Positions 1-64,000 of a stretch of 64,000 nucleotides of DNA are shown one piece after another. The position numbers and the translations under genes were made by a program. Position 1 is the stretch's first letter. Each line of letters starts with the position of its first letter. Below the pieces are notes generated by a model. It saw nothing but the letters and a program-made list of their open reading frames with translations. It did no database searches and was not told where the DNA came from. Origin of the DNA: Dentipellis sp. KUC8613 (lineage: Eukaryota; Basidiomycota; Agaricomycetes; Russulales; Hericiaceae). The stretch spans positions 194,106-258,105 of the forward strand of contig NSJX01000011.1 of assembly GCA_002286715.1 (NCBI GenBank). Direction: 5' to 3'.

Positions 1-190
1 TACGAACGCACCGGCTCGATTGGTCTGATGCGAGAACGAGTCTCGTCGACACAGGCTAACCCCCGAAGATGCACGTGACCGGTCTCATGAGCGGCTGCAC
101 AATATCTCTAGTCTTTGCGTTCTGTACGTTTCGCATACCTCGTACTCCACGCGCAGCATGTCCCAGCTTTCCTGCATATAATCTACAGCG

Positions 191-1282
191 CTACAGCGTC
201 ACTCTTCCTTGCATGCCCACTACTCCATCTTCGTCTTCAGCCCACAATCGCACCGCGGAGGTTCCTTCCCATGATCCGCAAATTCGGACAGGCCGGTCTA
301 CAATGATTGGATTTACTGCCCGGTACGTGAAGCTCTTGAATTGTGCATCAGGCTTGTGGAATGCCAGTACATCCAGTAGCATTAGCGCGGTCAATGGGCC
401 GTGAACAAGGCGTTCTGTTGAGTGTCTCGTTTACCCTCCTGTGACAACAATATTGTACATGGCTCCACACACCTGGATATCCTTCGAATTCTTGGGCATA
501 TTTACGATCCAGGTGGACATGATGACCATTGAATGTGAGCGCCGAAAATCGAAAGAGCGTTGTTGCACTAGGTGTGTATGTGAACGAGAAATCTGCCGTA
601 GGCAGTTCCGTGACTGTCCCGCAAGCAAGTATCAGCCTGACATGTGCTGCAGCAAGGCTGTACGGCCGCTGCTCCCGTCCAGCGCAAGTCACTGAGAATA
701 CGCACCGTCCCGAAACTTCCTCTGATTGAGTCCCAACGCGAGATAAACATGTGTCCTCTCTTCCATCACAGCAGGCTGCTCGTCCCCCTCATTTCTCATG
801 TCAATCTTCTGCCGCACGAACACCATGGGTGCACCCTTCTCAAAGCCTTTCTTCTCAACGGAGTCAATCGTTGTGACAGACGTTGCCTTCGCGCCAATCA
901 GCAGAGGCTTCCTCCATTCCATCCAGCCTCCGGCCCACATTCGCCTTACGAACGGCTCTGGAGGACAGAAGTCGGCGTCCGTCCCATCTGGTCTCAGATA
1001 CCTCTCTGGGGTGCGGGGGTGGAAGAACACGAGGTGGTGGCCATAGCCCAGAGGTGTACCCTCAGACGGAGGTGTATATGGCTTTCTGGTACCATCGCGA
1101 GTCGGCAGTGTCACATAGAGGTCGGAGAGATGGTCAGGGTGGAGTGTAGCAGAATACTTGAGCCGTTTGTCTGCCGTCGCTTTGATCCAGTGGTCAAGCG
1201 CCTCTGTGCCATGCGTCGTAGAATAGGTGCGCTGCAGCTGCCTCGCCGTCGTGTGCAGGAGAGTGGGACGCATGGAAGGCAC
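191..1282 (-). CDS. HTD2: Hydroxyacyl-thioester dehydratase type 2, mitochondrial (HTD2-like, hotdog fold)
   Basis: Predicted 3-hydroxyacyl-thioester dehydratase of mitochondrial type II fatty-acid synthesis. The first exon (1282 down to about 740) starts with a Ser/Thr/Arg-rich, acid-poor N-terminus (MPSMRPTLLHTTARQLQRTY) that looks like a mitochondrial presequence. It continues with the MaoC/FAS1-like dehydratase N-half (PLGYGHHLVFFHP, RRMWAGGWMEW). The C-terminal hotdog half is in later exons: TLFRFSALTFNGHHVHLD, with the HxxH-like active-site region, then RLVHGPLTALMLLDVLAFH, ending GMQGRVTL-stop at 191. The frame change between exons is explained by short introns. Family membership is clear from the paired motifs; exact internal splice sites were not all resolved. 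The 190 bases to the left edge hold nothing I recognise. Confidence 0.82.
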
Positions 1283-1481
1283 AGACTACGCTGTAATGTC
1301 CGTTGTTCGTCTGTCTATATACTTGATCCGCTTGACCGTGGCAAGGTCACCGGTCACCAGACACCCGATTCAATCATCGTGCAAGACGACCACGGCGTTG
1401 AAGGACACCACATCTGGTCAACAATTCCTAAAATTATTACATTCTTTCAATTGGTATACAGCTAGTCGCGGTAGCGTACAG

Positions 1482-2563
1482 CTACTTCTTGTTCATGATA
1501 ACCACGTAAGTCTTGTGGGGGTGTTCGAATACACCATTGGCTTCATCAATCCATTTCTTTCCGTCACCGCGCTCAACGATTGCTTGGATGTCCGTCTTGA
1601 TCTTGGCCTTGACATCATCTGTCTGAATAGCAACGTAACTCCTGCTGAACGCTCGGTTCGTCACGATCTCCAGGGTTCCTGGCAGAAGGTAGTCCCAAAC
1701 TTTCTCGACGGGAGGCTCGAAAAGCTTCTCGTAGGTTTCGTTGAACACTTTCCGCCATAGGCCGAGGCGGAATTGTGGGGCTCCTTGTTCATACGATTCG
1801 ACGCAGTCACGGACCTGACCGACCCATTCTGCTACCTCACTAGACGCAAACTGTAGGTCCGACCTGACTCGTAGAAGAAGGATGCGGCATGCGACCTACC
1901 GATCCTCCAAGTTCCAGATCAAGGCAACAATACCATCCGGTTTCAGGATGCGGGAGAATTCTACCGCTGCAGCGTCAAAGTCTGGGCACCAGTGAAATGC
2001 CTGGGTCCCACAAGGAGGATAGCATATAAACCATCTACGAGGTCATGAAATGCCAGGGTTCGACGCACCTGCGCTATCACAATCAGGTCTACTTGACCAT
2101 CCGGAACGCCGGTGTTGTCGAAGAACCCTTCCTTAATCGTTACACGCTCGTCGGTGACGGACTTCGCGAAGACCTCGCGCATGCCAGCACTTGGCTCAAG
2201 CGCAGAAAGCTTCTGGATGGAAGTGGACCATTCTGGATGGGCAAGCAGGGCACGGGTAAAGATCCCAGTGCCTGCTCCAATCCTGTTAGAGAGAATAGCT
2301 GTGATGTTCAGCTGCTATGGTTGTCACGGGGTCAAGCGGACGACACTCGCTCAACGATGTTCAGAGGGGGTTGAGCCTTCACTGATTGTCGGATGAAGGA
2401 GAGGGCATTGGCCTGGTAGGACGGCCGAACTCTAATTGTATACAGGAATCGTCGGTCAGAGGTGATGCCCTGGTCGCCAGTTTCAGCAGACGCACCTGTC
2501 ATAGAGCTCGTTTGTGCCTTGCCCGAAGCCTTTCCTAGCCAATTCGTGTACCACTCCCGACAT
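1482..2563 (-). CDS. SAM-dependent class I methyltransferase (Crg1/trans-aconitate MT-like)
   Basis: Class I Rossmann-fold methyltransferase. I place the start at 2563, where MSGVVHELARKGFGQGTNE opens in the way usual for this fungal family. A phase-2 intron (GTGCGT...TTAG) joins LYDR to VRPSYQANALSFIRQ. A second intron joins NIVE to the SAM-binding loop IGAGTGIFTR (motif I). Then follow LSALEPSAGMREVFAK, VDLIVIAQ, and after a third intron (GTGCGT...CCCAG) AFHWCPDFDAAAVEFSRILKPDG. The last exon ends TYVVIMNKK at 1482. The layout matches the Methyltransf_11-type proteins that include yeast Crg1 and Tmt1. The substrate cannot be deduced from sequence. The gene lies on the same strand as both neighbours, with no overlap. 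Confidence 0.8.
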
Positions 2564-3240
2564 CGTTTGTGCGTGTAGATCGATGGCTCAGGCAGTGTTT
2601 TGAGACTCGGATGGTGGGCAGAATCCACGCGTGATAGCAGGCTTTATATCGCTGATCATGCCATTGACTAGAAGCTTGAGCCAGCTCAGATGACATGGAA
2701 AATGCGCAATCCAGCGATCTGAGAGTATATAACTGTGCGCATCCGGTCCCGGTGTTCCGTCCACATGTTGTAGAGTCACCCTCACCGGCGCGTAAGATAA
2801 CGCTCGGCTAGTGGCGGTCCCGAGCTTGCCGCCGGGCCACGCTATACTCGAATCGTCTGTCATTGCACAATTCTGTCAACAGAATAGTTACCAGTCTATC
2901 ACTGAATGTACCCTTGTACGCCACGTGCATATATACTGGTTTAAGGCGAAATGTTGATTGGTGCTCGGATTGAAATGCTAGGAGTCGCAGAAACCTGGCC
3001 GATATGCTGCACCCATAGACATCCATATGTGTATTGTCTCCTCGTTGAATGCGCAGACATAGGCAGGACCAACAGAATTTGGCTCGGTCAGTCGTCTTCG
3101 GAACGTGAACCAGGAGGCAGTCGGTCAACTGTCGATCCAAGAATTTGAAGCGTTTGCATCGTACACTTATTACGCAGTCGGATTCCTTCTTGAAAAATCG
3201 ACTGGATGCCGATCACGCTAAAGATGTTTTCTTGGGCCAG
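2564..3240. other. Gene-free stretch between methyltransferase and MTR3
   Basis: About 680 bases. Two minus-strand open frames of about 90-110 codons lie here (2588-2863 and 2808-3140), but neither shows a recognisable domain or convincing splice continuation. It probably holds the methyltransferase promoter and the MTR3 3' untranslated region. Confidence 0.5.
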
Positions 3241-4316
3241 TCATATTTCACGAACATCATCTAGTAGTGCTTGAGCTACAATCTGGTGGATATCAGTACA
3301 ACGTTCTTGACAGAGCTCCATGCACTGCAAATCGTATTTGAGCCAAAAAGTCTGTCGATAGTGCATGGGGGACATACCCGCGTCGCTTCTACGGGAAGCA
3401 TTGAGCCCCTTTGCCAGACACTAGTGATTGTTCCCAACGCAGGAATGCAAGCAAAGCCCAAGGTCCCTGCTGCTAACCTAGACTCTTCTTCTGTAGGATC
3501 TAACCAAATCTCTTTCCCTACAGTCGACTTTGTACTTTGTTAGATCAAGTACAGAACTGAGAACGAGACATCCTTACGGCAACACATGACACTACCAATC
3601 CCAGCATCTCTATGCCCGCATTGGCAAGAGCCGTAGAGGCAGCGACGGCACCCGCAGCCACGCACGCCTCATTACCATCGCTTTCTATCACGGTGACGAA
3701 GATATCGATGACAGACTTGGGTAGAAGTTCCAAGCGAACAGCCTGAGCCAAACTCTGTTGTATGTGCACTGCGACAGAGCGATCTTCTGCATCCTGCATA
3801 TGTATTTTCAGCTTTTGCTATACGCCATTGAAAATGACGAACGTACCCGAAGAGGCGCTCTTCTTGTATTGCATGAAAAAGGTGCGAACTTGACCTCCAC
3901 ATTCAACCGACCTTTTTCACTGAAGGTCGTGCTTTTAGATTGGCGCGGGCCATACCTAGTGATCCGCTATGGTATCAGTATGTCGAACGCTGAGGATGAC
4001 ATGGAAAATACGAACACGGCGCACGCGATTTTTGTACGTTCTGTCTCGATATATGCCGATCCATTCGCCTGGCTGATCAGACCAGCTTTTAGGACTATCT
4101 GACACGAACGCGTATGAAACATGTAAAATAGAATCACGACAATACTATGGTCTCCTACGTACATATCGGCCGGATGTCCAGAGCCCCTCGACCTCGCCGC
4201 GGTTCCCCTTCTACCCAAGACGCGTAAGAAGTCGAAGGTTCTTCAGCAGGGTCATACACTGGCGCAAAACTTTCATCGGGTCCATTGACACGTCGGCGGT
4301 CGAACGCGGTCTGCAT
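3241..4316 (-). CDS. MTR3: Exosome core subunit MTR3 (RNase PH-like fold)
   Basis: Ring subunit of the RNA exosome with an RNase PH fold, expected to be non-catalytic and to act in nuclear and cytoplasmic RNA processing. The start codon at 4316 opens MQTAFDRRRVNGPDESFAP, followed by GRGALDIRPI and, after an intron, LKAGLISQANGSAYIETERT-KIACAV, the typical first RNase PH strand block. The second half has EDRSVAVHIQQSL, LPKSVIDIFVTVIESDGNEA, and AAGAVAASTALANAGIEMLG. A terminal intron (GTATGT...TGCAG) joins PVEATR to AMELCQERCTDIHQIVAQAL, with the stop at 3241. The serine/alanine-rich 'AASTALANAGIEMLGLV' block and 'LPKSVIDIFVTV' favour MTR3 over RRP41 or RRP46. It is divergent to the NSRP1-like gene. 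Confidence 0.85.
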
Positions 4317-4455
4317 GGAGGAGAGCCAGGGTATTCGCGAAAATAAGTGGATGAGGAAGCAGGTCGCTTGGAGTATGTGTCGGGGAGAGTTCCACAAAGT
4401 CGGCGACAGGAACGAGTCCCTCCTAAAGGCCAGCCATTACGTAACACTTACAGCA
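4317..4455. promoter_or_regulatory. Shared divergent promoter MTR3 / NSRP1-like
   Basis: Only 139 bases separate the start codons of two head-to-head RNA-processing genes, so this must carry the 5' untranslated regions and promoter of both. No TATA box is evident. Inferred from layout only. Confidence 0.45.
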
Positions 4456-5728
4456 ATGAAGCTCTCGTTCTCTCTCACCAACAACAAACCAAAGCCTGTC
4501 GGCGCAGCACCCTCTCTCAAGCGTCCTGCGGCATTCGCGTCTCTCGACGATGATACCACCGAGGATGCAGCCCCGACGTCGAGCAGCGCGCCGAAAGCTG
4601 CGACCAACAAGCAGCTGATCGCCCAAAACGTCCAGATGTCGAAGGCCGCGAAGAAACGAATGGAGGCAGAGCAGAAAGTGGATGAAACAGTGTTTCAGTA
4701 TGATGAGGTGTGGGACAACATGCAGCATGCGAAGTTGAAGCAGAAAGAGATCAAAGAGCAGGAGTCCAAAGAGAGGAAGGTCAGTTACAACCCGCAGTAG
4801 GTGCACTGCAAAACACTGAACAACGCGATACTTGCAGCCCAAGTACATCGGCAACCTGCTTTCCACTGCCGCTACCAGAAGGCTTGACCATCTTCGAGCT
4901 GAGGAGAAAATGATCCAGCGGGAGAGAGAAGCAGAGGGTGACGAATTCGATGGCAAGGAGGCATTCGTCACACAAGCTTACAAGGATCAGATGGCTGAAG
5001 TGAGGAAAGCTGAGGAAGAAGAGAGGCAGCGAGAGGGTGAGCAGTCATGTTGCCTGCCTTCCCAGCGTGGTATCCAACTTCGCATTACAGAGCTCGAGAA
5101 GAAGAAGGGTGGCAAGTCTACTGGTCTTGCGCATTTTTATCGCAAAATGCTCGAAGAATCTGAACAGAAACACGAGGAGGCGGTTGCGGCCACGCAGCAG
5201 TCGGGCGCGAAGGTTGTCAAAGGACCCCAAGGACCGACTCCGAACCTGACGATCACGAAACCACCTGACTACACTCCGAAATCAGACTTGGAGCTCGCAC
5301 GTCTGGCCAAGGAACAAGGCAAAGAGGTCGAACTCAATGATGACAATCAGATTGTCGACAAGCGGGAACTCCTGACTGCCGGTCTTAATCTCTCCGCCCC
5401 AAACACACGTCGTCTGGGGCAGCGAAGTTCCTCTGCGAATAAAACCGAAACGCAAGCACAAGAAACTCATAGGGCTGTCGGTGCGGCAGCCAGCAGGCGC
5501 GAGATCAACGAGCGGAGGATGAAAGAGATCTCCTCACAATTGGATGAAGAACGCGAGCGGCTGGCTAGGGAGAAGGAACAACGGGAGAAAGAAGCTGCAG
5601 AGCGATTGGTGTCACGCCGTAACGATGACTCTCAGGTGCAGAGTGCCATCGAACGATACCAGCAGAGAAAGCGACGAAGGCTAGAAGAAGCTCAAACGCT
5701 GACTACTGGGGGCATTCCGCAGTCGTAG
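4456..5728 (+). CDS. NSRP1: Nuclear speckle splicing regulatory protein 1-like (NSRP1/CCDC55 domain)
   Basis: Highly charged, largely coiled-coil protein of the NSRP1 (CCDC55) family, linked to alternative splicing in nuclear speckles. The start at 4456 opens MKLSFSLTNNKPKPVGAAPS; upstream in-frame ATGs lie inside the divergent promoter and are less likely. The family core is QYDEVWDNMQHAKLKQKE, then after an intron (GTCAGT...TGCAG, ending near 4837) PKYIGNLLSTAATRRLDHL, and GLAHFYRKMLEESEQKHEE. A second intron at 5037-5090 is 54 bases and open in frame, so it can be retained without breaking the protein. The C-terminal third (NERRMKEISSQLDEERERLA, AIERYQQRKRRRLEEAQ) is Arg/Glu-rich helix. 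The Ser/Thr-rich segment near residues 30-55 looks disordered. Confidence 0.82.
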
Positions 5729-5864
5729 CAGCGACCGTCGTGCGCTCCGATATTTATTTCACGGACATGGTTATGGCCGTAGTTGTATTCTACTTGTAAT
5801 GATCATAACAGACTCACCAGCACGCGACGCTTGGATCTTGAACTCACAAATTAGCAACGAGACA

Positions 5865-7093
5865 TCAGCAAGACGCAATTTTCATCATTGAAACCATTGT
5901 ATCAAATGCCATTAGGGTATCTAGAGCGCACGGCCGTTCTTCTTGGTTTTCGCAAAGCATGGGCTTCACGAAGCGAATTAGCTGGTCTTTCAGGTAGCCA
6001 GTCATCTTAATCATCGACCGTCAGCCATTGTGAAGATCAACACCTGAGTGATCATACATACGTAGCTAGCTTTCAATATCAATATTCCTAAGGCCCAAAC
6101 GTCCACTTTGAACGGATCACTCAACTCCCCACGTTCAAGTTCTGGAGGTAATTCCGTGGCTCGACCTGCTTGGACTTTGGGATTGAGCGCGCCATCAAAA
6201 CGTCGGCTGAGTTCGTAGTCTATACAGGCGTAATGTCCCTTGTAGTCTGTGACAAGATTTCGGATTGAGATGTCAAGATGCGCAATTCTATGCAGGTGCA
6301 TGAAAGCGACGTGCTATAAAATCAACAGTTTATCGTCAAATTGCAAGAAGCAATGGCTTGCTACGGACCTCTATCGTAGAGCGGATAGCGCGTACGAAAA
6401 GTCCTAAGCAGCAGGGTTTCTCGGGTATCAGCTCTGGAGACCATTCTTCCATGACGATGAATGCGATGCCATCTCCCCTATCCTCGATGAAGTCAAGTAC
6501 AGCTAAGCATCGTCATATCAGGGCCTGGTCCAAAGCCTGTCATATTTGTGACTCACGTATGCAGTGATTTTTCGGATCCGTGCGGAGTGGAGGAGACGAC
6601 AGAAAACGGGTTATATCAAACTCGCGGCTCCCAAGGTGAACGGCCTTGACAATTATAGGTGCATGGTCTTTCTTTCGACGGCCCCTGAAGAGATTATCAT
6701 GCTTCACCTTGTCAGTAGACGTGCTGGTTGATAGGAGGATGAGCTTACAAGTCCTGGGTCTTTGCAAAGAGCTTTGTCGTCGCGAAATCCACAGGCTCTA
6801 GTGTAGCCTGCAGATTGACGATCGCTTCCGGGAGCGCAGCGTTCCCAGTAGGCCTCGTAGAATCGTTTCACATCGCCAACAGTATCCAGGTGGAAGCCAT
6901 GGTCTTCGAACAAACCGCGATATCTCTCCCAGTTCGGTGAAACACGAATGTTCAAGCTGTCCTCGTCTTCCGACGAACTGCTTGACAGAACGGAGTCTGT
7001 ATCGTCACCTATCGATTCAGACCGATTAGACATAGAGCGAATTGTGAGGGCTAGTGGAGTAATCACAGTCTCGGAAAGTGGTGCAGAGACCAT
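5865..7093 (-). CDS. Divergent protein kinase-like domain protein
   Basis: Eukaryotic protein kinase-like fold of a type common in agaricomycete genomes. The N-terminus is acidic and Ser-rich (VLSSSSSEDEDS). After an intron comes the ATP-lysine strand (APIIVKAVHLGSREFDITRF), then DFIEDRGDGIAFIVMEEW, and after another intron HVAFMHLHRIAHLDISIRNL, a variant catalytic loop (HLD...N in place of HRD...N). The magnesium loop reads CIDYELSRRF, so the Asp is kept but the DFG Phe-Gly are replaced by Tyr-Glu. APE-like ELPPELE and VDVWALGILIL follow. A last intron (GTATGT...TTAAG) leads to the tail with EERPCALDTLMAF, stop at 5865. Start at 7093 or at the internal Met at 7033. The substrate is unknown and it may be catalytically weak. 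Confidence 0.68.
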
Positions 7094-7713
7094 TTAAGGC
7101 CCCAGGACGTACAGCTGCGGCAGTCGTTGGGAAAAGGGCTACTGAAAGCGGCGATTGATCCAGTTGCACGTCAGCAGCATCTACTTAATGGTTGCACCGA
7201 GTCGAGCCAAAACATCCGCGGCGTGCTCGGCAGGAATCCAGGGCGACTGCTGTCTTTAGGACATCAAAGCCACATGGGGCCGAACGCGGGACGGATTCCG
7301 GTCATCGCATGCATCGTAGCGCTGGATGGCCTGACAGATCTCCGTCGATAAGTAGCGAGGCAACAGCCAAGTACGCAGCGAGGTCGCATTTAGGTGGCTA
7401 GCTCTCAGGCGCAAGAGGTGCTAGGCAGGCCCTTGGAGCTGCCACCTAGAAGACCGTAGTAAACGGCTTACCGTAAATAGTTGCAGTCCCATGCGGACGT
7501 TTGTTAGCCGGTATCCACGTCAAAATGACGGTCAGCGCTGGTGTAGCTTGAGATAAATCGCCTTTTTCTGGAGAAACGAGCGTCTGCGCAGTGACGCTAC
7601 ATCGCTGTGGTTGCGCAAACACTGCACGGTTCGTTGTTTGGCTCACCCGCACGTGGCGGCGCTCGTTCCCGCGTCCGGCAGTTTCGGCAGTTTGGATCTC
7701 GATCCTCGCGTCC
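7094..7713. other. Intergenic region between divergent kinase and RRM genes
   Basis: About 620 bases between divergent start codons. Short open frames of 60-75 codons are present on the plus strand but have no coding character that I recognise. It presumably holds both promoters. Confidence 0.45.
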
Positions 7714-8398
7714 ATGGAGGAGGGAACCAAGACCAAGAAAACCATCTTCGTCGGCGGCATTGGCGAGGATGTAGACGAGGCAGTCTTGCTGGAGAATTTC
7801 TCCACTTTTGGTTTGTAGCATTCGTGAATCCTAAACCCCTTCGCTGACCTGTTTTTCAAACTTTCCAGGCGACATTATTGACGTGCAGCTGCCTACGGCC
7901 GCTGCAAACCCCTCGCAGCCAAACGGTGAGTACAGCACAACACCTCTTTTCCAGATGCTGACCGTTCCTCAGAGACCAAGCATCGTGGCTTCGCATTCGT
8001 CACATTTGCGTCGAGCGGCGATGCACAGACTGCTATAGACAACATGGATCTCAATGAGCTTCGTGGCAAGGTGATCAAAGTCAGTCTCGCTCGCCCCAAC
8101 AAGGGTGCACTACAACCCAGTGGCAACCGGCCAAGTTAGTCCTATAATTTTCTCATGTGTTGGGAAAATCAGCTTACACTGCGCGTCCTAGTCTGGGAAT
8201 CGGAAGAATGGCTCAAACGCTATGCGAAGCCCCTCGCCGAAAGTGGCGGTATGTCCAACGTCCGTCTGTTCGGGAGCTATGAAACCTAACTCAATGGGCA
8301 TTCCCACAGGACTCCAAGCCCGCAAAGGTGAGCATGACTCGAAATCACCGGAAGGGGATCAGGAGAACGCGGGCGAAGACGAGGCCATGGAAGAATGA
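7714..8398 (+). CDS. Single-RRM RNA-binding protein (PPIE/cyclophilin-33 RRM-like, no cyclophilin domain)
   Basis: Small RNA-binding protein with one RRM. RNP2 is [20 protein letters not shown] and RNP1 is [20 protein letters not shown], followed by [19 protein letters not shown]. This order and spacing match the RRM of spliceosomal cyclophilin E (PPIE/Cyp33). No PPIase domain follows: the next exons read [19 protein letters not shown] and a short acidic tail ([14 protein letters not shown]) ending at 8398. At least four introns interrupt it (for example after the first RRM strand near 7815 and after SQPN near 7925). The start at 7714 gives [15 protein letters not shown]; an in-frame upstream ATG at 7591 would add about 40 unlikely residues. 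A spliceosomal role is inferred from the family. Confidence 0.78.
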
Positions 8399-8559
8399 AA
8401 TGCTATACACTGTTCATACAGATTGGCAATTAAAATACTGGCGTAAGCTACGACGTATTCTACCCTTCGTGGTATCTGAGCTTGTGCAGTGCTGAAATGC
8501 TCTATAGGGACAGAGGTACGTGGCTGGAAGTAGTCCATAACGAAAGCGTGAAGCTAGCA

Positions 8560-9392
8560 TTACGATTGCAACGCGCTCGACTGATTGATCTCCGAATCGT
8601 CGAACTGAGCGCGAGCACGCTTGATATCTTCCTGCATGAACAATAACTCTTCCATGCGAGCAAGCTTCTTTGCGTCTGCCGGCCGCGACAGTGCTCTTCG
8701 CAGATCCTCGATTGACAGACGTGATTTGCGTGTGGGAGCAAGAGCCGTTTGGCACTGGAAGCAACAGTTGACTCCCCAGTTGCATAATGCTAAGTAAGAG
8801 GACTCACGACATCGGCAATGTATTCGACCAAGATCTCCTCCATAACATTCACAGTGTCATTTGCTGGATTTCGGTCATCACCAAACCCATACATCAAGCT
8901 TCGTACTATTCAAACCGTCATGAAGGATCGAACAAATAGATTCTCGTGTAGAGATAGCGTACATTCTTTTGTAAAGAGCCCCTTGAAATTGGACTGTTTT
9001 CTGTAGCCTCTGGTTCCGCCACCTGCCGCAGCCGAAATCGTAGAGGTCGCATTTTCGCGGGTGTATGATGGAGTGTACACGCTGAACGTTGCTCGCTGGG
9101 GATTCGGGGCAGTGGGGGTGGCTGTATGGGCCTGCGTAGTTGCAGACGGCGTAGAGACAGTGGGCCTAGCTGCAGGAGTGGTAGGCTGGTGATGTTGGTA
9201 ATAGTTGTATGGGTAGGCCCACGAAGCGCTATATCCAGTTGCTGAATATGCGCCTGATGTCGGATACGAGTAGGCTCCAGGGGTTTGTGGATGCCCATAC
9301 ATGCCGGGGTTGGGGGGTTGGTAAGGTGCTGCATAAGGATATGCACCAGGGGCTCCCGGCTGCTGCATGGCGTGTGGTGGATAGTAGGACAT
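8560..9392 (-). CDS. TAF13: TFIID subunit TAF13 with long Pro/Tyr-rich N-terminal extension
   Basis: Histone-fold subunit of transcription factor TFIID, which in other organisms pairs with TAF11. The histone fold is assembled from three exons: LFTKE, then (intron GTACGC...ATAG) LRSLMYGFGDDRNPANDTVN-VMEEILVEYIADV, then (intron GTGAGT...CCAG) CQTALAPTRKSRLSIEDLRR, ARMEELLFMQEDIKRARAQF, ending SALQS-stop at 8560. The order and the YGFGDD motif are diagnostic of TAF13. The first exon adds about 160 residues rich in Pro, Tyr, Ala and Thr (MSYYPPHAMQQPGAPGAYPY) in the same frame and directly continuous with GYRKQSNFKGLFTKE. I chose the start at 9392; an in-frame ATG at 9491 would add 33 residues. 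Confidence 0.87.
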
Positions 9393-9735
9393 AGGGACGG
9401 ACTTGCAGCTGGAACCAATGGAATCAACGTCAAAAGGCCCCGGAATGCCACGATGGAAGGAATGCCAGTTGCAAAGGAGTTGCAAAGACAAGGAGGTCGA
9501 GTGAGTAAGTCGAGTAGGCCTCCAGTCGCGGCGAGGTTGCTAACAGGACAAACAGAGACAAATAATACCATTCAAGATTCAAATATCCATGAAATGCAAT
9601 CAGTTGATTCTAAGAAGATTAGTGATTACATGTCAAATAGTCATGAGATGCTCGGCTGTAATAATACATCGATATTACAAGCTGCATAGCCAGGATATGT
9701 GACAGTGGCATCCACTTCCTACAATCCGAATACAG

Positions 9736-11621
9736 TTACACATCGAGGTCTACGTCTTCAGCCTTGCTACTATTCGCCTGTGCTTCCAACTTCGTCGCAT
9801 CGTCCATCATCTGCCTCACATTGTGCCACTCAAAATTGATGACGCCCCGTTCATCGAGCCAGTCCATGATAGCGTCGGCGTCCGACGCATCTTCGGGGGG
9901 AAGCAGGCCTTTCGCGTATCCTGTTCGGACAAATTGTCGTTTGCCACCGGTGTTTCGCAGACTGTCCACTTCAGCAAGAAGCGCCTCGAATAGCGAATAC
10001 TATCATGCAATATCATTGAGTTCCGTTTGATACAATGCGGCTCGTGCAACTCACTTCCCAGTGGGAAAATTTGTGGTATGCTCTGGTCCTAGTGGCGCAA
10101 AAGCGCCCCAAGTGGAACTCTTTGCGCAGGGAAGAGCGCTCATCGGAATCAGAAGAGTCCGATGAGTCGTCATCATCTTCGGGCTTGGAAGGAATAATGA
10201 GCACGAAAAGGACCGAATAAGTTGGAACTTGGTTGTCGTACCTCAAATGAGAGCCTGCTGTAAGGATCCCCTGAGAGGCGACCTATCAGCGTCGAAACTC
10301 GCCCTCCAAGATGACAGGCGTCGCATTCGGGCACACTGAAGTCGAGGCGTGTCAAAGAGAACTGCGGAAACGTCTCAAGAGCCTTCTTGAATTGTGGTCG
10401 CCAGACAGAAGAGGCGATCAGGGAGTCGCGGACCTCGGATAATTTGCGACGAGCAATTTGTAAGGGGATAGAAAAGTACTCGTTATCTACAGCATGATAT
10501 GAACAACACCCACTGGTTCTCGAGTTTCGGTGGACGTTACCTTTCAAGGTTTCCTCCATGAATGCTTCGCGCTCGTCAGCGGGTCTCACTGCCATATGGA
10601 CAAACATCTGGCAAAGAATCTTGAAATGATGAGCGAGGTCTTGGTGGGAGCTCATGCTGAAAGCGAATGGTAACGCAGGTGCACTGGCTGATCCATCGTC
10701 TTCCACGATAAAGTCATCATCTTCATCCTTGTCTTCGTCGTCAACATCTTCATCATCGGTGCTCAGAGCACCAGCACCACTCGGTTTCGCGCCAAAGAAT
10801 GGTCGGGACATCCGTTCTTCATCGTCCTCACTTGTATCATTTTCACTCTCCTCAGATGATGCAACCGCCATTCCCTTCTTGCCTAGAAGCCATGTGATCG
10901 TGCAGCATGATCCTAAGACGATGCGTACTCACGTTTAAGTCTGTCGAGATTCTTCTGAAATGCAGACTTCTTGTTGCGCGATCGAAGTCGGGTATCGATA
11001 ATAGCTATACTTACAAAATCAGTGTTACTCTGTAAATCGCGAGGATGACTACGTGCCATCTTCGTTGACCTCTCCTAATACGTCTTCATCTTCATCTTCA
11101 TCGTCCGGAGTAGGCGGTCTCTTGCCTTTAACTAGCTTACGCCGCACGGGCAGCTCGTCTTCATCACTTGAGTCCTGCTCATGGAGTACCCGAGCAACAC
11201 CCTTTCCTTTCGTTATTGCAGGGGAAGGCTTCTCGACATGAGTCTGCTCATCGTTGTCTGATGCAGCCGCGGAGCTGGCCGAACGACTGTCACCAGATAG
11301 CTGACGCTGAGTCGGCTTGACCCTCTTAACGGCTGGCCTCCGGGGAGACGACGACTCATCTTCTTCATCGGATGATATGACGATAAGCTTACGGGGCTCA
11401 AATCGGATCGTGTCGACGTCGCTGCTGGAGTTTCCACCCTCTGGTTCCTCTTCATCGTTACGCGAACTCCGCTTCACCGTACTCGAAGACGCCGCGTGTT
11501 TGCGTTTCCGACCTCGAACCATTATTGGCTTCTGGGTCTGCGGAGAAGAAGGTTGTTGGGCGAAATAGCCAAACAGAGTCCGTTGAGTAAGGTCTGTAGG
11601 AGGACTGGCTTTCTTGGGCAT
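9736..11621 (-). CDS. DUF4211 domain protein with N-terminal PIP box
   Basis: Nuclear-type protein with an acidic, disordered N-half and a C-terminal DUF4211 domain. The start at 11621 opens MPKKASPPTDLTQRTLFGYF. Residues 13-20 (QRTLFGYF) fit the PCNA-interaction consensus Q-x-x-hydrophobic-x-x-aromatic-aromatic. Long Ser/Asp/Glu runs follow (VISSDEEDESSS, DDEDEDEDVLGEV), with basic stretches KGKRPP and RGRKRKH. The conserved block begins DEDDDFIVEDDG, then ALPFAFSMSSHQDLAHHFKI-LCQMFVHMAV, then VWRPQFKKALETFPQF and CDACHLGGRVST, which has a CxxC. The last exon has FVRTGYAKGLLPPEDAS and FEWHNVRQMMDDATKLE, stop at 9736. Function is unknown; a role at replication or repair sites is inferred only from the PIP box. 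Confidence 0.75.
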
Positions 11622-12437
11622 GGTAAGAGTTTCTGGATGAGTACTGACAAGGCCAAACCTGGACGCGTTCCAAGGCTCCCACGAAGTCCCACGCGCTGAA
11701 ACTACCGCAGCACGTGACACGTGTACCTAAGACGCGTCTGTCTCTTTAGTCGAGCATCCTTTGCTGCAGCATGCATGGTCCTCTGAAAGACGTACATGCA
11801 ACGTGCTCGCAAGATACCGGAGTGACTCAATGGCGAGTACCTCAGCCAGTAATCAGAGTACAACTTCGTAGGCAACAGATACTACACTGGACTAAGTACG
11901 TGCTGATAGCTAAGAACTGGTCAATTGGGTGCCCGTATGATCAGTTGCCACCCAGACATTGAGCTATGCTTATCAGGAGCCGTAGACCTTGCGGTTGGAG
12001 TTGACTCTATAATCCTTGAGTATGGTGCAGCCGTTGTTACCTTACCTTCCTTATAGCGACACCACCATTGACCGACCTTGTGACACTGACTCTGTTCACC
12101 ATTCAAATGATAAAATAGCTCGAAGCCACACGTTTTGTATCTTCCAAAGAAAGAGAAGCACCAGACTATAGACTGCCAGATGCGGGCCCTAGAAATTCCG
12201 TTCAGAAGGTTAATTGTACACTCACCTGGTTACACCAATCCCTGAGACGCAGCTAGAATCATCAGGGCCGTGAGTCTAGGAGAAGACAGACCACAGATAA
12301 GCAACGAGGAGAATCGGGAGAATCGCCTAATTTCTCATTAGGGTGTGGTATATATGTGATAATACTGTTGTCAGGAGTGATGAGCCCTGTCCAGCGCTGC
12401 TATGGGTAACTGCAGAACGCACCAATACAACCGTACA
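11622..12437. other. Gene-free stretch upstream of the DUF4211 gene
   Basis: About 815 bases. It contains the DUF4211 gene promoter and the 3' side of DPM2, which lie on the same strand. I see no RNA gene, domain-bearing open frame or clear repeat here. Confidence 0.45.
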
Positions 12438-12805
12438 CTACGCCGTTCTTAAACGTGCTTTCTCGGCTTTCTTCCTGTTCTCTTTTACAATGGTCGATCC
12501 CACAAATAAGCCAATAGCTGACAGCCCGACGACAAGGATGAAGGCGGGCAGGCGGACGGCCCACTCCCTCGGGGGGAACCAGTCGTGAAGCGAGCTTGAG
12601 GGGTCAAAGAAAGGCTGGATGTGTGGTGAGTAAGCCAACGACTTTACGAAGACGGGAAACACGCACAAGTAGGATTGCCCAGGTGGTATAATATATGAAG
12701 ACCACAGACGCGGTCAGCATCATAGCGCCTCCTAAAGCTTGGTCCGAGACAGCCTGAAATCGGGTTAGTACAAGTTTTCGAAAGAGTGCAGAGGATAGTT
12801 ACCAT
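12438..12805 (-). CDS. DPM2: Dolichol-phosphate mannose synthase regulatory subunit DPM2
   Basis: Small two-helix membrane protein that stabilises dolichol-phosphate-mannose synthase in the ER, supplying mannose for N-glycans, GPI anchors and O-mannosylation. The first coding exon consists only of the ATG (12803-12805). It is followed by a 49-base intron (GTAACT...TTTCAG, 12754-12802) and then AVSDQALGGAMMLTASVVFI-YYTTWAILL, the first membrane helix. A second intron leads to PFFDPSSSLHDWFPPREWAV, then the second helix RLPAFILVVGLSAIGLFVGS, and a Lys/Arg-rich tail KENRKKAEKARLRTA. The position of the two helices and the PFFD/WFPPREWAV linker match DPM2 rather than DPM3. It is divergent to TRS120, with 203 bases between start codons. 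Confidence 0.88.
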
Positions 12806-13008
12806 TGTGATTTGAGGGTTACGTGGAGTAAAGAAAGATAAAGGAGTTGGACGAACACTTGGACTTGGAAAGAGCTTGCTGGCTGGCTGTGCTGCTGCTA
12901 TATGTGATCTCAGTTGCGTCGCGTCAGCAAGTTTACGAGGGCGATCTAGTAACTGGACTGCGAGCGCGTCCTTCATCTACTTACGCGTGCGGCTCAGTCC
13001 TCGTCCTC
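12806..13008. promoter_or_regulatory. Shared divergent promoter DPM2 / TRS120
   Basis: 203 bases between two head-to-head start codons. No recognisable core element beyond being a short shared upstream region. Inferred from layout. Confidence 0.4.
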
Positions 13009-16000
13009 ATGGACAACCATGCCTTTGCTTCTCTTGCCCATGTTCGCATTCTCCTCTTACCCGTTGGCTCTATCTCCAGGTCAATATTCGAAAAATGGGC
13101 GGCCGAGATCAGGACATTTGAGAATATGCGCTTAAGTGACATCCCTCCCGGTACCAAAGATGAGAAGGGTGCGCTCTATCTTATTCTCTCCATATACATG
13201 TACTCAGCTTGACCATGAAGCCCGCTTCATGCCTAGTCCAAAGTCCAAAGGACATCTGCACCTCAGTTTTCCCACTCATCCACCACCTCCGTCGCATCTA
13301 CCGATGTCCTTATTCCGCCCCTCGCACTTTCCTATGGGCGTGATAGGAATTGCTTCATGTTCACACACCGACTCTCTTACGAATATCCTAGCTGAATTCA
13401 ACGCCGCAGTTCATGACCTTTTCGGTCCCGAATCTATATATCCTCTAGCTAAGAACTGTTTTGTGTTCGAAGAAGGTGATGGCACCACGAACCTGAATCT
13501 AGGCGACCATCTTCCAGGCCTAGTGATTATACCCAGCATGATGGGGAACAAGAAAGAGAACATCGAGACGTTGCTGGCCGACCTATGCTCCAATATACTT
13601 GGCGAATTCTCCACAGTGGTCTGTCTTTCAGCATTGCCTCGGGATGCTCCCCGCTCATCTCAGTATGATAGCTCCAATTGCTCGAGAGCCCACTTGGAAA
13701 TGAATACCTTAACGCGGCACTATTTCCCATCCCACCTTCTGCGACGGAGTTACCCAAACCCATTGTTGACGAACCCGAAGGGATGCTGGGCCTTCCGTCG
13801 TATAATAGCCAACCAGAGTTGAGCGCATCTGCCGCTTTACGGGGGAAAGCGGCATTGGCCATGAAGCGAACATCTTCCACTGGTCCAAGCCTGACGCCCT
13901 CACGCCAATCGACACTAGCTGCTCCAGTCTCGAAGAAGCGCCAAAGCGCCATTGGTGCTGTATCTTCTCATGGCCGCCTCTTCAAAGTTCTAGGAGACTT
14001 CTTTCTCTTAGCAGCAAGAACAGAAGACGCTTCGGTCTGGTACGCCTGCCTTAGTGACTGTATGGCTTTTGACTGACGGCGCCCTTTTTTCGAAAGGTAT
14101 ACCGAGGCTATCGCGTTATTCAAATCCCCAATTGACTCCATCTGGCATGCATCTGCTTTGGAAGGCTTAGCCACGGTAGCGCTCCTTGACGCATGGTCTC
14201 TGGGGCAGGGCTTAGTTCGTTCTCGATATTATCCTACTGTTGCATAGACTGATCATGAACTACAGCAAGCCTCGTTTAGCAACTCTCGAGAGCCCTGGGG
14301 AGATGTTCTAGAGAAGCTGAATCAGGCTGTCGCGATATACGCTCGAGCCGATCCGGCCTCAGATTCCGACCACCACTACGATCTGCTATCCTATCTATAT
14401 ATCACTGCCGTTCTTCGCCAAAGCTCTCTCATGTTCGCCACCTGGTCTTCAAAGGGGTGGGGCCCTCTGGCATTCACCGCTTTGTTACACCCGGGCCCGA
14501 CTCCGTATCTCGCACCGACTCTGTCTCAGGCCGACGCCAACGCTATTAATCAGGACCGACTTTCGTCCATCTCAGGCATCTCGAGAAGTCAAATAGCTAC
14601 ACTTCTTGCCCAAGCACACGGCCCTTGGCTTCTGCACCTGGGGCACCGTGAACGTATAGGCCTTCTGGAAGCTATTGCGTCTATGTATTCCTCACTGGGG
14701 TATCATCGCAAGGAGGCCTACATCTTGCGAGAGGTCATTGGCTGTATCCTGGACTTGGTGGTATGCGGCAGAGACGAGTCTGCCTCTTCCATGGGCTTTG
14801 GTCTCCAGTCTGCTGGCCTCGGTTCGCATGGGGACATCGGCACTGTCGGAAGGAAAGGGAACGAGAGACCTGAAGGCAATGAAAGTCTATTGAAACTGGT
14901 CAAATATGTTTGCAAAGTCCATGGCATCAACCTGGAGGCCGTCAAAGTCATCGAGCCTGCGACAGGCGACCTCAAACGCGACTCTCAAACCTCTTCCGTA
15001 GACGGACAATCCGATGCTGGCGAGGAAGTCGACGATCCCTACGGATGGCCTGAGTTGCAAATAGGTATTGTTCGCGAAGCGCTAGCTGTAGCAGAAGCTT
15101 TGCCAGGTACGTTGATTGATATTCGAAGTTCCCGGCTACCGACAAATGTCCCCAGATTCTGTGGCTGCCGCGCAGTTTGCGCTGTCTGCTTTGAAGTCCT
15201 TGCATTCTGTGCTTGGTGAGGAGGACCAATACCATTTCTATTCTACGTCCTCTCGGGCACTGAACACCGCCCGTCGGAGGGGCGACAAGAGAAGAGTGGA
15301 CTACTGGTCGGGTCAGCCCATCGTCAGCATTGAGCTCCTGCCGTAGGTGACGTCTAGTGAGAGCCGTGGCGGTCATTGACAATATATCACAGAATACCAC
15401 CAGTAAGGATGCTAGCGGAGAATCCAATCTCTATTCTCAATCGACATCCATCGGCTGGCCCGAAAACGTTGCGATTGACCGACCCATTTCTCTACAACCC
15501 GCGGAGATCCTTAATGACACAGGTAAAGTGCACTTGTTGTAGAATAATTCTGGCCCTTTAACGCTTCGTGAAATTCTGTCTAGGGCCGCACGTTGGTCGT
15601 CAAGGACGAGGTCCTCGAGTTCGTCGTTACCCTCCGGAATCCCTACGTCTTTGACCTTGAAATAGAGAATTTGGAACTCAGGTTTGTGCACCTTACGTTT
15701 GTCGAGCACTCCGATTTACACACCCTCACAGCACTTCTGGAGTGCCGTTTGAAACCAAACCAACATCTCTCACAATCCCTGCCCAATCGTTCCATTCAGT
15801 CACAATGACCGGGAAACCTACCAGCACTGGCGAGCTGATCATTCGAGGCTGCTACGTTCAGGCTTCCGGTGGCGCATCGCGGGAGTTCATCTTGCCTCTC
15901 TCGACTGCAGAGGAAGAGGATAGGAAGTCTCGGCGGCGTAGCACAATAGCATGTGAGTCAGGTCGGTCCAAATATGCAGGGCTAGACTCTCGGCCTTGGG

Positions 16001-17787
16001 AGAAGGAAGGCAAGAGAAGAAGTCTTCAAAAAGCAAGCACTTCGAAGGCATCGTCGAAAACGTTGCATTTCATGGAATGCAAAGTGGTCCCCGAACAACC
16101 ACTACTCCGTATACGATGGAGTTCCTTGACCCACGGCGCCCTTATGTTGTACAATGGCGAAACGTGGGTACTCTATTCGAGCTTATGTGCGTTTGCTGAT
16201 GACCGTGGACAGGTCTACCATCCGCTTGACCTTAGAAAATATCTCGTCACTTCCTATTAATTTCCTACGCCTTACTTTCGATGACTCAACGATCGCACCT
16301 GCTCAGCAAGCGCTGTCAGAGGGCGAACTCTCCGTGTTCGACACGTATGAGACGGAGTACGATTTGATCAGACGACCGGCATTTTCGTGGGACGTTGAGG
16401 GGCACGTATGTACGATCCCACCGGGTAGAAAATTGGCTGTCACGATCTCTTGCCTAGGCAAGGTTGGCTGGTGAGTTCACCGCTGTGGCGCATGATTGCA
16501 TGGGCTCACCTATGGGTGTAGCTCGAGTGGATCTGTCCACGTAGCGTACGGATACGCCCAACCCGAACAAGACGCCACAGAGGACCATTCAGGCGTTTTC
16601 CATACGCGCAGATTGACCTACCCCGTTCTCGTAACTGTTTACCATATGCTGGAATGCCACGGCATGGATATCCTGCCGTTCAGTGCCGAAGATGGAGAGT
16701 CTCCCGACGTCGAGGGCAGAACTGGAGGGCTAGGACAGGCGCGACGGGAACTTCTGAAAGTCGGCGACGAGGCCGGCTGGTGTCTTTTCTCTGTAGACGT
16801 GCGCAATACATACGGCCTGCCGTTTGAAGTCGAGTTTACGCGCATACACGAAGGTATAGTAACGTTTCTCGTTCTCACTCTGAATCTATTGGCACTCAAC
16901 ACTGCAATAGGTGTCCCGGAGGCTTCTGCAACCTGTCTAGTGGCTCCGGGTTCTACGTCACGGTAAAGTTTATCTTTTCTCGCTTGCTAAACCCTCTCAC
17001 GTGGATACCACTACTAGGATTGTCATCCCGCTCAAGAAATTCCTGCTCCCTGAAGACGTCACGACACAACCAATACCGACCCTCTCTGACCGCCAATTTA
17101 TCGTAACAAAATCGGCTCTCACAAGCGCAGAGGAAAAGGCCCAACGCGAATTGTTCTGGTATCGAGAAGAATTATTCAAATGCATCCGCGGGCGTTGGCG
17201 GGAGGTGCGTCTCACAGGCTCTCCATATCTGCGTCAGAACTAATTTCATGCATGTAGGCTGGCGGTTCCCGATCGGGTGATCTTCACCTTCGACAGCAGA
17301 GGATGACCCTGGTCATGCTGGAAACATTGCGCACTGAGACTGTGAGGGTGCACCTAACGTTGGTTCGTCGTGAAGGCGACGAGCAGTCAGAATGGGCAAC
17401 AGTGGATAAGAAGCAAGGCAACTTTCTCCCAAAACCCTACGACTATGTCTACCTGCGGACGCGGGTAACGAACCTGTCACGTAGGTTCTCCGAAGTGATC
17501 ATAATCTTCTATTGCTTTACTCACATCTTCTCTTTTCAGTGGCACCTTTGGTCTTGACCTTGGATTTCGGAATGGAACCGTCAGAGTACGTCATTCAAGA
17601 AGGCATTCTGTCAGATGTGCCAGTCGGGCGTCTCGCACAAGGAGAGTCCTATGAAACCGAGACGCCTCTCTGCTTCGTCGCTTGCGGTCGCTTCGAGCTG
17701 ACTGCTGAAGCGAGGGTGTTGGGCGCGAGCGGCGACGACGCACGGGTAGGCTTCGGGCAGCTGCATGCTATTGTAGAGGAACCATGA
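13009..17787 (+). CDS. TRS120: TRAPP II complex subunit Trs120 (TRAPPC9)
   Basis: Large subunit specific to the TRAPP II complex, which activates Rab11-type GTPases (Ypt31/32) at the late Golgi. The start at 13009 opens MDNHAFASLAHVRILLLPVG, followed by SRSIFEKWAAEIRTFENMRL. After an intron come GHLHLSFPTHPP, HFPMGVIGIASCSHTDSLTN, DLFGPESIYPLAKNCFVFEE and LPGLVIIPSMMGNKKENIET, the N-terminal Trs120 signature. The middle exons carry an alpha-solenoid section (LLAQAHGPWLLHLGHRERIG, LGYHRKEAYILREVIGCILD). The C-terminal half has the Ig-like beta domains typical of TRAPPC9 (EFVVTLRNPYVFDLEIENLE, TRVTNLSR). It ends GFGQLHAIVEEP at 17787. There are many short introns. It converges on VPS55, with about 180 bases between. 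Confidence 0.9.
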
Positions 17788-17967
17788 TCGTTGAATACCA
17801 TACCGAAGTTATTATATTTATGTAGCCACTACAGATTGCAAGATCTCATACCCATCAAACAAAACAGCTTCAGATTCCAATGGTATGAGATATAGGCATC
17901 ATGCTAGACATACACACGTTCGGCGTGTCCCAGATTACACCTCCTACAACACCTCGCAGCATATACC

Positions 17968-18523
17968 CTAGTCAAACTCAGACTCTTCCTCCTTGAACGC
18001 AGCTGTGTAAGCAAGAATGGTTCCGTAGACCAATCTGCACTCGCTTGAGAACCGGCACGCCGCATGACACACAATGGATGGACTCACCCTCCGCCCACTA
18101 TCGACAAGAGAGACGCGCCAGGCTTGATGATTTCGGAGTGTGCCAGCACGAGCGGCAGCGCGAAGCCCGTCACAACGATGATCGACGTAATGAAGCGACC
18201 AAGATCAACTGGTCCCGAGCCCTCGTAGTCCGCAGAGAAGTCATCGCCGCCGCAATGAGAGAACAGCGCGTTCGGTAGTGGGGCGACAACAAAAGTCAAA
18301 GCTAATATGCGAGACGTAAGTTACCCATCTTGTCGGCAGATACAGATGCCTGCACTCACCGACGAGTAGTGGTAGCCAGTTTGCCCATAACGCACAAGAC
18401 AAGATAATCATTAAGAAGCCCACGGCGAGCACGAACGAGAGGAGGATCACGGCTGTAACAGGGTTCATTAGTTCATAGCTTGGACGTTGGAGGCGTGAAC
18501 GCACTCTTGAGACCCGCAGACAT
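17968..18523 (-). CDS. VPS55: Vacuolar protein sorting protein Vps55 (OB-RGRP/LEPROT family)
   Basis: Four-helix endosomal membrane protein that acts with Vps68 in late-endosome-to-vacuole transport. The start at 18523 opens MSAGLK, then an intron, then NPVTAVILLSFVLAVGFLMI-ILSCALWANWLPLLV, covering the first two helices. After an intron the third exon reads LTFVVAPLPNALFSHCGGDD-FSADYEGSGPVDLGRFITSI, with the family hallmark PLPN...C, then IVVTGFALPLVLAHSEII and, after the last intron, LVYGTILAYTAAFKEEESEFD ending at 17968. About 130 residues in all, the usual family length. A short acidic tail faces the cytosol. Confidence 0.93.
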
Positions 18524-18893
18524 GTTGTGTCGCAAGCTAATTACAGGGGGATAGTCTCGCCGTTTGTTGGATCCCACAGTAGAGTAGGCGTAAGGGATGT
18601 TGAGGAGCAGGTCGCGGTGCCGCTGGGACTGCTGCGGCAGCTGGCTCTCTGTGGCAGTGCCGCGTCGGTTCCTGACAACACCCTCTCACGTCAGCGACAA
18701 CTCTGAGCTCACTTCTACGAATCTATCCAACGCTTTGAACATCGATGTCCGTGCACAACTTTCGTACAATGTGGGTGCGAGACAGCGACAAAATACATAC
18801 AACTTAAATATATAGTGCGTTCCACAGTGAAGAGAGTAAGGTATACAGCTACATGATCCACGCTAGAGGCAGTCCATCATCATCCGAAGCAAC

Positions 18894-21800
18894 CTATCGC
18901 GCCCTTCTGGATCGTGTGTGGAGAAGATTCGTCGGTCTTTCGATGAGTGTGCCTCTTGGCATTAGAGAGGACTTCATATCCGTCTTGACCTTAATCACAG
19001 GGGGCTCGAAGGCAACGGTTGATGTGGATGAAGCAGAGGATGACAGTGACGGAGGAGGCATCGCTTCCGAAATTGGCGAGACCAGTTCCTCGTCAACTTC
19101 TGCGTCTTCAGCGAACATGGCGACCGAATCATCACCCGACGACTGGGGAGTGGGGTTCCTATTCTCCTCTGGGGCCGGTGGTAGGGGCTCAGGCTCCTTG
19201 CGTTCGGCAGGCAAGACCCAATTGGCATCGCTGTGACTACGCTGCCTCCACTTCTTCAAAATGCCATCCCGGGTCCCGGTGAGCTCCCAGTGGTTGATGA
19301 AGTGGCGCACTCGCTTCTCAGGCGTTCGTCCCGTCGGACTGTCCACTTGAGCACCTTGCTCCACGAGGACTTGGGCAGCCTGGCGCATCGTAGACAGTTG
19401 TCCATTTGCGGCAGTCTGGTACGTCGCTGCCGATTCCGTGAACTTGGTGGCCTGACATACGTGTCAGTGGTGAAGCGTGAAATATTGGACATGATCCTCA
19501 CCTCGGCGACAACTTGACTCGTGCTTGCTTCAATATTCCGCGAAGTAGATGCTATCATCCGCTGGGTCTGTCGGGAACCAGTCTGTACCTCGACACCCAT
19601 CGCGTTCGTGGCCTCCACGCGAGCCCTCTTGGCCCGAGTATGACGTTCGAGAGCTTCAGATAGAAATCAGTAGCCGTTCCGTACAGCACTGAGATCGGCT
19701 TACCTTCGGTCGAAGTGGCGTTGAGTGTATGCGTTTGACGCTGTAGATCCAAGGACTGAGAGGACAATGATGCTGATATTGAACTCTGCATGGTCGAAAG
19801 CCCGTCTTTGATCGTGTTGTTTGCGGTGGTCAAAGACTAGAAGGAAGTCGTGAGTCCGATGTTGACAATTGAAAATCGAAAGAATTACCTTCAACGCGCC
19901 GTCTCGCATCCGCTTATTCTCTCCACCCTTCTTCTCCAAAGTCATGTTCCACTCCTGGCCTTTTGTGACGGCCGAGTCCACTTTCTGCAGATGTTCATCT
20001 GCAAAGTGAGCCATGGCACCTTCAGCCTTCTCGTTGCTGTCCTTGATGTCGGACACGGCTTCCCGTAGACTGCGGTCCCGCTCCGTCACGAAGTCGCCTA
20101 GAAGGGATGAAATACGTTTGATAAGCTCATCCTTAGCCCGTTCCGACTTGGCCTTCTCGCTCTGCAGCAAGCGGACAAGGTAGGCATTTTGGTCTTGCAA
20201 GCGTCGGATCTCTTCGTTGGCTGCTGTTTCTGCGACAGCCTTCGCCTCGAGGACAAGCTTGTTCTCGACCTCGATGTGCTGCTGAGCTTCCCGAATGATG
20301 CCCTCCACCAGATGGGCCATGGACCGCAAGATTTTCTCGACCTGGTAGACGAGTCAGTGATGAGCCACTGGGAGGTTATTATACGAACTTACGGTTTGAC
20401 AGCTACTGATGCTCGCTTTCTCCACCTCCTCACAAGTCGACGTACTGGTTGCCGACAACTTTTCGGACCAGGAAGAGAAACTCATTCGTATGCTGTCGTG
20501 AGCAGTGGTGATAGCAGCTTGCACTGCAGTGATTGCTTGAGAGGAAACTTCGTCCTTAGCCTGAATGAGCTGAAGCGACGTTTGCACCCGCTGTATTTGC
20601 TCGGTGATTCGCTCGGAGTGCGTGGTGAGGGTTTCGACCTCCCTGGCTTGGAACTGCTCAGCGCCCGCCCGAAGCCGTGTCATGTTCTGACTGGAGGACT
20701 TGATGAAGCCATCTAACTGTGACACAAAGCTACGCGTCTCTGTTGAAAGCGTCTTGCCTTGGCTCAGGACGACCTTCGTATTGGAGTTCAAGACGGCTGT
20801 TCTGCGGGCTGAAGAAGAGAATTAGTACCAACTATATAAGGAACAGATGCATAGAGACTTACAGAGTTTGCCGAACAATGCATCCAAGTCATGAATGCTC
20901 TCCTCGGTGACGATCTTCAAGTTTCGCGCAACTTCGTCCAGACTCAGCTCGCTCTCCTGATATGCCTTCCGCACCACAACTTCCTCCTCCAGCGCCTCCT
21001 TCGTTGCCTTGAGCTCACCCTCCTTGTACTCCAAAACACCCTCGGTCTCCGACAGCTTCTGTTGCGTCTCTTTCAACTCCCCATCCCGTGTCATGAGAAG
21101 CTTCATGCTCTCCTCGAACTCCTCCCTCACGCTCCGTAACTGACTGTCAACGATCTCCACCTGTCGTTTCGCTTCTTCCATCTCTGTCTTCGTCAGCTCC
21201 TGCTCTGCGCTCATTTGGTTCCATGTATCTTCGGAGAAGAAGATGCCGTTCTTCTCTCGTGCAGCAAGGACGTCGGCTTTGAGACGATCGATTTCGGCAA
21301 TGTACTCCTTCAGCAGGGCATTGCGCGTTAATCGCTGGTTCACCTCAGGGCGGTTCCGTATTGACTTGGCCCGCATTGCATAGTCAAGAGTTGAGAGTGT
21401 CTCCTCCGTATTCGAGCGCGCTGGCGAGATGGTTGCAATGATGCACGTCTTGGTGCGACCACCGAGTGAGTCTTGAAGCAAGCGAGTGAGCTTGGACTCC
21501 CTGTCGCCCAGACGTGAGTATATATCCGCTGGTGACGCTGCGACATTCTTACCGATATGGTATATGAGAGGATTTCTCCACGAGTGCATTGATCACACGT
21601 CCAAGAGTTAGTAGACTCTGGTTGATCATGCCCGCTTCGCGAGCTCTCTTGTTCTCTGCGCCCGACCGGCCAATGTTCTCCGAACCGGCCAAGTCGACCA
21701 AGTTCATCTTGCCAACGCGAAGCAAGTCATCTCCCATAGTCGAGGTCTCCTTCGTGTGCACTGTGATAGAGAAGACAGAGTGCGATCGACTCGAGTGGTC

Positions 21801-22782
21801 GTTGAATTTCGTGGCGGCAATTTGTCGCCGGTCGCTTCCCTTGACGAGGAGGCGGAGCGCGTCTTGAGCATCCTTGACCGGTATCTCCTCAAGACCTTGG
21901 ACGAAGACACCCTTCTTGTTGGAGTCGTCGAAGATCTTGAGGCCAGCTTGGTTTCCGGCGTCGCGCGAACTTCCGGCACCCATACCCATCGGTTGCGTAG
22001 AACCAGAAGGGGCGGACATATCCGGTGCGAGAAGATCACGGAGCTCCTCGTTGTAGAGCTCCATGTACGAGATCTTCACGCTGTAATCTGAGCCAGAGGA
22101 TTCGAGATGGTTGAACAGGCGGAACAGAACACGAGGGATCATGCCAGCTTGAGCCGTCGGGTTTCCCAATGGCGTAGTACCCAGGTCACCTTGCATAGTA
22201 TGCCTTCATCCAAGTGTCAGTTACATTTTGTTAAACAAAAGAGGCTACTCACGTCTTTCCGGTGCCTGTTTGGCCGTATGCAAACAGCGTACAATTATAC
22301 CCCATTAACACTTCGTCGAGCATCGGGCTAACAACATCCTGATAGATCATGGCCTGGTCCGCTTCCGGGCCAAACACAAGGTCAAATGGATACGTTTTCG
22401 TTGGTGCAAGGCTAATGACACCGAGACTCGATGCAGGCGCAGCGGTTTCGATGGTGATGGCCTGGCTCTTCGCGCCCTCGGAGCTGACGATAATCGGAGA
22501 GTTTTCTTGTATTTCGCGCTCCGAACGTCGCCTGCAGCGAATTGCAACCCGAATATTTATCTCGTTGTCGTCGGATGAGTTAGATTGTGGAGGCGGTTGC
22601 TTTGCGATGCGTGTGGTCGGTAAGGGGGGTGGGGTAAATCTATCGTCGACGGGGGTAGATAGACCGGAGCGTTGAGAAACGCTCGACTTCGCCATCGCTG
22701 ACCTTGGCCTTGACGAGACGGGAGGTGGTGGCATTGTCGTCTGCGAGCGACTGCGGGTCATTCCCGTCTTGCGGGAGGCCAT
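18894..22782 (-). CDS. bimC: Kinesin-5 (BimC/Eg5/Cin8 type) mitotic motor
   Basis: Plus-end-directed tetrameric mitotic kinesin that slides spindle microtubules apart. The N-terminus (residues 1-75) is Ser/Pro/Arg-rich. The motor starts [20 protein letters not shown], with P-loop [11 protein letters not shown], Switch [12 protein letters not shown] (read as NDHSSRSHS) and Switch [22 protein letters not shown]. The neck side has [20 protein letters not shown] and [21 protein letters not shown] very long coiled-coil stalk follows ([20 protein letters not shown]). Near the C-terminus [14 protein letters not shown] matches the BimC box, the Cdk1 target site of kinesin-5. The stop is at 18894 after an acidic, Ser-rich tail. 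Several introns are present. It is head to head with ELF1. Confidence 0.9.
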
Positions 22783-22949
22783 GGCGGGGAGAAGGTGAGA
22801 GTCGAGGTTGCGGTGGCTGGCTGCTCGACCAAATCAACCGCTCGACGCGTCGCATCACGTGGCGGCGTCATTGTGGCCGGCGCGTGACCTCTTATTAGCC
22901 CGCCTCCGCGCACCTTTCTGAGTCTCCGCGCCGCCTGCATCTCGCCGCC
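22783..22949. promoter_or_regulatory. Shared divergent promoter kinesin-5 / ELF1
   Basis: 167 bases between head-to-head start codons. The region is GC-rich and without an obvious TATA box. Inferred from layout. Confidence 0.4.
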
Positions 22950-23398
22950 ATGGGTAAACGGAAAAAGTCTTCGCGCAAGCCAGCTCCCTCTCGAAAGAAG
23001 GACCCACTAGGTGCGTACGCTCGCCATTCATCCCGCGGTTGCTTACAGCCTATGTCTCGCAGATACGACGTTCACTTGTTTGTTCTGCCATCATGACAAC
23101 TCCGTCTCGGTGAAAGTAGATCGGAAGGAAGGTATCGCCCAGCTCGTATGCAAAATCTGCGACCAGAGGTACCAAAGCAAAGTCAACCGTGAGTGACAGA
23201 GAATTCCCTTTGTCAGTCAAGCTGATCTCCGGGTTAGATTTGACTGAACCGATTGACATATACTCGGAGTGGATAGATGCTGCCGACGCCGCCGAAAAGG
23301 AGCGGGTTGTCCAGCGCCGTCCTGCTGCCGCTTCGTCTAGCAGACCTCGACCAGCAGCACCACCTTCTGTTCCCAGCGACGACGAGGATGATGACTGA
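22950..23398 (+). CDS. ELF1: Transcription elongation factor 1 homologue (Elf1/ELOF1, Zn ribbon)
   Basis: Small chromatin-associated elongation factor with a treble-clef zinc ribbon that binds elongating RNA polymerase II. The start at 22950 opens MGKRKKSSRKPAPSRKKDPL, the conserved basic N-terminus. After an intron comes TTFTCLFCHHDNSVSVKVDR, then GIAQLVCKICDQRYQSKVN, giving the four zinc ligands CxxC...CxxC. After a second intron (GTGAGT...TTAG) the helix LTEPIDIYSEWIDAADAAEK completes the fold. A fungal-type tail of Ala/Pro/Arg and a final acidic DDEDDD end at 23398. Length is about 120 residues. Confidence 0.93.
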
Positions 23399-23790
23399 TG
23401 TGTATACTTAGCTTCTGTTAGTGTCGGACTGTCTTTCTACTTGTACTGCGCCCAGCATCCATTCACAATGTGCCATATAATCCAAGCCAATTCTTTGTTC
23501 CCAGTCGTGGCGCGTGCCGGCGCATGAGAGTCGATTACATGTAGCGAATTGAAGCTCAGAGGCATGCCTGAGCCTCGAGATGCGGGTGTGGCGACAACAG
23601 CGCCAAACAGGGTGAGAACGCTTGTGTCCGACCACGTCGCGACAATACAGTCGCGACGCCGCTCATCTCCTCCATCTGCTCCGGACACGCGTATATACCG
23701 ATAGAGCTTTCGCGTCCGTTCGTCCGCCTCGCTTCCCAGCGCGCCGTTCTATATACCCCCCTCTCCCTATAGACTTTCCTTGACAACGCC

Positions 23791-26700
23791 ATGTCTTCCA
23801 CTAACAACATCAAGGTCGTTTGTCGGTTAGTCTCGCGATCGCCACCCATTGCACGCGCCGCTACACGATGCTTACATGCTGCGATAAATCAGATTTCGAC
23901 CACCAAATGCAATTGAGCAGAGAGAGAAGAGTGAAATAGTGGTGGCATTCGATGACAACCTCTCGACCGTTCAGCTGCGCTCGGCACAACTCAGTTCGGG
24001 CCCGGAGAAGGATGGATTCACGTTTGATAGGGTATTCCCTATGGGCACGAAGCAGCAGGAAGTCTTTGACTACGGTGTGAAGGAGTGCGTCGCATATATC
24101 TTGTGGTACATTCCGCTACTAACGCGTGCTCGCGATCCTCCTCCAGTATCGTAAAGGGTAAGGACCATTCAGGCTGTCGAGCCTGTTGCTACGTCGCTAA
24201 CACTGCTACTAGATGTTTTGGATGGTTACAATGGAACTGTCTTCGCGTACGGTCAAACTGGTAGTGGAAAGACCTTCACCATGATGGTTCGGGACCTGAA
24301 AGCTTTCACTTCCCTCCCTTCACTGACGCTTGTCTCGTAGGGTGCAGACATCGATTCCGAAGAACTGAAGGGTATTATCCCTCGTATCACTGAGCAGATC
24401 TTCCAGTCCATCGTAGAGTCGGACGCACATCTAGAGTACTTTGTCAAAGTGTCCTACATGGAGATTTACCTCGAGCGCATTCGAGATTTGCTTCAACGTG
24501 AGCAGCCTGTTCCTGATTCTATTGTCGATGGTGAACCAAATGTGTCATGCTGTTTATAGCCCAGAACGACAACCTTCAGGTACATGAAGAGAAGTCAAAG
24601 GGTGTCTACGTGAAGAATCTGTCCGACTACTATGTCAGCAGTGCGCGGGAAGTGTACGAGATCATGAGACAGGGAGGTGCTGCTCGGGTGGTCACGTCTA
24701 CTAGTATGTCACATCTTCGTCTCCATTCCTTCATATCCGATTAATTCATGTATGCAGACATGAACGCCGAGAGTTCTCGGTCGCATTCCATCTTCCTTAT
24801 CACAATCAGCCAACGAAACACGGAGACGGGCGCGCAGAAGACCGGAAACCTGTACCTGGTGGATCTCGCAGGTTCCGAGAAAGTCGGAAAGACGGGAGCA
24901 TCTGGACAGACATTGGAGGAGGCGAAGAAGATCAACAAGTCACTGTCTGCACTCGGTATGGTCATCAATGCGCTGACTGACAGCAAGGTCCGTGGCTATA
25001 GGCGCATATACGATGATGCAGCGTACTGACTTTTGCGAATAGGCGAAGCACATTCCATATCGTGACTCGAAATTGACCCGTATCCTGCAGGAGTCGTTGG
25101 GTGGTAACTCCCGCACGACTCTCATCATCAACTGCTCTCCTGCATCCTACAATGAGTCAGAAACGCTTTCAACCCTTCGTTTCGGTATCCGTGCCAAGTC
25201 GATCAAGAACAGCGCCCGCGTCAATGCCGAGCTTTCTCCCCTCGAACTCAAGACACTGTTACAGAAAGCCCAGGTGGCAAATGCTTCGTACCAGAAGACT
25301 ATCGCTGCTCTCGAGGCAGAACTCGCTGTCTGGCGATCTGGAGGCCATGTCGAGCCTGCCGACTATGCCGTTGCTGGTAGCGACAAGGCCGGCGCCACCG
25401 CACCCAAGAAGCCCCCCACATCGCCTACACCGTCGACGCCTTCTACACGCCCTATGACGCCTGTGAACCCTGCTATCGAGGGTCTGAAGGAGCTGGACAG
25501 CAGACCGCAGACGCCTACTGTGATCGGCCTCGACAAGGACGAGCGTGAAGAGTTCTTGAAGAGGGAGAACGAACTCAGCGACCAGTTGGCTGAGCGTGAG
25601 AGGGCTCTCAACGCGGCCCAGAAGCTCGTGGAGGAACTCAAGGAGGAGCTTGCGTTCTTAAAGGAGCAGGAGGGCACGACATCCAAGGTTTGGATTTTCT
25701 TTGTGTATATATTCTTAGCTCACCTGATTCGGCCATGATGCAGGAGAACAAGGCGATGTCGGCGCAACTGAACGAGCTCCGGCTGCAAGTCGAGCGTCTG
25801 GACTACGACAACAAAGAGGGTGTCATCACCATTGACATCCTGAAGGAGCAGAACCTCGACTCCAAGAACGAACTCGAGGAGCTCAAGAAGACCATCGCGG
25901 ACCTCAAGAGCTCGCAGAAGGACGTCTCCACCGAGGACAAGGAGAAGCGCAAGCAGGAGAAGATGGCGCTCATGATGGCGCAGTTCGATACGGTATGTCG
26001 AGAAGGCTATTTTCTTGTCGAGATGCCCAGCTGAGCCATCTGTCCCTCGCAGCAAGGCACGTTTTCTGAGAAAGACGAGCAGCTTCGCCAGATCTTGGCG
26101 AAGCTTGATACCATTGACTCGGACACTGCTGTTTCTACTCTCTCTGTTGATGACATCACTCAAGTTCGCCGACAACTCGCCGAGGGCCAGTCCCTTATTC
26201 GGGATACCGTTGATCGCTTGCGCCAGAGGCAGGAGGAGAACGAGATGATCACGAGGCGGAAGGACGAGCTGGAGAGCCGTCTTGCTGCTCTTGAGGCCGA
26301 GTACGAGGAGCTTTTGGGTTGGTGTTGTTCCGTCGCACGTCGGTGATGTTGTCTAACAATTTCCTACAGAGAAGACGATTCATGACGAGGAGACGAGCAA
26401 TGTCGATCTTGCCGAATCCATGGCTGAGCTCAAGGTATGAGACTTTCCGTGCTGTTGGTCGCCAATAACTCATCTTCTTGTAGAACAAACTCGAGGCGCA
26501 GTACGCCGCCAAGCGCGACGCACATGTCAACGAGGTTGCCGATCTTAAGCAGCAGCTTGAGATGAAGGGCAACGAGCTCCGCAGCTTGAACGCGTCAATC
26601 GACAGCCTGAAGGGTGTCAACGAGGAGCTGAAGGTGAGTATCTCGAAATACAGCCGCTACTCTTCTGTTGACGGTCCTCCAGCGTGCCTTTGCGGTCACG

Positions 26701-27676
26701 TCGGCGGGTATCGAGGGTGGCAAGAACCTGGCGGAGAGCGCCCAGGACCTCGAGCGGACTCGCAAGGCCATCAACGTTCAGTTGGCCGAGTTCGACGGTG
26801 TCAAGAAGTCGCTCATGCGTGACCTTCAGAACCGCTGCGAGAAGGCTCGTTTTGAGAGTTCCTGTATTCGACATATTCTCACCGTTCTTCTATAGGTTGT
26901 TGAGCTCGAGATCCAGCTCGATGAGATCAAGGAGCAGTACAACAATGTCATCCGCAACAGCAACTCGAAGGCTCAGCAGAAGAAGATGGCCTTCTTGGAG
27001 CGTAACCTGGAGCAGCTGACCCTGGTGCAGAAGCAGGTACGCCACCGTGCTAGATCCGGGGTTTGTTTCAACTGACAATCGCGGTTCATCAGCTCGTCGA
27101 CCAAAACTCCGCGCTCAAGAAGGAAGCTGGCATCGCGGAGCGCAAACTGCTGGCCCGCAACGAGCGGATACAGAACCTAGAAGCGCTTTTGCAGGATGCT
27201 GATCGCCGGCTCGCTATGCAGAACCAGCGATTCGAAGCACAGCTGCAAGCGGTGAAAGACCGGCTGGATCAGGCGCGAGGTGCGGACGCTTCTACGCGAT
27301 CTGGGCCGTGGCTGACTTGTTTTGCGATTTTCAGCCCAGAAGGCGGCTACAACATCATCCCTGAGCTTTGGGCGGATTGCGAAGCCCCTCCGTGGAGGAG
27401 GTGGCGCCGCCCCAAGCGCCGCATCCGGGCCGACGCCCGTGTCTGGAGGAGGGATGTCTGCGAACCCGCTGTCTCGCTTGCAGAACGAGGAAGGGTGCGT
27501 CGGGCTCATTATGTCTCCGCGTAAACGTAGCTGATGATCCGTTCTTTCATTTTCGTGCGGCCTCGGGGTTACACCTACAGGAGCGGTAAGCAGCTCTTCG
27601 GATGTGGTGTACCGGAGACGATCGCTGACGTCGTTCTGCAGGCAAGCGTGCTTCGTGGTTCTTCCAGTCCCGATGA
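23791..27676 (+). CDS. KHC: Conventional kinesin heavy chain (kinesin-1)
   Basis: Fungal conventional kinesin, a processive plus-end motor for vesicle and mRNA traffic in hyphae. The start at 23791 opens [12 protein letters not shown]; after an intron the motor continues [20 protein letters not shown]. The P-loop is [15 protein letters not shown], Switch [21 protein letters not shown], Switch [22 protein letters not shown]. The motor ends [20 protein letters not shown] and [21 protein letters not shown] Pro/Thr-rich hinge and a long coiled coil follow. The tail ends [10 protein letters not shown], as in other fungal KHCs. At least ten introns are present. The last two flank a 5-base microexon at 27581-27585 needed to keep the frame into the conserved tail. 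Stop at 27676. Confidence 0.92.
27581..27585 (+). other. Five-base microexon in the kinesin-1 gene
   Basis: The penultimate exon piece is GAGCG. It lies between an 86-base intron (27495-27580, GTGCGT...CTACAG) and a 56-base intron (27586-27641, GTAAGC...CTGCAG). Inclusion gives [16 protein letters not shown] in frame; skipping it shifts the frame just before the conserved C-terminal motif. Confidence 0.7.
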
Positions 27677-28746
27677 GCGTGTGTGCGGGTTGTGTTTCTG
27701 CGCTTTCATTGTTGTCTGCTATCCAATACCCTTGTTGGTTGTACCTCTCTACACTACATCTACCCATTGTCACCGCATTTACAAGAACGCAATACAGCTG
27801 TCGGAATCCGGGTCTGGGGTGAGGACTAAGAATTGGCAGTGGTTTCATAAAGGACCGGAAAGGGCAAGCTCTCCGAGTGACAGGCTAAATTTTTCGTGAT
27901 ATGTACGGCAAGAGTTCATTTGGCGGGCCTGGTTGATAGGATGAAGGCCGTTACGGAAGGGGCAGTTGTGTCCCACGAGGACGGCGTGGTTGTGGAGATC
28001 TCCAGGAGATCGGGGAGCGGTCAGACTGACGTGGTGCAGCGGGCGGGGGCGCGGAGAGAGACTCGTGCCGGAGACGACGAAGGAGAGTGAAGAGGATGGC
28101 GGGGGTGATGTGAAGGGGCGGGCGGGGCGGGAAGGGGAAGGGCGGAGTTGTTGACGCAAGAAGCAGGGTGCTTCTCGGGGGTTCTTTTGAGATTGAAGTG
28201 GTTGCAAGCGACGCGGCGAGGTGCGGCAGCTGCTGGCCAGTGACAAGGCTGTGCGCAACATATGTGACAACCAAAGGTCGATCCCTCCTCACACATCCTT
28301 TTGGGGCTCGACGCTTTCGTCACTTTCTCCCGAATTTCTTTTTGCTTCCGACGCAACCCCTTCGTTGCCGTCTCCCTCCCTTCCCTCTCTTTCCCTCTCT
28401 TTCCTCTCAGCGACCCCTTGCTCTGGTCGTCGCTGTCTTTACCCTTTTCTTAGAGGATTTTCTTTCGCTTTTCGTACTAATCCCGTACGTCCGTCCCTTT
28501 GTCCGATCTACTTTCGGCTCTGCTATCCTGCCAGCGCGTGTCCGGCACTGCTCCATCCCGCATTTGTTTACCGTCCCCGACGCGTGTCTGACCATTCTGT
28601 CTGCAGCGTAATTGAGTAACAAAGGCTCGGGTCTCTGTCCGTCCTCTTAATACCACCTTCGTCCTTACCCTGTGAGTCATATCACACCTATATTGCTCAT
28701 GGCCCTCGTAATCCAACATTCCCCCTCGCCCTTTCCAGCGTCACCC
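27677..28746. promoter_or_regulatory. Upstream region and 5' UTR of the Pumilio gene, with pyrimidine-rich tract
   Basis: About 1.07 kb between the kinesin stop and the PUF start. Positions roughly 28310-28460 are strongly C/T-rich on the plus strand (runs such as CCCTCTCTTTCCCTCTCTTT), as is common just upstream of highly transcribed fungal genes. A likely 5' UTR intron runs 28672-28738 (GTGAGT...TTCCAG), which removes the ATG at 28699 and leaves 28747 as the first ATG. Minus-strand open frames here look like shadows. Confidence 0.5.
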
Positions 28747-31700
28747 ATGGCTGCCAATAGCCACGACGTCTCGTCTCGCAAGCCCTCAGGCTCCTCTACT
28801 CGTTCCAGCGCCCACTCGCCGTCGGGCTCTCCAGGCAACGTTCGCATCTCGAGTTATATGACGCGTCCTTTCCAGCTCACGACGCGTTTCCTTCCCCGCA
28901 GCCTCAAAACCAACGCAAACTTACACCTCATAGTACCGGCAACATGTTTGGAGTCGGAATGGGTCCTGCAGGAGGTTTAAAGGGCCTCAACTCTGGTTGG
29001 CAGGTGAGTAACGCGTTGCTTTCGTGTCACTTGTATATTGACGCGTCATAGGTTTGGGGGAACGGCACACAGTCGTCCAAACGCAACCCATCAATATCGT
29101 CTGCCGCCAGCGTTGCGGAACTCGCGTCTGCACAGGGTGATTCCAGTTTCAGAACTAATCTTTCAGAAGGTTGGAATTCGGGGCGACCTCCAAGCGGTGC
29201 ATGGGAGGACGTGAATGGGAGCCCGCAGAAGAAAGAGCTGTTGCAGCTCGTCAGTACTCTATGTCATTCCGAGATTGCGCCAGCGCACTTATCATCATCG
29301 TTATCACCCGCGCAGGACTCTTTGGCGCTGCATCATGCGCGGCAACGCCAGCCTGCTTCCGCATCTTTTGCCACGCCACGCATGGTGGGCACCATCTCTC
29401 GGCTATAACGGCTTTTTCAATGACATAATTCTTGACTCACGCAGGACGACCGATCTCCGGGAGTGGGGAAGACAGGTCAATTCTCTCCTCAACGTTTTGA
29501 TAATTCTCTCAATAAAGACCCTGCCCCGTCGCAACGTTATGCGCCCGCGGCATCTCCCCAACCTTCAGGCTTCGGTTCTTCGTCATCCCCTTTCGCCAAT
29601 CAGCAAGTCCTCCAAAACACGAACATGGGTTACGACACGATGCAAACATCCAATGTCGTCGAGAACGAGCTCGCAATGGGCCTCCGTGGCATGGCCGTAG
29701 AGGACGACTCGTATGGTGTCCCTCAACAGGGCTCTCCATATCGCCAGCAAGGCTCCGGCAACCAACAGTCCGCAGGGGGTGCTGGCGGCCACCCATCAGT
29801 TCCGCAGATCCGTGGTCCTCCCATGCCGCAGCCTCGAGGCCCGTACAATGCCTACCCGCAAACCGATTATGGGACGTACTACACGGGGCCCCCTTCCAGG
29901 CGCGACAATTACGTAGATTACTCATACCCTTATGATGCCTATCGGGCGACCCCGGACCCGACCTTATATCCGTCTTCTTCAGTGAGTGCGAGTACCTCCC
30001 CGGCAAACGCATATCCTTCGGTATCCACGCGCCGTGCATCCCCCACTCAGTATGCTGACGTATATTCCACAGCAGCCGGGGGTGTTTTATGACTATACTG
30101 GACCAGCTCGCCCTCCTGGTTCCCAATTTTACTACGCCGCTCAGCCCATGGTATACCCAGGCCCGCCCTCGCACTCGCCCATGCTGACCCCTCAACTTGC
30201 TTCCGCTGTCCCGGCGTCACTGTCGGACAAGAAGCGTGAGCTTCAGGTAAGTTCATCTGCTATGAGGCCTGCGTGTATATGTCTGAATCTCTACGCACAG
30301 TACAACCTGCAGCAACACCAGCAATTGGCGTCACAAGGCCTCATGTACCCTTCCCTCCGCTCCTCGCCGTCACCGCACCAGGCGTATCCTGGCATGGATT
30401 ACAACGCGCAACTACCCGGCTTGCCTCTATATGGCGGCCTTGGCATGCAGACTATGCCTATGTACCCTGGACACGGTGGGCGTCGGAGAGAGGGTGATGT
30501 TGCGATCCGCAGCCCCTTGCTTGACGAGTTCCGCGCTAACAAGGCAAGGAAGTGGGAACTGAGGGTGCGTGATTCTTTCTTTCGTCGGCTCCACTGACGC
30601 ATGCTCACTGTCCTTTCAGGATATCTTCGGGTACATTGTGGAGTTCAGTGGCGATCAGCACGGGTCGCGCTTTATTCAGCAGAGGCTAGAGAACGCGACC
30701 AGTGAGGAGAAACAGATGGTGTTCGACGAGATCGTGCCGAACAACGCTCTACAACTCATCCAAGACGTGTTTGGTAACTATGTAAGTGTGTTTAAGTGCT
30801 CTACTAAGCCCCGCTTCTGACGCTTCTTTTCGTCGTGTAGGTCATCCAGAAGCTGTTTGAGCATGGTACGCAAGTGCAGAAAACTCTTCTGGCGAATGCT
30901 ATGGAGGGGCATATTCTTCCGCTGTCTTTACAGATGTATGGCTGCCGTGTAGTTCAAAAGGTAACTTTCCTCGCCGCAAGCACGCGTATGATGATGTACT
31001 GACCTTTCTGATAGGCTGTAGAATACATTCTGCCTGATCAGCAAGCCGTGTTCGTCAAGGAACTTGAGCCTCACGTACTTAAGTGTGTCAAGGACGCCAA
31101 CGGCAACCACGTAAGTTTCCGCCGTCATCGCGACGGCTTCCATTGACGTTCTCGCTCTAGGTCGTTCAAAAGCTGATTGAGCGCGTCGCTCCTGAGCGTC
31201 TTGCGTTTGTCACTGCATTCAAAGGCAGCGTGTTCGAGCTGTCGACGCATCCATACGGCTGTCGTGTTCTTCAGAGATGCTTCGAGCATCTAGGAGAGGA
31301 ACAGGTCAGGCCGCTTTTGGACGAGCTTCACAAGTATGCAATCAACTTGATGCAAGATCAGTTCGGGGTACGTGAACATGCGCCCACTGTCCACCACACG
31401 CAGAACATCGCTGATCTTTACGTTTGTGGCAGAACTACGTCATTCAGTTTGTGCTCGAGCACGGGCAGCCGCACGACAGGGCCCTGATCATCTCCAAGCT
31501 CCGGGGACAGATGCTGCACATGTCACGTCACAAGTTTGCTTCCAACGTCTGCGAGAAGGCACTTGTGACGGCCGACAGCGAGAGTCGCAGACAGCTGATT
31601 GACGAGATCATGACCCCCAAGGGCGACGGTGTCAGTCCGATCGTGACGATGATGAAGGACCAGTTCGCAAGTGCGTGGAATGCCGCTGATGCTGATTGTT

Positions 31701-32006
31701 CTGATCGCTGACTTGTCGGGCGCAGACTACGTTCTCCAACGCGCCCTGACTGTCGTCGAAGGAGATCAAAAAGAAGAGCTGATCAACAAAGTTCGACCGC
31801 AGTTGGTCAGCATGCGCAGGTACTCGAGTGCCTACAGCAAGCATCTTATTTCAAGTACGTACCTTATGTTGGTATTCCGCAGGCAGGAAGTCACGGCGCT
31901 CACATTTATAGCAGTCGAACGCTTGCTTGAGCGCATCTCCAACCTGAAGGCTGGAGAATCCATCCAGGCGCTCGACGGCGCGAACGCGCCCTCAGACAAG
32001 CTCTAA
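28747..32006 (+). CDS. PUF: Pumilio-family (PUF) RNA-binding protein
   Basis: Post-transcriptional regulator that binds 3' UTR sites through eight Puf repeats. The N-terminal half is low complexity (Ser, Pro, Gln, Tyr) with [16 protein letters not shown] and [14 protein letters not shown]. The repeats begin [20 protein letters not shown], then [118 protein letters not shown] and [20 protein letters not shown]. The helix-2 triplets (SRxxQ, NYxxQ, CRxxQ, NHxxQ, CRxxQ, NYxxQ, SNxxE, NYxxQ) match the canonical Puf3/PUM code for a UGUANAUA-like site. Introns often fall inside repeats. Stop at 32006. Confidence 0.93.
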
Positions 32007-32604
32007 GCCCCCAGTGTCTGTCTGTCCGTACTATTGTCCTCACATCACATCCATATAATTGCCATCAGCCAGTTCTGTCTTTTCATTTCGCATGCTACAC
32101 TAGTTCATTCCCTTTAGCATCTCACTCGCAATCTCGCTCTGCAGCATCACATCTCATAGTAATACTCTGCGTCATTCACTGTTGGATACCATTGCCCCTT
32201 CGTGTTGCTGAACAATGTCTCCCGTCTCTCCATACGTTCATTGTTTTTGCAACTTGCTATCATACATAGGGACCCCTTTTAGTTACCCGTTCATCATCAT
32301 CTGGCTGCATTCCTACAGTACCCCCCATGCTACATACCTCGCTGGAGCAAAGATATCTAATGATCAGACATTCTGGGATTTACCCGTTCCTTCCTTTCTG
32401 ATTTTACTTTGCGGTTCGTGGCGTGTGTTTGAACCGTACTTCAGTCTCTATCACAACGAAGTCTCGCAAGATGCAGAATTTGAATGCACGAGGCTTTTGA
32501 TACAAAAGTAGCGATGGGAAGCTTCGGTAAAATATCAAACAGGCTACACGTACAATGGCTAGAGATACAATGCCGCAAGGGCAAGAACAGTTGAAAACTT
32601 CAAT
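32007..32604. other. Convergent intergenic stretch after the PUF gene
   Basis: About 600 bases between the PUF stop and the 3' end of the first orphan paralogue. It should contain both 3' untranslated regions. An open frame at 32215-32511 is hydrophobic in parts but has no recognisable domain, and I do not call it. Confidence 0.45.
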
Positions 32605-33272
32605 TCACAACGGTAGGATCAAGGAGCTGAAATCGGAACGACCATCCCTGACCATCCTGCTCTTGTAGCTCTCGCAAAACTCCATAAATCCCTCCGGGTT
32701 CATCCGCTGCTGAGGCTGCCTACCGTCACTGAAGTCCTCCAAAAGGCTGTCGCAAAACATCCAGATGGTTTCGATGGCCTCAGGGGTCAGCGGCTTGCCG
32801 TCCTCGCGCATCACAGTAACCTGAAGTATAGTCAGCACAGGTCCTTCAATGCAAGCGTTAGAGATTTATCCTACCGTTCCGACGTTCTGCTGCCATCTGA
32901 CGCGTTCATCCGTTCAGCGATAAAGCCGGCGGTCGTCGTTGGGCGTACTTACGAGGGAGGCGCGAACCCGGTGACTGGGTCGATCATCAGGTAGGTGGTG
33001 ATTTGGTTGTCCAGAGCGGCCGAATGCCGAATTGCGAACGGGCTCTCTTGGAGGTGACGCCAGACGGCGATGGGCACGCCTGTGAGCGCAGAGACGGGGC
33101 TGATGGTGCCCTCTTGGTAGATCTCGTGCGAGGGGGGAAGCTCCACGGGGCTGAAGACGCCGAATTGCCCTCTCTCACCATCGCAGGCGACGACAACGCC
33201 CTGAACGGCCTGGGCAGAATCGTTCAGCTCTGTGGTAGGGATAATTACTAACTTCTCCTGAGAGGTAGACAT
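32605..33272 (-). CDS. Uncharacterised protein, tandem paralogue A
   Basis: I do not recognise a named family. The start at 33272 opens MSTSQEKLVIIPTTELNDSA. Exon 1 reads VQGVVVACDGERGQFGVFSP-VELPPSHEIYQEGTISPVSA and LTGVPIAVWRHLQESPFAIR, DNQITTYLMIDPVTGFAPP. A short exon WQQNVG follows, then VTVMREDGKPLTPEAIETIW-MFCDSLLEDFSD, MNPEGFMEFCESYKSRMVRD, ending LILPL at 32605. It aligns along its whole length with the next gene, including the exon borders. About 175 residues, with no signal peptide or membrane span. The codon and exon pattern and the close paralogue support a real gene; the function is unknown. Confidence 0.68.
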
Positions 33273-33485
33273 GGTGCTGATGGTTGAGAGGAAGAGGAGG
33301 CGTTGACGTATAGGGGCTGGGGGCGGAAGTCCCAAGACATGCGGATATATTCTGCATAGTGGTATTTCAATGCACGTACAAAACTCACGCCAGGCCTGTA
33401 AATAGGTGTGCACGAGAGCGACCCAGAGTGAAGCTGCATAAAGAACAACAAGTCGGTGAAGCAAGGACGATGATAGCATTCTGTA

Positions 33486-34134
33486 TCAAATAGGGATGGA
33501 GAGAGACTTGAAACGAGTCTTGCCATCTCTGATCATACGTTGCTTGTACTTCTGACAAAATTCTCCGAATCCTTCTGGAGTCATCCGTTCCGTAGGGACT
33601 TGGAGGCCGTCGCTATCGCTTATGATACTACTGCAGAACTGCCACAAGGCTTCGATGGCCTCGAGAGTTAGTGGCTTACGGTCCTGGCGTACAACGGTAA
33701 CCTGATTTGAAATGAGCGTCGTGAACGGCACGAATCTGCAAGACGTCGCACCGTCCCAACATTGAGCTGCCACCTAAAGTATACCGATGTCAGTTGGGCA
33801 AATGAAGGTGGTATTATGTGGTGGGTTTTCACATCATATCCGCTAATCCATTGTGGGGCTGGATCATGAGGTAGGTGACGATTTGGTTGTCCAATCCCGA
33901 CGACCTCTCTATTGTAAATGGATCCTGCTCGATGTGTCGCCAGACTAGAATCGGCACACCAACGAGCGCGGTGAGTGGGGCAAGGATGCCCTGTTGGTGA
34001 ATTTGGTGCGATGGAGGCACCTGCACGGAGCTGAAGATACCGCGAGATGCTCTCTCGTCGTTGCAGGCGATAATGACCCCTTCGACGGGCTCATTTGGGC
34101 CTGCAGCAGGAAGCGTGATTGGAGGCTCATGCAT
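33486..34134 (-). CDS. Uncharacterised protein, tandem paralogue B
   Basis: Full-length paralogue of the adjacent gene at 32605-33272. The shared blocks are VEGVIIACNDERASRGIFSS-VQVPPSHQIHQQGILAPLTA, LVGVPILVWRHIEQDPFTIE, LDNQIVTYLMIQP, the short exon WQLNVG, and VTVVRQDRKPLTLEAIEALW-QFCSSIISD followed by MTPEGFGEFCQKYKQRMIRD, ending SLSIPI. The start at 34134 (MHEPPITLPAAGPNEP) gives a product matching paralogue A; an in-frame ATG at 34215 would add 27 residues. Family and function are not recognised. Divergence between the copies is substantial, so the duplication is not recent. Confidence 0.65.
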
Positions 34135-34489
34135 CGGAGAAATGTGCGCGTGGGGAAAAGCACTTCTAAGAACCTTGTAACCGCTTACAAGACCCACAAT
34201 CGCTGAAAGGCTCACAATCGCTTACAGCGCTGAGTGATGCATATAAGGTGCAAAAAGGCTGCTTGTATTCGGTATATAGCGGCTGGCAAGTTGAGAATAG
34301 ATTTTGACACATAACAAGATTTTGAGAGCTTCGGAAGATATGCCATATATTAGCAGACAGTTGTAGCCCTCGCTGCATTGCTCAATTTTCTATTTGCCAC
34401 GTTTCACACATTGGGATTAAACATCACTATATTGCACAATTACACCTAGGGAAACTATAGCAGCCGCAAGGCCCCAAAAGCAAAGATTA

Positions 34490-35180
34490 TATCAGAATAT
34501 ACTAGATGCGAGGAAACTGTGAGCGAGAGCAGGTGTGGGGCACGCGATCGACCAGAGTCGGCGTGCGATCGAGGACTCGGGGCGCAGATACCTGTCGCAG
34601 CACGAGAAAGTAAGAAAGGCTCGTGAAGGCGAGTGTCAGATTGAGCAAAGAGGTGCCAGCGAGAGTAAGCACGAGGAATCCAGGGCATGTAGATGAGGAG
34701 TACGAGCGCGCGCGCACGAGAAGCCAGAGGCAAGCGTGCGAGGACAGCTGAGAACAGCTAAGAGTACAAACATGGAAGAGAGAGAGACAGAGATCGCGAA
34801 GAGTGTTCCCAGAGGTCTCACGAGAGGGTTAGCGGGAGGGCGAGATAATAGCCGAGCAGGCGAGAGGTCGAGAGCGCGAGTATATGAGAACACGTAGGAG
34901 GGTGTGCGGACGGAAGAAGATAATAGGCCAGAAAACCAAGGAATGAGTGCGACTCGAGACTTGATGCTTGAAGCTTCAAGACAAGTAATGATCAGTGGAG
35001 GGACTATTCGTAGGAGATATAAAAGAGGTGAGAGCTGCGGGGGATTCGAAGGCCACCGACTGTCCTGGACGATGCTGAGTTGGAAAACGGAGCTTGAAAA
35101 CTGTTCGAGACTCACGAGGTGAAGAGCCGAAATCACGAGAATGAGAGGGGCGCAAGAATTTGAGGGTACGGAGAGGTTGT
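34490..35180. other. Purine-rich (plus) / pyrimidine-rich (minus) gene-free tract
   Basis: Roughly 700 bases in which the plus strand is dominated by A and G, with runs such as GGAAGAGAGAGAGACAGAGA near 34771. A minus-strand open frame (34636-35136) exists because of this skew; its translation is Ser/Leu/Pro-rich low complexity without a recognisable domain, so I do not call it a gene. From 34135 to 34490 I see nothing notable. Confidence 0.5.
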
Positions 35181-35282
35181 TTGGGATTGCACGATGCCTA
35201 TGAGCATGTTGCGAGATTGTCTACGACTTACCTGCGATTGCAAGAGTCTCACAAGAATGTTCGGGCTCGTAAGGTCTAAAAT

Positions 35283-35568
35283 TCAAGCGCCGCTGATACA
35301 AGCTGCTTGGCATTGGCTCGGCATCTTCTGCCGCATTACAAGCCCCACAATTGGATACAAGCCAGACGCGAATTCTCCGATGTGGTGGCATATCGTCTTG
35401 TGACTTTTCCAGTGAGCGACTTGACATTCTTTGGACTAGGAAGACGTGAGGAGGCGAGGAAAAATTCAACGTAATACCCACACAGTACGCAACGGACTTG
35501 CAACGGGAACAGCGGGGAAAGGGGGTGGAATCGTTGGGAAAGGCTGAGCAGCGAGCGCACTGGAGCAT
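35283..35568 (-). CDS. Small MYND-type zinc-finger protein
   Basis: A complete MYND finger is split by one intron. Exon 1 starts at 35568 with MLQCARCSAFPNDSTPFPRC-SRCKSVAYC. After the intron (GTGGGT...CCTAG) exon 2 reads SKECQVAHWKSHKTICHH. Together these give the CxxC...CxxCxxxxYCxxxCQxxxWxxHKxxC pattern of a MYND zinc-binding, protein-interaction module. The open frame then runs to a TGA at 35283, giving about 80 residues. The other frame just downstream (QRRLNFRPYEPEHSC, followed by a GTAAGT donor near 35232) also looks protein-like, so the true protein may be longer through a further intron. Head to head with SEC16. Confidence 0.6.
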
Positions 35569-35695
35569 GTTTTCCGAATGGACTTGGATGGTGGGCGTGA
35601 GAGGAGGGAGCTGACGTAATGGGACACGTCGGGAGAGTCCACGTCTGCTCGGCGTGAGTGCAGAGCTCGTCCGCGCCAGCTCGTCCGTCGTCGCC
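35569..35695. promoter_or_regulatory. Shared divergent promoter MYND gene / SEC16
   Basis: 127 bases between head-to-head start codons. Inferred from layout. Confidence 0.4.
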
Positions 35696-38600
35696 ATGAC
35701 CAGCCTCGAAGCGGCCGCCTCCCTCTTTGGCTCAGATGACCCCGCCTCAGACCCCTTTGGCGCCATCGTGGGCCCCGACGAGCAGCAACCATCCACCGCC
35801 CAGCAGGCCTACCCCCTTCATGCTCCCGACACGGCTAGCTTTCCCGTGGACTCTTCCGTAAATCACCAGGGAGCCAACGCCTCAGCGCACCATGCTGCCG
35901 AATATTCTTCGTGGTCGAACCCTTCTGCGAACGCTAGCGCGTACGGCGCAAATGCCCAGCATCATTACCAGGCGGCCGATGCGAGTTCTGCATATTATCC
36001 CCCACAGGACGGGCAGGACCCCAACTCGCAGTGGTCGAGTTCTCAGTACGGTGGTGCGTAAATCGTTGTGGTGGATGCGGTTAATTTCTCATTCCAACCA
36101 GGCGGGCATTCGCAAGCGGACTACCAACCGAGCGTTACCGCGTCTCAGGTGCCAATTTATTCCCAATCCCCTTACCAGCCGTATGCACCTCCGCCTGCCC
36201 AACACTCGACCCCCGCTCAGCCGTATGATGCTTATGCGCCCACCGGAGCGTACACTCAGCCTGCTCAGCCGTCTAGCTATGATCCGTACACACCGGCAGC
36301 TGGTAACTCTTCTCAGGCAACGGCTCCTTCAGCTGCCAGCGCATCGTACGATCCATACACGCCTTATGCTCCTGCGATTTCCCAATATGACCCAACACCC
36401 AACGGCAATGTCAGTCCATCTTACGCGTATCCGAGCACCACGACCACGGCTACTCCAGTCACGGAACCTCCCCCTAAACCGGCTTTGAACCGACCCAAGA
36501 CTTACGATGCGTATGATCCTCCCCTTCCGCCCCCGAAACAGCCAAAGCGTCATACGACTAATCCGGGCCTACGTGCCATATCCCCTGCTGTCGGGCAACA
36601 CGCCTATTCCACCTACAACGCCGAAATCCGTGCGCAAGCCGGGTCACCTTACGCTCCCCCCGTTAATGCCCACATACCCAATGGTCATCCACCCCCGCCG
36701 CCTCGCTCGGAGTCGCTCTCTCATTTGGAGCCATATTCGAATGCACAAGGACATAATTCGCACGCGCCTGCCCCGTATGCACCCCCACAAGCACCGGCCA
36801 TCGCTGAATATTCGTCGCCGGCGAGCTATGCTACCTCTTTACCTCCACCCCCGCAAGTTCAGCCGGTTCCTTACGCGCCGCCGGTCGAACAGGACAACAC
36901 GTTCCCTGGGTATGCTCCTGCTCATGAGGAAGCTGCCCATTCACAGCATGAATCGTGGAATGGAAGCCATGTCGCTGAGGCTAGGAACCCTTACGCAGTG
37001 GAGTCTTTGGAAGAGACTCATGTCGCAGAGGCCGTCGTTCACGCTCAGACGCACGTGCCAACGAACGCGGAAGTAGAACATCCGTACTCGAGCGACTTTC
37101 CAGTCGAAAGTGAAGCCGCGCCTGTGCACGTCAACGGGTATGAACCCTATAGCTCAAGTGACAATTGGTCTGGCTTCGCTGGAGACGACGCTGCTCCCAG
37201 TCACGAGGACACGTTGGAAGACCCAGAGGGTGCGTTATGGGGTAGGGAAGCCGGGACTGCCACGCCACGCACGACCAAAGCCGCGGACTTTGCGCATACC
37301 TCACCGCCCCTGCCTGCTGCCGACGTAGCAGCGACTTCATCCTCAATGCCCATACCCATAACCCAGGGTACGACAGTCCCTGTAGCCTCTCCGCCTCGAG
37401 CCTTTGCGATAGCTAAGTCTCCTCCTCGGGCAATGTCTCCGGCTCGCGCGATGTCGCCTGGTGCGGCTTCAATCAGTAGCCACACATCGAAGCTGTCGCA
37501 CGTTTCTTCACCCCAGGCCCCTTATGATCCTTATAACCCTGCCGCGGCACAATCCAACTCTCCTGCATCAAGGGTATCATCCCCGAGCTCGATGCGCTCA
37601 TGGAAGTCGCCTAGGGTATCTGCTTACGATCCTTACGCTCCATCCCCCAATGGAACGGACGCGTCTGCCCCTCGCGAACGATCGATGTCTAATGGTTCAG
37701 CGTACTCAATCTCTTCAGCGTTGCAGGATCCTTACGCACCCGGACAACGCCCGCGACAGGGTTCTGACCTCGCCCCGAATAAACGGTTTAGCTATCAGAG
37801 TACTCCTTTGAAGAGCAGCGCCGTAGATCAAGGCCCGTCTCAAGTGCTGCTGGTCGCTGGGCAGACGCAAGCGCCTTATGCGCCGTCGCCATCTCTTCTC
37901 GGCACCAACGATCCGCTGGGCCGTACTTCGGGCCGTGCACCTATCATTAGCTTCGGTTTCGGTGGCAAATTCGTGACCTGCAATCACGGGTCGTCGACGT
38001 TGAGCACCGGCTTTGACGTGGCGCTCTCGTCACGGCAGACAACGAGCATAGAAATTCGCTTGTTGCACACTGTCGTCCCGGAGTCGGCCCTGGATTCGTC
38101 CATCACATCGTATCCCGGTCCCCTGTTTTGTGACCCAGGAGCGAGCACGAGTCTTGTTCGCACTAGCCCTGCGGCGCAGGCCAAGACGAATAAAACTCGT
38201 GTAATCAAGTATCTTGAAGACCGGGCGGATGAGATCTCAAGGGGCGTTGGGTACCTGCATGAAGGGACGCCGGAGCGCAGACGTGCTGAGGGCAAACTTG
38301 TTTTGGTGAAGCTGTTGAAGGTCATGGTAGAAAACGATGGCCATCTGACAGGAAGGTAAGTCGCTTCAATAGCCTTTTCAGTAGCATATACTAACGCAAA
38401 GGGACACGAACATAGTCCTCAAGCTGAAGCTGCTGCTCGTGCCGCCTTGGTTTCTCGTACAAGTGACTCGCCCGCTGGAACGGCGACCGATCCTCTTCCT
38501 GTGGTATCTGACTTCGCATACCCGTCGCTCAGCCTGCCGGTGGCAGACCCCAATGACACGATTGTATCGACGGTGAATGTCAAGTCATCGGCGCTCGACA

Positions 38601-41239
38601 AGATTCAGGAGTTTCTGGTCCGTGGAGATAGGCGTAACGCCTATCACTACGCTCTCGACGAGAGGTTGTATGCGCACGCGATGATCATCGCCAGCAGTGT
38701 GGACAAGGAGGCGTGGAAGGAGGTTGTGAGCGAGTTCATCAAAGCGGAACTGACGACCAAGGATGAACCGAATGGCAAGACTTTAAAGGCAAAGGAAGCC
38801 GCACCAGCTGCGACTAATGGGAGAGAGAGTCTGCGGGTTGCATATAGCCTGTTCTCTGGACAAGGAGCAGCTTCTGGTCAGTACTCATCTTGAACCAATA
38901 TTGTTCATGTCTAATCCTCGTCTAGTCCACGAGCTTATACCAGTGAAGTCGCTTCAGAAGGCTCCGGATACCCTGCAAGTGCCTCAAGCACCACATATAA
39001 CACCACTATCGCCGAATTTCCCCGCACCCTCTGTTACGGCGGCTATTCCAAGCGAATCGCTGTCGAAGTGGTGTGAGACTGCGGCAATGATCATGTCCGG
39101 ACCTTCACAAGCAGAGTCGACCTCAGCTTTGATGGCACTTGGTGACTGCCTGCTGGCTAACCAATGGATCGAGGCAGCACATTCATGGCAAGTCATATCA
39201 TATCTCTTTACGAATACGTATTTATGCATATAAACGCGTAGTTACCTGCTCGCTGGTCAAGCTCCGGTACTTGCTGGCATTGGCTCTTCGTCTGCCCGAG
39301 TCATACTCGTCGGTGCTAGCCGCAATGCGGCAACGAGCGTGCACGTTGATCACGACCCGATTATCTTTTCGGAGATTGTCGAGTTCGCGATGTCGCTAGC
39401 GACTCCGCCGAAGGGACAAGAAGCGTTCTCTGGTCTTCCCAACCTGCAGGCATACAAGCTCGTTCGTGCAGCTAATTTGGCTGAGTTTGGGCACGTCCAG
39501 ATCGCGAATAGGTACCGCACATACGTTCGATCGTATGGTCTATACTTTCTGACCTCACTTCAGGTACTGCGAGGCTATTGCGGCTTCGATCAGTCGCGGG
39601 AATGCCTTCGTCAACCCGATATTCATTGAACAGTTGAAGGAGCTTTCAGAGCGTCTGGTGGGAGCACCGTCGCAAGACAAGAACGGGTCCTGGATGACCG
39701 GGAAGATGCCTCGCCCCAGCTTGGACAGCATCGGCAACTGGCTTGAAGGTCGCCTCACGAAGTTTATCGCCGGTGATGGGGAATCACCAGGCCCCAAGGA
39801 CGAGACGTTCGCTGAGCAGAAAGGTTACATCGGGCCGTTCTCACATTATAGCACCATCTCGTCTACCACGTCGTCGACGGCTCCATCGCCACAGCCGACA
39901 CAGATGAACCACAACGTCCTACCCTCACAACCAAATGTCCCGCACAGGACAGGGTCTGCGCAGGCTGTGCGCGCAATCGGGAATCCCCAGTTCCAGATTG
40001 ATCGTGCGTCTTCGGCAATGGAGTACCGGCCCTTCCCGCGCAACTCGTCGCCCGTGCCTCGAATTGCGTCCGCGAATGCTGCCACGTCAACTTTCGCACA
40101 GGCAGGCTATGGGTATACTCCTTACGGCCACTCTGGTTCCTACGGTCAATCCAACGGCTTGCATCCCATGTCCAGTATCCCAGACATGTCCGCGAACCCC
40201 TCTCCAGATGGTACCAAGACCGCGCATGATACGGGTGCCAGTGACGCTGGCAATGCGAACACGACCTCATCGTGGTGGGGGTCTTCGTATCCCGAGGAGT
40301 CGGTCGCGTCTACACCGACGGCTACCACGTTCTATCAGGTCGACCAGAGTTCGTCCCCTTCGAGCTCTGGCTTCATCTCGTTGATGGATGACCCTGCGCT
40401 TTCGGGCCCGTCGTCTGCCACAACGCCTTCGGCTACGTCGTCCACGCTCGCGACGCACCAGGAGCAGGACGATGAAGAGGACTTGGGCTTTGGGAATAAT
40501 TCGAGTAAGCGCGCGACGCCTCAGGGAGATAAGACGGAAGAGGCAAAGCCGGCTCCGCAAAAGGAGACTTCTGCGTCTCTGGACAAGCCAGCAGGTACGT
40601 GTTATTCGTCTCGGACGCTAGCGGTATGCTAAACGGTGGGTGTTTGTAGCTCCGCCATCGTCATCTTGGTTTAGCAAGTGGTGGAGGAAGGAGGGAACAC
40701 CTGGGCCTGTGAAGGCGACACTGGGAGAAGAGAACAGCTTCTATTATGATAAGGAGCTCAAACGCTGGGTGAACAAAAAGGTACGCCGTGTAGTTCTATA
40801 TGATGCGCTTACATTCTGACAAAGGCGGGTTTCTTAGGCTGGCGCGGAAGCATCTTCGCCCGTCTCACCCCCTCCACCTCCGTCTCGTGCGCAGACGGCG
40901 TCGCCAGGCAGGTCAGCACCGAGGATGCCCAACGGTACCTCGCCCGTGCCGCCCCCGGCCCGAGCTGCGTCGGCAATGGATATGACTGCGATTCCGCCGA
41001 GACGGTCACTCAACCAACCCCGTAATCGGTCTAACCTGGTGCCAAATGGCGGATCTCCCAATTCACCGACCTCCTCGAGCACACCACCGCCGATGTCTCA
41101 CACGCCGCCCCCACCTGGCGCGACCCCTCCCCCTCCCGGACTCAGCGCACCACCAATCGGCCGGCCGAAGTCGCAGGCGTCGAAGCGGAACGTGCGTAGC
41201 CGCTACGTAGACGTCTTTCAGCAACCCACTGGGGCGTAA
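35696..41239 (+). CDS. SEC16: COPII coat assembly scaffold Sec16
   Basis: Large scaffold of ER exit sites that organises COPII assembly. The start at 35696 opens MTSLEAAASLFGSDDPASDP-FGAI. A first intron follows SSQYGG (GTGCGT...ACCAG, ending near 36101). The next exon encodes about 750 residues: first a long Pro/Tyr/Ala/Ser-rich region with repeated YDPYTP/YDPYNP/YDPYAP-like motifs, then the conserved central domain from PIISFGFGGKFVTCNHGSST to TRVIKYLEDRADEISRG. The alpha-solenoid (ACE1-like) part continues ALDKIQEFLVRGDRRNAYHY-ALDERLYAHAMIIASSVDKE and AYKLVRAANLAEFGHVQIAN. The C-terminal region has SSWFSKWWRKEG and FYYDKELKRWVNKK, the typical Sec16 C-terminal motif, then Pro-rich sequence ending RYVDVFQQPTGA at 41239. 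Confidence 0.9.
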
Positions 41240-41491
41240 ATGCATGTTGGATCATAGAGGACATTAACCATCGCCTTGCCAAAGAGGCTGCCTTTTCAAT
41301 TACTTATGTATCACATCTTCGTATTTGGACCACTTGATTGCTTTTCTCATCTGCATATATGGTTGGCTGCACGCATTTCTTCTCACTTTCACACACGTGG
41401 GTTTCACGTCCGATAGGGACGGTGCCCGCGGTTATAATAGCACGTTTTCGTTGTCTCAGCAAAGTGTCCATGGAGCAAATGTTACTACGTA

Positions 41492-42705
41492 TTACAGGAA
41501 GAGCTTGAACGGGTAGCCTTGGTAAAACCGTCAGTGCGAAGCACGAGACCCGATGCTTAAGAAACATACCTCTGTTCTTGACCCTGAAGAACGAGACAAG
41601 GACGGAGAAGAGGATCATGATGACCACGGTCCAGATGTAGATCTGAGTCCTTTGCCGACCTGGGGAGGACTGAAGGGGCGCAACCACTGCGAGCATGAGG
41701 AACGAAGCGGACAGAAGGCCATCTGCAACTATGTTAAATGCTAGAGTACTAAAAATAGAATGTAGTCTTCAACGCACAGATTGACGCGACGACGATGGTC
41801 TCTTGGCCGAACTGCGTTTGGAAGCCGGGCGCGATCCACTGGCCGTTGGCAGCCGTCATTGGGGTGCCGCGGATACGAGTGAACATGTAGCCAGAGGTCA
41901 TGATGAGGGTGGTGACGGTGACAACGGTAGCCCAGAACCAGCGGTTCCTGAGGACGGGGGCGACGAAGCGGATTAGCAGCACAAGGGAGAGGGCAAAGGT
42001 GCCAACCGTTCCCCAGAGAGCCCAATTGATGGGTGCGCGGTAAGGAATGGGGACCGGTGTCTGGGAGGACAGCTGCTCGGCCAAGGGAAGCGCGTCGAAA
42101 CCTCTGCAATATAACATATGTCAGATGTTGACTGAGAGTAGGTATGCACCGACGCACGATGAGAAGTCATAGGCGATGGGTGTGGACCTGGCTGAAGCCG
42201 GCTTCCGAGGTCCTTCCGTTGCGGCATAGTTCCAAACCACTGGTGCGGAGGCAATGCCAAGCTATAGAGCAAGTTGAGGACAGGTAGCCGAAATGACAAA
42301 ATAGAACTCACCTTTTGGAATACAGTAGTACCATCGTCAAAGTCTAGAGTCGCGAAGAAGTGCTGGTCGCGCTCTGCCGGCGGCACAGTTGTCCATGCCT
42401 TGGCTACAGCCTTCCACGACGGGTCGAACTCCCTAGTGTTCACGGTGAGGTCAATGGGCAGGTATTATGACGCTTAATATAACACACCTGCAAGGATTGC
42501 ACCTGCGCCTCTTGTCGAGCGCAGTGAAATGGATAGAGGCGGACCAGTCACGCTTGGGGCTGGTCAGAAGATCGAACGTGTCAGCATTGAGATGGATGAC
42601 GCCGTTGCCTTCTTTGGCGAGTTTTACGAGTTGGTCGTGGACGCCCGCCTTTGCGGCGAGGATAGAGGCTGGAAGGGCGGCAAGGAGAAGGAGTGGGAGG
42701 AGCAT
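41492..42705 (-). CDS. OST3: Oligosaccharyltransferase subunit Ost3/Ost6 (MagT1/TUSC3 family)
   Basis: Thioredoxin-fold subunit of the ER oligosaccharyltransferase, which holds acceptor proteins by mixed disulfides during N-glycosylation. The start at 42705 gives a signal peptide MLLPLLLLAALPASILAA, then HDQLVKLAKEGNGVIHLNAD-TFDLLTSPKRDWSASIHFTA. The redox motif is CNPC, encoded just before the first intron. Later exons read FDPSWKAVAKAWTTVPPAER, FFATLDFDDGTTVFQK, then four membrane spans (ALWGTVGTFALSLVLLIRFV; FWATVVTVTTLIMTSGYMFT; a third; IYIWTVVIMILFSVLVSFF). The final exon reads YPFKLFL with the stop at 41492. CxxC is kept, so the subunit should be redox-active. Head to head with PIK1 (130 bases). 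Confidence 0.9.
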
Positions 42706-42835
42706 GGCGGGGAGGAGGAGGAGGAAGTGAGTATGCGCGACTGGACGTGACGCGCGCGACGTGGCGGACCAAATTAGGCGATGGCGGGGATAGCTTGAGC
42801 AACACCGTCTCCGTCCTCCTCAGGCCTCCGCCGCC
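42706..42835. promoter_or_regulatory. Shared divergent promoter OST3 / PIK1
   Basis: 130 bases between head-to-head start codons. Inferred from layout. Confidence 0.4.
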
Positions 42836-46658
<3,823 letters not shown>

Positions 46659-46904
46659 CATCCTGTTTATTCGTATATCACTTAGGGACTCTCTCATCGC
46701 ACATATCTTTACCATTGCAAATGTCAGGTTGCCTGCACGAGCTTATTGCGCCCGCTATTATTTAGGTCTTTGGGTCACGGCACGGCACAGTCTATCATTA
46801 TCGTCTCTGCTATTAATCGTCCACGGGCGTATATACTGAGAGATATCTGGGCGGTCGCGCACTGCGCCTAGCGCCGCGGTACAGGGTAAATCCAAGCAGC
46901 AGGC

Positions 46905-48597
46905 TTATGTGAATATCCGGTCGAACTTGGGGAGACACGAATACCACTCGTAATCTAATTCACGCCAAGATCAAAGGTCAGTGGGGCGCGTGCAAGGGTA
47001 AGCGGCGATTGGGCTCACCGAAGTTGTCAGCGGCATCGCACCAGCACTTTCCGCGTCGGTGCTCATCGCTCTGGGGGCAGCGCTGGAAGGGCTCGTGGCG
47101 GTAGCCGATATCGTGGAAGAAGTGCAGCTTGTCTTTCGGCGCGAGCAGGGCGGCGCCGATGCTGTGTACTGGCGCGTCGCCCCAACGCTCGTAGTAGAAA
47201 CCACCTGCGCGGTCGAGGTGGTCGAAGAATTTGCCGTACGCTTCGCCGCGCCAGAAATCGAGGTCGCCGATCTCAAAGTTACTCCAGACTGGTAGGGCAA
47301 AGGCACGTTTGAGCAATGAAGAGGCAGTAAAATGATGAAGACCTACAGTGGCAGCGGTTGTATGTCTCGCCTCCGTCGTCCGAAAGGAAGCCCATGCCGT
47401 TGTCGGCAGGGATGAGTTCGGGGTTCTGCTTGATGAAGTCTACGCAAGGCGAACTGAGCTACGAGCAAGACGCATTGCAGAGATGCATACCTTTTACGGT
47501 GTCCCAGAGAGTGGTGATCGTTTCACCATACTCAGGCAAAGCAATGGTGAATCCTGGTACATTACTTGAAAACCTGTCACCCATCGATCGGAGGCGCATG
47601 TGACGTACCATAGACCTTTTCTTGATCTTGCATAACGAGGAAAGGATCGTAATCAAGGTCACAAAAGAAAGTGACATCGGGCCTGGAGAAGGTTGAGTAT
47701 ACATCAAGTGCAGAGATATGTGCACGCTTACTCGACCCTCCAATAGTACTTGTACTTCTTGAGGAGTTCTTGCCGGTAGAAGAACTGTGCAGGGTATGTT
47801 AAGAAGTCGTATTGATACCTGATCCGAAGAGAACTCACCCCTGAATTGAACCTGCACATGTTGCGGTACCTAATTATAGAGTGCACATGTGAGCGCGGAT
47901 CGGAGTGGGCAAGGACGCGTCTACGTACGGAACACTGCCTAGGATGCCGAGAGGTGATCAGCTTAATGCGTCGCCCGCATCAACGAACTAAGACGTACCG
48001 CCATAGATGACATTGTTCTTGACCATATCCTCACGGGCTGCAGATGCCTTCGATTCATCAATCCACTTCGGCTGATACCAATCGTCGTGCGGAATAAGCC
48101 CAAACTCCACGGGCGCGTCTGTCAACGCCGTGACGCTCCTGCACAAGCAGTGAGATAATGATCATTTGTTGCCGAAAGACAACGCACTCCTTAAACTTGT
48201 CGTTGAACGGCTCCTCGTTGAGGAAGGTATAGGGGTAACGGAACTTCTTGTTGAAGCGGTCCTCCATCTGCTTCATGCTCTTGACGATGCCCCGAAGGTC
48301 ACCATTGCGAGCGAGCATGACAATCGTCGCATTCGCGCGACGGCCCTGAATTGACGTGGCATTGTCGAACCAGTGGTACTCTGGCGGCACCGAGCTGTGT
48401 CCCTTCCCGCTGGAACTCGGGCTGTTCATCAAGCGAGATATTGAGGTAGCATTTCCGTAGGCTTCATGCGAGAAGGTCAGGATGAAATGCAAGCTGAGCT
48501 GCGCGCAAAGTCAGTTTGGCCGAGATACGGACGAAGAGTAAATTAGACACACGATGATTGTAAGGACGAGGACCACATAGCGCATAGGGGTCATCAT
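46905..48597 (-). CDS. GT15 alpha-1,2-mannosyltransferase (KRE2/MNT1 family), array copy 1
   Basis: Golgi type II membrane enzyme that transfers mannose from GDP-mannose to O- and N-linked glycans. The start at 48597 gives a short cytosolic end and signal anchor [24 protein letters not shown] joined across an intron. The luminal part has [40 protein letters not shown], the catalytic block [55 protein letters not shown] and [11 protein letters not shown] last intron (GTGAGC...TTAG) joins to [16 protein letters not shown], the usual GT15 end, with the stop at 46905. All family blocks are intact. It is the downstream-most of three tandem copies on the same strand. Confidence 0.88.
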
Positions 48598-49024
48598 CTT
48601 GGCGGATGTGAACGTCCTTTACAGGACAATAAAAATAAAGAGAAGACAGCAACTACTGGAAGGTAAAAGAGAAGATGGGAGGAAGGAGAAGGGGAGGGAG
48701 GTCGAGGTAAAGGTGAAGACTGGTAGACGCCAGCCACCTGCTGCGCCCGCCCGCCTGTGATCGAATCATGGCGCCAGCCCTTCGGCACTTCCGGTTTCAG
48801 GCACGTGTAATACCAACTGCGGAGCCTCGCCATGGCACCCAGCTCGGGAGCCGGGTCACTGCTTGCATCATTCGAACATCTCGGAGAAATGTCTAAACTC
48901 CTGCATATGGACATAACGATATGGTAGGATATTTCTACGACCGGCCTCTGAACAGACCATGCGTCGCCAGGCCTGTGCCAGAAGCTGTGCTAAATATGTT
49001 TCAAATGCCTCTCCTGCCCGCACT
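48598..49024. other. Spacer between GT15 copies 1 and 2
   Basis: 427 bases holding the promoter of copy 1 and the 3' end of copy 2. Minus-strand C/T-rich sequence lies just upstream of copy 1's start. It serves as the reference length for the copy 2 / copy 3 spacer, which has been split by the mobile element. Confidence 0.5.
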
Positions 49025-50733
49025 TCACCCGGATGTTTCTGAGGGCCGCCTATGCCCACCAAATAGAGCCTTCCACCGAGGTAAGCATGACACGGAAGAT
49101 TCATCTGGTATACAAACATGGATCAGTCAATTTTAGCGAGGACAAGGATGAGACAAACTTGCCAAAGTTGTCTGCAGGGTCGCAGCTACACTGGCCTTTC
49201 ATCCACGCCTCCCCTTGTGGACAGCGCTGGAATGGCTCGTGGCGATAGCCTATGTCCTCAAAAAAGTGCGTCTGCTCCTTCCGCAGGAAGATGGACGTGG
49301 CTATAGAATGTACTGGTGCGTCGCCCCATCGCTCGTAGTAAAACCCGCCTTCTCGGTCGAGGTAATTAATTGAAGAACTTGGTATACGCTTCACTTCGCC
49401 AGAAGTCCATGTCTGCGATCTCAAAATTGCTCCAGTCTGTCGCTATCAGATGAGTCGTTATTAAGAAAGCTTTGAGACCAGTCACTCACAATGGCACATA
49501 TTATATGACTCTCCACCATCGTCTGAGATAAAGTCGATCATGTTGTCTGATGGTATAAGATCAGGGTGCGTCTTCATGAAGTCTGATGTCAGCAGTCAGT
49601 AATGGCACAAGTCGTGATTGAGAATCAATTGACCCTTGACTGTGTCCCACAGAGAAAGAATGGTCCATTTATATTCATATAGGCCCACAGTGAATCCTAG
49701 GTCAGGCATCATCTGAGCCGGAGATTCCTAAGAAATCGAGAGGTTCAGAACGTACCGTAGGTCTTGTTGTGCTCTTGCATGAACAAGAACGGATCGTATT
49801 CAAGATTGCAGAAATACTTCACGTCAGGTCTTTGAAGTGAATTAGAGAAAAGGAGATGTAGATGTTCGAAAGGCACCTACTCAACCCGCCAGTAATACTT
49901 ATAGGGCTGTAGCAGCTCATGCTGGAAGAAGAACTGAGGCTGCCCGTTAGCCGAATAAGCTGCCAATAGCATTGCATCTGCTTACCCCAGAATTGAAACG
50001 GCACATATTGCGGTACCTATGGCTATATGAGAATGCATACTAGATCTGACAAGTATCACGCACGAGAGGCTTCCTGCGAAAGCGATTCAGACCCTCAGCT
50101 ATGTACGGTGCACGAGGCATCAGCATGGAACGGACCTCCATATGGGATGAGATGCATCTGGTCCATGGCCATCTTCTTCCGTGCAGTTGCGGCTTTATCC
50201 TCGTCAATCCATTCAGGCTGGTTCCAGTGGTCTTTCGGAATGAGGCCGAAAGAAACCGGCGCATCCGTCAAGGAGCTGATACGTCTAATGCGATGGTTTG
50301 CGTCATTTTGCACTTCAAAGACCTAACAACGAGAAGACGTACAGTTTGAACTCGTCCGAAAACGGCAGGTCATTCAAGAACACCCAAGGATACCCATACC
50401 GCTTATTGAACCTGTCCTCGACCTGTTGCATGCTGTCCATGATATCTCTCATATCCGAATTTCGACATAGCACCACGAATGTTGCATTGGCGAGGGGTTC
50501 GCCCGAAGGAGAGAATCTCGGTGGGGCATGCGGGCGTGACGTTCGGAAACCTGGTAAGGGTATAGCGCGGAGAGCAGATGGGGAGAAGATGAGACAGATG
50601 AGAGCGTAGAACGAGATCTGTCTCGTTATATATGTCAGCTTCGCGTGCAATGGCGTGCACTTAGCTTGATGCTCACACCGAGTAATAGTATGTAGGCAGC
50701 AGCGCGTCCGAGAGTTGGTCGCGTGGAAGGCAT
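49025..50733 (-). pseudogene. GT15 alpha-mannosyltransferase, array copy 2, frameshifted
   Basis: Second GT15 copy. The N-terminus [19 protein letters not shown] joins [13 protein letters not shown] across an intron to form the signal anchor. The luminal blocks are recognisable: [99 protein letters not shown]. In the catalytic exon, after SNFEIADMDFW...YTKFFN, a tandem TAAT repeat on the plus strand (49363-49370) adds 4 bases relative to copies 1 and 3, giving an immediate TAA and shifting the frame ahead of the GGFYYERW block. No GT...AG pair explains this. The last intron has a GC donor (49162-49161) where copies 1 and 3 have GT. Probably non-functional unless this is a sequencing error. 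Confidence 0.75.
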
Positions 50734-50932
50734 AGCTACTAGGTCGCCGACCTGCAAACTTTCGTACCTGGTGTTGAAGCAAGTGTCTATGACACGTCAA
50801 TGTCTAAGTGGGAAGCATGTCCACGGTGGGTATCTGCCACGGTGGGATAACGCGTTGGTGTAGATGACCTGTTTGCATGCCGCATCGTGACGCTCGCGAA
50901 ATAGCCGGTCTACACCATCGTGTGAATACTAG

Positions 50933-50939
50933 TGGAGCG
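50933..50939. repeat. Left target-site duplication (TGGAGCG)
   Basis: TGGAGCG directly abuts the left terminal inverted repeat and recurs directly outside the right one (57848-57854). The surrounding 13-base string ACTAGTGGAGCGC is identical at 50928-50940 and 57843-57855. A 7 or 8 base duplication fits. Confidence 0.65.
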
Positions 50940-50970
50940 CTAGTCTCGTTCCCGTCGTTCTAGGAGAAGG
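50940..50970 (+). repeat. Left terminal inverted repeat
   Basis: 31 bases beginning CTAGTCTCG. It aligns with the reverse complement of 57817-57847 over its full length with a few mismatches and single-base gaps; the outer nine bases are identical. Confidence 0.75.
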
Positions 50971-51092
50971 ATCCCTTGCGCTCTGTATCCGAGGGTAGGT
51001 GGATTATCGAGATCTCGGATGATACCGAGTCGGAGTTGAAGTCGGAGGCAAAAAAACAGTAAGGTTCACGCGCAGGATCCTCTCCTAGAACG
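50956..51092. repeat. Left subterminal inverted repeat (hairpin)
   Basis: CGTTCTAGGAGAAGGATCC (50956-50974) pairs with GGATCCTCTCCTAGAACG (51075-51092), differing by one base indel. A smaller inverted pair, ATCCGAG (50987-50993) and CTCGGAT (51014-51020), lies between the arms, so a branched hairpin is possible. Confidence 0.75.
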
Positions 51093-51259
51093 TCTGGTGT
51101 ACTTCGTATAGAGGGGTGCACGTCGTGACATTACATAAATTGTACAGGCCGTCATGTGATCGAAACGCGTCGCAGACGCGTCGATTTCTTACGCATCCAG
51201 GATGACAAAATGAGACTAGTAAGGGACAGCCCCACAATTTTAAGTCGTGTCCACCAACC

Positions 51260-54200
51260 ATGGCCTCCGACGTCGAGCCTGCCCCGGACGACGACCCAGC
51301 ACCGTCAAGCAGTGCAGTCGAGGAGGGTGAAAATCCCCTGGCAGCAAGTGCCCCTTCACAGGACAGGCAGGCTCGAGCAGATGCTCATGAAAAACAGCGG
51401 CAAAGGTCGGAAGCTTTGCTCGAAGCTGCTCGAAAGCGGGCCAAAGCAGGTTCAAACTACAACTCTTTTGAAGCTCGAAGGAAAATGCTTGAGCAATGCA
51501 AGACTCGATCTGAAGGTCGCATAGTCCCTCGTGACTGGCAGTTAGACATTGCCGAAAGTCTCGTCCTCGGCATGGACTGCGAGCTCATTGCCCCGACTGG
51601 TGCAGGCAAAACTATACCATTCATTCTGCCACTCTTTTATCAACCCGACAAGATCATTATTATTATATCCCCCTTAAATGCACTTGAAGAAGATCAGGTT
51701 AGTTGTCTCGGAGTCGGGTGTCTCATGTAGGGCTGAAACTGACCGAATGGAATATAGGCTCGTCGCTTTCGTGCCTTGGGAGTCTCTGCACAGGCCGTGA
51801 ATGGAACAACATACACAGACACGTTGCAAAAGGTACGGTTCGTGCGTGTATCTTGTATGCGTTCCTCATCCCCGCGCAACAGGAGATCGAGAAGGGCAAA
51901 TATCAGATCCTTGTCACCTCACCAAACATGTGCTTGCAGCACGACAGGTTTCGCGCGCTCCTGAGCAGCCCTGGTTTCTCGGAGAAGATCAGCGCGTTCA
52001 TTATCGACGAGGCGCATTGTATCACGCAATGGGGTGAGAAGTTTCACACCAAATATCTGCAGCTTGGTACGCTGCGCGCATTTGTGTCCGCGCAGGTGCC
52101 GTTCCTCGTCACGTCTGCCACTTTGACGCCAGCAGACCTCGTCACCATACGCAAATCTGTGCAGATGGACAAGACAAACATGTACCATCTCAACCTAGGT
52201 AACGACCGTCCGAACATCGCTTGGCGAGTCATTCACATGAAAGCTGGTAAATCAGACCTGGAGAGTCTCGATTTTTTGCTTCCGACGGAAGCAGAGCCAA
52301 CCCTTCAACGCACCATCGTATTTTTCGATGATATTCAGGTTTCGATGGAAGCTTGTCGCTGGTTTCGAGAACATCTTCCCGAGCATTTGCGCCACCGCGT
52401 CGGGTGCTACAACTTGCGTCGCAGTCCTCAATCGAAACATCATTGTTACGACCAATTTTGCAACGAGGATATGGACATATGGTTCGCGTCCGAAGCGGCG
52501 GGTATTGTATGTGAGTCCTGCATTCAAGTGAATTTGTTACTGAATCTCGGCACTTACAGGGATGTGACATACCAAGGATCAAGATTGTTGCTCAATTCAT
52601 GGTGCCGGGCTCGCTCTCGATCTGGCTCCAGCGTGCTGGGCGTGCGGCGCGACAGCAGGACATGCAAGGTGAGGCTTACCTTCTTGTCCAACCCTCTGTT
52701 TTTCGAGAGAAAGGAAAAAAGAGCCGTCAAGAGGGAGATGATGTTGTATACGTGAAAACTATCGAGGAAGGATTGCGCACTTGGCTGGAGGGAGAGCAGT
52801 GTTGACGCAACATCGCGGACGACTATTTTTTCAATCCGCCCACACGACAACGTGCGTAACTCCATTCGGTAGGACTACTGCATGCGGCTCATTACATCAC
52901 CATCATGATAGCACCTCTCGGCATGTGCTGCGATGTCTGTCAAACGAACGTGCCCGTTGACGCACGCCCTCACACCCCCACTCGAGCTCGCTTCAAACGC
53001 CGCGGCGGCGGCGGCGACGACGACGACGACGCAGCCACTGTCATTTCCCATCCGACTCCCAGCAAGACCCGAAACACGTTCGGGAAGCGCACAATGCACG
53101 ATCCTGATCAAGGTCCGGCGACTCGACAGAGGGAGCACCTTGCCGAGGCGAGGAAAGCTCTCGAATGCTGGCGTCTTGACACCTGGTTCAACCGCTATTC
53201 GACAGCGCCGTATGGCATCGAGGGCGTCATGCCCGACACGGTGCTCACCGCCTTTGCATCGAACAGGCACTGGCGTTCGGTCGAAGACGTCGACAGTCCG
53301 GCGGCGAACTGGGTATGGCTCGAGAGGCATGGGGGTGAGGTGCTGAAATTGATGTGGGACATTGACGAGAAGGTGAGGAGACGGAGAGAAGACGAGCATC
53401 AAGCAAAGATGGACGCGAAGAAGGCGGAAACCGCGAGACGGAATGCGGAGAAAAAGCACACGAAAAAAGACGAGCAAGAGCGGGCACGCGAAGAGCGCAA
53501 ACGCCAGCCGCCAAAGCCGCGCGCTTCGCGGGCTCGCAAAGCTCGAATCGAGCCTGTTCAAACTGCGAACATAGCCAATGTAAGTCCTCACGCCTTGCGT
53601 GCACGCATAGCTCAGTACTTACTGGGAAGCAGGTTCAACCCGCACCCGCCATCCCATTCCCCGATTCGCCAACACCCAGACCTCGCGTGTTTCGACCTCC
53701 TGCGCAGCACGGGGCCGTATTGCAGGCCGTCACCCCTCCTCAAACTACTGTCAACATGCGAGCGATGGGCCAGCCCAGCAATCCGCACGCATCAAGCAGC
53801 TCGCATGACCATGGCGCGTATGCTCTAGGATCACATGGGGCGATATCTACTCCGATACCTCCTCTGGCCACTCTGCAGAGTACTTTAGGCACGCCGATGG
53901 TTTCTGCATCTGGCCCTTTTGACGGACTCTACCGACACGCTGGACATGTGGACCCGATCGCGTACGCACAGGCACTCGCGAACACGAGCTGCACCACACA
54001 CGGCATGTATCATTTGTATGCGTGCGCGCGCTCCAACGCACACGATCATGCTGCACCTTGTCGGGTCGCTCAACAACACGATGCACCCCGCAACCCATCC
54101 GAGCCATTGTACGGCCTTGCATTTCCTAGTCTCGGTACGCATCAAGGACTCGCATCAACGCCTCCGGACCCATCAGCCCCGCACACTCCTTCGCCCTATC

Positions 54201-54526
54201 TTCCAAACTCTGCGCGATATATACCTGCTCTCATGGTGTACACACCCCCGCCATACTACACGCCACCCGCATTGCTGCCGCTGGCACATGGTGACGCAGC
54301 AGCGCCTCTTCAACATTCTTATCAACCACCTTTCTGCGACGCTCCACCATCGCGCTCTCCTGAATCTCGGTTCTCTGGCTGCGTTGGGAGCAGTCGGGTA
54401 GATTGCAACATGCCGGCCGTCCCTCGACTTCGCGTTTCCGTGCAGAGTGCCTCGGCGTCGTCTGCGAGCGTAGGAGATGTGTTCCCTTTCGGCGGCGGAC
54501 ACCGACAACGCCAAGCAGGTAAATAA
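51260..54526 (+). pseudogene. RecQ-like DEAH-box helicase of the mobile element, with one in-frame stop
   Basis: Superfamily 2 helicase. The start at 51260 opens MASDVEPAPDDDPAPSSSAV. Motif I is LIAPTGAGKTIPFILPLFYQ; two introns later come ILVTSPNMCLQ, motif II AFIIDEAHCITQWGEKF, motif III PFLVTSATLTPADLV, motif V SEAAGI-GCDIP (across an intron GTATGT...TACAG) and motif VI WLQRAGRAAR. A TGA at 52803-52805 ends the core at GLRTWLEGEQC. In-frame sequence continues RNIADDYFFNPPTRQ, then past a GT...AG intron (52852-52911) PPLGMCCDVCQ, a CxxC-bearing tail as in related fungal helicases. After that comes a Lys/Arg/Glu-rich helix and, past an intron after NIAN, a Pro/His-rich tail to 54526. The core alone (51260-52805) may still be made. 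Confidence 0.72.
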
Positions 54527-54646
54527 AATAGTACTTTATGAGAGACTTCTATTGACCTTCGTGCATACCAGCTCCGTAGGCATGCGCGACACCGAGCGTG
54601 GGTGTGTAGTACACTGTAAACTCAGTCGATAACCTATCATAATATG

Positions 54647-57295
54647 TTATACCTCATCGAGCCACTTCTCCCGAGTGGAGCGCACAAACGACCGTCCTTT
54701 CCACCACCGCTCGATGGCTTTATCTTGGTAAAGGGCTGTTGCACCCTCAGTAATGAAGTCCTTTGCGCGGTCTCCTGGCTTCTTCAGCCGGCGGTTCTTT
54801 TCATAGGTGAACCACCGCTCGCTCAGTACGATATCAGCATATTTTTCAATATCTTTTTCCTTCTTGGGAGATGAGTGGCGGTCTCCACGAGTAAGTAGCA
54901 TCTCTAACTGCCACTTGATGTGCTTTTTGACTTCACGCAGGACAGGCACGGCAGGCGAGATTTTTGTCAAGTATGCAAGGGTTGCACCAGGTCCGAACAA
55001 GTGGTACGTAACTTTCAGGTCTTTGATGTTTTGCTCCTGCGCACGATCAGTCGGAACAAAGCCGTCGCGCTTCCCGGTTCTGTTGACTAGCCAACAGTGT
55101 GTTCGTATTATGTCTCTGGGGGCCCGAAGTAAGTGCACATTCTTGTTGCAGATGATGCGTGACTCACTTCACTGATTCGGGCCATTCGCAGCGCAGTCCT
55201 TGCACGAGCTCAAGCATTTCGATCATGTACTTGCTGTTCCCGCCGCCAGCGAATCGCAATAATAGGGTTGGGACCAAATCTTCCATGCAGCCAACATTGC
55301 CAGTACGTGTTGCGTCGCGCAAGTCCAGGTACGAGAGTACATCCGAGTTGAAGAGGATCGACTGATATTTGACCTCATCTTGTTCATGATGAAGTTGCAT
55401 CTTCAGAAGTGCATGACGACATGCATATTGATCATAGATATCCTCCGCCAGCAAGAGAAGTTCTGCGGGTGTCTTCTGTGCAAGATCTCCAATGGTTTTG
55501 GTCTTGCTGAGGAGAACCCACAGCGCTCGAAAATGAGCCTCTGCAACATGGGTGAGTGCTTCATCAAGATGGTGCCAGAAGGGGCCCTTGACTTGTGTTG
55601 ACATGAGTCCCTTGCACTGCAGTACATCAAATGCTTTGTGGAGTCCAACGCCCCCGGAAGTCCCAAGATGCTGCTTATGCAGAGAACTTGCAAAGGCCAT
55701 TTCAATATGAAACCAACCATTAACAGTGACAATCCAATCAAGCCTTTCGTAGCTGTTGATATCATCATGACAGTACTTTGCTAGACCACGGAGGCAGTCG
55801 ACGGTGAGCTGGTCTCCGACGATGGGTATTAGATGACCTGTTGATGTCTTCTTCATCTCGGCCAATGAGTCGATCTTCAGCTGTCGTTGCCACTCTACCA
55901 GAACCTTCTCGTTTCCTCCGTAGCTTGCTTCATCAATGTCTGCAGTGCGTAGAATAAACTGCTTGATGACGTGTTCTGGTCCACATGGCAAGAGGTGTAC
56001 TGGTGGGGGAGGAGATAGGATGGGATCATTGCGGTGTTGATAAGTAGCAAATGCTGGGCAGTCAAGTAGAAAACAGAGAATCCGATAAACACCTTGATTG
56101 CGAAGACGTCCATAGACCATCGGATCAGTGTCAAGAAGTTGGGAGAAATCGAATGGGGCCTTGCTGCCTTGAATACGAGACTCCTGCATCTCCCGGTTGA
56201 GGGTGGCAGGGAATACAATCTCCTTGGGTAGAACCCATAATGTACCTGCACATGCGCTATGAAAATGACTTTGATTTTCCAACCGCATCGAGAAGACACG
56301 TTTCGGGATGTTCAGGTTGTCATGAGAAAGGAAGGTGGCTCGACCATTGATTGCAGATTGTGCTGCCTCCTCAGCACGACTTGCAATGCTTGCAAAAGCT
56401 GTCGTGGTCCACTTGTGACTCATAAGAAGCCCAACAGCATGAAGGGCATCAAATGCACGAGCCGAAAGGCCACACGATTTGAGATATATGGACCAAAGCA
56501 TTGGGAGGCGATTGCAATGATGGGATCGAGTAAATGAAAGCATGGACAGTATATTCATGATGACCTAAAACTTTGTGTTAGGTAGGCTGTTAACAAAAAA
56601 ATGAAGAAACATACATTGTCGGGTGTTTTGTGTGTATTGCGGGTGGCTTGTTCTTCGCTCCATCCTGCTCTCTGAAGAATTGACCATAGTATTGGACATC
56701 CTTGAGGGGATTTCAGGTGCATGGATAAGGCATGGAAATCCAGAGATGTGAGGGACTCCACCGATAGAGGATCAGGAGACGACTTCATTGCAGGTGCAAT
56801 GCGGGCAATCTCCGCTTCAACCAGTTCTGCAGTGCAAGCCACTGCAAATTCTGTCAGTAATCCTCGCCCCTGTTTTGCTCGTCCACCTGGCGGATGCCAC
56901 CAGCGACGCAAGATGATGGGAAGTATGTTGCTTGATAAGAGCGCAGTACGTTCATAGAGGAGTCTTGGATCGGAGATGCAGTCTTCATCACCCCAGCTGA
57001 GATAATCCAGGAACAAAACAATGTCCAGGCCTTCATCCTCCATACAGGAAAATACCCGTTTCAATTTTGCTGCAATGTTGCCCTGCATTTGTGAGCGAAG
57101 AGAGGTAGTCCGAGCATGCTGAATTGGTGGTGCAGACTCAACAACAGGTTCAATATCTGAGATATCATCAGATCCGTCAAGATCTCCAATAGACAGATTA
57201 TCAACATCATCAAGATCATCAGAAGAAGAGATATTGTCGAAGAATTCATGGAGAGAGAAAGCAGAATCAGGGCCAGAAGGTGCAGATGTCGGCAT
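54647..57295 (-). CDS. DUF6589 domain protein of the mobile element (candidate transposase)
   Basis: Large protein of the DUF6589 family, expanded in agaricomycetes and of no established function. Exon 1 starts at 57295 with MPTSAPSGPDSAFSLHEFFD, then an acidic region and AGWSEEQATRNTHKTPDN. After an intron the second exon is 464 codons: NILSMLSFTRSHHCNRLPML, HAVGLLMSHKWTTTAFASIA, LDTDPMVYGRLRN, STGHLIPIVGDQLTVDCLRG, VNGWFHIEMAFASSLHKQHL, LLLLAEDIYDQYACRHALL. A short intron (GTGAGT...CCCAG) joins SVK to DIIRTHCWLVNRTGKRDGFV, then DRAQEQNIKDLKVTYHLFGP and a Lys-rich helical end, stop at 54647. The frame is fully open, unlike the helicase. Assignment as transposase is inference from its place inside the TIRs. 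Confidence 0.75.
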
Positions 57296-57723
57296 GGTGT
57301 TGAGGTGAAAAGACTTCTTGCACGAGATGCCGTATTTAGATGATGACGTAAGCATTCAGCGAAGCGACACCTCATGTATTGTGAAGCCACGAAGATTCTC
57401 AACGCTGAGTAGTGCAGTGGTCATATGGGTTGTAGATCCATTGCGCATCGCTTCGCGCGATCTGTGTTCGAGGCTGACCGGTGGCATTACTTTTTTGCCG
57501 GCCGTTGCTTCCCGCCGTCGTCGCTGAAAATTTCTGCACATACATGCCTTCATGCTGTCTATATCTTCAATGTTTCCTTCTGTTTGACTCTGACAGTCCC
57601 TCCGAAAGCTTTATTGCTCATTTTGCGTGTCATGTGGGACATGTCACATATGTTACATCCGTTACTTATGCACCACGTGCCGTGACTGATTGTCACCGAG
57701 GTGCGTTTCTCTATCGAAATGCA

Positions 57724-57835
57724 CCAGACGTTCGAGGGGAGGACCCCCCACATGAACCTTACGACTTTTTTGACTCCGATTTGCATCTCCGCTACGGTCA
57801 CCGGGCCGGAATCAGTCCTTCCCTCGAACGTCTGG
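57724..57835. repeat. Right subterminal inverted repeat (hairpin)
   Basis: CCAGACGTTCGAGGG (57724-57738) is the perfect reverse complement of CCCTCGAACGTCTGG (57821-57835); the match extends imperfectly a few bases inward (AGGAC / GTCCT). The inner arm resembles the reverse complement of the left end's inner arm (CACCAGACGTTC shared). Confidence 0.8.
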
Positions 57836-57847
57836 AACCGAGACTAG
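57817..57847 (-). repeat. Right terminal inverted repeat
   Basis: 31 bases ending CGAGACTAG on the plus strand, matching the left end 50940-50970 in inverted orientation. Confidence 0.75.
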
Positions 57848-57854
57848 TGGAGCG
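57848..57854. repeat. Right target-site duplication (TGGAGCG)
   Basis: Same heptamer as at 50933-50939, directly outside the right inverted repeat; the next base (C) also matches the base after the left copy. Confidence 0.65.
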
Positions 57855-58073
57855 CCGAATAATGGGCTCTCGCTAATTTCTCGACTTTCAAAGTAGCTTT
57901 TATAAAAATAAAGCCCGGGCCTGCTTCTATTGAGCTCCCCACGGTGTCACGCATCAATGTATTTTAGAGCAAGGCAGTCTTAAATACGCAGAGGCTCATT
58001 GGCGGACGCAAGAGCACATGAACAAGAACTCTACAGGTGAGCAGCTTCAATCTCGCTTCTCTGCATCCTATTC

Positions 58074-59800
58074 TCACAAGCGCTCCCAATGAGCCAAACA
58101 GGAATTCTCGTGGGTATCTGGTCGGTACAATACGGTGAGCGGACGGCCACTCAACGTGTGCGAAAGGACTCACCAAAGTTATCCGTGGGATCGCACCAGC
58201 ACCTCCCGCGGGTCCATGCCTCGCCTTGTGGACAATGTTGATGTGGCTCATGTCGGTATCCGATGTTGTCGAAGAAGTGCATTTGGGATTTGGGTGCGAA
58301 CAGCGATAACGCAATACTCTGGATCGCAGATGCGCTCCAACGCTAGACAGGTGTTTCAGTGTTGTCCTCTCAGCAAGAGAAACACGGAGGAGCGCGTACC
58401 TCGTAGTAGATCCCGCCTTTTCTGTCGAGATAGTCAAAGAATCGTCTATATGCGTCGCTCCGCCAAAAATCCATGTCTGCCATCTCGAAATTATTCCAAT
58501 CTGGAGGCAAATTGTTAGATCGTTTCTCAACGTCGGATCCGGGGCAAACATACATTGACATAGATTATAGCTGTCGCCAGCATCATCGGATACAAACCTA
58601 AGGAAGTTATCCTTCGGCACTAGGTGAGAGTTCTCTTGGGTGAAATCTATGAAACTGTAGTTATAGATGAACGGTTCGAGGCTGCCCGAAAGGCCTACCA
58701 TAAACTGCCTCCCAGAGTGTGTATGCTGCCTGCAGGACTCCGCGATTCGCCATAGAAAAGCCTAAGGTCAAGTTAATGGGTGTCGACGCCAAAAAGTCGA
58801 GCTAAACTCACCATACGACTTCCGGTTGTTCTCCATGAACAATAAAGGATCCTCTACTATATTGCAGAAATACTTGACGCCAGGCCTTGATAATGCATCT
58901 TCAGAGAAGCAGAAAAATTGGAGCGATAGCGCTCACTCTACACGCCAGTAATATCTATAATCCTTCAGCAGCTCGTGATCGAAGAGAAACTGATCGGATG
59001 TCCATTAAATCCCGCATAAAGGAGAGAAAGTCTGCTTACTCCCGCATTGAAACGATTCATGTTCCGCCATCTATCACCGGTTTTCAGCTGATCATATCAT
59101 CACCGAGGTAGAGACCCAAGTGATCCATACGTACGAGAGGCTCTCTGAAGAACCTGGCTTAACAAAGAATAACTCCATATTCAAACTCGAGGTGATAATT
59201 TACCTCCGTGGGGGACTCGAGACAGCGCCATGCTTTTGCGCACGCGTTCTGCGAGGCTGGCATTTATCCAGTGTGGCTGTTCCCATGCTGCTGGAGGAAT
59301 GGATCCAAAAGTGACAGATGCATCGGTCATTCTGCTCACTCGCCTTCGCACATCACCCCGATTTCAGCAAGAGCGAATGAAGCATCAAAGTCGCTCGCCC
59401 GTACAATTTGAACTCATCTGTAAAGGGCTCATCGTTGAGGAACAGCCACGGATAACCGTAGCGGCCATTGAAGCGATCCTCAAGCTGCTGCATGGTCAGC
59501 AGCAAGGCGCCCAGATCACTGTTACGACATAGGACGAGCAGCGTAGCATTGGCACGGAGCTGCAGCGGAACTGCAAGAGGCGAGTTTACGTCCAGGCTGT
59601 CATTCGGCGGCGTGGGCGCAGCAGGACGGACATTCCTTGCCCTTGGTGGTGGTGTCCTGGTTGTGAGGTAATGCAGCAAGATCTGCGATGCAATGGTTAA
59701 ATGATTCCTGAATCCTGTGCATCAGCGGAACACTTACGAGGAACACCAATATGCCCGTCACAGCGCGAAGAGGGTGCGATGAGGTCCAGGTTGTGGGCAT
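58074..59800 (-). CDS. GT15 alpha-mannosyltransferase (KRE2/MNT1 family), array copy 3
   Basis: Third, most upstream GT15 copy. The start at 59800 opens MPTTWTSSHPLRAVTGILVF, joined by an intron (GTAAGT...CGCAG) to ILLHYLTTRTPPPRAR to form the signal anchor. The blocks are NATLLVLCRNSDLGALLLTM, LEDRFNGRYGYPWLFLNDEP, VSRMTDASVTFGSIPPAAWE, NMNRFNAG, WNNFEMADMDFWRSDAYRRF, FDNIGYRHEPHQHCPQGEAW and RCWCDPTDNF. The last intron (GTGAGT...ACCAG) joins DTHENSCLAHWERL, stop at 58074. The motif [11 protein letters not shown] of copies 1 and 2 is replaced by RWSASAIQSI, and the C-terminus lacks the DYEWYSCLP end of copy 1, so specificity may differ. The frame appears open throughout. The mobile element begins 227 bases beyond the stop. 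Confidence 0.8.
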
Positions 59801-60166
59801 TGTTGGGATCCGAGATCACGCAGATGGCCTTGGCCGTGGTATAAGTACAGGCGAGAGATTGATACGTGTGAGCATAGCCGAACCGTCGCCGGGCGCTGTG
59901 TGAGAAGGCTTTATGTAGAGCAGTATATCTAGATTACACCACTCCCGGTCGCTGAGCAGGAGTACTTAGTTTGGGGATGGACCGGAGGCACGCAAGGGAG
60001 GAGTGGCGTGCGTGCGCAGTGGAGATTCAGAGTGCAGGGCAGCATGCGCACTGCACGAGACCTGCAGCAATCAGTCTCTTCGATTCCTTTATCTCCCTGC
60101 CGTGTCTTGACCATCTTCCTCGACTTTTTATCCCGCCGCGTTTGCGTGGATATTCGGTCAAACGAC
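59801..60166. promoter_or_regulatory. Divergent upstream region GT15 copy 3 / CCCH gene
   Basis: 366 bases between divergent start codons, with no open frame that I would call a gene. It presumably carries both promoters. Confidence 0.4.
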
Positions 60167-62267
60167 ATGGCAAAGCGTAAAATTACGCGCTGTCATGTAA
60201 GTCCTTCACATTAATTGTGATTTCGGCAAGATCTAACCTTGCTCCAGTTCTATAACCACGATGGGACGCCCATACGGCACGCACGCGGATTGGGATGTAC
60301 TCGAGGGATAGACGTCTGTTTCTTCGCGCATCCAAGCGAAGCAGACTGGGCCACTGCAAGCCCACCCGCACTATTGTATCAAGACAACCGGGGTCCCAGC
60401 AATAGAGGACGACGAAGCCCCTCCCCTCGCCGTCAATATTCTCCTGTACCCCGACCTCGGCGCGATTCAAGCCTCGAACGACGGCGAGAACCAATTCGCG
60501 ATAGTCGCAGCCCGCCGCGATACCGACGCGATAGTTTTGGGCAACCCCCTCGCGACCGCTCTCCACAGCCGAGCGCTCCTTTTGACTCCCGCTATCGCGA
60601 CCGCTCGCCGCGTCCGCGAAACAACTCTCCTCGTCCCAATCGCGTCCCTCCTGCCGACATAAACATGCCGCCCCCACCACCCACCGGCCCTAGGCCTCTT
60701 AAAGACGCGCCAGGCTCCTTAAGATCTCCTATTCCATTTTCAAAGCCACCTCATGTTAGACCTACGGAATCGACGTCGCCTTCGACGCCCTTTCCACCTC
60801 CTCCGTCTACGCGCCCTCCACTTGTTCCGCCCCCGCCGGCCTGGCCTCCTGTCTTTGATGCTAGTACGTCTCAATCGGCCGATCCCATTGCAGAAGAGAT
60901 GACTGCGGAGGAGAAACGGCAGAAATGGACTGAGCGCGTCAGGTGCGTCCAAAACTAGATCCCTTACTTACAACTGTTCTGATGATGTGATCCAGCCTGC
61001 TGTCGCAAGTCATCAAGGAACGAGGCAATTACTCGCAGCTCGAGACCAATGCCCACACCCTTCGGCGGTTGGTGGCGTCACAACGATTCGAATCCTTCAG
61101 CAATGAAGACAAAGCGGATACTCGAGTGCAGCTTCAACACGCGGAGGCAAGGAGCCGAGAGAAAAAGCAGACAGTAGATGCGCTCATCACGCGTCTGGCA
61201 GAGGCTGGATTCTGGCCTATCGTTGCGCCTTACGATACTCAGGCATTCGAGACCAAGTACAACGATATGAAGGAGACTATGCTTGGCTTGCGCGATGGCG
61301 TTGCAGAGCTCCAGAACAGTATCATGGCGGTCACCATGCAGTATATACAACGACAGCAGCCGCAATTGGCAGCAGGCCTCTCAACGCAGCCAGAAGCCGG
61401 CACCTCCGATCGGCCCAGGAAGAGACCGCGCTTGTTTGAGACGGTTGACATGTCTGTCGATATACAACCCAGCGAGCCTGTCGATGCGAACCTCCAACAA
61501 GTTATCACGCAAATGCAGGACCGCCTTTCCATTATCGATGCGTCGCTCGCAGACATACACAACGACCTGACGCAGCACGTGCAAAATGTCATGGATGAGT
61601 TTGACTCCAAACTCGATGGCAAGGTGGACGAACTTATAGAAAGACCAATATCAGCTGAGGCTGGGGGAGAGTCGTTGCAGCGGCTAGAGAAGGCTGAAGA
61701 AGAGGTCAAGACCGTTGGCTCGGAAATGGATGAAATATCTCAGGAACTCGTGTCTTTGATCACCGACTTCGGAAGTGGGTCTCGAGAACGAGATCGACTA
61801 GAAGCTGAAAACCGGGCCCTACAAGACAAAGTTGCGAAGGTATATCACGTCTCTTTCGTCTCGATCTCCGTCTTCATCATGACGTTCTTTGTCAGTTGGA
61901 ACAAGACGGGCGATCAAACCGAGAGGCGTTGCAGCAGATTAGCAAGGAGAATGCGGCCTTGTCCAAAGCTCTAGCTATCCGTCTCGCAGGACCTACCCAC
62001 CAAGATCCACCAGCGGCCGAGGCACTCTTCCAACGCATAGAGCAACCGGTCAGATTAAGGATCCGGGAAGAGGTCGCACCACTGTTAAAGGAGTTGCAAG
62101 AGAACATCAACCAGACACTCTCGAAATGCATGCAAGAAGTGCAAGGGCCTCTGTTTGACAGGCTCTCTCAGAGTTTGCACGCTGCGAAGACGATCAGCGA
62201 ATGGATAGAAAGGGATGGGCAAGGTGCACTTTCTACCATGCCGCCTCCGAATAACCCACATCGGTGA
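60167..62267 (+). CDS. CCCH zinc-finger, Arg/Ser/Pro-rich, coiled-coil protein
   Basis: Start at 60167 opens MAKRKITRCH; an intron (GTAAGT...TCCAG) leads to FYNHDGTPIRHARGLGCTRG-IDVCFFAHPSEADW. The Cys residues with the final CFFAH form a C3H1-type zinc finger, a fold usually used for RNA binding. An Arg/Ser/Pro-rich stretch follows (RRSPSPRRQYSPVPRPRRDS), then Pro runs, then EEMTAEEKRQKWTERV. The C-half is helical: LITRLAEAGFWPIVAPYDTQ, QQVITQMQDRLSIIDASLAD, REEVAPLLKELQENINQTLS. A nuclear-localisation-like PRKRPRL lies in the middle. It ends PPPNNPHR at 62267. At least three introns. An RNA-linked role is inferred; I do not recognise a named orthologue. Confidence 0.72.
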
Positions 62268-62501
62268 TGAAGTACGCTACTGTTACGCATCACGTCTACC
62301 TTCATCTCCTACATTGACTTTGCGCCTGTATCCATAGTCCGTCTTCCGTTATTTACGTTCTTTATTGTCATACGCGTACATATGCACCACCTGTGACTTA
62401 TTGTATCCTTCACTATCTGCTTCATCAACTATGTTAGCCCGAGGACGACCCATTTTTAGCGTGTACAGTATAGTATTAATATTCTGTCCGCGCAAAAAAG
62501 T

Positions 62502-62605
62502 GGACCTTCCGAGAATCGAACTCGGGACCCTTGCATTAAGCCACGTGATGACCAGGTCAAGTTAACCTCATAAGTACAAAGCTCTACCGATTGAGCTAAA
62601 GGTCC
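62502..62605 (-). tRNA. tRNA-Ile (anticodon TAT) with 32-base intron
   Basis: Acceptor GGACCTT/AAGGTCC, D arm GCTC...GAGC, anticodon stem TTGTA/TGCAA, T arm CCGAG-TTCGATT-CTCGG. The loop CT-TAT-G gives anticodon TAT (62570-62572). An intron of 32 bases (62537-62568) sits after position 37, as in other nuclear tRNA genes. Confidence 0.88.
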
Positions 62606-62826
62606 TACACTTCATCCATCGAAAGATGAGACCATACGCAGCTGTCCTAGACGCTCCCTCAGACGCGTGAAATAAGTGAAATATTCAAAATCGATTCATC
62701 AGACCTGCGCAACGCACACTGGGTGGCTCAAGCGGTGCACAATTCCACCAAAATATTTTTGCAGCTGGGTGGCCTGCTTTGAGTTGCTTGCCATAGTTAC
62801 CTACGATATGACGACGTCTAAAAATT

Positions 62827-62938
62827 GGACCCTCCGAGGATCGAACTCGGGACCGTTGCATTTGAAGTCACTAACGACCAGATAATACGTAATTTATCCC
62901 TATAAGTACAAAGCTCTAACCGGCTGAGCTAAGGGTCC
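62827..62938 (-). tRNA. tRNA-Ile (anticodon TAT) with 39-base intron, second copy
   Basis: Acceptor GGACCCT/AGGGTCC, D arm GCTC...GAGC, anticodon stem TTGTA/TGCAA, T arm CCGAG-TTCGATC-CTCGG. Loop CT-TAT-A gives the same TAT anticodon as the first copy. The intron (62862-62900) differs in length and sequence. Confidence 0.88.
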
Positions 62939-63141
62939 TGAGTGAAGGGGTCGCCGTCTGCGACACATAACCTAAGGTCGCCGACACAAAAGTGCTCCAA
63001 GCTGATTTTGAACGCTTCGAAGACTGCTGGTGTCTGATACAGGGCTCTAATAATATATGTTACAGTATACATCCATCGTATCCACGCTAATTGCAGAATG
63101 TCCCAGAAGAGAATAGACAAAAGAATTACTTGCAAGTTCGT

Positions 63142-64000
63142 CTACGCGCGATCGCATATGCGTGTCCCCTCTTCGACTCCTTTCGGGGAGAGATGAAGGA
63201 ACCGCGTCCCTACTCGCGCGGCTTGTTCTTCAGAGTGAGTGATCCACACGATAGCCTTCAGGCTAGATTCGGGTGACTTGATCTCCTGTAAGAGGGTGTT
63301 CTCGACAGTGATCGAACAGTCCGCATCGAGAGCCGATGTAGGTTCTAGGATAGAAGCGCATGAACAAACGGGTCGTGGCTCAATAGATAGATGAGCGTAC
63401 CGTCAAGAAGTAAGATCTCTGCAGTGTTCAACCCAAAGCCGATCGCTAAAGCGAGGCGCTGCGCCTCGCCTCCGCTGAGGGTGTTCCATGCACGGTCCCA
63501 TAGGTCTTCATCTATCCCCCAAGAGCTCGCGACATCTATAGCATGCTGCATATCGATCTTCCCTTGTTTCCGGCGCGCATGATAACCCGACAGTGTCTCG
63601 AGGAAGTCACGCGGTGTACTCGGAAGAAGGGAAGGGCGTTGGGGAACGTATTGCACGTGTGTTCGGTACGTCGGCACACCTGAGAAGACTGTTGGTCCAC
63701 GCCTTGACTTGTCTATGCCGAAGCTACAAGTATATTTAGAGCTTACCGTACTGCTTTGGAAGTCTACATGTCGTATTAAATGGATGATCTGTCATAGAAA
63801 TATAACAAAAAATGCAGTACCTGCCTCTGTACTCAACTGAGCCCTGGTAAAGATTCAGGTGAGCCAGGCATTTGAGAAGAGTTGTTTTGCTTGAATCCAG
63901 TCAGTATATCTGTCGGAGAACATATGTCCGTGAGAAAAGCATGTACTTACCCAGCGCCACTGCGAGCACGTAGCACGACAACATCTCCCTCGTGGACCGA
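63142..64000 (-). CDS. ABC transporter-type ATPase subunit (YbbL/FetA/STAR1-like), N-terminus beyond window
   Basis: Single nucleotide-binding domain read leftward from the right edge; the start lies past 64000. The first visible exon reads EGDVVVLRARSGAG, joined by an intron to KTTLLKCLAHLNLYQGSVEY, so Walker A is SGAGKTT. Then come HVQYVPQRPSLLPSTPRDFL (Q-loop), WGIDEDLWDRAWNTLSGGEA-QRLALA (signature LSGGEAQR), ILLLD and, past an intron (GTACGC...CCTAG), EPTSALDAD (Walker B/D-loop) and VWITHSEEQAARV (H-loop). It ends EEGTRICDRA at 63142. No membrane spans are seen, so it should pair with a separate permease, as bacterial FetA/YbbL and plant STAR1 do. Confidence 0.8.

Follow-up and report, generated by a model that had tools for sequence, protein, structure and literature searches.

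A complete 6,906-bp DNA transposon that has been mobile in the past occupies positions 50,941–57,846 of the window, i. e. the stretch of 64,000 nucleotides analysed here, which corresponds to positions 194,106–258,105 of contig C11 (763,940 bases) of Dentipellis sp. KUC8613. Dentipellis is a genus of the Hericiaceae (Russulales, Agaricomycetes). We consider it highly probable that the element is a cut-and-paste transposon of the AcademH type, in which the DUF6589 protein acts as DDE transposase and a RecQ helicase as a conserved accessory protein.

Boundaries and Termini

A genome search with window positions 50,930–57,860 revealed a second full-length copy at C22:590,819–597,693 (genome G000) with 89% identity. 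The alignment spans query bases 12 to 6,917, equivalent to window positions 50,941 to 57,846, and stops exactly there. These are the true ends of the element, one base inside each of the ends first reported (50,940 and 57,847). With the ends thus corrected, the flanking direct repeat, which the initial annotation had given as the 7-bp TGGAGCG, proves real but is an exact repeat of 9 bp, GTGGAGCGC, that constitutes the left (50,932–50,940) and right (57,847–57,855) target-site duplications (TSDs); neither these nor the element as a whole are assigned to a strand.

Inverted termini of about 31 bases, as originally described, are present at 50,941–50,971 (+ strand) and 57,816–57,846 (− strand) with approximate inner limits, but in an end-to-end alignment only the first 8 bases, TAGTCTCG, are identical, followed by 3 mismatches and 2 single-base gaps. 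Both terminal inverted repeats (TIRs) start with the motif TAGNCT. Further inside, two subterminal inverted arms of 68 nt at 51,039–51,106 (+) and 57,715–57,782 (−) are 79% complementary to each other. The insertion site is located 245 kb inside the 764-kb contig and hence is not subtelomeric. The flank at 4,832–40,632 of the window harbors NSRP1-like, Trs120/TRAPPC9-like and Sec16-like open frames.

Further Copies in the Genome

Copies of the window family and of three further DUF6589-coding families were fetched from the same genome, 14 of which are two-ended. The window family contributes eight two-ended copies in two subgroups that are about 70% alike: the window element, the C22 copy, C86:309,227–321,989, C9:10,476–11,899, C1:2,470,590–2,472,021, C150:24,282–25,723, C86:285,023–286,425 and C121:49,657–49,916. 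The second family is represented by C161:399,847–405,650, C132:7,032–9,405 and C161:3,770–5,052, the third by C161:176,132–183,614 and C19:28,155–29,124, and the fourth by C112:123,370–130,923. Not counted among the 14 are one-ended copies or fragments on C90, C61, C128, C67, C82, C63 and C105, and short, apparently two-ended copies, for example on C127, C117, C76, C125 and C128.

Across the four families, all 14 two-ended copies carry TAGNCT at their termini and are flanked by an exact 9-bp direct repeat. The fourteen duplications all differ from one another and none extends to 10 bp; other copies with the window element's termini, including the full-length one on C22, are thus found between different 9-bp flanks. 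Random pairs of 9-mers from the window agree at a frequency of 3e-6 (1.2e-5 with identical positions counted), which, compared with agreement in 14 of 14 copies, excludes duplication by chance; the site of the C19 copy is rich in C/T, so that a chance 9-mer agreement is likelier there.

Among the short copies, those on C9, C121, C132 and C19 as well as C161:3,770 are free of N. Runs of N fill the interiors of the copies on C1, C150 and C86:285,023, with ends and duplications intact (N interiors of the fetched copies: L012, 930–2029; L013, 886–2030; L015, 827–1931). The lengths of these three copies therefore carry no meaning, and only their ends and duplications were used; a reading as 1.4-kb derivatives with unrelated interiors was dropped for the same reason. 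Likewise discarded was a candidate 9-bp repeat with one mismatch that a TIR scan had returned for the C161:400k element: it is part of a near-palindromic repeat, and the true ends, set by the short copies, are situated 87 and 21 bases further out. For the C7 element, the boundary search gave no ends.

The RecQ-Family Helicase

Both genes that had been proposed at the outset, a RecQ-like helicase and a convergent DUF6589 gene, are corroborated by splice models and by homology. The helicase gene (51,260–52,805, + strand) was modelled with four exons, 51,260–51,697, 51,758–51,832, 51,883–52,506 and 52,560–52,805, that provide 460 codons up to an in-frame TGA at 52,803–52,805. Its best match among solved chains is RecQ (4tmu, E=5e-28), other matches being RecQ-family proteins such as BLM and WRN, and a Pfam scan returned PF00270 and PF00271 above cut-off. 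The helicases of the more divergent elements also match solved chains of this family, i. e. those of C161:176,132 (BLM, E=1.4e-20), C112 (RecQ, 1.5e-13) and C7 (BLM, 1.1e-7), and the helicase fragment of C161:399,847 (WRN, 2.9e-5), for which no Pfam family was matched.

Downstream of the TGA, open frames at 52,905–54,526 (+) form a probable continuation of the helicase, consisting of a cysteine motif, still present in the window at about 52,930, and a region of biased composition; no Pfam family scored above cut-off in this stretch. In the C22 and C86:309,227 copies, the helicase frame runs open past the position of the window's TGA and reaches the cysteine motif. Since these two copies lack a stop at this point, the window copy probably makes a shortened helicase, its continuation having been severed by the stop, and this copy may depend on others.

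Codon comparison according to NG86, which includes no significance test, gave the following dN/dS values between window and C22: in the helicase gene, 0.21 for exon 1 and 0.11 for exon 3; in the DUF6589 gene, 0.44, 0.14 and 0.07 for exons 1–3. For 52,905–53,580, the ratio is 0.18 against C22 and 0.23 against C86, which has one stop in that stretch. In the comparison of the window with C86, three of six stretches are saturated and yield no ratio; the others give 0.07 and 0.10 (both at dS >1.7) and 0.23 (dS 1.1). Judging from these ratios, both helicase and DUF6589 appear to have been preserved by selection during multiplication of the element.

DUF6589 as a Putative DDE Transposase

The DUF6589 gene (54,647–57,295, − strand) comprises three exons, 57,295–56,615, 56,564–55,168 and 55,115–54,647, and encodes 848 amino acids; the splice model is 100% identical to the deposited protein P0001 over all 848 residues. 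Pfam assigns PF20231 to residues 361–773 with E=3.9e-117. The initial annotation had recognized no transposase within the element, a view that the predicted structures speak against: models of two DUF6589 members that are 18% identical find their best fold matches in the Hermes and P element transposases, at 7–10% identity in the fold alignments, and a triad D309/D478/E720 is nearly invariant. With this predicted DDE-transposase-like fold and the conserved triad, DUF6589 looks like a DDE transposase. The likeness to hAT elements (Hermes) and P elements consists of these fold matches; hAT and P elements generate 8-bp TSDs and are not known to carry a RecQ helicase. Comparison of a DUF6589 profile with solved structures returned no transposase and a single match, a transcription factor, at E 0.28.

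Named protein matches to DUF6589 are, judging by their genera, presumably all from Agaricomycete fungi. In lists capped at 7,995 scored candidates for each of two queries (profile A2 and the C7-family core), no named organism was recognized as lying beyond the Agaricomycetes, and no relatives were found in viral contigs. The protein search reaches those relatives that share exact words with the query, and missing animal matches hence say little. A literature search retrieved no paper naming DUF6589, and its sole match for PF20231 was an unrelated paper on nanophotonics. Finally, the Pfam scan of P0001 gave DUF6589 alone at E≤0.01. PF10551, the marker used for Mutator-like elements (MULEs) in PMC8290104, is not among the matches, and a MULE was rejected accordingly.

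Pairing of Helicase and DUF6589

PF20231 matches occur at 12 loci of the genome, nine of which have a helicase match within 5 kb; DUF6589 genes are thus not regularly found alone. With the window helicase as query, a partner was detected at eight loci (C11, C22, C67, C86, C112, C161:178k, C161:403k and C7), at identities down to 21–22%. The C161:176,132 helicase adds C93 as the ninth, where the match (C93:2,275–3,057, 58%) is confined to sequence that follows the helicase core, and the C161:399,847 helicase as query supplied no further DUF6589 locus with a partner. The three loci without a helicase match, C68, C82 and C164, all have partial PF20231 matches. Judged by strand, the genes are convergent at 8/9 paired loci and divergent in C112. 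Among the 14 two-ended copies, a helicase is present in all six that have a PF20231 match, in keeping with the original proposal of a TIR-bounded mobile unit with helicase and DUF6589 as its mobility module. RecQ-like helicase matches without DUF6589 on the same contig were seen at C36:395–1,333 and C163:32,244–32,672; the former lies where its contig terminates and encodes a protein that shares 76% identity with the C161:176,132 helicase.

Relationship to Known Transposons

The AcademH lineage of Academ DNA transposons was reportedly described by Kojima in 2020 and is characterized here from citing papers. Several traits of Academ and AcademH are documented in print. "RecQ Helicase in Academ" is an entry in a 2013 list of transposon-coded proteins (PMC3627910), and a survey of 625 fungal genomes reported Academ copies with DEAD/DEAH and recQ_fam domains, many of which go under host-gene annotations (PMC6416283). 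According to Kojima 2023, TSDs measure 9 or 10 bp in AcademH and 3 or 4 bp in AcademX (PMC10045372). Academ has been classed as DDD/E (PMC9587614), AcademH is cited from Basidiomycota, Ascomycota and Mucoromycota (PMC10799480), and nonautonomous Academ elements are known from Marasmius oreades, another Agaricomycete (PMC8290104).

The Dentipellis element shares with AcademH, as far as these sources describe it, a helicase (of the RecQ/DEAD type in fungal Academ), TSDs of 9 bp in 14/14 copies compared to the published 9 or 10 bp, TIRs, as are general in DDD/E DNA transposons, a putative DDD/E transposase, here predicted computationally from fold and triad, and a host in the Basidiomycota. No difference emerged among the tested features; the label DUF6589 is absent from the literature found. 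AcademX differs in its 3–4-bp TSDs and in a nuclease that replaces the helicase (PMC10045372); no nuclease domain was detected in Pfam scans of the element's frames, and AcademX would belong to the same superfamily if the AcademH assignment holds. Academ membership is strongly indicated by agreement with the published description in helicase, TSD and host group. Since a RecQ helicase in Academ, also in fungi, and 9–10-bp TSDs in AcademH are already in print, the suggestion of an undescribed class of transposon is unsupported. The kind of element has very probably been published before; as a side result, DUF6589 is very probably a DDE transposase.

A separate, undescribed superfamily is an unlikely alternative. 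Its DUF6589 DDE transposase would not be close to Academ and would belong to the hAT/P/RAG structural group, RecQ and the 9-bp TSD having been acquired independently; a constant RecQ helicase, TAGNCT termini, strict 9-bp TSDs and an Agaricomycetes-wide occurrence would define it. Such transposases could have stayed hidden because the Pfam model starts after the first catalytic residue. The outcome of the literature searches and the apparent restriction of named protein matches to Agaricomycetes would fit, and KolobokH offers a precedent as a second fungal transposon lineage that gained a RecQ helicase (PMC9587614). However, the kind of helicase, the size of the duplication and the range of hosts coincide with the published AcademH set, and an exact-word search lends the missing animal matches little weight.

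KolobokH itself, a fungal lineage of Kolobok transposons with a RecQ helicase, is a much more doubtful candidate. Kolobok duplicates TTAA, whereas duplications of 9 bp flank 14/14 copies here. According to PMC9587614, KolobokH resembles the present element in carrying RecQ and is known only from fungi, yet its helicase is located downstream of the transposase domain, in contrast to the separate opposite-strand gene found here. Helitrons, which have neither TIRs nor TSDs, are ruled out by the presence of both, and Pfam scans detected no Rep or PIF1 domain. A telomere-linked helicase, similar in its RecQ family (PMC4522978), is likewise ruled out, as the gene is not subtelomeric and shares a unit bounded by TIRs and TSDs with a putative transposase. 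Finally, a chance neighbourhood of a subtelomeric or host RecQ gene and an unrelated DUF6589 gene amid accidental repeats is barely conceivable: RecQ genes do multiply near fungal telomeres (PMC4522978), but a second copy has the same ends, duplications accompany 14/14 copies, and the site lies deep within its contig among Sec16-, Trs120- and NSRP1-like open frames.

Proposed Mechanism and Implications

For the favored AcademH-type element, predicted fold, triad and duplications suggest that the DUF6589 protein would assemble on the two TIRs with their TAGNCT termini and excise the element. It would then join the element to the target strands at positions staggered by 9 bp, which would give rise to the 9-bp TSD. 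The RecQ-family helicase, as its family and co-conservation suggest, would most likely unwind DNA at the ends, at the target or at the excision/repair gap during transposition or repair. The sequence itself shows the ends, the 9-bp duplications, empty sites in one case, joint occurrence and conservation of the two genes, the RecQ family and a DDE-like predicted fold with its triad; catalysis, the helicase step and any present activity of the element are inferred.

If this assignment is correct, many basidiomycete proteins annotated as DUF6589 would be transposases, and RecQ genes adjoining them would belong to transposons and not to the repair or telomere machinery of the host. Fungal gene catalogues would then be inflated by both. 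This also raises the question why a cut-and-paste transposase retains a RecQ helicase under purifying selection.

Insertion Sites and Nested Copies

For an empty-site test, 80 bases of each flank were joined with one duplication kept, and the resulting joints of the 14 copies were compared with the genome. No genomic match across the joint was obtained for 13 of them. The joined flanks of C19:28,155–29,124, in turn, match four other genomic places across the whole stretch, namely the uncut paralogous sites C161:855,518–855,677 (96%) and C127:117,965–118,124 (95%) over 160 bases each, C155:44,623–44,778 (92%, 156 bases) and C113:29,057–29,209 (85%, 153 bases). The C19 element is inserted into a repeat whose other members stay uncut. 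This target is a dispersed repeat, one copy of which is found 2 kb from the end of C161, and it is possibly subtelomeric.

The copy at C86:309,227–321,989, a full-length relative of the window element with 70% identity and its own 9-bp duplication, has an LTR retrotransposon inside. The latter exhibits 362-bp long terminal repeats that are 99.4% identical, with an open frame of 1,559 codons between them; this identity implies that the element copy predates a fairly recent retrotransposition. At C161:3,646–5,052, a short copy of the C161:399,847 family with its own 9-bp duplication begins some 37 bases past a terminal piece of a C112-family element, an arrangement of nested or clustered insertions.
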